Source of the DNA: Acidobacteriota bacterium
Lineage (GTDB): Bacteria; Acidobacteriota; Terriglobia; Acidiferrales; UBA7541
DNA: 37,366 nucleotides
NCBI GenBank assembly: GCA_003224145.1
Contig: QHYN01000230.1
Location: 1-37,366 of the forward strand
Direction: 5' to 3'
The notes beneath the pieces are model-generated. The model did not search any database, was not told the origin of the DNA, and worked only from the letters and a program-made list of their open reading frames with translations. Of this stretch, positions 1-37,366 are shown piece after piece; within the stretch, counting starts at the first letter, position 1; every line of letters starts with the position of its first letter. The translations under genes and the position numbers were made by a program.

Positions 1-1088
1 AGCACATAGTAGCCTTTGAAAAAGTCGATGTCGTCAAGCATGACATCCGCGCGCTGCGGAATGACTTCCTGCCAGTTCTTTTTTCCGGGATCGGAGATAG
101 GTGCTTTCACAAGGCGAAAATTGCGGCCTGTGTCGTTTACGCGGATGTAGATGAAATCGCCGCTGTGATCGGGATAGTATTCGACGTCTTGTTTGCGCGG
201 TTCGAGGACTTTCCATTCGGCCAGTGGTTGGTCCGCGGGAATGTAACGGACTTCCGTGGTGGTATGGCTGGCGCTGAAAAGGTAGACGTACGCCTTGCTG
301 CGTGTTTTGCCCGCAAAGACGTCAAAGCGCTCGTCTTTCTCTTCATAGACGAGAGGGTCGTTTCCTGACGTGCCTACCGTGCGTCGATACAGGCGGTATT
401 GCCGCTTTGTTGTTTCATCTTCGATGGTATAGAAGATGGTCTTGTTGTCGTTGGCCCAAGCGACAGAGCCGACTCTCTCCGCATGGTCGGGTAGGACTTT
501 TCCTGTACGCAAATCCTTCACGGCCAGCGTGAATTGGCGGAATCCTGTGTTGTCCGTGGTGTAAGCCAGCAGATTCCCGTCGTCGCTCACGCTGAAGGCC
601 CCTAGGGACATGAAGGCCTGGCCTTTGGCGAGTTCGTTCACGTCCAGAACCACTTCTTCCGGGGCGTCCATGCTGCCCTTTTTGCGGCAGCGAATCGGGT
701 ACTGCTTGCCGGCCTCCGTGCGCACGTAATAGAAATAGCCCCCTTCCTTGTACGGAACTTCCACGTCCGTTTCCTTGATGCGGCTCAGCATTTCGTCATA
801 AAGCTTTTTCTGCAAGGGCTCGGTGGGTTTCATGACCGCGTCGGTGTAGGTGTTCTCGGCCTCCAGATACGCTTTCACTTCCGGATTCTTTTTGTCTCGC
901 AGCCAGAAATAGTTATCGACCATCTTTTGGCCATTGATTTCCGTGACTTTCGGCGCCTTCTTGGCCACCGGGGGTGCGGGCAGGGGAGAAGAATCATCCG
1001 TGGCTGGCAGCCGCAGGACCGAAGCGAGCAGCAGTGAAGCAAGAGCCAGCAACGCAACACAAACGAACCGCAAGAAGTGTTTATTCAT
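1..1088 (-). CDS. Oligopeptidase B-like S9 serine peptidase, N-terminal part (runs off the window)
   Basis: About 362 codons are visible from the ATG at 1088 down to the window edge. The N-terminus has a basic start and a hydrophobic stretch (residues about 5-25), so the protein is probably exported or membrane-tethered. Next comes the segment typical of the S9A prolyl oligopeptidase/oligopeptidase B family (DNYFWLRDKKNPEVKAYLEA, about residues 58-77), followed by beta-propeller-like repeats such as LGAFSVSDDGNLLAYTTD and VGSVAWANDNKTIFY. In this family the propeller gates a C-terminal alpha/beta-hydrolase domain carrying the Ser-Asp-His triad and cleaves short peptides after basic residues. 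That catalytic domain lies outside the window, so activity cannot be judged. A purine-rich GAGGGA lies upstream of the start. The family call is firm; oligopeptidase B rather than prolyl oligopeptidase is an inference. Confidence 0.88.
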   Translation of the reverse strand, partial: MNKHFLRFVCVALLALASLLLASVLRLPATDDSSPLPAPPVAKKAPKVTEINGQKMVDNYFWLRDKKNPEVKAYLEAENTYTDAVMKPTEPLQKKLYDEMLSRIKETDVEVPYKEGGYFYYVRTEAGKQYPIRCRKKGSMDAPEEVVLDVNELAKGQAFMSLGAFSVSDDGNLLAYTTDNTGFRQFTLAVKDLRTGKVLPDHAERVGSVAWANDNKTIFYTIEDETTKRQYRLYRRTVGTSGNDPLVYEEKDERFDVFAGKTRSKAYVYLFSASHTTTEVRYIPADQPLAEWKVLEPRKQDVEYYPDHSGDFIYIRVNDTGRNFRLVKAPISDPGKKNWQEVIPQRADVMLDDIDFFKGYYV

Positions 1089-1173
1089 CGGAGTTCCCTC
1101 TAGAAGTTGGAAGCCACGCTAGATTCTATACCAGGTTAGTGGATGAAACAGCGCCGAAAGCCAGACGAACCCA

Positions 1174-1593
1174 TCACCCGCGCTTCGAGTTTCTCCCCCT
1201 CTCGAACAACGGGCTATCTAGGGAAAGCGTCCCTGCGCCAATCGTCGCCAAAGCAAAGCAGGCCATCGCCAGCGTCAGCGGAAATTCATATTCATGCACG
1301 GCCAGATATCCTTTGGCGCTGTGCACCTTCCAGATGGCCACGCCCATTTCAATCGCCAGTAGCAGCGCGGCGGGCCGCGTAAATAACCCCAGCACCAGCA
1401 GCAAGCTGCCAAAAACTTCCAGAACGCCGGAGATATAGACGAAGTATCCCGGGAGGCCGTGTTGCACGAAAAAGCCCTGCATTCCGCTTCCCAGGTGGGC
1501 CAGCTTGGGATATCCGTGAGCGAAAAAAATGATGCCGAGAACCACGCGGAGCGCCAGCAACCCCACTGGCTGAAGACGATTGAGTGACTTCAT
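1174..1593 (-). CDS. DoxX-family integral membrane protein
   Basis: This is a 139-residue protein with about four hydrophobic segments. It shows the DoxX hallmarks: an N-terminal LALRVVLGIIFFAHGYPKL segment, a G-rich second helix (GVLEVFGSLLLVLGLFTR) and a charged, conserved loop before the last helix. DoxX proteins are small inner-membrane proteins linked to thiol or oxidative stress and quinone-related redox functions; the substrate here is unknown. I chose the ATG at 1593 because a GGGAG stretch sits about 7 bases upstream. An ATG at 1620 would add nine residues (MKWFCGSLL) with no comparable ribosome site. It is transcribed divergently from the PFK remnant and SH3 genes. A second DoxX-like gene lies at 10865. 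Confidence 0.85.
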   Translation of the reverse strand: MKSLNRLQPVGLLALRVVLGIIFFAHGYPKLAHLGSGMQGFFVQHGLPGYFVYISGVLEVFGSLLLVLGLFTRPAALLLAIEMGVAIWKVHSAKGYLAVHEYEFPLTLAMACFALATIGAGTLSLDSPLFERGRNSKRG

Positions 1594-1746
1594 CAAGAGG
1601 CTCCCGCAAAACCATTTCACGCCACTTCTTCGAAAGCTGCGGCATTTTAGCAGAAAAGCATGGCGTTCACCGACGGCTGCGGTGCCAGCGCTCTTTCAGG
1701 TACAATCTTTGACGAAGAATCAAACTGGCGTGAAATTGTGAGCAAG

Positions 1747-1899
1747 ATGAAGACCATCGGTGTGGCCAATGGTGGTGGCGATGCGCCGGGATTAAACGCG
1801 GTGATTCGTGGCGTCGTGCGCTCCGCAATTCATGCGCATGGCATGCGCGTCGTGCAGGCGGCGCGGGCCATCGGCACAACGTTCGGGGACAGCGCATGA
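1747..1899 (+). pseudogene. N-terminal remnant of 6-phosphofructokinase, now a 50-codon ORF coupled to the next gene
   Basis: Residues 1-36 (MKTIGVANGGGDAPGLNAVI, then RGVVRSAIHAHGMRVV) match the N-terminal ATP/PPi-binding strand-loop-helix of ATP- or PPi-dependent 6-phosphofructokinase, including the GGDAPG motif. After that the similarity stops abruptly. The next 14 residues (QAARAIGTTFGDSA) do not look like PFK, and the ORF ends at 1899. Intact family members are about 320-450 residues, so about 90 percent of the enzyme is missing, including the sugar-phosphate site and catalytic aspartates; it cannot be a kinase. The stop overlaps the start of the SH3-domain gene (ATGA at 1896-1899), so the fragment may survive as a translated leader that couples initiation of the next gene. 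A deletion or recombination joined the two (inference). Confidence 0.72.
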
Positions 1900-2960
1900 A
1901 GAGGAAGCTTCTTATCGCGGTTCCGCTGCTTTGTCTGGTAACGCTCGCGGCCTGGATGGTGCGCCCGAGGCGCGAATCGCAAGGCGAAGCCTTCGTTAGC
2001 GAAAAAGTAGCCCCCATCCTGAGCAGCATCGCGCAAGTGCGCCAGCAGATCGGCATGCTGCATTACGGGGAGCGCGTCGAAGTCATCAGCAAACGCAATG
2101 AGTATGTCAAGGTCCGAACCAATGGTGGAGCGGTTGGCTGGGTGGAAAGCCACCAACTGATGGACCCGGAGTTATGGCAACGCAGCTTGAAGCTGCTCCA
2201 GTTAGTGCGGAACATGCCCGTGCAGGCGCGAGGGCGCACCAAAGCGTCCACGAATTTGCACGTCGAGCCGGGGCGAGCCGAGCCTCGCCTCTACCAATTT
2301 GGGCGAAATGTTCCATTGGAAATTGTCGGACGCGCGACTGCCGATTGGGTGCAGGTGACGGATGAAAAGGATTCCGGGAATGAGCCGCAGGAAACCAAGA
2401 AAGAAGATTGGTTTCTGGTTCGCGGTGTCGCCACGCGGCCTCCGGGAGAAAGCTCCTCGCGCGGCGCGGACACCACCACCACAACACAGCCCGGCGATCA
2501 AACCGTGCCGATCGCGGGTTGGGTGGTCGCGCGCTTTGTGGAACTCGATTTGCCCGATGCCATACGCGAAGGCACCGCTTCCGCAAATATACGCCCGCTG
2601 GCCTGGTTCGAACTGAATCATGTTCCGGATCCTTCCGGCGAAAAGCCGCAATTCCTCGTCGCGGCCGCCCGCGGACCAGAAGGCCAGGCGTGCGACTTCA
2701 CGGCCCTGCGCGTTTACACCTGGTATGTGAAGAAGAGCCGATACGAAACCGCGTTTATCGAAAATAATCTCTGCGGACAACTGCCCATTCGCATCGCGAA
2801 AGGGCCAAAAGGCGAGCCGGAATTCCGTTTTCGAGTCATGGATGGAAACAAGGAAGAGCGTGTGTACCGACTGATTCAGACCGTGGTGCGCCGGGTTCGC
2901 GAACCTGGTGACGTCTCGAACAAAAGGGTTGCCGTGAAAGCCGCCAAACCGGCAGCTTAA
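1896..2960 (+). CDS. Membrane-anchored protein with two SH3-like domains
   Basis: This is a 354-residue protein. Residues about 4-21 form one hydrophobic segment after MKRK, an uncleaved anchor or signal peptide, which places the rest outside the cytoplasm. Residues about 38-95 look like a bacterial SH3 domain (HYGERVEVISKRNEYVKVRT, then a GGAVGWVESHQL end). A second SH3-like unit follows at about 110-215 (RTKASTNLHVEPG up to IAGWVVARFVEL), interrupted by a Ser/Thr/Gly-rich linker with a run of five threonines. The C-terminal third (about 220-340) is a beta-rich region I do not recognise. SH3b domains usually bind peptidoglycan or peptides. The start overlaps the stop of the PFK remnant by ATGA. 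The molecular role is unknown. Confidence 0.8.
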   Translation: MKRKLLIAVPLLCLVTLAAWMVRPRRESQGEAFVSEKVAPILSSIAQVRQQIGMLHYGERVEVISKRNEYVKVRTNGGAVGWVESHQLMDPELWQRSLKLLQLVRNMPVQARGRTKASTNLHVEPGRAEPRLYQFGRNVPLEIVGRATADWVQVTDEKDSGNEPQETKKEDWFLVRGVATRPPGESSSRGADTTTTTQPGDQTVPIAGWVVARFVELDLPDAIREGTASANIRPLAWFELNHVPDPSGEKPQFLVAAARGPEGQACDFTALRVYTWYVKKSRYETAFIENNLCGQLPIRIAKGPKGEPEFRFRVMDGNKEERVYRLIQTVVRRVREPGDVSNKRVAVKAAKPAA

Positions 2961-3026
2961 TAGCTTATTTTGCAGCAACTCCCGCGTCTTCTTGCGGGGC
3001 AGCGGAATTGCTGCGGAGAAAATCGG

Positions 3027-4004
3027 ATGACCTTGCATATCAACGAAGCGGAAGTGCGCGAAGTTCTGGACATGCCGCAGGCCCTGAAGGCCGTCGAAGA
3101 GATTTCCCGCAAGCAAGCCACGGGAGAAGTGGTCGTCCATCCGCGCAGACGGTTTGAATTGCCCGGCGGCGGTTTCTTTCATTACATGGCTGCGGCGGAT
3201 TATTCCGCCGGGTTCGTGGCCATGAAGCAGTACACCTTTGCCCGCGGGAAAGTGCGGTTTCTTGTTCCGCTCTACGAAATGGCCACGGGTGATTTGCTGG
3301 CGGTGATCGAAGCGGATTATATGGGCCAGTTGCGCACCGGCGCGGCTTCGGGAGTGGCAACAAAATACCTTGCCCGCGAGGATTCGCGCGTTGCCGCCAT
3401 CATCGGAACCGGGGGCCAGGCCAAGACGCAGCTCGAAGCGGTTGCCGCCGTTCGAAAGCTCGAATCCGTCCGTGCCTACGGCCGCAATGCCTCCAAGCTC
3501 GAGAAATTTTGTAGTGAAATGTCCGGCCGTTTGGGGTTGCCGGTGACTCCAAGCAGTTCCGCGGGAGAAGCGGTTCGCCGCGCGGACGTTGTTTGCACGG
3601 CCACAACTTCCTCGCAGCCCGTCGTAAGCGGCGCGGACCTCGCGCCGGGCGCCCATATCAATGCCATCGGCGCAAACCACGCGCACAAGCGGGAGCTGGA
3701 TGACGAAGCGATTGCCAGTGCGGACATTATCGTTGTGGATTCGGTGGAACAATCGCGCCAGGAAGCGGGTGATTTGATCATCGCGTTTCACGGCGATGAA
3801 ATCTGCTGGACGGGCGTCAAAAAGCTCTCGGACATTGTGGCAGGCAAGACCAGTGGGAGAACCAGCCCTTCGGAAGTCACCTTGTTCAAGTCGAATGGCA
3901 TCGCCTCCTGGGATCTGGCTGCGGCGATGAAGGTTTATGCGGCGGCGGTCGATAAAAAGTTGGGCAGGGAATTGCCCTTGTGGAAGGCCGCCGGCGAGGC
4001 TTAG
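3027..4004 (+). CDS. Ornithine cyclodeaminase/mu-crystallin family NAD(P)-dependent enzyme
   Basis: This is a 325-residue protein, the usual family length (about 310-350). It starts with MTLHINEAEVREVLDMPQAL. The substrate-side sequence RTGAASGVATKYLAREDS is followed by the Rossmann entry VAAIIGTGGQAKTQLEAV at about residue 132 and, further on, ADVVCTATTSSQPVV, APGAHINAIGANH and a DSVEQSRQEAGDL block. Members include ornithine cyclodeaminase, bacterial alanine dehydrogenase and pyrroline/piperideine-2-carboxylate reductases; sequence alone does not choose between them. I used the ATG at 3027 because GGAGAAA lies just upstream; an in-frame TTG-type start at 2970 adds a tail unlike the family. 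It is the first complete enzyme of the long plus-strand run. Its link to the crotonases downstream is only positional. Confidence 0.88.
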   Translation: MTLHINEAEVREVLDMPQALKAVEEISRKQATGEVVVHPRRRFELPGGGFFHYMAAADYSAGFVAMKQYTFARGKVRFLVPLYEMATGDLLAVIEADYMGQLRTGAASGVATKYLAREDSRVAAIIGTGGQAKTQLEAVAAVRKLESVRAYGRNASKLEKFCSEMSGRLGLPVTPSSSAGEAVRRADVVCTATTSSQPVVSGADLAPGAHINAIGANHAHKRELDDEAIASADIIVVDSVEQSRQEAGDLIIAFHGDEICWTGVKKLSDIVAGKTSGRTSPSEVTLFKSNGIASWDLAAAMKVYAAAVDKKLGRELPLWKAAGEA

Positions 4005-4066
4005 CAGATGGCTGCACTCGCGCGTTCGGGGTATTCTGAGAGCCGCACGAGAGGAGAAACGAAAGC

Positions 4067-4876
4067 ATGGCCACAACATCGGCAATTGGCGGAAAAGAAT
4101 TGGTGAAATACCGCGTGGGAGAGGGCATCGCGGTATTCGAATTGGACGATCCACCGGCAAATACCTACAGTTACGAGATGATGCAACAGCTCGACGCCGC
4201 CATTTTGAAAGCGCGCATGGACGAGAGCGTGCACGTGCTCCTGATTCGCGGTGCCGGAGAAAAATTCTTCTGCGCAGGCGCGAGCATCTCCATGCTCACC
4301 AAAGCCGATCCGGCTTATAAGTATTACTTCTGCCTGCAAGCCAATGAGACGCTTTGCCGGCTGGAGCAAACTCCCAAACTGGTCATTGCTGCCCTGAACG
4401 GTCATACCGTCGGCGGCGGATTGGAGGTTGCGCTGGCGTGCGACATTCGCATTGCCAAGAAAGGCGGCGGGAAAATCGGATTGCCGGAAGTCAATTTGGG
4501 TGTCTTACCGGGCACCGGCGGGACACAGCGTTTCGCCCGTGTCGTCGGCCGCGCGAAGGCCCTCGAGCTGATGGCGCGCGGACAGACCTTCAGCTTTGAA
4601 GAAGCGCTGGGGATGGGGCTGGTCCATCACCTCTACGACAGCGCGAATTTCTGGCGCGATGTCATGGCCTATGCGAAACAATTTTGCCCGCCCAATAAAG
4701 CGGCGGGCGCGGTGGGCCGCATCAAACGCGCAGTCGTAACCGGTTCCGAAATCCCCTTCAACGAAGCCCTTGGCCTTGAGCGCGAACTCCAGCAGTTGCT
4801 CTTCACCAGCGAGGACGCCAAAGAGGGGCTGGCCGCCTATGTAGAGAAGCGAGACCCCAAGTTCAAGGGCAGGTAA
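4067..4876 (+). CDS. Enoyl-CoA hydratase (crotonase superfamily), both catalytic Glu present
   Basis: This 269-residue protein is a standard crotonase. The oxyanion-hole segments are FFCAGASISML (about residues 68-78) and NGHTVGGGLEVALACDIRIA (111-130). Both general acid/base glutamates of true hydratases align: Glu120 in GGGLE and Glu141 in GLPEVNLGVLPGTGGTQR. It should add water to trans-2-enoyl-CoA, as in fatty-acid or aromatic-acid beta-oxidation; chain-length preference is not readable. The N-terminal motif DDPPANTYSYEMMQQLD resembles a subgroup found in short-chain or aromatic catabolic clusters. It is the first of three non-identical crotonases here (others at 5450 and 6293). GAGGAGAAACGAAAGC precedes the start. 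A Mug glycosylase gene follows 31 bases after its stop. Confidence 0.9.
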   Translation: MATTSAIGGKELVKYRVGEGIAVFELDDPPANTYSYEMMQQLDAAILKARMDESVHVLLIRGAGEKFFCAGASISMLTKADPAYKYYFCLQANETLCRLEQTPKLVIAALNGHTVGGGLEVALACDIRIAKKGGGKIGLPEVNLGVLPGTGGTQRFARVVGRAKALELMARGQTFSFEEALGMGLVHHLYDSANFWRDVMAYAKQFCPPNKAAGAVGRIKRAVVTGSEIPFNEALGLERELQQLLFTSEDAKEGLAAYVEKRDPKFKGR

Positions 4877-4907
4877 AAAAAATCGAAAGGCATAGTAAGC
4901 TTGCACC

Positions 4908-5441
4908 ATGCGTACCCTCCCCGACCATCTCCGTAAAGGGATGAAGCTGGTGATCGTCGGTTGCAATCCGAGCGAGTCTTCCGTCCGCGTCGGCCATTAC
5001 TATGCCGGACGGGGAAATGAATTCTGGCCGGTGCTCTATGAGAGCGGGGTGGTGCCGGAGCCGTTTGATTACCATGATGATAAGCGCGTGATTGAATTTG
5101 GTGTCGGCCTTACGGATCTGGTGAAGCGCCCGACGAAAGGGAGCGAGGAACTGAAGCGCGAGGATTTTGCCGAGGGACGCATCGTGCTTTCGCAAAAGCT
5201 GGAGGAATATGGCCCGCGCGTCGTGGCTTTCAATGGCAAGCTTACCTATGAACAGTTTGCGCAGCGCAAGTGCAACTACGGCATGCAGAAAGAGCTGCTT
5301 TATGGCGCGCGCGTTTACGTCCTGCCTTCCACGAGCGGGGCAAATAACAAAAACAAGAGCGAAAAGCTGCGCCATTTTCGAAAGCTTGCGCAACTCGTGG
5401 TGCGCATCGAAAAAGAGCGGGAATCCCGGGGATACCTCTAG
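4908..5441 (+). CDS. mug: Mug/TDG-type mismatch-specific uracil/thymine DNA glycosylase
   Basis: This is a 177-residue protein of uracil-DNA glycosylase family 2. Motif A is VGCNPSESSVRVGHYYAGRG followed by NEFW (residues 17-40), corresponding to the GINPGxxS motif of E. coli Mug with Asn20 at the water-activating position. GVGLTDLVKRPT follows at about 65-76. Motif B is LPSTSGANN (139-147), where Mug has NPSGLS; the SGAN form occurs in many non-enteric members. The enzyme removes U or T from G:U and G:T mismatches and some alkylated bases. It sits between two crotonase genes, 31 bases after one and 8 bases before the next, so it is probably cotranscribed with lipid or aromatic catabolism genes, an odd partner for a repair enzyme. 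Confidence 0.88.
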   Translation: MRTLPDHLRKGMKLVIVGCNPSESSVRVGHYYAGRGNEFWPVLYESGVVPEPFDYHDDKRVIEFGVGLTDLVKRPTKGSEELKREDFAEGRIVLSQKLEEYGPRVVAFNGKLTYEQFAQRKCNYGMQKELLYGARVYVLPSTSGANNKNKSEKLRHFRKLAQLVVRIEKERESRGYL

Positions 5442-5449
5442 AGATCTTT

Positions 5450-6265
5450 ATGAGTCATTCTCCACAGACTGTGCAACCAGGGCCGGTCCTTCTGGAAGGA
5501 AAACACGAGGGCATCGCCACGCTGGTGATGAATCGCCCCGACCGAATGAATGCGTTGAACAACGAGCTCGCGTTGGCGTTGAACGATGCCCTGGGCCATA
5601 TCGCCGAGGATGACACCGTCCGCGTTGTGGTTCTCACCGGTGCGGGGCGTGCTTTCTGTGCCGGCGGTGACCTCGGATTGATCGGCAAAGGCCGCGCGAG
5701 CAGGGCGACAAATGAATTAGATCCGCTACTCCGCGCCGGCATGCAAGCCGTGCTCAAGATGCGCGTAATGCCGCAGCCGGTGATTGCGGCGGTAAACGGG
5801 GCCGCAGCGGGCGCAGGAATGAACATTGCCCTGGCCGCTGATATCCGCATTGCCGCGGAAGAAGCGAGCTTCGGCCAGAACTTTGCCAAGGTTGGACTAT
5901 TCCCCGATTTCGGCGGAACCTACTTTTTGCCGCAACTCGTTGGCCCCGCAAAAGCAGCCGAGCTTTTCTATACCGGAGATATGATCGACGCGAAAACCGC
6001 GCTGCGTCTCGGAATCGTGAATCACGTGGTGCCCGCCGCGCAGCTCGAAACGGAGGTGAAAAATCTCGCTCAAAAAATTGCGCAGGGACCATCCTTGGCG
6101 ATCCGCGCCGTCAAGAGAACTTTGTTTGCCAGCGAGAAGGAAGCATTGATGGCGGCTTTGGAGCACGAAGTCCAGGAACAAATCCGCTGTTATCTCTCGG
6201 AAGATTGCAACGAGGGAATTCGAGCTTTCTTCGAAAAACGGCAGCCCCAATTCAGGGGCAAATAG
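5450..6265 (+). CDS. Crotonase-superfamily isomerase, PaaG-like
   Basis: This 271-residue crotonase has the oxyanion-hole segments AFCAGGDLGLI (about 68-78) and GAAAGAGMNIALAADIRIAA (117-136). The two hydratase glutamates are absent: position 125 is Asn (GAGMNIAL) and the second is replaced in FGQNFAKVGLFPDFGGTYFL. The Asp153 in FPDFGG followed by TYFLPQLVG matches the single catalytic Asp of the PaaG/enoyl-CoA isomerase branch (PaaG is the ring-1,2-epoxyphenylacetyl-CoA isomerase of phenylacetate degradation). A double-bond or epoxide isomerase is therefore more likely than a hydratase. The rest of the paa ring-epoxidation genes (paaABCDE) are not in the window, so phenylacetate as substrate is not established. 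The start at 5450 lies 8 bases after the mug stop. Confidence 0.87.
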   Translation: MSHSPQTVQPGPVLLEGKHEGIATLVMNRPDRMNALNNELALALNDALGHIAEDDTVRVVVLTGAGRAFCAGGDLGLIGKGRASRATNELDPLLRAGMQAVLKMRVMPQPVIAAVNGAAAGAGMNIALAADIRIAAEEASFGQNFAKVGLFPDFGGTYFLPQLVGPAKAAELFYTGDMIDAKTALRLGIVNHVVPAAQLETEVKNLAQKIAQGPSLAIRAVKRTLFASEKEALMAALEHEVQEQIRCYLSEDCNEGIRAFFEKRQPQFRGK

Positions 6266-6292
6266 TTTTCCGGTTTCGAGCGCTCTGCCAAC

Positions 6293-7063
6293 ATGACCAC
6301 TCGCCAAGAAACCATTCAGCTCCGTCTCGAACATCGCACGGCTTGGGTCACGCTCGATCGCCCGCCTCTGAATATTCTTGACATCGCCATGATGGAATCA
6401 CTCGATGCTGCCCTCGAGGGCGCTCTGCCCAAATCGGATTTCGTGATTTTTCAGGGCGCGGGCGTGAAAGCGTTCTGCGCGGGAGCCGACGTCGCCGATC
6501 ACACTCCGAAGCGCGTCGAAAAAATGCTCTCCGCATTTCACGGAGTTTTCCGTCGTTTGGCCGTCGCCGACTGCCTGAAAATTGCCGCTGTCCACGGCTA
6601 TTGCCTCGGCGGCGGCATGGAGCTGGCTGCTTTTTGCGATTTTGTGCTCGCCACGGAATCCGCGCAGTTCGGCCAGCCGGAGATCAAGCTGGGTTGCTTC
6701 CCGCCGGTTGCCCTGGTGACGTTGCCGCAACGGATTGGAATGCAAGCGGCGGGGCATCTGATTCTTACCGGGCGCCAAATCAGCGCGACGGAGGCGCACC
6801 GCCTCGGGTTTGTCACGCGTGTGGTTCCCGACCACGAGCTTGCCGCGGCGGTGGACGCGCTGCTCGAAGAACTGCGGGCGCTGAGCCCGAGCGTACTCCA
6901 TCTGACGCGCAAAACTTTGGCGCAGCTTCATTCTGCCGATTTCTTGCAGCAGCTTGAGGAAGCCGAACGCGTATACTTGTCGGAACTTATGCATACGCAC
7001 GACGCGCAGGAAGGCATTCGCGCTTTTCTCGAAAAACGCCAGCCGGTATGGAAGGCAAAATAA
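6293..7063 (+). CDS. Enoyl-CoA hydratase family protein, cyclohexa-1,5-dienecarbonyl-CoA hydratase-like
   Basis: This 256-residue crotonase has both hydratase glutamates: Glu110 in CLGGGMELAAFCD and Glu130 in FGQPEIKLGCFPP. The early segments RPPLNILDIAMM and FCAGADVADHTPKRVEKML, and the phrase KLGCFPPVALVTLPQRIG in place of the usual PGAGGTQRL, are what I associate with the dienoyl-CoA hydratase (Dch/BadK-like) branch of reductive benzoyl-CoA degradation and its unassigned relatives. No benzoyl-CoA reductase is in the window, so the substrate remains open. The gene follows the PaaG-like gene by 27 bases and is followed by the rhodanese gene after 5 bases. The C-terminal FLEKRQPVWKAK tail is shared in style with the other two crotonases (FFEKRQPQFRGK, YVEKRDPKFKGR), which suits hydratase-fold family members. 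Confidence 0.87.
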   Translation: MTTRQETIQLRLEHRTAWVTLDRPPLNILDIAMMESLDAALEGALPKSDFVIFQGAGVKAFCAGADVADHTPKRVEKMLSAFHGVFRRLAVADCLKIAAVHGYCLGGGMELAAFCDFVLATESAQFGQPEIKLGCFPPVALVTLPQRIGMQAAGHLILTGRQISATEAHRLGFVTRVVPDHELAAAVDALLEELRALSPSVLHLTRKTLAQLHSADFLQQLEEAERVYLSELMHTHDAQEGIRAFLEKRQPVWKAK

Positions 7064-7068
7064 AATAA

Positions 7069-7392
7069 ATGGATGAATTGGAGATCACGCCTGCGGAGCT
7101 GAAGGGGCGGCTCAACAGCGGAGAGAAGCTGGTGCTCGTGGATGTGCGCGAGCCCTGGGAGCAGGAAATCTGCCGGATCGAGGGCGCAAGGCTCGTGCCG
7201 CTCGGCGCTCTGGCGGCAAGTGTGAATACTTTGCCGGATGTGGATGAGGTGATTTGTTATTGCCACCACGGGATGCGCAGCCTGGACGCGGCGGCATGGC
7301 TGCGATTCCAGGGTTTCGAGAAAGCAAAGTCTCTGGCGGGCGGAATCGAGCGCTGGTCGCTCGAGGTGGATCCGAACGTTCCGAGGTATTAA
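7069..7392 (+). CDS. Single-domain rhodanese-like sulfurtransferase
   Basis: This 107-residue protein is a whole rhodanese domain: ITPAELKGRL, LVLVDVREPWEQEICRIEGA (residues 21-40), then the active loop CHHGMRS with the persulfide-carrying Cys65 and loop Arg70, and the closing GFEKAKSLAGGIERWS. The CxxxxR loop length fits sulfur transfer (GlpE/PspE class) rather than Cdc25-type phosphatase, which has a longer loop. The physiological sulfur donor and acceptor are not known. It starts 5 bases after the preceding crotonase stop; the spacer taaaataaatgg is AT-rich and lacks a clear Shine-Dalgarno, so translation may depend on the upstream gene. It lies between the third crotonase and the hydroxyacyl-CoA dehydrogenase. 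Confidence 0.9.
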   Translation: MDELEITPAELKGRLNSGEKLVLVDVREPWEQEICRIEGARLVPLGALAASVNTLPDVDEVICYCHHGMRSLDAAAWLRFQGFEKAKSLAGGIERWSLEVDPNVPRY

Positions 7393-7459
7393 GTACGATG
7401 ATTCCTGGGGGAGCGTGGAAAGTTTTTGCAGGGACGCTGCTGCGCAGGGAGCGCGACGA

Positions 7460-8338
7460 ATGAATGTGAATATCATTGCCGTGATTGGCGCAGGCACGAT
7501 GGGACGGGGAATTGCTTACGCTGCCGCGTTCGGCGGATACAAAACGGTACTCGAAGATGTTTCCAGTCCCGTACTGGAACAAGCGATGGTCTGGATCCGG
7601 CAATCCTTTGAAGAAGGAGTTGCGCGCGGGAAAGTGGAAGCCAGCGTCCGCGACAGGGCGCTGTCGCTGATCTCCACGGCGGCGGACGTGAAAGACGCAA
7701 TCCGTGACGCGGAGCTGATTATTGAAGCAGTTCCGGAAGAGCTGGAAATGAAGCTTGAGCTGTTCACCATTTTCGACAAGTTTGCGAAGACCGGAGCCGT
7801 TTTTGCGAGCAATACATCGTCCCTTTCGATCACCGATTTCACGGACGTGACCGTTTCACGCGACCGCTGCATCGGCATGCACTTTTTCAATCCAGTCCCG
7901 AAGATGAAGCTGATCGAACTGGTGAGAACGCCGCACACTTCCGAAGAAACAATCGCCATCTGCCGTGAAGTAGCGCGGCGCATGGGAAAAGAAGTTGTGA
8001 TCGTCAACGAGGCTCCGGGTTTCATTACCACGCGCATCAACGCGCTAATCGGAAACGAAGCCTTCAATATGCTCGAAGCGGGAATCGCGACTGCCGAAGA
8101 TATCGACAAAGCGGTGAAATTGGGCTTGAATCACCCGATGGGACCCTTCGAGCTCGGCGATCTCGTCGGCCTGGACGTTCGGCTCAAGATTCTCGAGTAC
8201 CTTCACAGCACGCTCGGCGAAAGGTACCGCCCCAATGCGCTGCTGCGACATTACGTTCAGGAGGGACGCCTGGGCCGGAAAACCGGGCGAGGCGTTTATG
8301 AATACGCGCAGCAAAAAGTGGCGGAGAAGAAAGCCTAA
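7460..8338 (+). CDS. 3-hydroxybutyryl-CoA (3-hydroxyacyl-CoA) dehydrogenase
   Basis: This 292-residue protein has the NAD-binding Rossmann fold at the N-terminus (IIAVIGAGTMGRGIAYAAA, GAGTMG at 10-15) and an acidic residue ending the second strand (LEDVSS). Catalytic His141 is in CIGMHFFNPVPKMKLIEL, and the conserved SNTSSLSIT (about 117-125), NEAPGFITTRINALIGNEAF and NHPMGPFELGDLVGLD blocks are all present. The length is that of the free-standing Hbd/PaaH enzymes (about 280-290). It oxidises (S)-3-hydroxyacyl-CoA with NAD+, the step after hydration by a crotonase, or the reverse in butyrate synthesis. I chose the ATG at 7460 because GGGAG lies 9 bases upstream and it gives the family N-terminus; an in-frame start at 7415 adds 15 unrelated residues. 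No thiolase is nearby to complete the cycle. Confidence 0.93.
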   Translation: MNVNIIAVIGAGTMGRGIAYAAAFGGYKTVLEDVSSPVLEQAMVWIRQSFEEGVARGKVEASVRDRALSLISTAADVKDAIRDAELIIEAVPEELEMKLELFTIFDKFAKTGAVFASNTSSLSITDFTDVTVSRDRCIGMHFFNPVPKMKLIELVRTPHTSEETIAICREVARRMGKEVVIVNEAPGFITTRINALIGNEAFNMLEAGIATAEDIDKAVKLGLNHPMGPFELGDLVGLDVRLKILEYLHSTLGERYRPNALLRHYVQEGRLGRKTGRGVYEYAQQKVAEKKA

Positions 8339-8369
8339 ATCGCACGAAGAAGAACGGATCGCATCGTCA

Positions 8370-8927
8370 ATGAAACCGCTGGCGGACAGAATTATTATTC
8401 AACAAGGCGACCTCACGGAGATGGATACGGACGCTATCGTCAACGCCGCGAACAACGATTTGATTCTCGGCGGCGGAGTGGCAGGAGCCATTCGCAGGAA
8501 AGGTGGAGAGGAGATCCAGCGTGAGTGCGACGAGATCGGCAGCATTCCCGTAGGCTACGCGGCCATCACCACCGGCGGCAAATTGAAGGCGCGGTTCGTG
8601 ATTCATGCCGCGAGCATGGAACTCGGCGGGAAAACCACGGCCGATTCGCTGCGAAGATCCACGGCGCATTGTCTGAAGATTGCCAATGAGCGAGGCCTTA
8701 AGTCCATTGCATTTCCAGCGGTGGGCACAGGCATCGCGGGATTTCCGCTTAAGGAATGCGCGGAGATCATGCTGCGGGAAGCGGCGCAGCACTTGCGTGG
8801 AGAAACTTCGCTCGAAACGGTACACTTCGTGCTTTTTGACGAAGCCGCGAAACTAGCGTTTCAACGGGCATGGAAGCAGATTCAGGCCGAGTCTGTTTCC
8901 GGTGCGGCGGGAGCGCCGGGCGCGTGA
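8370..8927 (+). CDS. Macro domain protein (ADP-ribose/O-acetyl-ADP-ribose binding, probable deacylase)
   Basis: This 185-residue protein is a near-complete macro domain of the MacroD/YmdB type: IQQGDLTEMDTDAIVNAANN at 10-29 with the Asp20-Asn25 pair, the phosphate loop LILGGGVAGAIRRKGG (31-46), IPVGYAAITTGGKL with the VIHAAS strand, and the second loop AFPAVGTGIAGFPLKEC (114-130). Such proteins bind ADP-ribose and can remove ADP-ribose or acetyl groups. The 12-residue C-terminal tail is Gly/Ala/Ser-rich. I used the ATG at 8370. An in-frame ATG at 8298, overlapping the dehydrogenase gene, has a better ribosome site (GGGCGAGG) but would add a 24-residue highly basic extension outside the fold; that form cannot be excluded. 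The stop overlaps the next start (GTGA). Confidence 0.88.
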   Translation: MKPLADRIIIQQGDLTEMDTDAIVNAANNDLILGGGVAGAIRRKGGEEIQRECDEIGSIPVGYAAITTGGKLKARFVIHAASMELGGKTTADSLRRSTAHCLKIANERGLKSIAFPAVGTGIAGFPLKECAEIMLREAAQHLRGETSLETVHFVLFDEAAKLAFQRAWKQIQAESVSGAAGAPGA

Positions 8928-10039
8928 CGCCGCTGGAAGAACTGCTTGCAGAACGGATCCGCCGCTACGGCCCAATTCCGTTCGCTGATTACATGCGCGA
9001 ATGCCTGTACCATCCGGTGCACGGCTATTACAGCAAACCAGAATCGGAGCGCTTCGCGGATTACTACACGAGCGCGGACGTGCATCCAATCTTTGGCCGG
9101 CTGCTTTGCCGGCAGTTTGCGGAAATGTGGGAGCACCTCAAACGGCCAAAGGGATTTCTGGTGGTGGAAGCGGGCGCGGGTGCCGGCCGGCTCGCCGGGC
9201 ACATTCTCGATTTTTCCGAAGCCAGGCTCCCGGATTTCTACTGCGCGCTGCTTTACGTCGCGGTGGAGCGCTCCGCTTTGCGCCGCGAGCAGGCAGCCAT
9301 GCGATCGCAGCGTCATGCGGATGCGGGGCATTTCCGGACTTCCGTCGAGCTTCCGGCACAGATTCCCGCAGGCTGCGTCTTCTCGAATGAGCTGATCGAT
9401 GCGCTGGCGGTGCACCGTGTGGTGATGAAAGAAGGTGCGTTGAAGGAGATCTTCGCGGGGTATGAAAACCAGAAATTTGTGGATGTCGTCGCGCCACTTT
9501 CGACTTGCGCGATCAGCGAATATTTTGCGACGCAAGGCGTCACTCTGAATGAAGGCCAGCATGCGGAAGCCGGGCTTGAAGCGTGCGACTGGATTGCCGA
9601 AGTGGGCCGGCGAATCGAACGCGGATTTGTGCTGACGATCGATTACGGCCACCGGGCAACAGACCTATTCGATGAGCACCACATGCACGGCACACTGCTT
9701 GCGTATCGCAACCATCGCGTAAGCGAAGATTTCTACGCGTCCCCGGGGGAACAGGACCTGACGGCGCACGTGAATTTCACAGCTCTCGAAACCTGGGGCA
9801 AGCGATCCGGTCTTGAGACGGTGGGTCTCACCTCGCAAACCGCGTTCTTGCTTGCACTTGGGCAAAAGAACGAGTTCGCGGATCTCTACGATGCCGGGCA
9901 GAGCGAGGCGGAGCAGGTGCGCTCGCGGCTACAGTTGAAAATGCTTATCCATCCGGAAGGGATGGGGGAACGGTTTCAGGTCCTGGTGCAGCGAAAGGGC
10001 GTGAACGGACCGCCGCTGACCGGGTCAGCGGCAGTTTGA
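8924..10039 (+). CDS. MidA/NDUFAF7-family SAM-dependent methyltransferase
   Basis: This 371-residue protein starts at a GTG whose GTGA overlaps the stop of the macro gene, with GGGAG about 8 bases upstream. Family landmarks appear in order: FADYMRECLYHPVHGYYSK (about 20-38), DYYTSADVHPIFGRLL (46-61), the SAM-binding glycine loop VVEAGAGAGRLAGHIL (80-95), VFSNELIDALAVHRV (about 150), and FVLTIDYGH (about 240). In mitochondria the homologue NDUFAF7 methylates an arginine of complex I subunit NDUFS2; bacterial substrates are not established. A longer in-frame ATG start at 8870 would overlap the macro gene by 58 bases and add residues that do not resemble the family. It is the last gene of the plus-strand run. 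Confidence 0.88.
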   Translation: MTPLEELLAERIRRYGPIPFADYMRECLYHPVHGYYSKPESERFADYYTSADVHPIFGRLLCRQFAEMWEHLKRPKGFLVVEAGAGAGRLAGHILDFSEARLPDFYCALLYVAVERSALRREQAAMRSQRHADAGHFRTSVELPAQIPAGCVFSNELIDALAVHRVVMKEGALKEIFAGYENQKFVDVVAPLSTCAISEYFATQGVTLNEGQHAEAGLEACDWIAEVGRRIERGFVLTIDYGHRATDLFDEHHMHGTLLAYRNHRVSEDFYASPGEQDLTAHVNFTALETWGKRSGLETVGLTSQTAFLLALGQKNEFADLYDAGQSEAEQVRSRLQLKMLIHPEGMGERFQVLVQRKGVNGPPLTGSAAV

Positions 10040-10120
10040 GCGCTGTTATTACCGGAGAAACGGCGTAAGCTCTGCCGTGCCAACAGCTTCCAGGCGCAGT
10101 TCAAGGAATACTTTAGGTTC

Positions 10121-10230
10121 ATATACGGTGGGGGGGGTGCCACCCCCATTGTCTTGCAAAAGAGTGCGTAATCTATAGAAGGCAAAGGATTTAGTAATCT
10201 ACGCAAAACGGAAGAGTGTGTAACTCTTGA
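10121..10230. repeat. Intergenic element: G8 run with GC hairpin followed by short diverged repeats
   Basis: A run of eight G (10130-10137), then TGCCA and five C (10143-10147), can fold into a 5-bp all-GC stem with a 5-base loop. Downstream are short repeated words: GTAATCTA at 10168 and 10194, and AAGAGTGCGTAA (about 10160) against AAGAGTGTGTAA (about 10212). A poly-G/poly-C stem followed by a few diverged units with AAAGGATTTAG-like cores is a layout I recall from dispersed intergenic elements of Acidobacteriota genomes (memory, not checked). No protein is encoded. Confidence 0.45.
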
Positions 10231-10320
10231 AAAGAAAAGACCCAAAAACTGCTGGATTTCCATCAATCGGCAAGGAGCGCGCAAATGCTTGAAATAAAAT
10301 TACTTAAGAGGGAGAAGGCA

Positions 10321-10353
10321 CTGAAAAACGAAAAGCGGCAGGAACGCTGCCGC
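10321..10353 (-). terminator. Rho-independent-type terminator pointing leftward
   Basis: GCGGCAG (10335-10341) and CTGCCGC (10347-10353) form a perfect 7-bp stem with a 5-base loop. On the minus strand the stem is followed by TTTTCGTTTTT, a good U-tract; on the plus strand no U-tract follows. It therefore fits termination of leftward transcription, yet all flanking genes are rightward. It could stop antisense transcription or belong to an unseen minus-strand RNA. Confidence 0.5.
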
Positions 10354-10427
10354 CGACCTCGGTACGTAAAAATCTCTACCTCACATCTTACCACATAAAA
10401 CAATTCCGTCAAGGAGAAATTTGAAGC

Positions 10428-10453
10428 TGTCGATCCTGCCGCGTCCCGTTCGA
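10428..10453 (+). promoter_or_regulatory. Candidate ECF42-type promoter P1 (TGTCGA-N17-CGA)
   Basis: TGTCGA at 10428-10433 and CGA at 10451-10453 (in CCGTTCGACA) are separated by exactly 17 bases, 40 bases before the ATG at 10493. The same arrangement occurs at 11279, 11878 and 12947 upstream of DGPF genes. From memory, TGTCGA at -35 and CGA/TC at -10 is the motif described for ECF42 sigma factors; one is encoded at 13522. The spacer sequence is unlike the other three, so conservation is limited to the two boxes. Confidence 0.68.
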
Positions 10454-10492
10454 CATACAAGTGAGAGCAAGAAGCCCAGTTCAGGAGGCGAC

Positions 10493-10771
10493 ATGACAAG
10501 GCAACACACACACTCTCGGGGCCTGAAACCAATCGTCGAAGCGGCGCTCGCCGGCCTTGGCATTGCTGTTTTGCTGGGAAGCCTGGATCTCGCCACAGCC
10601 CAGTTGAGCCACTTTCTCGGCACTGCCGCGTGGGGGATGCTAGGGGTACTTCCCTCTCTCGTCCCGACCGTTCTGCAGGCGCTGCTTGATTACGAGCGCT
10701 CTTTGCACTGCCCCCTGCAGATGCTGATGTCATTCTGGCCCCTGCTCGCCGTTATGGCCAGTGCGGTATAG
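10493..10771 (+). CDS. Small membrane protein of unknown function in the sigma-factor block
   Basis: This 92-residue protein starts at an ATG preceded by a perfect AGGAGG seven bases away, the strongest ribosome site in this block, which supports it as a real gene. After a short polar N-terminus it has three hydrophobic stretches: residues about 14-34 (EAALAGLGIAVLLGSLDLA), 40-62 and 75-90. This suggests two or three membrane helices. I do not recognise a family. Its promoter carries the TGTCGA-N17-CGA pattern shared with the DGPF genes, so it is likely part of the same response. An in-frame upstream start at 10421 would begin before that promoter and is rejected. Confidence 0.7.
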   Translation: MTRQHTHSRGLKPIVEAALAGLGIAVLLGSLDLATAQLSHFLGTAAWGMLGVLPSLVPTVLQALLDYERSLHCPLQMLMSFWPLLAVMASAV

Positions 10772-10805
10772 GCGCGGGGTGGACGTTCGGCCGTCAGGCC
10801 TTCCA

Positions 10806-10835
10806 TTGTAGGTTAGCCCCTGTCACAGCTATGCT
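10806..10835 (+). promoter_or_regulatory. Possible housekeeping-type promoter before the DoxX-like gene
   Basis: TTGTAG (10806-10811) and TATGCT (10830-10835) are separated by 18 bases and lie 30 bases before the ATG at 10865. The match to sigma70 boxes is partial (about four of six each). There is no TGTCGA-N17-CGA pattern here, so this gene may be transcribed either from here or by read-through from P1. Confidence 0.35.
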
Positions 10836-10864
10836 AGGCACTTCCATTATTAGAGGGAGAGAAA

Positions 10865-11248
10865 ATGAAAGTCGTACTGTTGATTGCACGCATTCTACTC
10901 GGCCTGACCTTCTTTGTGTTTGGGCTAAATGGGTTCCTGGGGTTTATTCCGACACCACCCTTGCCCGCGGGACTGGCAGGACAGTTCCTGACGGTACTGT
11001 TTCAGTCGCACTATGTTTGGTTCGTCAGCGGGGTTCAGCTTGTGGGCGGCGTGCTTTTGCTCGTCAATCGTTATGTCGTGCTCGCGCTCACGCTTCTTGG
11101 GCCGGTCATCGTGAACATTCTGCTGTATCACCTTCTTTTGGACCACACCGGTGCAATTGTAGCCGTCGTAGTCGCGCTTCTGTGGGGATTGCTGGCCTTT
11201 CGCTACCGCCAGTACTTCTCCGGGCTATTCGTCCAACGAGCCTCATGA
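10865..11248 (+). CDS. DoxX-like integral membrane protein
   Basis: This 127-residue protein has four predicted membrane helices: residues about 2-26 (LLIARILLGLTFFVFGLNGF), 47-67 (WFVSGVQLVGGVLLLVN), 70-92 and 94-112. The first helix and the following G/P-rich loop (FIPTPPLPAG) fit the DoxX/DoxX-like superfamily of small redox-associated membrane proteins. GAGGGAGAGAAA precedes the ATG. It lies between the small membrane protein and the first DGPF gene. DoxX-like and DGPF/YCII proteins are often neighbours of ECF sigma factors in soil bacteria (general observation from memory). The function is unknown. Confidence 0.75.
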   Translation: MKVVLLIARILLGLTFFVFGLNGFLGFIPTPPLPAGLAGQFLTVLFQSHYVWFVSGVQLVGGVLLLVNRYVVLALTLLGPVIVNILLYHLLLDHTGAIVAVVVALLWGLLAFRYRQYFSGLFVQRAS

Positions 11249-11278
11249 GCAAAACGTCCGAGAAATAATGTGCCTGCG

Positions 11279-11304
11279 TGTCGATGTGGCTGTTTCTTAT
11301 TCGA
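11279..11304 (+). promoter_or_regulatory. Candidate ECF42-type promoter P2
   Basis: TGTCGA at 11279-11284 and CGA at 11302-11304 (TATTCGACG) have a 17-base spacer that is T-rich and unlike those of P3 and P4. It stands about 80 bases before the first DGPF gene. The leader contains CCGGTCGAGGCCACCGG (11329-11345), able to form a small hairpin, which recurs in diverged form in the P4 leader. Confidence 0.7.
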
Positions 11305-11385
11305 CGTTGTAGTAGAGCTCTGGTTCCGCCGGTCGAGGCCACCGGGAAGCCAGTTTTGAAGACAAAATCACAAGGAGAAATGACG

Positions 11386-11814
11386 ATGAGAGTTTTGGTG
11401 ATCGTGAAGGCCAACAAGGACTCAGAGGCGGGTGTTATGCCTAGCGAGCAGCTCCTGACCGAGATGGGGAAGTTCAACGAGGAGCTGGTGAAGGCCGGCG
11501 TACTGCTCGCGGCGGAGGGCCTGCATCCGACTTCGAAAGCAAAGCGAGTCCGGTTTTCGGGGAATCAGAAAACGGTGATCGACGGCCCGTTTGCCGAGAC
11601 CAAGGAGTTGATTGCCGGATTCTGGCTGTGGCAAGTGAAGTCGATGGAAGAAGCGCTCGAATGGGTCAAGCGCTGCCCGAACCCTCACAAGGACGAGGGC
11701 GAGATTGAGATTCGCCCGGTGTTCGAGGCCGCGGACTTTGGTCCGGAACTTACTCCCGAGCTACGGGAGCAAGAGGAACGCCTTCGCAAGCGGGCAGCAG
11801 CGAAGAAGGCATAG
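11386..11814 (+). CDS. DGPF/YCII-related protein, type A copy 1
   Basis: This 142-residue protein of the YCII/DGPF family (COG3795-like) has a ferredoxin-like alpha/beta fold with no assigned reaction. It carries the family signature VIDGPFAETKELIAGFWLWQ (about residues 63-82), the preceding LLAAEGLHPTSKAKRVRFSG and the C-terminal EIEIRPVFEAADFGPEL. It is more like the gene at 12523 than the two others (shared KELIAGFW, WVKRCP/WAKRCP, GLHPxSK), so I call these type A. The charged C-terminus (EEQEERLRKRAAAKKA-like) is longer than in its paralogues. I prefer the ATG at 11386 over the one at 11380 because AGGAG is then 8 bases away rather than 2. Transcription is probably from P2. Confidence 0.85.
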   Translation: MRVLVIVKANKDSEAGVMPSEQLLTEMGKFNEELVKAGVLLAAEGLHPTSKAKRVRFSGNQKTVIDGPFAETKELIAGFWLWQVKSMEEALEWVKRCPNPHKDEGEIEIRPVFEAADFGPELTPELREQEERLRKRAAAKKA

Positions 11815-11877
11815 GCGCGGAGGGTGGCATGGCGCTGGAAGCAAAAAAAGCGCGGGGCAAGAAAATTTGGTTCAGCT

Positions 11878-11903
11878 TGTCGATTTCGCGAAGCGTCGTT
11901 CGA
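11878..11903 (+). promoter_or_regulatory. Candidate ECF42-type promoter P3
   Basis: TGTCGA at 11878-11883 and CGA at 11901-11903 (CGTTCGACG) have a 17-base spacer. The 26-base box differs from P4 by a single base in the spacer, so these two may be duplicates rather than independent evidence. It lies about 115 bases before the DGPF gene at 12017. Confidence 0.7.
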
Positions 11904-12016
11904 CGTGATAGTAGAGCCTGGGTTTTCCAGGCTGGCGTTGGAGAGATTCCGTTTGAGAACGTGGCGATCGTTCCACAAGGGCGGCGCCGAATTCAAAACC
12001 ACAAGGAGAGATCACT

Positions 12017-12382
12017 ATGAAATTCCTCAGCATTTACAAGACGGCGGAGAGAGGCGTTCCTCCTACACAGGAGGAAATGGCCAAAATGGGGAAGCTGGTC
12101 GAAGAGGGAATGAAGGCCGGCTGGCTGCTCGCCACCGAAGGCTGCCTCCCCAGCGCCCTGGGCGCACGCGTGCGCAGCTCGAATGGCAAGCTCTCCGTGA
12201 CGGATGGGCCTTTCACTGAATCCAAGGAGGTGGTCGGCGGGTTCGCGATCCTTCGGGCAAACTCCAAGGAAGAAGCCATTCAATTGGCCAAAGACTTCCT
12301 CCACGTGGCTGGCGACGGCGAGTGCGAGATTCGGCAGATCTTCGAAGCGGACACGTGCGTGCAGAAGGCCGCCACCACGTAG
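12017..12382 (+). CDS. DGPF/YCII-related protein, type B copy 1
   Basis: This 121-residue protein has the family signature SVTDGPFTESKEVVGGFAIL (about residues 60-79), followed by NSKEEAIQLAKDFL and the CEIRQIFEAD end. The KEVVGGFA version and an LPSALGARVR segment group it with the gene at 13055 (KEIVGGYA, APTAMSTRVR). The N-terminus MKFLSIYKTAERG replaces the MRFMML opening of the later copies. ACAAGGAGAG lies 6-7 bases before the ATG. DGPF proteins have no known reaction; their steady association with ECF42 sigma factors suggests a role in the response that sigma factor controls. It is transcribed from P3, with the next gene 140 bases downstream. Confidence 0.85.
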   Translation: MKFLSIYKTAERGVPPTQEEMAKMGKLVEEGMKAGWLLATEGCLPSALGARVRSSNGKLSVTDGPFTESKEVVGGFAILRANSKEEAIQLAKDFLHVAGDGECEIRQIFEADTCVQKAATT

Positions 12383-12522
12383 TTGTGCATAGTCGCGGTG
12401 AGTGCTTCGCGAAAAGGGGACTTTCGGCGCAGCAATCCCGTTCTCCTCGTTCGACAATGGCCATGCGGATCCGAACCAGCCGAAAGCATGGCCATCATCC
12501 TAATGGAAAAGGAGACGCGACC

Positions 12523-12909
12523 ATGCGATTCATGATGTTGTTGCCCGCCCCCGCGGACGCCCTGGAGAAATGCGCAGTGCCCCCAGGCGAGATCGTCACC
12601 GCAATGAGAAAATTCGATGCAGACATGAAGAAGGCTGGAGTGCTGCTCACCGAAGAGGGTCTCCACCCAAGCTCCAAGGGGGCGCGCATCCGGGTGTCCG
12701 ACGGCAAGCGCGTTGTAACCGACGGTCCGTTTACCGAGGCAAAGGAACTGATCGCAGGATTCTGGATCATTCAAGTCAAGTCAAAGGAGGAGGCCATCGA
12801 GTGGGCCAAGCGGTGTCCTCTGCCGGAGGGTGGCGTGATCGAGATACGGCAGGTGTTTGAGAACAGCGACTTCCCGCCGGAGCTGCAGAAGAAAATTGCC
12901 GGGGCGTAG
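12523..12909 (+). CDS. DGPF/YCII-related protein, type A copy 2
   Basis: This 128-residue protein opens with MRFMMLLPAPADALEKC. It has LLTEEGLHPSSKGARIRVSD and the signature VVTDGPFTEAKELIAGFWII, then EEAIEWAKRCPLPEGG and IEIRQVFENSDFPPEL. These blocks pair it with the type A copy at 11386. AAAAGGAG lies 8 bases before the ATG. Unlike the other three DGPF genes it has no upstream TGTCGA box; a CGTTCGAC resembling the -10 side is present at about 12449, but the sequence 17 bases before it (GCAGCA) does not fit. It is probably reached by read-through from P3, or has a degenerate promoter. Confidence 0.85.
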   Translation: MRFMMLLPAPADALEKCAVPPGEIVTAMRKFDADMKKAGVLLTEEGLHPSSKGARIRVSDGKRVVTDGPFTEAKELIAGFWIIQVKSKEEAIEWAKRCPLPEGGVIEIRQVFENSDFPPELQKKIAGA

Positions 12910-12946
12910 TCGCGGCGCGCCTCGGCCTTAAAAAGATGGTTCGAGC

Positions 12947-12972
12947 TGTCGATTTTGCGAAGCGTCGTTCGA
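12947..12972 (+). promoter_or_regulatory. Candidate ECF42-type promoter P4
   Basis: TGTCGA at 12947-12952 and CGA at 12970-12972 (CGTTCGATG) have a 17-base spacer, nearly identical to P3. It lies 83 bases before the DGPF gene at 13055. Since no such box precedes the sigma factor gene at 13522, P4 read-through could give positive autoregulation of the sigma factor (inference). Confidence 0.7.
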
Positions 12973-13054
12973 TGCGTAGGTGGGACGTATATTGAGCCGG
13001 TCGAGGGCATCCGGAAACCCGGTTCCCGACCGCAAACTAAAAGGAGATACAACG

Positions 13055-13432
13055 ATGCGATTCATGATGCTGGTCAAGCACGCTGAAAAAAACTCGGGCC
13101 CTCCGCCCAAGGAACTCATGGACGCCCTTGCGAAGCTCAGCGAAGAGGCGGTCAAAGCCGGCACGATCGTTGCAAGCGGAGGGTTAGCCCCAACTGCAAT
13201 GAGCACGCGCGTCCGGCTTTCTCGAGGAAAGATCAGCACGATCGACGGACCCTTCACCGAAGCCAAGGAAATCGTCGGCGGGTATGCGGTCCTCGAGTTC
13301 AAGTCAAAAGAAGAGGCGGTCGATGGAGCGTTGCGCTTCATGGAGCTGCACAAGAAATACTGGCCGGGCTGGGAAGGGGAGACCGAAGTTCGCCAGGTGT
13401 TCGGGCCGGAAGATTTCCCTCCGCAGGCATAG
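13055..13432 (+). CDS. DGPF/YCII-related protein, type B copy 2
   Basis: This 125-residue protein begins MRFMMLVKHAEKNSGPPPKE. The signature is STIDGPFTEAKEIVGGYAVL, then EFKSKEEAVDGALRFMELHK, KYWPGWEGETEVRQVFGPED. The Lys-His and Trp-rich C-terminal part is characteristic of the DGPF genes found directly beside ECF42 sigma factors (recollection). AAGGAG sits 9 bases before the ATG at 13055. It is type B, like the gene at 12017. It ends 89 bases before the sigma factor and is the copy most likely to be the ancestral partner of the sigma gene. Confidence 0.87.
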   Translation: MRFMMLVKHAEKNSGPPPKELMDALAKLSEEAVKAGTIVASGGLAPTAMSTRVRLSRGKISTIDGPFTEAKEIVGGYAVLEFKSKEEAVDGALRFMELHKKYWPGWEGETEVRQVFGPEDFPPQA

Positions 13433-13521
13433 AAGCGCGAGCATTCCCGGCAGTCACAACGATGACCGCCCCCGCGGACATGGCTTGCGCCGCTGGAGCG
13501 AAGATGGTGTGATGGGTAGCC

Positions 13522-14811
13522 GTGACGGCTACCGACACACATCGAGCGATTGACGCGATCTGGAGGATCGAGTCCGCCAGGATCATCGCCGGTCTCACGC
13601 GGATTGTGCGCGATGTTGGTCTTGCCGAGGATCTTGCACAGGACGCGCTCGTCGCCGCGCTCGAGCAGTGGCCGGAATCAGGGATCCCCGACAACCCGGG
13701 CGCCTGGCTGATGGCCACGGCAAAGCATCGTGCGATCGACCGGCTGCGCCGAGGCAGCCTGGCCGAGCGCAAGCACCAAGAGATCGGCCGCGAGCTCGAT
13801 GCCCGGCAGGAGATGGCCGTGGCGGAGCTAGAGGCGGCGATCGATGATCCCATTGGCGACGACCTCTTGCGGCTGGTGTTCATCTCCTGTCATCCGGTGC
13901 TTCCGGCAGAGGCGCGCGTTGCGCTCACGCTGCGGCTGCTCGGTGGTTTAACGACTGACGAGATTGCGCGCGCGTTCCTTGTGGCCGAGTCGACGATCGC
14001 GCAGCGCATCGTGCGCGCGAAGCGGACGCTGGCCGAGGCGGGCGTTCCTTTCGAGGTGCCCCGCGGAGCGCAGCTTGCGGCGCGTTTGTCCTCCGTGCTG
14101 GAAGTGATCTACCTCATTTTTAATGAAGGTTACTCCGCCACCGCCGGTGCGGACTGGCTGAGGCCTGCGCTTTGCGAGGATGCCTTGCGGCTCGGGCGTA
14201 TCCTGGCGGAACTCGCACCAAACGAGCCGGAGGTGCACGGTCTGGTAGCGCTCATGGAAATTCAAGCGTCGCGTTCGAGGGCGCGCGTGGACGCATCGGG
14301 AGAGCCCATCCTGCTCTTGGATCAAAACCGGGGGCAATGGGATCAACTGCTCATTCGCCGCGGTCTGGCCGCGCTGGAGCGTGCGGAGCGGCTTGATGGG
14401 GCGCGCGGGCCATACGCGATGCAGGCCGCGATCGCCGCGTGTCACGCTCGTGCGCGTACTGCGGCAGAAACCGACTGGCCGCATATCGCGACGCTCTATG
14501 GGACACTCGCCCAGCTCGCACCTTCGCCCATTGTGGAGCTGAATCGCGCAGTCGCGGTGGCCATGGCGTTCGGTCCACAAGCAGGGCTCGAGCTCATCGA
14601 TTCACTGACCAGCGAACCGTCTCTCAAGGCCTACCACCTTTTGCCCAGCGTGCGCGGCGACTTTCTTTTTAAGCTCGGCCGCGTCGCCGAGGCCCAGGCG
14701 GAGTTCGAGCGCGCTGCATCGCTCACGCGCAACGCGCGCGAGCAGGAGCTGCTCCTCAAACGTGCGCGAGCCTGCGGAGACGGCTCGGCGTCAGTCGAGG
14801 CAGGGTCCTAA
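13522..14811 (+). CDS. ECF sigma factor with long C-terminal extension (ECF42 type)
   Basis: This 429-residue protein starts at a GTG; an in-frame stop lies 12 bases upstream, so no longer form is possible. Region 2 occupies about residues 10-75, with VGLAEDLAQDALVAALEQW and NPGAWLMATAKHRAIDRLRR. Region 4 occupies about 118-170, with ALTLRLLGGLTTDEIARAFL and AESTIAQRIVRAKRTL. Residues 175-429 form a helical, TPR-like extension including YLIFNEGYSATAGADWLRPA, GQWDQLLIRRGLAALERA and VELNRAVAVAMAFGP. That architecture, plus adjacent DGPF genes, is the ECF42 group, in which the extension is reported to be needed for activity and no classical anti-sigma factor is present; none is seen here. It probably recognises the four TGTCGA-N17-CGA sites at 10428-12972. 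Confidence 0.9.
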   Translation: MTATDTHRAIDAIWRIESARIIAGLTRIVRDVGLAEDLAQDALVAALEQWPESGIPDNPGAWLMATAKHRAIDRLRRGSLAERKHQEIGRELDARQEMAVAELEAAIDDPIGDDLLRLVFISCHPVLPAEARVALTLRLLGGLTTDEIARAFLVAESTIAQRIVRAKRTLAEAGVPFEVPRGAQLAARLSSVLEVIYLIFNEGYSATAGADWLRPALCEDALRLGRILAELAPNEPEVHGLVALMEIQASRSRARVDASGEPILLLDQNRGQWDQLLIRRGLAALERAERLDGARGPYAMQAAIAACHARARTAAETDWPHIATLYGTLAQLAPSPIVELNRAVAVAMAFGPQAGLELIDSLTSEPSLKAYHLLPSVRGDFLFKLGRVAEAQAEFERAASLTRNAREQELLLKRARACGDGSASVEAGS

Positions 14812-14873
14812 AAGAAATTTCGGCCGTGTCGGGAAGCGGGGAGCACCTCGTTCATAAGGGTGATCGCGCGCTT

Positions 14874-17024
14874 CTATTGCTGGGGAGGGTTGGGCTTTTT
14901 GAGGACGGGCTTATCGCCCGAAGCCGGAGCTGGAAGCGCTGAGGCGGGCTTTGCGGGTTCGGGTGCCGCGGGCGTAGCAACGAGAGTCCCACCTTCGGTA
15001 TAAGACTTCTTGAGACACTGATCAGCTCTTGCTTGCGCACCACCGGTATTGTCGTTGGTTTGCTTGGCCTTGCTGCATTCGTTGACGGCGCGCTCGCGCT
15101 GACCCAGCAAATCGAAAATCCAGCCGAGGTAGAGGTGACTCCAAACCTCGACCCACTTCTCCGAAGGCTCAGGGACCGTTTGCAAGGCTTCGCGGAAGGA
15201 ATTTGCCGCGGCCTGATAGTTTTTCTGGTAGAAAAAGGCTTCTCCCATGCGGAAATTCGCCAGCGGGCGGTTTGGCTGGATGCTGAGCGCGCGCTGATAC
15301 TGCGTCACAGCATCGTAAAAGCGGCCCGCCTCGGCCAAGTCTTCACCTCGGGCAATGGCGGCGCGAGCGCGGAGTGAAGTATTAGCCTTGAGAATGACGT
15401 TGTTGGGATCGAGCTTGATGCCGAGGGGCTTGGGGCGGCCGAAAGTGTCGACCGAAAACTGGGATTCCAAGCCAGTCACGTCGATGGTCTTGGTTTCGGG
15501 ATTGCCTTCGGTGTCGATACGGATGTCGACGGGCATGTGGAAGGTGTCCAGAGGCTGCTTGATTTTGCCGACAACGCGGAAGCCCTTGGGGGTACGGTAG
15601 ACGACGTAGTCGAGCGAAAATTCCGGGATGCCTGTGGAGTTCAACCACTGGGCGAAGAAACTGCGCAGATTGGGAGGCTCCTGCGGGGGCTTGACGGAGG
15701 CCTGGGCGCGGCGCTCAATGATATTTTCAAAATCCTCGATGCGCGCGCTCTTTTCCGCGAACTGAAAATAAAAATCGTGCAACGCCGATTTGAAGGCCAC
15801 GTCACCCATCATCGCGCCGAGCATGTGAAAGAGCATGGCGCCCTTGTTCATGACCACGGAACGGTAGTCGGGCGAGTAAGGCGCGAGGCGAGCCGCTTGC
15901 GCGACTGGCGCGGCATCCTCATACATCAGCGCGCCCACGGCGAATTCGTCGACGGCCTTGAGGCCCGCTTCTTTGCCGGCATTTTGCTCGGCGTAGAGCG
16001 CTTCGCAGTAGCGCGCGAGGCCATCGGTGATCCAGACGTCGCCGGGCGTCGCCGGTGCAACCTGGACTCCCCACCATTGCGAGGCTACCAGCCTCGCAAT
16101 CGTGCGGTCACTGGCTTTGGGATCCCAGATGCGCTGGCTGAGAAGGAGAACTCCCGGAGCGGCAAAATCGCGCAGGGTTCCTTCTGGCAATTGAATCACA
16201 GTAAAGGTGGGGTCGGGAATGGGACCAAAGAGATCCGAAAAGACGGTAACAGCGCGCGCCACGCTCGAAGCAAAATCCTGTGCATTCGCGGACATAGCTC
16301 GTGGCGCGTAGACATTGACGCTGATCCCTTCTGCTTGTTTCGGATTGAGCTGCAGATTGCCTGCCACGAAGGTGCCGTGCGCCGCGGGCCGCTTGCACTC
16401 AAAGGTGTAAAGCAGGCGCCCGCCCTCGACGGCGTTTTTTCCGGGCATGGGCGTGGGAGCAGCGGCTTTGCCGGTGCCTGCGACCGCAAATGCCTCCGGA
16501 ACATTCAGCCGAAACGTTGCCGTATAGCGGTTGGAAGGGAAATTGGTCAGGGGAAACCAGCGCGCGGGCAAGAGCAGGTACGCGCCATCCTTGTTGATCG
16601 AGGCAGCGCGCACACCCGGCACGGGACTATTTTCCTCATTGAAAAGCAATCCAGCGTACGTGAAAGAGAGCGTGACGTGGCCGCCGGTGGCGACGGGAGT
16701 GAGTAGCTGAACGTTCAGATAGAGGGGGTTCTGATTGTCGCGCTCAAAGGCGAGTGGCTTGCCATTCTCTGCCTTGACTTCCTTGACGATCAAATTGGGA
16801 TGAAGTTCGACGCGCACGCTGCTGGAGGCTTCGACGGCGGTGAACTCGATTTTGGCGGTAGCGGAGAGCGACTGCCCGATGGCGTCCAGAGTGGCGGAGA
16901 CATCGTAATGGCTGGCGAGGAAATTTGCGGGGCGAGGAGCTTGCGCATGGAGGGGCGCAGTAGCGATGAAACCAAGGATCAGCGCAAAGAGGGAAATAGG
17001 ACGAGCAATTCTTCGGCGGGCCAT
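14874..17024 (-). CDS. Secreted M1-aminopeptidase-like protein lacking the zinc site, with C-terminal TPRs
   Basis: This 716-residue protein has a signal peptide MARRRIARPISLFALILGFI ending near LHAQ. An M1-type N-terminal beta domain follows (SHYDVSATLDAIGQSLSATA, LYLNVQLLTPVATGGHVTLS). In the catalytic domain the place of HExxHQWWG holds ARLVASQWWGVQ (about residues 305-316), and the following NEGFA motif reads TDGLARYCEALYAEQ. The GAMEN exopeptidase motif is also missing (LRDFAAPGVLLL). All zinc ligands and the catalytic Glu are thus lost while the surrounding fold is kept. Residues about 575-670 hold two TPR-like units, and a Pro/Ala/Lys tail ends the protein. It is probably a binding or scaffold protein. 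The start is the ATG at 17024 with AAAGGGG upstream. Confidence 0.82.
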   Translation of the reverse strand: MARRRIARPISLFALILGFIATAPLHAQAPRPANFLASHYDVSATLDAIGQSLSATAKIEFTAVEASSSVRVELHPNLIVKEVKAENGKPLAFERDNQNPLYLNVQLLTPVATGGHVTLSFTYAGLLFNEENSPVPGVRAASINKDGAYLLLPARWFPLTNFPSNRYTATFRLNVPEAFAVAGTGKAAAPTPMPGKNAVEGGRLLYTFECKRPAAHGTFVAGNLQLNPKQAEGISVNVYAPRAMSANAQDFASSVARAVTVFSDLFGPIPDPTFTVIQLPEGTLRDFAAPGVLLLSQRIWDPKASDRTIARLVASQWWGVQVAPATPGDVWITDGLARYCEALYAEQNAGKEAGLKAVDEFAVGALMYEDAAPVAQAARLAPYSPDYRSVVMNKGAMLFHMLGAMMGDVAFKSALHDFYFQFAEKSARIEDFENIIERRAQASVKPPQEPPNLRSFFAQWLNSTGIPEFSLDYVVYRTPKGFRVVGKIKQPLDTFHMPVDIRIDTEGNPETKTIDVTGLESQFSVDTFGRPKPLGIKLDPNNVILKANTSLRARAAIARGEDLAEAGRFYDAVTQYQRALSIQPNRPLANFRMGEAFFYQKNYQAAANSFREALQTVPEPSEKWVEVWSHLYLGWIFDLLGQRERAVNECSKAKQTNDNTGGAQARADQCLKKSYTEGGTLVATPAAPEPAKPASALPAPASGDKPVLKKPNPPQQ

Positions 17025-17085
17025 CGGACCCCTTTCAAACCGATTCAACTCGGAATCAATCCACTCTTATAGGATACCAAACCCC

Positions 17086-18252
17086 TCACCCCGCGTTGCT
17101 TTTCGCGGGCTGCAAAAGCCTGACAATCTCATCGGCGGCTCGCTCGACTGCCCCTGGCGGGCCGAGAAGCTTTTGCACCTCCTGGAGCCCGTGTTTCATC
17201 TCTGCGACGCGGGAGTTGCCTTCTTCTGAGCCGGAAAGCAGCGACTTCGCTTCGGAGGCGACCCGCTGCGGGGTGAAGTCGTCTTGGATCAATTCCGGAA
17301 CGACGGCGTGGCCGGCGATGAGATTGACCATGCTGAAATACTTCGTCTTGACAAGCGGTCTGGCCAGTCGTGCCGTGAGCGGTGAGAGCCGGTAAACGAC
17401 GATCATGGGTTTTTCGAGGAGCGCCGTTTCCACCGTGGCGGTGCCGCTGGAGACAATCGCCAAGTCCGCCGCTGCCAAAGCATTGTAAGTGTCATTGGTG
17501 ATCCAGCGCACGTGCCAATCGGCGGGAAACTTTGTTTCCAGCCGAGTTGCATCCAACCCGGGGGCTACGGCAACGACAATCTGGGGCGGGGGCGTGAGCC
17601 GTCGCCGAATTTCACCGAGGGCTTGCACTAGGACTGGGAGATGGTGCGCAATTTCGCCGCGGCGGCTGCCCGGCAGGAGCGTGACGATTTGCTGCCCTTC
17701 TTGGAGACCATACTTCTTGGAGAATAATTCCCGTGTCAGTGTGGCTTGGACATTTCCAACTAGGGGATGACCAATGAATTTCACCGGCACGCCGGCATCG
17801 GCGTAGAACTTTTCTTCGAAGTGAAAAATGCAGAGTGCCTCGGCGAAGCGGCGCCGTACCAGATTCACCCGCCAGGGGCGCCAGGCCCAGAATTGCGGGC
17901 AAATGTAATAGACGTTGCGGATGCCTTTCGGTCGGAGCTTGCGCGCGAGCCGCAAATGAAATCCTGGAAAGTCCGTAAGAATGGCAAGTGGCGGCTTGCG
18001 GCGCTCGGCTTCTTGCACGAGATGCCGCATGGCACGGATAAGCGAGGGCAAGCGCTTCAGGACTTCGGTGATGCCCACGACGGAAACTTCGGAGTAATCG
18101 GTGATCATTTCGACGCCGGCGGCGCGCATTTGCGGCCCGCCCATTCCGAAGATGGCGACGTCGAGGCGCTGCTTCAGCGCTGTGGCGAGCCGCGCGGCGT
18201 ACATGTCTCCCGAAGCTTCACCGGCGGAGAGAAGGAGCGGAATGGGAGGCAT
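17086..18252 (-). CDS. lpxB: Lipid-A-disaccharide synthase
   Basis: This 388-residue protein has the usual LpxB length and is a glycosyltransferase of family GT19. Landmarks are LLLSAGEASGDMYAARLATA at the N-terminus, FGMGGPQMRAAGVEMI, VVGITEVLKRLP, TDFPGFHLRLARKLR, YYICPQFWAWRPWR, FIGHPLV, TLLPGSRRGEIAHHLP and SSGTATVETALLEKPMIVVY. It joins UDP-2,3-diacylglucosamine and lipid X to make the beta-1,6-linked lipid A disaccharide at the inner membrane, so the organism makes lipopolysaccharide. It lies 18 bases downstream of an ABC exporter gene pair rather than in the classic lpxD-fabZ-lpxA-lpxB cluster. The M1-like gene follows after 61 bases. Confidence 0.95.
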   Translation of the reverse strand: MPPIPLLLSAGEASGDMYAARLATALKQRLDVAIFGMGGPQMRAAGVEMITDYSEVSVVGITEVLKRLPSLIRAMRHLVQEAERRKPPLAILTDFPGFHLRLARKLRPKGIRNVYYICPQFWAWRPWRVNLVRRRFAEALCIFHFEEKFYADAGVPVKFIGHPLVGNVQATLTRELFSKKYGLQEGQQIVTLLPGSRRGEIAHHLPVLVQALGEIRRRLTPPPQIVVAVAPGLDATRLETKFPADWHVRWITNDTYNALAAADLAIVSSGTATVETALLEKPMIVVYRLSPLTARLARPLVKTKYFSMVNLIAGHAVVPELIQDDFTPQRVASEAKSLLSGSEEGNSRVAEMKHGLQEVQKLLGPPGAVERAADEIVRLLQPAKSNAG

Positions 18253-18270
18253 GTGTGGTGTTCGCGGCGG

Positions 18271-20148
18271 TCAGTCGCTGGCCGGCAGCGCCGAAGGCTC
18301 GGCGGGGCCATTGGCTTCGATAGGAAGATGCAGCTCCTGCTCCTTGTACTGGAGCTGGTAGAGACGGTAATAAATGCCACGCTGCGCGAGAAGCTCCTGA
18401 TGAGCGCCCCGTTCGCGCAAGCGCCCTTTGTGAAAGACGAGGATGCGATCGGCGTGTTGAATGGTGCTGAGGCGGTGCGCAATGACGAGCGCGGTGCGTC
18501 CGGAGAGCAAGCGGTTCAGCGCCTCGCGGATTTGCAACTCGGTTTTGGTATCCACGCTGGAGGTGGCTTCGTCGAGAATCAGGAAGCGTGGATTGTGCGC
18601 CAGGGCGCGCGCAAAATTAATGAGCTGGCGCTGACCGACGGAGAGTGTGGAGCCGCGCTCATTGACACTTGTGGTGATGCCGTCGGAGAGGGAGCGAATG
18701 AATTCGCCGAGGCCAATTTCGTCGAGAGCGCGTTCGACGGTGAAGTTGTCGATGCCCGGCGTGCCGAGACGGACGTTGGTTTCAATCGTTCCGGTGAAAA
18801 GAAACGGATCCTGAAGGACGATGCCGAATTGACGCCGCAAATCCTGGAGATCGATGGTGCGAATGTCCTTGCCGTCGAGAAGGATTTGGCCGCGTTGAAT
18901 ATCGTAGAAACGAAGAAGCAGGGAAATCAGCGTGGTCTTGCCCGCGCCGGTGTGGCCGACGATGGCGAACGTTTGGCCGGGCTCAACACGGAAAGAGACA
19001 TCACGCAATACCCAATCCTCGTCCGTAGGCTCGGGAACATTGCGGTAGCTGAACCAGACATTGCGGAATTCGATTTCGCCGCGGGGCTCGACGAGCGGGA
19101 TGGCGTTGGGGTCCGATTGAATGGTGACAGGCTCGTCAAGGAGCTTGAAGATGCGCTCCGAGGCGGCCATGGCGGACTGCAAGATATTGAATTTTTCGCT
19201 CAAGTCCTGGATGGGGCGGAAGAAGCGCTGCGCGTACATGGTGAAGGCCGTGAGGATGCCGAGCGTCAGCGTGCCATGCAAAATGCGATTGCCACCGGAC
19301 CAATAGATGAGCGCGATTGTGGCGAAGCTCAAGAATTCCACTGCGGGGTAGAACAGGGCATAGGCGAGGATGGCGTCGCGCCAGGCGAGCATATTGTCCC
19401 GATTCCGCTTTGCAAACTCGTCCATGGCCTTTTGCTCGCGATTGAAGAGCTGCACCACGGTCATTCCGGAAATGTATTCCTGGAGGAAAGCGTTGATGCG
19501 GGCGATGGCGGTGCGGATCTTACGGTTGGCGTCGCGAACGTAGTGACGGAAGATTAGCGTAACGATCAAGATGCCTGGGAGAACGGCGAGAGCATCAAGA
19601 GCCAGGCGGCGATCGATCTTGAAAAGCAGGCCGGCCATGACGGCGAGGAGAAAGAAGTCGTTGATCATGGTCACGACACCCGCAGCGAACAAGTCGTTGA
19701 GGGCGTCAACATCGGTGGTGACACGAGTCACCAGGCGTCCGACCGGATTGCGGTCGAAATAACTCATGGGCAGCCGCTGCATGTGGCCGAAAACCTCGCG
19801 GCGCATGTCATACATGGTTTGCTGGCCAACGCGCTGCATGATGCGAATCTGGATGTATTGGGCGAGAAAATCGAACGCGAGCACCGCCAAGTACAGCAAA
19901 CTCAGCCAAATGATTCCCATCCAGGCAGTGGCTTCAGGGATCTTGTGCGCCATCGCCGGGACGAAGTTGTTGTCGATAGCCTTCTGGAAAATGGCAGGGG
20001 GAGCGAGCTCGAGCGGAGTGACCACCGCCACGAGCGCAAGCGCTAAAACGACGCGCCAGCGGTACGGCTTCATGTACTGCAAGAGCCGCCGCATCAGGCG
20101 CGAGTCGTACGCTTTGCCTAAGGCTTCTTCTTCGTGCTGCGTGCTCAT
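18271..20148 (-). CDS. ABC exporter half-transporter, canonical Walker B partner
   Basis: This 625-residue type IV ABC exporter has six membrane helices in residues about 30-320 and a C-terminal nucleotide-binding domain. Walker A is VGHTGAGKTTLISLLLRFYD, the Q-loop IVLQDPFLFTGTI, Walker B FLILDEATSSVD with the catalytic Glu, and the switch VIAHRLSTIQ. The signature is LSVGQ rather than LSGGQ. Its partner gene at 20145 has the reverse pattern (normal LSGGQ, Asp for the catalytic Glu), as expected for a heterodimer with one active and one degenerate ATP site (TM287/288, BmrCD class). The start overlaps the partner's stop by ATGA. The substrate could be a drug or a lipid; the lpxB neighbour hints at lipid A or phospholipid export (inference). 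Confidence 0.9.
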   Translation of the reverse strand: MSTQHEEEALGKAYDSRLMRRLLQYMKPYRWRVVLALALVAVVTPLELAPPAIFQKAIDNNFVPAMAHKIPEATAWMGIIWLSLLYLAVLAFDFLAQYIQIRIMQRVGQQTMYDMRREVFGHMQRLPMSYFDRNPVGRLVTRVTTDVDALNDLFAAGVVTMINDFFLLAVMAGLLFKIDRRLALDALAVLPGILIVTLIFRHYVRDANRKIRTAIARINAFLQEYISGMTVVQLFNREQKAMDEFAKRNRDNMLAWRDAILAYALFYPAVEFLSFATIALIYWSGGNRILHGTLTLGILTAFTMYAQRFFRPIQDLSEKFNILQSAMAASERIFKLLDEPVTIQSDPNAIPLVEPRGEIEFRNVWFSYRNVPEPTDEDWVLRDVSFRVEPGQTFAIVGHTGAGKTTLISLLLRFYDIQRGQILLDGKDIRTIDLQDLRRQFGIVLQDPFLFTGTIETNVRLGTPGIDNFTVERALDEIGLGEFIRSLSDGITTSVNERGSTLSVGQRQLINFARALAHNPRFLILDEATSSVDTKTELQIREALNRLLSGRTALVIAHRLSTIQHADRILVFHKGRLRERGAHQELLAQRGIYYRLYQLQYKEQELHLPIEANGPAEPSALPASD

Positions 20149-22100
20149 GCGTTTTCGAGCTCTTCCTCGAGCAACTGCTTCTGGTACAAATCTGCGTAGT
20201 AACCGCCGCGCGAGAGCAACTGATCGTGCGTTCCGCGCTCGATGATGCGGCCTTCGCGCAAAACCACAATCTGGTCGGCGTTCTGTACTGTGGACGTGCG
20301 ATGCGAGATCAGAATGGTGGTGCGGCCACGCATGACGCCGCGCAACCCGGAGAGGATTTTTTCTTCGGTTTGCGTGTCCACGCTGGAGAGCGCGTCATCC
20401 AGGATGAGGATACGCGGATCGCGAACAATGGCGCGGGCAATGGCGGTGCGCTGCTTCTGTCCGCCGGAAAGGGTGATGCCGCGTTCTCCGACGGCGGTTT
20501 CGTAGCCAGCGGCGAAATCTTCGATGTCGCCGTGCAGACTGGCGATTTCCGCGGCCTCGCGAGCGCGCTCGGCGTTGTAATCCGGCAAGCCGAACGCGAT
20601 ATTTCCGCCAACTGTTTCACTAAAAAGATAAGTGTCCTGGGGGACGCAGCCGATGGAGCGCCGAAGCGCTTCGAGTGGCCACTCTTGAATGGGATGGCCG
20701 TCGAGGAAGACGGTTCCTTCCGGTGCTTCCCAGAGCCGCGCCACAAGAGCAGCAAGAGTGGTCTTGCCGCTTCCGGTGGGTCCGACGATGGCAAGGGTCG
20801 ACCCGGCGGGAATTTTCAGATTGATGTCGGAAAGAACGGGGCGAGGGCCGCTGCCGTTGGATTTGCCGGCGCCATTGGATCCGTTGATGCCAGAAAGAGT
20901 GGTGGGGTAGGCAAAAGTGAGGTTGCGAAACTCAATTTCGCCCAAGGGGGCCAAATCTTTCGGAAGCGTTGCTGCACGATCGTCGATATTCGGTTTCGCC
21001 GTCAGGATGAAGTTCAGGCGGCCCATGGAAGCGGCCCCGCGCTGGAAGATATTGGTGACCCAACCAAGCGCGATCATGGGCCAGACGAGCTGGTTTAAAT
21101 AGAAAAAGAATGCGATCAGCGCGCCGAGCGAGATTTGACCGTTGAGGAGCTGGTGGCCGCCCTGCCAGAGCACGATCAGGAAACTCGTGCCCACCAGCGC
21201 CTGGAGCGACGGCATAAACATGCTCCAGGTACGGATGAGGCGGATGTTGCGCGAGACGTATTCGCGGTTGGGCTCATCGAACGCGCGCATTTCCGCCTCC
21301 TCTTGGGCATAGGCGCGCACAATGCGTGCGCCGGAGAGATTCTCCTGCACGCGGGCAGTGAGCGTGGCGAGCGCGGCTTGAATCGTTTCGTAGAGTTCAT
21401 GAATCGTCCTGCCGAAGAACCACACAGCGACAGCGACGATCGGCGCAGGGAGGAGAACCCACAACGTGAGCGAAGGGGAAAGCGTGACCATGACCAGGAT
21501 GGCCATGATCATGGTGACGATAGTGGTCGCGCTGTACATGATGCCCGGACCGAGCACCATGCGGACGGAGTTCAGATCGTTGGTAGCGCGGGACATCAGT
21601 TCGCCAGTGCGGTTGCGGACATAGAATTCGGGCTCGAGCGCCAGCAGACGCTTTAAGAGGTCGCCACGGATGTCGTACTCGATGTCCCGAGAGACTCCAA
21701 TGAGAATCCAGCGCCCGGAAAAGGAAAGAACTCCCTTGATGGCAACGCAGAGGACGACGATGAGACAGTAGATGCCGAGAGTGTGGCGGCTATTCGGCGC
21801 ATAGTAAGGAATGGCACGGCTGAGTGCCGACACACGAGGAACCGCCGCGAGCGCGGGTCTCTTGCCGCCCGAGTTCTCAAAGGGAGCGGGGCTACCGGCA
21901 AGGGTGTCCGTCATGACGCCGGTGGCCAGCGGGAGCACGTTGGTCACAATTCCCATCAGGAAAACCATCAGCAAGCCGAAGACAATGCTTCCGGTGTAGC
22001 GTCGAAGATAGGGCATCAGCCCGCGCAGGTCTTTACTCGGAGGAGGGTCGTGGACGGTTTTGGTCCCCGGTGCGCTCGTGCGGGTCGTTGCCTGACTCAT
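20145..22100 (-). CDS. ABC exporter half-transporter with degenerate catalytic site
   Basis: This 651-residue half-exporter begins with MSQATTRTSAPGTKTVHDPP, then has six helices with an unusually large first periplasmic loop (about residues 65-110, TDTLAGSPAPFENSGGKRPA). The nucleotide-binding domain has Walker A VGPTGSGKTTLAALVARLWE, Q-loop CVPQDTYLFSETV, signature ITLSGGQKQRTAIARAI, Walker B ILILDDALSSVD (Asp where the catalytic Glu should be) and LISHRTSTVQ. A Gly/Ser/Asn-rich insertion (LSGINGSNGAGKSNGSGPRP) sits between the first strands of the ATPase domain. Its Walker A/B side would pair with the LSVGQ of the partner to give the non-hydrolysing site. The start overlaps the lipoprotein gene stop by ATGA. 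Confidence 0.9.
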   Translation of the reverse strand: MSQATTRTSAPGTKTVHDPPPSKDLRGLMPYLRRYTGSIVFGLLMVFLMGIVTNVLPLATGVMTDTLAGSPAPFENSGGKRPALAAVPRVSALSRAIPYYAPNSRHTLGIYCLIVVLCVAIKGVLSFSGRWILIGVSRDIEYDIRGDLLKRLLALEPEFYVRNRTGELMSRATNDLNSVRMVLGPGIMYSATTIVTMIMAILVMVTLSPSLTLWVLLPAPIVAVAVWFFGRTIHELYETIQAALATLTARVQENLSGARIVRAYAQEEAEMRAFDEPNREYVSRNIRLIRTWSMFMPSLQALVGTSFLIVLWQGGHQLLNGQISLGALIAFFFYLNQLVWPMIALGWVTNIFQRGAASMGRLNFILTAKPNIDDRAATLPKDLAPLGEIEFRNLTFAYPTTLSGINGSNGAGKSNGSGPRPVLSDINLKIPAGSTLAIVGPTGSGKTTLAALVARLWEAPEGTVFLDGHPIQEWPLEALRRSIGCVPQDTYLFSETVGGNIAFGLPDYNAERAREAAEIASLHGDIEDFAAGYETAVGERGITLSGGQKQRTAIARAIVRDPRILILDDALSSVDTQTEEKILSGLRGVMRGRTTILISHRTSTVQNADQIVVLREGRIIERGTHDQLLSRGGYYADLYQKQLLEEELENA

Positions 22101-22795
22101 CGGAGCGTGGTCCTAGCCGTTTCCAGGGATGGAGATTCGAGCAGAAAATGTTCGTAGTTGTGGTCAAGCGATTGGTAGCGCTTTGTCGCAGGGTTCCACC
22201 GTACGCCGATGGGAAGGACGTGCAAATCGGTTGTGCCTTTCAACGGTGTGAAGTAAAGCTCCAAACCCTTGTCCGCGCTTTGTTCGTACTGCAGCCGCCA
22301 GCCGGTCACCGGAGTCAGAGGAGTCAGGCCTAGAAAGCCTTTCTGATTCTTCAGATGTTCATCGCAGCGTAGAACTTCCGCCCATTTCCCGTCGGTGTTC
22401 TCGACGACCACGGCGCGCGTCACGATCGTGCCCGGCAAATTATTGGTGGGGGTTTTTGGCACCACGTTCGCCGCCAGGAATTCCTGATTGCCGTTCTTTG
22501 CCAGATCCCCGAACGCCAGCACTTGTGTCTCGCTTCCTAGCAAGGATTTCGCCGCCGATTGAATCTCTTCGGAGATGGCCGGTTCGGCAGGTTTGGTTTC
22601 GGCCTGCGCGGATGGCTTGGGCGCATCCGCCCCGCACCCGCCCACAAGAATAGCCATGGGCAAGAAACCGAGAAAGAAAGGCAGCGGGATTCGCCCGGTT
22701 CGGACGGCCCCGGGACCGAGGATCCTCTTTAAGAAGGACGGAACGCCGCCCGCCCCGTTAGCACACGGACATTTGCTTGGCGAGGTTTTCTCCAT
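22097..22795 (-). CDS. Putative lipoprotein of unknown function upstream of the ABC exporter pair
   Basis: This 232-residue protein has a hydrophobic stretch ending in a lipobox-like LVGGC (residues about 42-55), followed by a Pro/Ala/Glu linker (ADAPKPSAQAETKPAEPA). The N-terminal 30 residues before it are long for a signal peptide, so the true start may be internal (for example a GTG near residue 30). The mature part includes QVLAFGDLAKNGNQEFLAAN, resembling an FG-GAP/VCBS-like motif, and VENTDGKWAEVLRCDEHLKN, TGWRLQYEQSADKGLELYFT. I do not recognise the family. The stop overlaps the exporter start by ATGA, so it is translated together with it and may work at the same export site. Confidence 0.72.
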   Translation of the reverse strand: MEKTSPSKCPCANGAGGVPSFLKRILGPGAVRTGRIPLPFFLGFLPMAILVGGCGADAPKPSAQAETKPAEPAISEEIQSAAKSLLGSETQVLAFGDLAKNGNQEFLAANVVPKTPTNNLPGTIVTRAVVVENTDGKWAEVLRCDEHLKNQKGFLGLTPLTPVTGWRLQYEQSADKGLELYFTPLKGTTDLHVLPIGVRWNPATKRYQSLDHNYEHFLLESPSLETARTTLR

Positions 22796-22908
22796 CAGAG
22801 GCTTGGCGCCGCGAGCGTAAACTTGGCCGCACGCTCAGGCTTCCCATCTTTCCCCGGAGCGCAGACGATTTCCACTCTCTGCGGAATCTCCGGATAGGCC
22901 GAATCCAA
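22795..22908 (-). other. Possible 37-codon ORF or gene remnant ending in TGATG with the lipoprotein gene
   Basis: In one minus-strand frame an open stretch from a TTG at 22908 ends with a TGA whose last base is the first base of the lipoprotein ATG (TGATG, 22797-22793). It encodes SAYPEIPQRVEIVCAPGKDG then KPERAAKFTLAAPSL, which has a protein-like composition and a pattern of alternating polar and hydrophobic residues. The frame is closed by TAG just before (22917-22915), so it is either a very short gene or the surviving C-terminus of a lost one. A TAGAAT sequence about 15 bases upstream could be a -10 box. Confidence is low. Confidence 0.3.
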
Positions 22909-22988
22909 CGTCCACTATTACAATTCTAGCTGTTGCCCGCGTTCTGTGGAAGGACTCCTCGATTCCGGTTGGCCACGGAAGGAACGTC

Positions 22989-23669
22989 CTAGCGCTGTGT
23001 GAGAATCGCATCCAGCCGGGCTTCCATGTTCTCCTCTCCTTCGGACCAAAGCTCGGTCCGTTCCACGGGCAGCGCGCGTTCGATGGCCTCCAGCCAGTGA
23101 AACAATTGTTGGATGTTCTCGCGGGTCTTGTCGTGATATTGCTTCAAGTTGTTGCTCGTTGCCATCCACTGCCGGAAAGTGTGCTCCACGGGGTGTTCCG
23201 AGGAATTAAATGGATTGGAAGCGGCAGCCGGAGGGAGCATTCCGGCATGCCCGGTGAAAAAATGCTCGAAGCCCAAATCCGCCTGGAAGTGTCCCGCCGT
23301 AGCTGCAACACCGTCATCGTAATCCAGGCCGTGGCAGGTCAGTATCAGCGGCTCTGGCTTCCGCTGCCACTTGAGGCTCTCGATGTCGAAACCCCACAGG
23401 TCCCATCTGGCACTGACGATGTAGGCAGTGTCCGAGTTTAGGTGCAGGGCGGCCATCGCGGCTACCTCTGCCGGACCGGCATCCAGCGGACGCAAATCCC
23501 ATTCGGCGATGGGAGTCTCACCCGGATCGACAGCCTGGACGATCAATTCTTCAAAGGTATGGTGAGAGGCTGACAAGGGGGCGGTGGTTAGGAATCGCGC
23601 GAACTCGGCGATCATTGTTTCGATAGAGAAATCGCGCGTCCACACGCGCAGGTAAGCATGGTTGGCCAT
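22989..23669 (-). CDS. Conserved-looking hypothetical protein, probably cytoplasmic
   Basis: This 226-residue protein has no signal peptide or membrane helix. It is rich in Trp and His (VWTRDFSIETMIAEFARFL, SARWDLWGFDIESLKWQRKP, GLDYDDGVAATAGHFQADLG, FEHFFTGHAGML, EHPVEHTFRQWMATSNNLKQ) and ends in a charged helix (LFHWLEAIERALPVERTELW). I do not recognise a family. The His/Asp/Glu content would allow metal binding, but there is no diagnostic motif. It is followed, in the minus direction, by the small ORF and lipoprotein genes after about 80 bases, and preceded by the PilZ/coiled-coil gene after 88 bases, so it may be in a transcript with either. Confidence 0.72.
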   Translation of the reverse strand: MANHAYLRVWTRDFSIETMIAEFARFLTTAPLSASHHTFEELIVQAVDPGETPIAEWDLRPLDAGPAEVAAMAALHLNSDTAYIVSARWDLWGFDIESLKWQRKPEPLILTCHGLDYDDGVAATAGHFQADLGFEHFFTGHAGMLPPAAASNPFNSSEHPVEHTFRQWMATSNNLKQYHDKTRENIQQLFHWLEAIERALPVERTELWSEGEENMEARLDAILTQR

Positions 23670-23757
23670 GACGATTGAACCTTTGGGATTATACCGGGCT
23701 CAAAGAGAAGTGGCGAATCAGGCGAGGAGAAGGCGGTCCTTGAAGAGGACATGGCTT

Positions 23758-26541
23758 TCAGGCTCCTGTGTTCGCGCTTTTTGCGCGGACGGGAGGCTCC
23801 GTCGGGGGCGAAAATCTCTTTGCGATCTCCGCAAGCCGTTCACGAAGAGATTCACCCACGCCCGCGAAAACTTGGGTGCAGGCTTCGCGGAGTTTTTCTT
23901 CTGCGGTGGCGGCTATCCCCGATATCATTTCGCGCGACTGGTGATCGAGAGACGCGACGGTGGCCAGCATCCACTGATTCGAAACACTCTCCATCCGATT
24001 CTTATAGTGTTCCGCGGCTTCCTCACCCATCCTGTCGTAGACGCGCTGCATCTCTTTCTGGTGGGCTTCGGTCATCGATTTCCACTGTTCGAGAAGCGGC
24101 GCAAATCCTTCCGAGACCTTCTTCTGGGCTTCTGTAACGCCTGCTTGAAGCACTCCGCCCAAGGCTGCCTGGAACCGATTCAGAAAAGCATCCTGTTCGG
24201 CAGTCACTTGCCGCGCAAGTATGGTTCGTTCTTCTTCAGTGGAGCGCTTTAGCTCCTGGTTGTAGCCTTCGAGTTCCTGCCGGGCGGTGCGCTGGATTTC
24301 GTCCGTGAACGCCGCCGCGGTGGTATCCGCCGCTTCCGCGAAGAGTGCCCGTGCGCGTTCGAAGGAATCGCGCACCACGTCTTCTAGCTGGGTCTGCGTG
24401 TGTCCCACAAAATTGCGACTGGAATGATCCAATTCGGTTGCAAACAGGCTGGAGATCTCGCCCGCTTTATCGCGCAGTTGGTTCGCAGTCTGCTCGATGG
24501 CCTTTTCGGCTTGATTCTGAATCTGAGTCTGCGCTTTCTTCTCGTACCATTCCGCGGATTTGAAGAGTTCCTCGACCACCTGGTGCTTCAAGTGGCTAAC
24601 TCTTTCTTCCAGCTCCACCAGGCTCCGGTCCGTGATGGATTGCGAGGATTCTTGAAGGATTTGCTCGACGCTGCCCAGGTTCTCCCGGAAGCGTGCGAGC
24701 GATTCCGCGAACGCTTCGTCGGCCGACGTTCGAATGCGATCCTGCTGGAGAGTCAACGCGGCATCCAGCAGCGAGCGGCCCCCCGCCAAACGGTGGATAG
24801 CCTCATCCGTCCGGGCGATGTGGGGATGCACCATCTCTTCGATTTGCCGATCAAACTGTTCCAATGCCCGTTTTGTCGCTTCTTCGAATGTAGTCCGAAT
24901 ATGAGCGTTCATCTGTTCGAAGAGAGATTCCGACTCGCGTTGCAGTTCACTCCGCCGCTCGCCCAGCACATCATTTAATTGCCCCTGAAATCCAGCGAGG
25001 GCTTGCTGTTGAGCGCTCTGGAGGTGCGCGGTGTGATGTTCGAGCAGCTCGCCCGCTTCTCCGGCGCGAGCCACTATTGATTCCAGCCTTTGAGACTGTT
25101 CCTGGAACCCCTGACACAGAACGGCCAGCCGCTGTTCGGATCCGGCCACTGCAGCTCCCGCCGATTCGCGCAAAGCCGTGGCGTGTCGCGCCGTCTCCTC
25201 CTGGAATTGAACAATCAATGCGCGTATATGTTCGTTCAGTCCACCGGCGGCGCGATCCTGTGCTTCTGCAACGGTGCCTTCCAGGGACTCGCGGAGGTGC
25301 CCCTGCGCGGCTTCGAACTCCTTGGAGACCTGCTCGTGCCAGGAAGCTTGTGCGGCTGTCAGCGCCACCGTCACTTGCTGCTGAAGCTCGGTTGCTCGGG
25401 AGTCGAGTGCAGCACGTTGCACATTGGCCGCGTCTTCCCTTTGGCTTGCTGTTTCCTCCAGCGCAAGCGTCGCAGTTTCTGCATGCGCAGCAATGTGCGC
25501 TTCTGCCTGGTCCACCTCGGTTTTCAACCGAGCAGCGGTCTCTTCTGCTTGCTGGCAAGCCGTCCTCAGGGATTCTGCGGTAGCTTCCAGTCGCTGTACC
25601 TGTTCACTACGTTGCGCGAGCGCTTCTTGCGAAAGCCTGGCTGTCAGATCTCGGGTGAGCTGTTCCAGTTGTGGAGCCAGCCATCGTGGCAGCTCTGTCC
25701 GCAAAGCTTCTGCTGCGGCCGCATGGGCCTCCCGCGAGTGCTTGTCGGTTTCCTGTCGGAGTTTTTCGATTGCGCGTGCGGTTTCATCGGCAATTTCCGC
25801 ACGCCCCGCGGCAAACTTTTGTTCCCATTGCTCGAAGGAGAGACGCCGCTCGACCGAGACCGCTTGAGAAGCCGCTTCCCGCGCGGCCGCCTGAATTTGT
25901 TGCCTGGCATCGGCGACCAGCCTGGCGACCTGGCGTGCCAATTGGAGAGACGCGTCCGTGGTGCTTGCCGGAGAAGGAAAAACTCGCAGGTTATCGCCCA
26001 CGATCGCCGGGGGAACCTCGGCCTCGTGCACACCTGCTGCCGCTTCGGGTTCAGCAGCAAGAGATGCAACCTCTGCCTCTTCCGGCGGTGCGTCCACCTT
26101 AGGCGCGGGCTGTACCCCCTCAGGAAATGCAAACCAATCTTCGGGCGGGAACGCGATGCCCCAAACATTTCCGGAAACTTCTAATTCCAAGGCTACCTGA
26201 AACAACTGACGGACTGTGCGTGGCCGCTGAATCCATGCCACTCTGCCCCGCACCGTGCGCGGGAGCTGTCCCGTTTCCGGGTGGGGAACCTCCAAAGACA
26301 CCCACATGTTTTTCAGGACATAGTGTTTTGACTGGTAGCGACACCCATGGCAGTTGATGATGAGCGACGAAGTCCGCTCCACAAACGGTCGGCCGAGCGC
26401 ATCCACACCGGTTACTACGAGAGGAACAGCCTGCACGATGCGCGTGCTTCTCCGCTTTCTCAACTCGCTGCCGGGGTTGGCTACGGTTTCCGAAACCATC
26501 TCGATTGTCTCATCAACAAAATTTCCGCCTGAATCATTCAT
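23758..26541 (-). CDS. PilZ-like domain fused to a very long coiled coil
   Basis: This is a 927-residue protein. Residues about 25-140 resemble a PilZ domain: an RKRRSTRIVQAVPLVVTGVD opening with RxxxR, and SLIINCHGCRYQSKHYVLKN where the usual (D/N)xSxxG motif would be, here NxHGC with a CxxC pair, then VRGRVAWIQRPRTVRQLFQV and GNVWGIAFP. A Pro/Glu/Ala linker (about 145-215) follows. Residues about 215-905 are almost uninterrupted helix with heptad character, rich in Ala, Glu, Gln and Arg. No membrane helix or signal is seen. PilZ domains bind cyclic di-GMP through the two motifs; the second is altered here, so binding is uncertain. The architecture suggests a cytoskeletal or polar scaffold (inference). 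Confidence 0.8.
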   Translation of the reverse strand: MNDSGGNFVDETIEMVSETVANPGSELRKRRSTRIVQAVPLVVTGVDALGRPFVERTSSLIINCHGCRYQSKHYVLKNMWVSLEVPHPETGQLPRTVRGRVAWIQRPRTVRQLFQVALELEVSGNVWGIAFPPEDWFAFPEGVQPAPKVDAPPEEAEVASLAAEPEAAAGVHEAEVPPAIVGDNLRVFPSPASTTDASLQLARQVARLVADARQQIQAAAREAASQAVSVERRLSFEQWEQKFAAGRAEIADETARAIEKLRQETDKHSREAHAAAAEALRTELPRWLAPQLEQLTRDLTARLSQEALAQRSEQVQRLEATAESLRTACQQAEETAARLKTEVDQAEAHIAAHAETATLALEETASQREDAANVQRAALDSRATELQQQVTVALTAAQASWHEQVSKEFEAAQGHLRESLEGTVAEAQDRAAGGLNEHIRALIVQFQEETARHATALRESAGAAVAGSEQRLAVLCQGFQEQSQRLESIVARAGEAGELLEHHTAHLQSAQQQALAGFQGQLNDVLGERRSELQRESESLFEQMNAHIRTTFEEATKRALEQFDRQIEEMVHPHIARTDEAIHRLAGGRSLLDAALTLQQDRIRTSADEAFAESLARFRENLGSVEQILQESSQSITDRSLVELEERVSHLKHQVVEELFKSAEWYEKKAQTQIQNQAEKAIEQTANQLRDKAGEISSLFATELDHSSRNFVGHTQTQLEDVVRDSFERARALFAEAADTTAAAFTDEIQRTARQELEGYNQELKRSTEEERTILARQVTAEQDAFLNRFQAALGGVLQAGVTEAQKKVSEGFAPLLEQWKSMTEAHQKEMQRVYDRMGEEAAEHYKNRMESVSNQWMLATVASLDHQSREMISGIAATAEEKLREACTQVFAGVGESLRERLAEIAKRFSPPTEPPVRAKSANTGA

Positions 26542-26595
26542 ACAAACCGCCCCGTACCTCAGTGTTATCCCTTCTCGCGATCCAGAGGCGCCGCA

Positions 26596-26931
26596 CTACT
26601 TCCTGGCGACGCTCTCTGTGGCACCTTCCGGGGCTGGTTTCCTGTGCGTTCCCGTCAAAAGCATCCAAGCTTCCTTTGCGACCCAGATTGGTCCGACCAA
26701 CAAATAAATCGGTCCCTGAAAAAACGCTGGATTATTTCCTTCCATCCGGTGCCCGAGAAACAAGAGCACCCATCCTCCCAAGAAAAATACTGCTCCCCAG
26801 ACCCACTTCATGAGAAGCAGGAGAATGATTCCAACAAAAATCATGGGTATCCCGACACCATGCAGGATTTTGTTCGAAGCAGATCCGTGCTCGTGATCAT
26901 ACTGCGCCATGTAGTGCGCCAGGTTTGACAT
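26596..26931 (-). CDS. DUF962/Mpo1-like small membrane protein
   Basis: This 111-residue protein begins MSNLAHYMAQYDHEHGSASN, followed by KILHGVGIPMIFVGIILLLL and two more hydrophobic segments (VWGAVFFLGGWVLLFLGHRM, YLLVGPIWVAKEAWMLL). The N-terminal Tyr/His/Asn pattern (YxxxHxxxxNKxxHxxGxP) and the GHxxEGNxPAF motif are the marks of the DUF962/Mpo1 family. The yeast member Mpo1 is an Fe(II)-dependent dioxygenase acting on 2-hydroxy fatty acids, and the conserved histidines (His14, His24, His59-region) are kept here. A similar lipid alpha-oxidation role is possible but not shown for bacterial relatives. The start at 26931 has AGGAG 8 bases upstream; the ATG-type start at 26985 is rejected. 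It lies 54 bases upstream of the PilZ gene on the same strand. Confidence 0.85.
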   Translation of the reverse strand: MSNLAHYMAQYDHEHGSASNKILHGVGIPMIFVGIILLLLMKWVWGAVFFLGGWVLLFLGHRMEGNNPAFFQGPIYLLVGPIWVAKEAWMLLTGTHRKPAPEGATESVARK

Positions 26932-27118
26932 GAGCGCAACTCCTGTCCGCCGCGGAGCGGTTGGCATTTGCAGGTGGGGAGACAACCACCGTGGAATTCA
27001 AACTGTATACCAAATTGGAAGAATTGACTAGAGCGTACTGTAAGTACTAGAAGTCATTTAACGATGGTAAGGGGCATGGGAAAGCGGCAGCTAGGGAGGG
27101 AGGACCGACCCTGAGTCA

Positions 27119-27135
27119 CACTTTCGAAGAAAGTG
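27119..27135. other. Perfect 7-bp hairpin in the recR/DUF962 spacer
   Basis: CACTTTC-GAA-GAAAGTG forms a tight stem-loop in the 209-base stretch between recR (ending 27195, minus) and the DUF962 gene. No U-tract follows on either side, so it is not a clear terminator. Apart from this I see nothing in 26987-27194. Confidence 0.3.
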
Positions 27136-27194
27136 ACGCTGGAAGCGTTTCGGAATTTGTGGAGGGTGACGACCTCCCAATGTGGAACGATTCG

Positions 27195-27794
27195 CTAAAG
27201 TTCCCGGCGCCCTTCCATGGCTTTCAGCATGGTCACTTCGTCGGCATATTCCAAGTCAGCACCTACTGGGATGCCGACGCCAATGCGGGTGACGCGGACG
27301 CCTAACGGTTTGAGGAGCTTTGAAAGGTAGACGGCGGTTGCTTCGCCTTCCGCAGTGGGATTCGTGGCGATGATGATCTCTTCCACCGTGGCGCCTTTCA
27401 ATCTCTCAATAAGCGACTTGATATGAAGTTGATCCGGACCACGGCCGGAGAGCGGAGAAAGCGAGCCGCCCAGTACGTGATACATACCGCTGTACGTGCG
27501 GGTCTTCTCGATAGCCAGGATGTTGTGCGCTTCTTCGACCACACAAATGGTCTTCTTGTTTCGCGTGGGCCCGGTGCAGTAGAGACAAGGATCGGCATCC
27601 GTGAGGTTTTGGCAGATGGAGCAGGCGCGAATTTTTTCCTTGGCGTCGCGAATGGCGTCGGCGAGCGCCAGCGCATCTTCCGGCGCAGCCCGCAGCAGAA
27701 AAAACGCCAGGCGCTGCGCGGTTTTTTGGCCAATCCCGGGGAGATGTTTCAATTCATCGATGAGGCGTTCGACAGGAGCGGCAAAGTCAGGCAT
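27195..27794 (-). CDS. recR: Recombination mediator protein RecR
   Basis: This 199-residue protein has the standard length. A helix-hairpin-helix ([20 protein letters not shown], residues 17-36) is followed by the four-cysteine zinc site (Cys58, Cys61, Cys70, Cys73 in [16 protein letters not shown]) and a Toprim domain ([20 protein letters not shown], then [20 protein letters not shown] and [17 protein letters not shown]). The C-terminal Walker B-like part is [20 protein letters not shown]. RecR works with RecO, and RecF where present, to load RecA on gapped DNA. In most bacteria recR directly follows ybaB and dnaX; here two plus-strand genes lie between, so recR needs its own promoter in 27795-28037, where I see no strong match. 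Confidence 0.96.
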
Positions 27795-28037
27795 GCAGAA
27801 TGTGTAACATAGCGGCGCGCATTAGCGCAAACGGCTCAGAGTTGGCAATGACACTTCTAATGTCGTGCTTTGGATACGGGCCAGGCAAGGCAGTACTTCA
27901 CTAAGTCCCGCAATCTGAGCTATTTATCAAGAACCCGTTTACTGGCAGGGCCAACTGGGAAACAAAGTGCAAGATTCTCGTCTGGGGTCGTTCTACCATC
28001 GGAAAGGGTCAAGCACTACCAAGGACGCCCATAGCCC

Positions 28038-31000
28038 ATGGTTGAGCTGATTATTGTCCTCTTCGCAATCCTGGCGGTCATCACTCCCTTCCTGACGCTT
28101 TACCTGTTAGGGAAATACAAGAAATTACGCACGGATTTGGACCAGGTCCGGGAAGCGCATTCCCGGGAGTTCGCCTCCTTGCATCACGAGGTCGCCTACC
28201 TCAAGAAACAGCTTGTTACTGCTGCCCCTCTGGCGCCTTCAACTGTCGAAACGCCGGTTGAACGCCCTGTCGCTCCCGTTGCGCCTCCTGTCAAGGAAAC
28301 GCCTGCGGTGCCCTCTCGCGTCGAGTTGCCGACACCGGTAAAAGTGCCACCGCTGCCTTCCATAACGCCTGCGTCGAGCCCAATTCTCGAAAAACGGGCG
28401 GAACCGCCCTTGGAGAAAAAGCCGCCAGAGCCAACTCCCCAATTGCCGGCATCACCACCTACCCCACCGGCGAGCACACCCTACCAGAAATCGCCTGCGC
28501 CACCTCCTCCGAGCAAGCAGGCGGCACCAGCGGTCCAGCCTCCGGCGTCGCGCGTGCCGTCTCTCACACCGAAGCCTGCGGTAGAGATTCCTCCTACCGC
28601 GGCTGCGCGTGTCACCACGTCTCCGCCGGTTTCCGCCCTTCGCGTTCCTGCGCGAAAGGCCACGCTTCAGCAGCGCATGAAAGCCGTTTCGGCCATCGAG
28701 GAAACACTCGGCACCAACTGGCTCAACAAGTTGGGCATCATCATCCTGGTAGTCGGCGTCGCTCTCTTTGGCATTTACGAGCTTGGTACGCTCGGCCCGC
28801 TGGGCAAGGTTGGTATTTCATACTTCACTTCCATCTTTCTTCTCGCTGGTGGGATTGCGCTCGAAAAGCGTGAGCGCTATCGCCTTCTCGGCCGCACCGG
28901 GATCGGGGGCGGCTGGGCACTGCTGTTCTTCAGCACGTACGGGATGTATCACGTTGGCGCGATGCGTGTTTTTCCGCGAGACCTCGAATGGCTGACCGTC
29001 GATTGTGCGCTGATGCTGCTGGTTGCAGTGGCCATGGCGCTTCATACCCTTCGTTATCGCTCGCAATTCGTCACCGGCCTCGCTTTTCTTCTTGGCTATT
29101 TTACTGTTGGGCTCAGTCAAAATAGCGTTTATAGTCTTTCCGCAGGAGTTTTCCTTGCGATTGGCCTGGTATCCATCGTCCTGAAGATGGGCTGGTTCGA
29201 ACTGGAAGTATTCGGGATTCTTTCCACCTATCTCACTCATCTTTACTGGCTCTATCGGCTTCTTGGCATCAATGGCGCGCAAGGACACGCCTTTCCCGAA
29301 TACCATGCTAGCCTGGTCATCCTTTTCCTTTACTGGTTCACCTTCCGCATTTCCTATATAGCTCGCTCGATCAAGAGCGATTTCGAAGAGCATGTTTCCA
29401 CTGCCGCAGCAGTTCTCAACATGTTTCTGCTTCTCGGGTGCCTGAAGTTTCAGTCGGTGCAGCCGGAACTCGCATACATCGCGCTATTTGCTGTGGGAGC
29501 GGCGGAATTTATCTGTGCACAGATTCCCGTTACGAAACGCCGCCGCGAAGCATTCATCGTGCTTACTGTCGCCGGTGCGGCGCTCATGCTCGCGGCTGTC
29601 CCAGCCCACTACGCGGGCAACGACAAACACGTGACGATCCTCTGGCTCGTTGGCACGGAAGTGTTTCTGATTGCCGGCGTCCTGGTGAAGGAAATTGTCT
29701 TTCGCCGTCTCGGCCTGCTTACGGGTCTTCTGGTTGGCATCCGGCTCCTCGGGTTCGACTTCCGCGATCTTGTCAACCTGCGTTTGCAGGGTGAAAAGCT
29801 GGAGCTCGGCGCGGGTGTCCTTTTCGCTTTCTGCGCCATCGTGTTCTACCTCAACAGTCCCGGGCTCGGCTCGCGCTGGAAAGAATTTTTTGACCGCTCT
29901 CCCGATCGGCCGTTGTTGACCGTGCATTCTTATCTGGGCGCTTTTGCCGCAGCTACAGCGGTCTGGGCTCTTTTCTTGCAGGATTGGACAGCAATCGCTT
30001 TCGCAGCGGTCATGCTCATTCTGGCAGCAGCCGGCCGCGCTCTCGAGTCGCGACATTTGCAGGTGCAATATACGTTACTCGGGCTCGTCACTCTCTATCG
30101 TACGGCGGTTGTCAATCTGCACCTGGAATCCCCCGAACACGCGCACGTGCGCATGCGTCTCCTGACTTTGCCCATTCTCGGAGCAGCGTTCTATCTCACG
30201 GCCAAGCTGGCCGCGCACCGGGACGATCCGGAGCAGCGAACTTTGCGCGGCCTTTTTGCTGCCGCGGGCACAGCTATCATCGCTCTGCTCATTTGGTTTG
30301 AAGTGCCCGAACTCTGGCAGCCGCTTGCCTTCATCGCCTTCGCGGTAATTCTCTCGGAAGCCGCGCGGGCCTTGACCCATCACGCCATCGGCTGGCATTC
30401 GCATGTTCTGGGTGGTCTCGCTGTTTTCACCGCGCTTACGGCAGACCAGTACAACGCGCACACCTGGCATACCATTCCGGTGCACGCGCTGGGCGCTTTG
30501 CCGGTGGTTGCCGGCCTCTACTGGCTCGCGAAGCGCGTTGGCGTCATAAATCCTCGTCACCTCAGCATCGCGCAGGTTGCCTACACTTGGGCGGGGTCCG
30601 GGTTGATGGTCTGGATTCTCGAGGAGGCTCTGCGCGCGCCATGGATTGCCTTCGGATGGATTGTTTTCGCGGTCGCACTCGCACTGTCCGCGCGCTGGAT
30701 TCGCTATCAGCAACTCGCCTGGCAGGCCAACGTGGTTGGAATCTGTGCTCTGCTTCGCGCGTTTTTCTACAACTACGGCCTCGAACAGAAATTCTGGGGC
30801 CCCATCTTGCTCCGGGTATTCACCATTTCCGTGGTTGCTGCCGGATTGTATTTCCTCTCGCGCCAAGCCGCCCCAGAGCAGCGCTTCGCGCGTGCCGTGG
30901 CTTTCTTTCATTCGTTCGCTGCAACGGGGCTCCTGGCGTATCTCGCCTGGTATGAAGCTCCCAACGGCTGGCTTGCTCCGCTGTGGGCTGGGTTCGCCCT

Positions 31001-32264
31001 GGTGCTGGCGATTGTCGATCAGCGCCTGAAATTCGAAGAATTGCCGTGGCAGTCCCACGCGCTTGCTGGAATCACTGTGCTGCGCGTGTTCAGCGTGAAT
31101 TTATATCTCCATGCGACGTGGCGCGGCCTCAGCGTACGGCTGCTGTCGCTGGCGATCGTTGCGGTAATTTTCTACGCGCTCTCGCGCCTGATTCGCATGC
31201 CCGAAGAATGGCGCCGCCGCGACTTCCATCACATTTACTCCTGGGCGGCATCGACCATCGTTTCTTTGCTCCTATGGTACGAATTGCTGCCGCTCAGCAT
31301 CGCCGTGGGCTGGGCGGTCTTCGGCCTGGTCCTTTTTGAATACGGCATTCTTCGAAAGATCCCCCAGTTCCGTTATCAGGCGTATGTTGCGCTGATCGCC
31401 GCGTTCATCCGGATTTTCTTCGCCAATCTCACTGCTGGTGAGCCTGGGGAATTCTGGGGTCCAAGGATGTACACGATTCTTCCTTTGGCGCTGATTTTCT
31501 TTTTTGTCTACGCACAATTGCCGCAAAAAGACCAAATCATTGCGCGCGACCGCACCCTACACTTTGATTTTCTCGTCGCCTATTTGGGCACCGCCACCAT
31601 TGTGGCGCTCTTCTATTTCCAGTTTCCGATGGAATGGGTGGTCACGTCGTGGGCGGCCATCGTTTTCGTGCTGCTGGGCGCCTCCCTCGCTCTGGACCAG
31701 CCGCTCTTCCTGCAACAGGGTTTGCTCTTGACTCTCGGCGTGTTTGGCCGAGGCATGACTCACAATCTGTTCGGTGGAAGTTATTTCGGCGGAAACGATT
31801 GGAAGGGTGACTACCTGGTGGTGAGCTCCGCCGCTGCTATTCTGTTGGCCAGCCTCGTCTTAGCATTCCGGCTGCGCGACCGCTTCAAACCTGCACCGAA
31901 TTCCAGTCGGCTCGCCCGGTTCTTGCAAATGGTTTTCCGTCGTCCCGAACAATTGCAGTTTTTTGTTTCTGTCATTTTGCTGACCTGCATGCTGGCTTTG
32001 AAGATGAAGACCGGCATGATCACCGTGTCGTGGGGCATTGAAGGAGTGCTCATCTTCCTGCTCGCCCTGGCCGTCAGCGAGCGGAGCTTCCGGCTTACCG
32101 GCCTCGGCCTGCTCTTGCTTTGCGCGGGCAAAGTCATGGCTCTCGATGTTTGGGGCCTCGAGCCGCGCGATCGATATATCACGCTCATCGTTGTTGGCAT
32201 TGCGCTGATTCTCGTTTCCTTTCTCTACACACGCTACCGCGACACCATTCGCCAATATTTATGA
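28038..32264 (+). CDS. Giant DUF2339 polytopic membrane protein
   Basis: This is a 1408-residue protein. An N-terminal helix (residues 2-24, VELIIVLFAILAVITPFLTL) is followed by a short coiled coil (YKKLRTDLDQVREAHSREFA) and a Pro/Ala/Lys/Glu-rich linker of about 140 residues (about 65-205). The conserved DUF2339 opening then appears (EETLGTNWLNKLGIIILVVG), followed by LGPLGKVGISYFTSIFLLAG and RTGIGGGWALLFFSTYGMYH. The rest, to the C-terminus, is a series of around 35 hydrophobic segments, in part repeating units beginning with LARxxxLxFL/LPWQSHAL-type stretches. DUF2339 has no established function; proteins of this shape are proposed to act in the envelope. The stop overlaps the following M48 start (ATGA). 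Together they interrupt the dnaX-ybaB-recR neighbourhood. Confidence 0.88.
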   Translation: MVELIIVLFAILAVITPFLTLYLLGKYKKLRTDLDQVREAHSREFASLHHEVAYLKKQLVTAAPLAPSTVETPVERPVAPVAPPVKETPAVPSRVELPTPVKVPPLPSITPASSPILEKRAEPPLEKKPPEPTPQLPASPPTPPASTPYQKSPAPPPPSKQAAPAVQPPASRVPSLTPKPAVEIPPTAAARVTTSPPVSALRVPARKATLQQRMKAVSAIEETLGTNWLNKLGIIILVVGVALFGIYELGTLGPLGKVGISYFTSIFLLAGGIALEKRERYRLLGRTGIGGGWALLFFSTYGMYHVGAMRVFPRDLEWLTVDCALMLLVAVAMALHTLRYRSQFVTGLAFLLGYFTVGLSQNSVYSLSAGVFLAIGLVSIVLKMGWFELEVFGILSTYLTHLYWLYRLLGINGAQGHAFPEYHASLVILFLYWFTFRISYIARSIKSDFEEHVSTAAAVLNMFLLLGCLKFQSVQPELAYIALFAVGAAEFICAQIPVTKRRREAFIVLTVAGAALMLAAVPAHYAGNDKHVTILWLVGTEVFLIAGVLVKEIVFRRLGLLTGLLVGIRLLGFDFRDLVNLRLQGEKLELGAGVLFAFCAIVFYLNSPGLGSRWKEFFDRSPDRPLLTVHSYLGAFAAATAVWALFLQDWTAIAFAAVMLILAAAGRALESRHLQVQYTLLGLVTLYRTAVVNLHLESPEHAHVRMRLLTLPILGAAFYLTAKLAAHRDDPEQRTLRGLFAAAGTAIIALLIWFEVPELWQPLAFIAFAVILSEAARALTHHAIGWHSHVLGGLAVFTALTADQYNAHTWHTIPVHALGALPVVAGLYWLAKRVGVINPRHLSIAQVAYTWAGSGLMVWILEEALRAPWIAFGWIVFAVALALSARWIRYQQLAWQANVVGICALLRAFFYNYGLEQKFWGPILLRVFTISVVAAGLYFLSRQAAPEQRFARAVAFFHSFAATGLLAYLAWYEAPNGWLAPLWAGFALVLAIVDQRLKFEELPWQSHALAGITVLRVFSVNLYLHATWRGLSVRLLSLAIVAVIFYALSRLIRMPEEWRRRDFHHIYSWAASTIVSLLLWYELLPLSIAVGWAVFGLVLFEYGILRKIPQFRYQAYVALIAAFIRIFFANLTAGEPGEFWGPRMYTILPLALIFFFVYAQLPQKDQIIARDRTLHFDFLVAYLGTATIVALFYFQFPMEWVVTSWAAIVFVLLGASLALDQPLFLQQGLLLTLGVFGRGMTHNLFGGSYFGGNDWKGDYLVVSSAAAILLASLVLAFRLRDRFKPAPNSSRLARFLQMVFRRPEQLQFFVSVILLTCMLALKMKTGMITVSWGIEGVLIFLLALAVSERSFRLTGLGLLLLCAGKVMALDVWGLEPRDRYITLIVVGIALILVSFLYTRYRDTIRQYL

Positions 32265-33172
32265 AGCGTTCTATCGTCTTTGTTCTTTTCTTCCTGATCC
32301 TGGGCGTTGCCCTCACGGGCCTCTATTGGAGCCAGCGGCGCCCAAGGCCCACTCCAGTTTCCCCCAACGCCATTTTGAACATGGCAGCTGACGCTCAGCG
32401 CGACCTCGCGCGTCTCCCCATGCATTTCACGCGGCTCTCGGATGAGCAGGAAATCGCTGTCGGCAGGGAACTCGCCTCACGCTACGCCATGCAAACCCGC
32501 AAGCTAACTCCCGAAGAACAGGGGCAAGAGAAATACGTCCGGCGCGTCGGTGGAGCGGTCGCCCTCCATGCACATCGTCATCTGCCCTATTCCTTTACCG
32601 TGCTGCCGGACCACAACATGCTCAACGCCTTCTCGCTTCCCGGCGGGCCGGTATACATCGGCGAAGGCATGCTCGATTTGATGGTGAGTGAAGATGAGCT
32701 TGCCAACGTCCTGGCCCACGAGATCGAACACATCGACCATTATCATTGTGTCGAGCGCGTTCAGGTGGAAGCGCAATTGAAAAAACTCGATCTTGATGTT
32801 GTTGGAGCCTTGGTGCAGATTCCGCTGGATTTCTGGGCGATTGGCTACCACAAGGACGAAGAGTTTGAAGCAGACCGCGAAGGGATGCATCTGGCCGTGC
32901 AAGCCGGTTACTCCCCGTACGGAGCAGTTGACCTGTTCGAACGCTTTGCCAAGCTTTGCAACGAATATGTCATTCGCGCCGAGAGTCCGGACGAAGAACT
33001 CTCCCAGCTCGCCATCCAGAGCTTGACAGGATACTTTCGTTCGCACCCGTTGCCTTCCGAAAGAATCGCCCAGGCGAATCGCATGATCGCGCAGGAACAT
33101 TGGGAAAACCGCAAGGAACGAAAGCCCTTCCGTGTGGAGTACGAGGTACATAACGGCGAGTTCGTGAAATGA
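32261..33172 (+). CDS. Membrane-anchored or secreted M48-family zinc metalloprotease
   Basis: This 303-residue protein has one N-terminal hydrophobic helix (residues 4-23, SIVFVLFFLILGVALTGLYW) followed by a periplasmic-type body. The zinc-binding HExxH is HEIEH at 153-157 within NVLAHEIEHIDHYHCVERVQ, and the third ligand is Glu203 in DEEFEADREGMHLAVQAGYS, the M48 consensus ExxxD. The preceding LNAFSLPGGPVYIGEGMLDL is the conserved M48 substrate-cleft strand. M48 proteases of this layout (BepA/LoiP/YcaL class) act in outer-membrane protein quality control. The ATG at 32261 overlaps the DUF2339 stop (ATGA), so the two are translationally coupled and probably act on related envelope processes. 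All catalytic residues are present. Confidence 0.93.
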   Translation: MKRSIVFVLFFLILGVALTGLYWSQRRPRPTPVSPNAILNMAADAQRDLARLPMHFTRLSDEQEIAVGRELASRYAMQTRKLTPEEQGQEKYVRRVGGAVALHAHRHLPYSFTVLPDHNMLNAFSLPGGPVYIGEGMLDLMVSEDELANVLAHEIEHIDHYHCVERVQVEAQLKKLDLDVVGALVQIPLDFWAIGYHKDEEFEADREGMHLAVQAGYSPYGAVDLFERFAKLCNEYVIRAESPDEELSQLAIQSLTGYFRSHPLPSERIAQANRMIAQEHWENRKERKPFRVEYEVHNGEFVK

Positions 33173-33206
33173 GGAGAAAAAAATCCGTCAAGAGGGACTC
33201 GAATCC

Positions 33207-33563
33207 CTAGAAGAGGCCGGGGATTTTCAGGCCGGCAATTCCGGGAATTCCTCCAGTGAGATTTCTCATTTGGTTGGCAAGTTCATCGTCGACGCGCCGC
33301 GAAGCTTCATTGACCGCCGCGCGGATCAAATCCTGCAACATCTCCTGGTCCTTGCTGGCGAAGACTCCCGGCTCGATCCGCACATCCACGATCTGCTTCT
33401 GGCCGTTCATCTTCACGGTGACCATGCCCCCGCCGGCCGAAGCTTCGACCGCGACGGCGTTCACTTGCCGCTGCAAGTCTTCCTGCACTTGGCGCAGCCG
33501 CGAAAGCATCTGTTGGATAGCGTTGACTTCCATTCTTTCTCGGTCCTTCTTGCCGAAGTTCAC
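33207..33563 (-). CDS. ybaB: YbaB/EbfC family nucleoid-associated DNA-binding protein
   Basis: This 118-residue protein has the typical YbaB composition: an N-terminal helix (NAIQQMLSRLRQVQEDLQRQ), a conserved core VEASAGGGMVTVKMNGQKQI and VDVRIEPGVF, the DQEMLQDLIRAAVNEASRRV helix, and a Gly/Pro-rich C-terminus (GGIPGIAGLKIPGLF). YbaB/EbfC dimers bind DNA and help organise the nucleoid. The start shown is a GTG overlapping the dnaX stop (GTGA), a coupling common for this pair; the ATG at 33533 (ten residues shorter) is an alternative with AAGGACCGAG upstream. The coupling to dnaX is conserved, but recR, normally next, is 5.4 kb further on. Confidence 0.92.
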   Translation of the reverse strand: MNFGKKDRERMEVNAIQQMLSRLRQVQEDLQRQVNAVAVEASAGGGMVTVKMNGQKQIVDVRIEPGVFASKDQEMLQDLIRAAVNEASRRVDDELANQMRNLTGGIPGIAGLKIPGLF

Positions 33564-35284
33564 TTTTCTTCTTGCCGCAGCCTCACCTCGGAGATTTTAC
33601 CACCGAATCGCTCCAGCATCGACCGCACCAAAGGATCGCGCTCAAACCGTGTACGCAAGTCCTGCGGGCCCGATGCCGATGCCGCCGCGGCTGCAACTGA
33701 TTCAAGTCTAGCACAGACTCGCACGGCCCGGCCCAGCACCTTGCTCGAAACGTTACGGATCTTCTCCAGCGACTCGCGCCCTCCAATCATTTCCGCGAAG
33801 GCGTGCTTGTCTGGCGAAAAATAAATGCATAGCTCCGGGCCTTCGAGTTCCCATGTGCTGCCGTGTTCCACCAGTTCGCCCAAAAATTTCTGCTGCGCCT
33901 GGATGGCCGCCTTAATCTCCGCAACCTGTTCGACTGAAATCCCGTGGACGCGCGGCGCAGTTCCTTGGCCCTTAGGCGCGGCAACTTCGCTGGGAGCTGA
34001 CATTGTTCCAGGGGCATGCGGAGCGGGAGATTGGTGTCTTGCTTCTGTTGACTCGAACGCCGGTGTCTTTGCCTGCGCTGCGACCGGCCGCGCTTGCGCC
34101 GAAGCGGATAAACCTGCCCGTGACGCTCCGATGTTTGTGCCGCTCCCCGGTGTTCCGCTCTTCAATTCGGCGAGCAGTTCTTCCAGCGGCGCGAGGCGCG
34201 ACGCGTGGATCAACCGCAGCAAGCCCATTTCCAGGTGTACGCGCGGATCGGGCTTCCGCCGCAGGTCATCATCCGTTTGCAGCAAAATCTGAAAGAATCG
34301 CGTCAGGTCCTCTTCGCTGAAGAGCGCGGCAGCCTTCGCGATTGCTGGCCGCTGGTCCGGCGTTGCTGCAATCAAGTCCGAGTCTGCTCCGCACACCCGT
34401 GCGATCAGCAGATTGCGCACGTGCCGGATCGCTTCCCGGCAGAAGTGCTGCAGGTTGCGCCCCTCTTTTTGGAACGTGTGCACCAGTCCCAGCGCGCGGT
34501 CGGCCGAACCCTCTGCAATCGCTCCGACCAGTTCATCGAGGGCATCTTCCGGCACAACGCCAAGCAGCGCGCGCACTTCTTCATCCGGGATCGTGTCTCC
34601 ACAGTAGGCGCGGGCTTGCTCCAGCAGCGACAGCGCATCGCGCAAGCTTCCCTCTGCCATTCGCGCAATCACCGCCATCGCGCCCGGCTCGACCTTCAAT
34701 TCCTCTTTCCGCGCGATTTCTTCCAGCCGCTTCGTTATCTCCGCGAATGTCAGAACGCGAAAATGAAAGTGCTGCGACCTCGACCGGATGGTGTCGACCA
34801 AATCTTCCGGCTGCGTGGTAGCCATCACGAAGATCACGCGATCGGGCGGTTCTTCCAGTGTCTTGAGCAAGGCATTGGAAGCTTCGCCCGTCAGCATGTG
34901 CGCTTCGTCGAGAATCACCACCTTGCTTCGCGAAGCTGCCGGTGCATACCGCACCATCTCTCGCAATTCGCGAATCTGGTCGATGCCGCGGTTCGAGGCT
35001 GCGTCGATTTCAATGACGTCCAGTGAAGTGCCCGCGGCAATTTCCTTGCAGGAATCGCACTCTCCGCACGGATCCGGCGTCGGCCCTTTCACGCAATTTA
35101 AGGCCTTCGCAAGAATCCTCGCTGCTGTCGTCTTACCGACTCCGCGCGCGCCCGAAAAAATGTACGCGTGAGCCACGCGGTTGTTCTTGATCGCGTTCCT
35201 CAGAGTTTCCGTTACATGTTGCTGGCCGACGAGATCGTTGAAGCTTTGCGGGCGCCACTTGCGGGCTATGACCTGGTAGCTCAT
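33560..35284 (-). CDS. dnaX: DNA polymerase III clamp-loader subunit tau/gamma
   Basis: This 574-residue AAA+ protein begins MSYQVIARKWRPQSFNDLVG. Walker A is GARGVGKTTAARILAK (45-60). The zinc-binding cysteines are Cys64, Cys73, Cys76 and Cys79. Further motifs are Walker B KVVILDEAHMLTGEASNALL, the SRC-like ATTQPEDLVDTIRSRSQHF sensor region, and the clamp-loader helices to about residue 360. The 380-440 region is a Ser/Pro/Ala linker and the C-terminal 130 residues are a tau-type domain V. DnaX forms the clamp loader and, as tau, ties polymerase to helicase. I see no A-rich slippage site of the E. coli type that would make gamma. The 3' end overlaps ybaB by GTGA. ffs lies upstream on the same strand. 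Confidence 0.97.
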   Translation of the reverse strand: MSYQVIARKWRPQSFNDLVGQQHVTETLRNAIKNNRVAHAYIFSGARGVGKTTAARILAKALNCVKGPTPDPCGECDSCKEIAAGTSLDVIEIDAASNRGIDQIRELREMVRYAPAASRSKVVILDEAHMLTGEASNALLKTLEEPPDRVIFVMATTQPEDLVDTIRSRSQHFHFRVLTFAEITKRLEEIARKEELKVEPGAMAVIARMAEGSLRDALSLLEQARAYCGDTIPDEEVRALLGVVPEDALDELVGAIAEGSADRALGLVHTFQKEGRNLQHFCREAIRHVRNLLIARVCGADSDLIAATPDQRPAIAKAAALFSEEDLTRFFQILLQTDDDLRRKPDPRVHLEMGLLRLIHASRLAPLEELLAELKSGTPGSGTNIGASRAGLSASAQARPVAAQAKTPAFESTEARHQSPAPHAPGTMSAPSEVAAPKGQGTAPRVHGISVEQVAEIKAAIQAQQKFLGELVEHGSTWELEGPELCIYFSPDKHAFAEMIGGRESLEKIRNVSSKVLGRAVRVCARLESVAAAAASASGPQDLRTRFERDPLVRSMLERFGGKISEVRLRQEEK

Positions 35285-35287
35285 TTG

Positions 35288-35520
35288 GAGTTCTTAGTTC
35301 TCAGTTTTCAGTTCTAAGTAAAACAAAACGCAGACTTCTCCTGATTGGATGTTTCGTCCTTCCTTCAAGGTTCTTTCCCTGGAACTGAGAGTTGCCAACT
35401 GACTTTCTTGATTTCGGTTTCTGCCAACTGCAAAACAAAACGCAAGCCGAATCTCGATTGCGTACAGCGCCCTGTATGCTAGGTTCTTTACTTAGAACTT
35501 AAAACTAACAACTGAAAACT
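35288..35520. repeat. AGTT/AACT heptamer-like repeats in inverted orientation between dnaX and ffs
   Basis: Immediately beside the dnaX start, heptamer-like units GTTCTTA, GTTCTCA, GTTTTCA, GTTCTAA run in one direction (about 35290-35317). At 35487-35519 near-complementary units GAACTTA, AAACTAA, CAACTGA, AAAC run in the other, so the two blocks form an imperfect inverted repeat about 30 bases long. Between them are further AACTGAG, AGTTGCC, AACTGAC words and a direct repeat AAAACAAAACGCA (about 35321 and 35432). No gene is present. It may be a low-complexity heptad array or a miniature element; the stretch can fold into a long stem. Confidence 0.5.
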
Positions 35521-35533
35521 TTTCACGACGAGA

Positions 35534-35637
35534 GGAACTTCGGGTGATCTGCGGCACCCGAGGTGTTCCCGGTACCGTTGCTCCCTTCCGGGCCTGGCGG
35601 GGTTCGCGGGACCTCGTTGCACAGAGCCCGAAGTTCC
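35534..35637 (-). ncRNA. ffs: Signal recognition particle RNA (4.5S type)
   Basis: The minus strand holds the SRP core CAGGCCCGGAAGGGAGCAAC (complement of about 35573-35597) with the GGAA tetraloop and the 3'-side AGCA of the internal loop, matching E. coli CAGGTCCGGAAGGAAGCAGC. The ends pair: GGAACTTCGGG at the 5' end and CCCGAAGTTCC at the 3' end form a perfect 11-bp closing stem (35637-35627 with 35544-35534). The length, about 104 bases, fits the short bacterial form without an Alu domain. The RNA binds Ffh (not in the window). A weak -10-like TATGCT lies about 50 bases upstream of the 5' end, so a precursor may be processed. It lies upstream of dnaX, as in many bacteria. Confidence 0.9.
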
Positions 35638-35791
35638 ACGCTCCGGCAGTCGCGCACTCTCGCGCGTCCGCGAAGAAAAGTCTAGCATAGCGCCGCGAGT
35701 GCAGCGAGGACGGACGCCGCATCTCACTTTCGATTCTCCATTCGAATGATTCTCTCGAATCTGCTCTTTCGCCCTGCGTAGAAAGCCGAGA

Positions 35792-36307
35792 TCAAGACTT
35801 CGGCTTGGCCGTTGCACCGGCTGGACTGTCTGGTGGCTGTACTTCCGAAGGATTCACCCAATTCACTTTGAATGGGCCCATTGCGTGGACCTGTACGATC
35901 GTCTCACCCTTGCTCAGGGCAAAGTGTCGCATTTCCTTGGGCACAGAAACAAAATTTCCGACGTTCATCGTTTGCAATTTGCTCTCGTCGAAAGTCTCTC
36001 CCATCCCGACAAGAAAAGTTCCCTTCAACACCGTCACATTTTCATCCGTCGGATGCCAATGCGCGGGAATCTTGGTTCCATCAGCACACCGGAGGCGCAG
36101 AACGAAGGGCGCGCCTTCCGCATTGAAATCGCCTGCCACCGGCGCCAACTCACACCCTTTTATGATGGGTGTCCATTTCAAATCCCCGAAGTGCACGATC
36201 TTATGCGCTTCCATGTTTTCTTTCTTTTCCTGGCTGAAAGCCGCCACCGTCAGAGCCACGATCCCCGCCAGGACTGCACAAGCTTTCCCCACTCGAACTT
36301 TCTTCAT
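35792..36307 (-). CDS. Secreted cupin-domain protein
   Basis: This 171-residue protein has a signal peptide (MKKVRVGKACAVLAGIVALT ending VAAFSQ). The single-domain cupin motif 1 is IPAHWHPTDENVTVLKGTFL, with two His and Glu metal ligands; motif 2 is FVSVPKEMRHFALSKGETIV, with the third His. The metal-dependent beta-barrel family includes oxygenases, isomerases and sugar-binding proteins, and this short secreted form resembles uncharacterised DUF4437/ChrR-like cupins. Substrate and reaction are unknown. The start at 36307 has GGAGG 7 bases upstream; the in-frame start at 36340 would add 11 residues ahead of the signal peptide. It lies upstream of ffs on the same strand. Confidence 0.84.
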   Translation of the reverse strand: MKKVRVGKACAVLAGIVALTVAAFSQEKKENMEAHKIVHFGDLKWTPIIKGCELAPVAGDFNAEGAPFVLRLRCADGTKIPAHWHPTDENVTVLKGTFLVGMGETFDESKLQTMNVGNFVSVPKEMRHFALSKGETIVQVHAMGPFKVNWVNPSEVQPPDSPAGATAKPKS

Positions 36308-36640
36308 CAAGGTTCCTCCATCGATAGGATGGAATACCAACCCGGCAAACGATACTCCTCCGCGGTATTCTCGGCAAGATTCGTTGCGGCTCCTTTTGAC
36401 TTTCTACTAACCGGCGCTTGAAAGTGAGGGGCTTGATGGAAAAGCCACACCCTCAGAAAGTCTCCCACGTCAGCTTAAAAATCGGGTACCCTACCTTCGG
36501 ATGGACTTCCTCCCCATCCACCTCGTTTCAGCCCTGCCGGAATGAGGTCCGCGCGCCAGCGGAACACACCGAGGCATCGCCTCAGTGTCGCCTCACGATA
36601 CGAGGCTAGCTCGCACTTCCTAGTCGAGCAGGAGGACTCC
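36308..36640. other. Divergent spacer between the cupin and the last gene
   Basis: I see no credible gene here. A TTGACT (about 36397) could be a -35 box but lacks a convincing -10. Short dyads such as GAGGC-ATC-GCCTC (about 36571-36583) occur and may serve as regulatory hairpins; nothing more can be supported. Both flanking genes read away from this stretch, so it must hold their promoters. Confidence 0.5.
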
Positions 36641-37330
36641 ATGAAAGTTGCATTGTCTTTTCTTTTGGTGGCCGCGCTGTTCTGTGCCACCGCCCCGGCG
36701 TGCTACGCCGAGCCGCGCCAGGTGATGCAAGGCACGCAGGTTCATCTCACGCTTTTGAGCGGCATGAATTCCAGTGTCGCAAGAGAGGGGGACCCGTTCG
36801 TCGCCGTTGTAGCCGAGCCTGTGTTTCTTGGCAATCAATTGCTGCTTCCCGCTGGCACTCGCGTGAACGGCGTGATCGGCACGATAGAGAAGGCCCGGCG
36901 TTTCTCCGTCATCCGTGGCCAGGCCTACATGAATCTCACGTTTCGCTCCATCGAAGTCGATAGCCGTCTGATTCCGGTGCAGATGAGCATCATCACCATC
37001 GAGCAGCCGCACGGACAGGCCGACGGCAAGCCACGCAAAGACGTGAAAGTGGAAGAAGGCCAGGTGATCGAAGAGAAGCACGACATCAAGGGCGACGTCG
37101 TCGCAGCCACCGTGGGAACCGGCGGCGGCACGCTCATTGGCGCGGTCTTCAGCCACGTCGTCCGCGGCTTCGGGCTGGGACTCGCGGGCAGCGCTGCCTA
37201 CATCGTCGCGCGCAAGGGGAAGGAAGTCGAACTGCCTGCGCAGACCGGCATGCTGGTGCGCCTCGACAATACCATCACTGTCCCGGTGACCAGCGCAAGC
37301 AACAACACGGGCTATTCCGGCACCCGTTGA
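36641..37330 (+). CDS. Secreted protein of unknown function with VirB10/TrbI-like beta-rich character
   Basis: This 229-residue protein begins with a clear signal peptide (MKVALSFLLVAALFCATAPA ending CYAEP). The mature part starts with GTQVHLTLLSGMNSSVAREG, then FVAVVAEPVFLGNQLLLPAG and TRVNGVIGTIEKARRFSVIR, followed by YMNLTFRSIEVDSRLIPVQM, a charged region (PHGQADGKPRKDVKVEEGQV) and a glycine-rich segment (TVGTGGGTLIGAVFSHVVRG) that could be a short hydrophobic helix or turn. The LPAGTxVxGxI pattern and following beta strands recall the C-terminal domain of VirB10/TrbI, but the match is loose and no secretion genes are near. The ATG at 36641 has GGAGG 7 bases upstream; starts further upstream are rejected. 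Confidence 0.78.
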   Translation: MKVALSFLLVAALFCATAPACYAEPRQVMQGTQVHLTLLSGMNSSVAREGDPFVAVVAEPVFLGNQLLLPAGTRVNGVIGTIEKARRFSVIRGQAYMNLTFRSIEVDSRLIPVQMSIITIEQPHGQADGKPRKDVKVEEGQVIEEKHDIKGDVVAATVGTGGGTLIGAVFSHVVRGFGLGLAGSAAYIVARKGKEVELPAQTGMLVRLDNTITVPVTSASNNTGYSGTR

Positions 37331-37366
37331 CCCGACGGAGTTCCTATCCGCTGGCTTTTTCGTCAG

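Follow-up and report, generated by a model that had tools for sequence, protein, structure and literature searches.

An ECF42-type sigma factor locus with four clustered promoters in an acidobacterial genome, and a candidate hairpin at the 5' end of its transcripts

ECF42 sigma factors and the locus described here

The promoter motif of ECF42 sigma factors in Streptomyces consists of TGTCGA followed, at a spacing of 17 bases, by CGA or CGT. Members of this widespread group carry a TPR-rich C-terminal extension of some 200 residues and have a YCII/DGPF gene in their neighbourhood, as set out in PMC8999054, and they have no identifiable anti-sigma gene nearby, according to PMC6180224. The latter source deals with RpoE10, which represents ECF42 in Sinorhizobium meliloti and overexpression of which raised SMc01149 and SMb20475, two genes with promoters printed as TGTCGG-N17-CGTC. 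Glyoxalase-like proteins are among the targets of RpoE10; the YCII gene that precedes rpoE10, and with it the YCII-sigma operon, is unresponsive to RpoE10. Autoregulation is not, therefore, a universal property of the group.

The locus considered here lies within a window of 37,366 nucleotides, this being the whole stretch of contig QHYN01000230.1 (assembly GCA_003224145.1, Acidobacteriota) that was analysed. In common with Sven_0747, Sven_4377 and Sven_7131 of Streptomyces venezuelae and ECF-10 of Pseudomonas putida, it has a TPR-rich extension and a YCII/DGPF neighbour, but it differs from these in the presence of four promoters in one cluster and of a genus-level small-protein gene behind the first of them. 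It is like the RpoE10 system in that a YCII gene precedes the sigma gene and that the printed sequences of the N17 promoters end at the same register, whereas the TGTCGG/CGTC boxes, the unresponsive operon and the glyoxalase-like targets are features of RpoE10. The reading favoured here, with a probability of about 0.9, is that the locus is a genuine case of a known type of switch, an ECF42 sigma regulon with four promoters of its own within the cluster.

Genes and promoter sites of the cluster

The features are as follows, the +1 positions being predicted from the register with the S. meliloti RpoE10 starts.

10428 to 10453, + strand: P1, ECF42-type promoter, predicted +1 at 10463, 33.7 bits by position weight matrix (PWM)
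10493 to 10771, + strand: small hydrophobic protein of 92 aa, lying after P1 as the first of the promoter-linked genes
10865 to 11248, + strand: DoxX-like membrane protein, 127 aa, own site absent (Pfam DoxX E 0.001, below cut-off)
11279 to 11304, + strand: P2 promoter, predicted +1 at 11314, PWM 37.5 bits
11386 to 11814, + strand: DGPF1, YCII family, PF03795 E 6.4e-21
11878 to 11903, + strand: P3 promoter, predicted +1 at 11913, PWM 43.6 bits
12017 to 12382, + strand: DGPF2, PF03795 E 2.3e-13
12523 to 12909, + strand: DGPF3, PF03795 E 1.9e-20, own promoter box absent
12947 to 12972, + strand: P4 promoter, predicted +1 at 12982, PWM 35.4 bits
13055 to 13432, + strand: DGPF4, PF03795 E 3.1e-11
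13522 to 14811, + strand: ECF42-type sigma factor, 429 aa, with region 2, region 4, DUF6596 and a TPR-like C-terminus

The sigma factor, encoded by the only ECF42 gene in the genome, had been described from the outset as an ECF protein with a long C-terminal extension, and its domains bear this out and make it ECF42-type: Pfam recognises region 2 (PF04542, E 9.5e-11), region 4 (PF08281, E 5.7e-11) and, in the extension, DUF6596 (E 7.2e-37) together with weak TPR matches, the TPR_2 match being below its cut-off. The AlphaFold model (mean pLDDT 88.3) has a helical C-terminus, and its best PDB matches are TPR superhelices, at a low TM-score of about 0.3 by query. The protein is 63-82% identical to 45 aligned homologues, none of which is a named ECF42 reference. 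Membership of ECF42 is nevertheless well supported, in that the sigma regions, the long TPR-rich extension, the YCII/DGPF neighbours and the promoter motif all fit. Indeed, all four of the genes previously taken as DGPF genes upstream of the sigma gene match PF03795 (ATGs used: 11386, 12017, 12523 and 13055). A further in-frame ATG of DGPF1 lies at 11380.

A scan of the eight other proteins brought up no anti-sigma domain, but the gene behind P1 codes for a small hydrophobic protein. This protein belongs to an unnamed, genus-level family of 23 members at 23 loci, of which the window copy has no match in Pfam or NCBIfam. The DoxX-like protein was rejected as a conserved regulon member, a phmmer search of the window and 115 loci, at the level of ORFs, having returned the window copy only.

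On rechecking, the four TGTCGA-N17-CGA sites stand at 10428, 11279, 11878 and 12947 on the + strand, the direction of the genes, and the start codons follow the final base of CGA at distances of 40 (P1), 82 (P2), 114 (P3) and 83 (P4) bases, within the range of 40-115 given in the preliminary description. The pattern has five matches in the window, as against a mean of 0.36 and a maximum of 3 in dinucleotide shuffles of the window; the fifth, at 10430-10455 on the minus strand, is P1 read in antisense and arises because TGTCGA...TCGACA is an inverted repeat. A PWM scan of the window finds no strong site other than P1 to P4, and the best score in the 300 bp upstream of DGPF3 (12523) is -10.5 bits.

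Across the genome the loose pattern is no more frequent than its reversed control (33 vs 35); it is the extended motif, TGTCGAT-N14-TTCGACG, that is specific. The extended motif has three exact genome matches, all of them before DGPF genes and one of them on another contig. The regulon had been called self-contained, a term that has to be qualified, since contig C258 of the same assembly holds one more site, together with a fifth DGPF gene. There are six YCII genes in the genome, and the sixth, on contig C45, has no site (best score 0.5 bits in 6.5 kb). Two one-mismatch genome matches, on contigs C64 and C157, were dropped, since scores in the stretches examined there did not exceed -2.0 bits and 4.8 bits, respectively.

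Conservation, proposed mechanism and alternatives

Homologous loci were taken as the best 80 of 576 confirmed relatives, from many phyla. In these loci and in relatives of the same genus the original ECF42 reading holds with respect to architecture, motif, orientation and DGPF targets. The 17-base spacing occurs 31 times in the gene direction in the 80 loci and 3 times in the opposite one; a PWM built from 25 of the sites in these loci finds, over 115 loci, 167 sites on the + strand and 2 on the other (training sites included), and such sites number four or more in each of at least six relatives from the genus. A site lies within 250 bp of 128 of 177 DGPF genes (179 matches minus two on the minus strand or near an end) and of 0 of 114 sigma genes, the remaining 49 of the 177 being without a site above 10 bits. 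In other words, a site directly before the sigma gene was found in none of 114 cases. A DGPF gene does, however, lie within 250 bp upstream of the sigma gene at 75 of 115 loci, and 47 of these 75 DGPF genes carry a site.

The motif, its direction, spacing and conservation, the neighbouring genes and the architecture of the sigma family are shown computationally; the mechanism proposed would run as follows. The sigma factor would read TGTCGAT-N14-TTCGACG, with transcription probably starting some 10 bases after CGA, on the RpoE10 register. P1 would serve the small hydrophobic protein, P2 DGPF1, and P3 DGPF2 with presumed read-through to DGPF3. P4 would drive DGPF4 and, by likely read-through, the sigma gene, giving a putative positive feedback loop and autoregulation, and the fifth site would drive the fifth DGPF gene elsewhere in the genome. 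Signals may be sensed through the TPR-like extension and activity set by it, perhaps via a DGPF partner, in keeping with the published view for ECF42.

It could be argued instead that the paired boxes are an operator, bound by a dimeric regulator as the inverted repeat GTCGA...TCGAC, with the sigma gene a mere neighbour. The arms are indeed inverted repeats, P1 reads perfectly on both strands, and in the exact-match set the -10 side is mostly TTCGACGY. The same set has asymmetric flanks, however (T after TGTCGA, GTAGA at the start), and the symmetry is broken at the third base of the -10 element, which is A or T across sites (60 CGACG, 47 CGTCG). Moreover, the motif is strongly one-directional (167 vs 2) and occurs together with the sigma gene across many phyla, and PMC6180224 gives both the start-site register in S. 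meliloti and the genes raised by RpoE10 overexpression. An operator is thus very improbable.

That the four sites are functionless copies left by gene duplication is likewise very improbable, even though duplication itself may well have shaped the locus. The leader of P2 can be aligned with the P4 (z 5.7) and P3 (z 5.3) leaders, that of P3 with that of P4 more weakly (z 2.4), and the P3 and P4 spacers are identical at 16 of 17 positions; yet the P2 spacer shares only 7/17 with P3 and 7/17 with P4 while both of its boxes are intact, and the P1 leader aligns with no other and precedes a different gene. In relatives, too, the boxes and start-proximal bases are kept and the spacers are divergent, and DGPF3 illustrates that a site can be lost. 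The preliminary description held that the P1 and P2 spacers exclude simple duplication, which holds in part only: since the P2 leader aligns with the P3 and P4 leaders, duplication has to be allowed for. As judged from these alignments, the boxes have outlasted the P2 spacer, but within duplicated DNA.

A candidate hairpin at the 5' end of the transcripts

The 5'-terminal stem-loops of the ompA type stabilise bacterial mRNA. Transcripts from ECF42-type promoters may carry a similar element, with a stem that starts close to the 5' end, a few nucleotides in at most, and finishes before the ribosome-binding site; the difference is that here it is predicted, and for a single sigma regulon spread over many phyla. 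No description of such a hairpin on ECF42 transcripts was found. The leaders in the window are as follows.

11314 to 11385, + strand: P2 leader RNA, stem predicted to begin no earlier than +7, z -0.21
11913 to 12016, + strand: P3 leader RNA, 7-bp hairpin from +3 (AGCCTGG...CCAGGCT), z -0.08 over 60 nt
12982 to 13054, + strand: P4 leader RNA, no 5'-terminal stem predicted, z -1.14; aligns with the P2 leader

In these leaders the hairpin is weak or absent, and it is from the relatives that the signal comes. Site-bearing DGPF leaders number 128, of which 106 were folded, those with an unclear start, with a site less than 75 bases away or shorter than 28 nt being dropped; alignment-free folding places a hairpin near +2 in 52 of the 106, against 16.3 expected, and an arm-swap test on 102 leaders supports it. 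The SMb20475 transcript of S. meliloti, the start of which is mapped, can form a 9-bp hairpin from +2. The other start in this species, that of SMc01149 on the chromosome, was sought in 18 genomes of the family and found in 0/18.

The claim rests on alignment-free tests because alignment-based folding gave no support. RNAalifold finds no common structure on 33 leaders, nor on 66, and the one helix of 7 pairs found on 10 P3-type leaders has covariation no greater than in shuffles (of 500, 111 reach its two-sided changes, 98 its score and 38 its paired cells); Rfam has no match over 10000-15000 at E up to 1. Taken together, the folding statistics support a 5'-terminal hairpin as a feature of transcripts from promoters of this kind.

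Whether the fold acts as RNA is another matter, and a DNA palindrome bound by another protein, although unlikely, has some weight. The sense and antisense strands fold about equally well (-14.63 vs -14.06 kcal/mol; sense lower in 55/106, p 0.17), and because of this G-U pairing does not discriminate between RNA and DNA; the absence or weakness of covariation points the same way. Against a palindrome, pairing rises at +2 of the predicted transcripts as it does at +2 of the SMb20475 start, leader loops and bulges vary, and P1-type leaders, from the same class of promoter, lack a stem (n=23, mean z 0.01), albeit at lengths of just 11-34 nt. The absence from P1-type leaders also casts doubt on the hairpin being part of the promoter itself, weakly so at such lengths.

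The chances are finely balanced, then, that ECF42 regulons have a second, RNA-level layer, in which a hairpin opening at about +2 persists through sequence change across Acidobacteriota, Bacillota and Pseudomonadota, is apparently absent from the short small-protein leader behind P1, and would set message lifetime or bind a regulator. The odds are lowered because the P1-type leaders are too short to tell much and DGPF genes lacking a site differ little from site-bearing ones. One might speculate that the hairpin protects messages from 5'-end-dependent decay.

For a sigma group as widespread as ECF42, the locus offers a compact natural promoter array with predicted start sites, together with an extended consensus that is specific and a promoter of the same type in front of a genus-level small-protein gene. 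If the transcript hairpin is a real RNA structure, it would be a new, testable feature of the whole regulon class, and the second layer, if true, would give one sigma factor two different output kinetics for its targets.

Promoter sites, sigma factor and neighbouring genes

The preliminary description had placed four TGTCGA-N17-CGA sites in gene direction, and all four are present on the + strand. Its gene assignments are likewise borne out, in that Pfam assigns YCII/DGPF to four genes and, in the ECF sigma factor with its long C-terminal extension, finds region 2, region 4, DUF6596 and a weak TPR similarity.

10428 (+): promoter site P1
10493-10771 (+): small hydrophobic protein, 92 aa, behind P1
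10865-11248 (+): DoxX-like gene
11279 (+): promoter site P2
11386 (+): YCII/DGPF gene DGPF1
11878 (+): promoter site P3
12017 (+): DGPF2
12523 (+): DGPF3
12947 (+): promoter site P4
13055 (+): DGPF4
13522-14811 (+): ECF42-type sigma factor gene, 429 aa

A fifth match to the pattern in the window is P1 read antisense, and shuffles of the window average 0.36 matches and never exceed 3. Scored with a matrix from homologous loci, P1 to P4 reach 33.7 to 43.6 bits and the window's next best place 4.9. No promoter site was found upstream of DGPF3; by eye, CTCGTTCGAC stands there alone (12446-12455), resembling a -10 box that lacks a -35, and may be a remnant. Upstream of the cluster are a protein that looks macro-domain-like by eye (8235-8927, +) and, overlapping its gene, a SAM-dependent methyltransferase (PF02636; 8870-10039, +), while an M1-peptidase-like protein with TPR repeats at its C-terminus (14874-17048, -) is convergent with the sigma gene.

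The spacers of P3 and P4 agree at 16/17 bases, and the window's DGPF proteins have 43 to 55% of aligned residues in common. The argument that the boxes are conserved beyond simple duplication was too strong, because the P2 leader (the predicted RNA from +1 towards the start codon) aligns with those of P3 (z 5.3) and P4 (z 5.7; P3 with P4, z 2.4), but part of it holds, in that both P2 boxes are intact despite a spacer with only 7/17 bases in common. Neither Pfam nor NCBIfam gives a match for the 92-aa protein behind P1; it belongs to a family of 23 small proteins behind an ECF42 site (the window, locus L035 and 21 relatives), whose members were chosen as open frames, such that openness is no test of coding. 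Variation is highest at third codon positions in 22/25 family pairs with identity over 45%, a modest sign of coding, and a weak match to a LiaI-LiaF-like membrane region is seen in two of the 23. No copy of the DoxX-like gene was found outside the window among the loci examined.

The motif across the genome and its relatives

The genome-wide scan that had been proposed for TGTCGA-N17-CGA is uninformative with that loose pattern alone, which gives 33 matches (5 in the window) in the 4.79-Mb, 359-contig assembly against 35 in the reversed control, but becomes informative with the extended consensus TGTCGAT-N14-TTCGACG derived from homologues. Genome-wide, this has three exact matches, P2, P3 and C258:535; allowing one mismatch gives seven, namely these three, P1, P4 and two poor scorers, and allowing up to two gives 34 against 28 in the control. 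The C258 site (535-562 of another contig, 3.3 kb; locus L219) is a fifth ECF42 site with a fifth DGPF gene downstream, after which a reductase-like ORF is seen by eye. The genome holds six YCII genes and one ECF42 gene, five further sigma matches being only 27-32% identical.

The comparison rests on 80 loci, the best 80 of 576 with a sigma homologue, from named genomes of many phyla including some Acidobacteria, to which were added 34 stretches from the window's genus and class and four from its own genome (61 genomes searched); 35 of these additions, one being C258, make up a set of 115 loci. Within the 80, the 17-base spacing occurs 31 times in gene direction versus 3 on the other strand, neighbouring spacings being roughly even, and the logo of the 31 sites reads CgTGTCGAT...CTCGTTCGACGY-N4-GTAGA. 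Only 27/80 loci have an exact TGTCGA-N17-CGA match on either strand, mainly since the -10 varies between A and T at its third base; over 128 sites CGACG occurs 60 times and CGTCG 47 times, with both inside single loci. Across the 115 loci, sites above 12 bits number 167 in sigma direction versus 2 on the opposite strand, and 125 of the 167 have a DGPF gene downstream (training sites included). A site above 10 bits lies within 250 bp of 128/177 same-strand DGPF genes and of 0/114 sigma genes. At least six relatives (L187, L189, L195, L196, L198, L200) have at least four sites, and the promoter array is therefore not special to the window. Three further loci (L211, L215, L216) form a second ECF42 clade of the same genus, at about 47-50% identity, with the motif TGTCGAT...TTCGACTA or TTCGTCTA only 48-49 bases from ATG, which implies a very short leader.

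Predicted starts and a predicted transcript hairpin

In the available text of PMC6180224 (Table 1), the promoters of SMc01149 and SMb20475, targets of the Sinorhizobium meliloti ECF42 member RpoE10, are printed as TGTCGG-N17-CGTC, and both sequences end at index 35 of the register used here, the A of the conserved GTAGA. The last printed base was assumed to be the start; for SMc01149 that base is printed in lower case, which per the footnote denotes detection with both methods, and for SMb20475 the start is inferred. On this register, +1 is predicted at 10463, 11314, 11913 and 12982.

Each folded leader began at +1 and stopped 12 nt short of the start codon (maximum 60 nt). Leaders fold more stably than shuffles, with a mean z of -1.43 (n=106); the same measure averages -0.10 in sequence 5' of the promoter and -0.29 within coding regions (Wilcoxon 1e-12 and 2e-9). 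Among the 80 loci, eleven targets other than DGPF genes have a mean z of -1.78. Pairing opens at +1, +2 and +6 with frequencies 0.13, 0.58 and 0.84 in the 80-loci set (shuffled 0.13, 0.30, 0.48) and, more weakly, 0.20, 0.57 and 0.66 in the genus set (shuffled 0.16, 0.34, 0.52). An unbroken stem of at least five pairs opening at +2 to +5 is found in 52/106 leaders (expected 16.3), that is 29/53 in the 80-loci set (expected 7.2) and 23/53 in the genus set (expected 9.0). When arms are swapped, the 5' arm of a leader pairs more favourably with the 3' part of the same leader than with 3' parts taken from the rest (z -5.6, n=102; controls +1.7, -0.6, -0.4), at z -5.2 (n=49) in the 80-loci set and -2.5 (n=53) in the genus set, where 39/5000 permutations are as good and the double-centred p is 0.054. 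From its presumed mapped start, SMb20475 has a 9-bp stem opening at +2, reached by 10/2000 shuffles; four starts of other ECF groups in the same table (PMC6180224, available text) have no stable stem there (best -3.4 kcal/mol), but these leaders are short, and two of the stretches extend into the gene.

Sense and antisense strands fold alike, so the signal does not prove RNA over DNA, and moving the start 5 to 15 nt further downstream still gives values above shuffles (53/76, 38/71, 42/63), such that the +1 anchor is clear only against upstream starts. RNAalifold gave no consensus structure on 33 aligned leaders, nor on 66, and for the P3-type set covariation does not exceed that of shuffles. 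Over a fixed interval from -72 to -12 relative to the ATG, the mean z is -0.94 for DGPF genes that have a site (n=123), -0.73 for DGPF genes lacking one (n=43) and -0.31 for sigma genes (n=110). P1-type leaders average 0.01 (n=23), at 11-34 nt too short to show much; the window's P2, P3 and P4 leaders give -0.21, -0.08 and -1.14, and among the window's leaders a clear 5'-proximal stem is predicted for P3 alone. The available text of PMC8999054, PMC6180224, PMC9023288 and PMC8103513, an incomplete cover of the literature that does not establish the hairpin's novelty, contains no mention of a hairpin.

Proposed regulation and its meaning

P1 to P4 are most likely read by the window's ECF42 sigma factor, and P4 probably yields DGPF4 and the sigma factor through read-through, since 47/115 sigma genes follow a site-bearing DGPF gene. 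A 5'-terminal stem would be expected to slow decay. For feedback, S. meliloti is a counter-example (PMC6180224, available text). In the structural model of the sigma factor, 308/429 residues of the whole chain have pLDDT 90 or more and the C-terminal extension takes the form of helical repeats; Foldseek ranks TPR superhelices first, at low TM-score. Reviews, in the text available, propose that this extension binds a partner, perhaps a YCII protein (PMC8999054, PMC9023288), and the window may be read as consistent with that view.

As a first-stage result the ECF42 regulon finding is sound and of a known kind, its promoter array being common to genus relatives; what is added here is the extended motif, the start predictions, the family of small proteins and the hairpin predicted on the transcripts.
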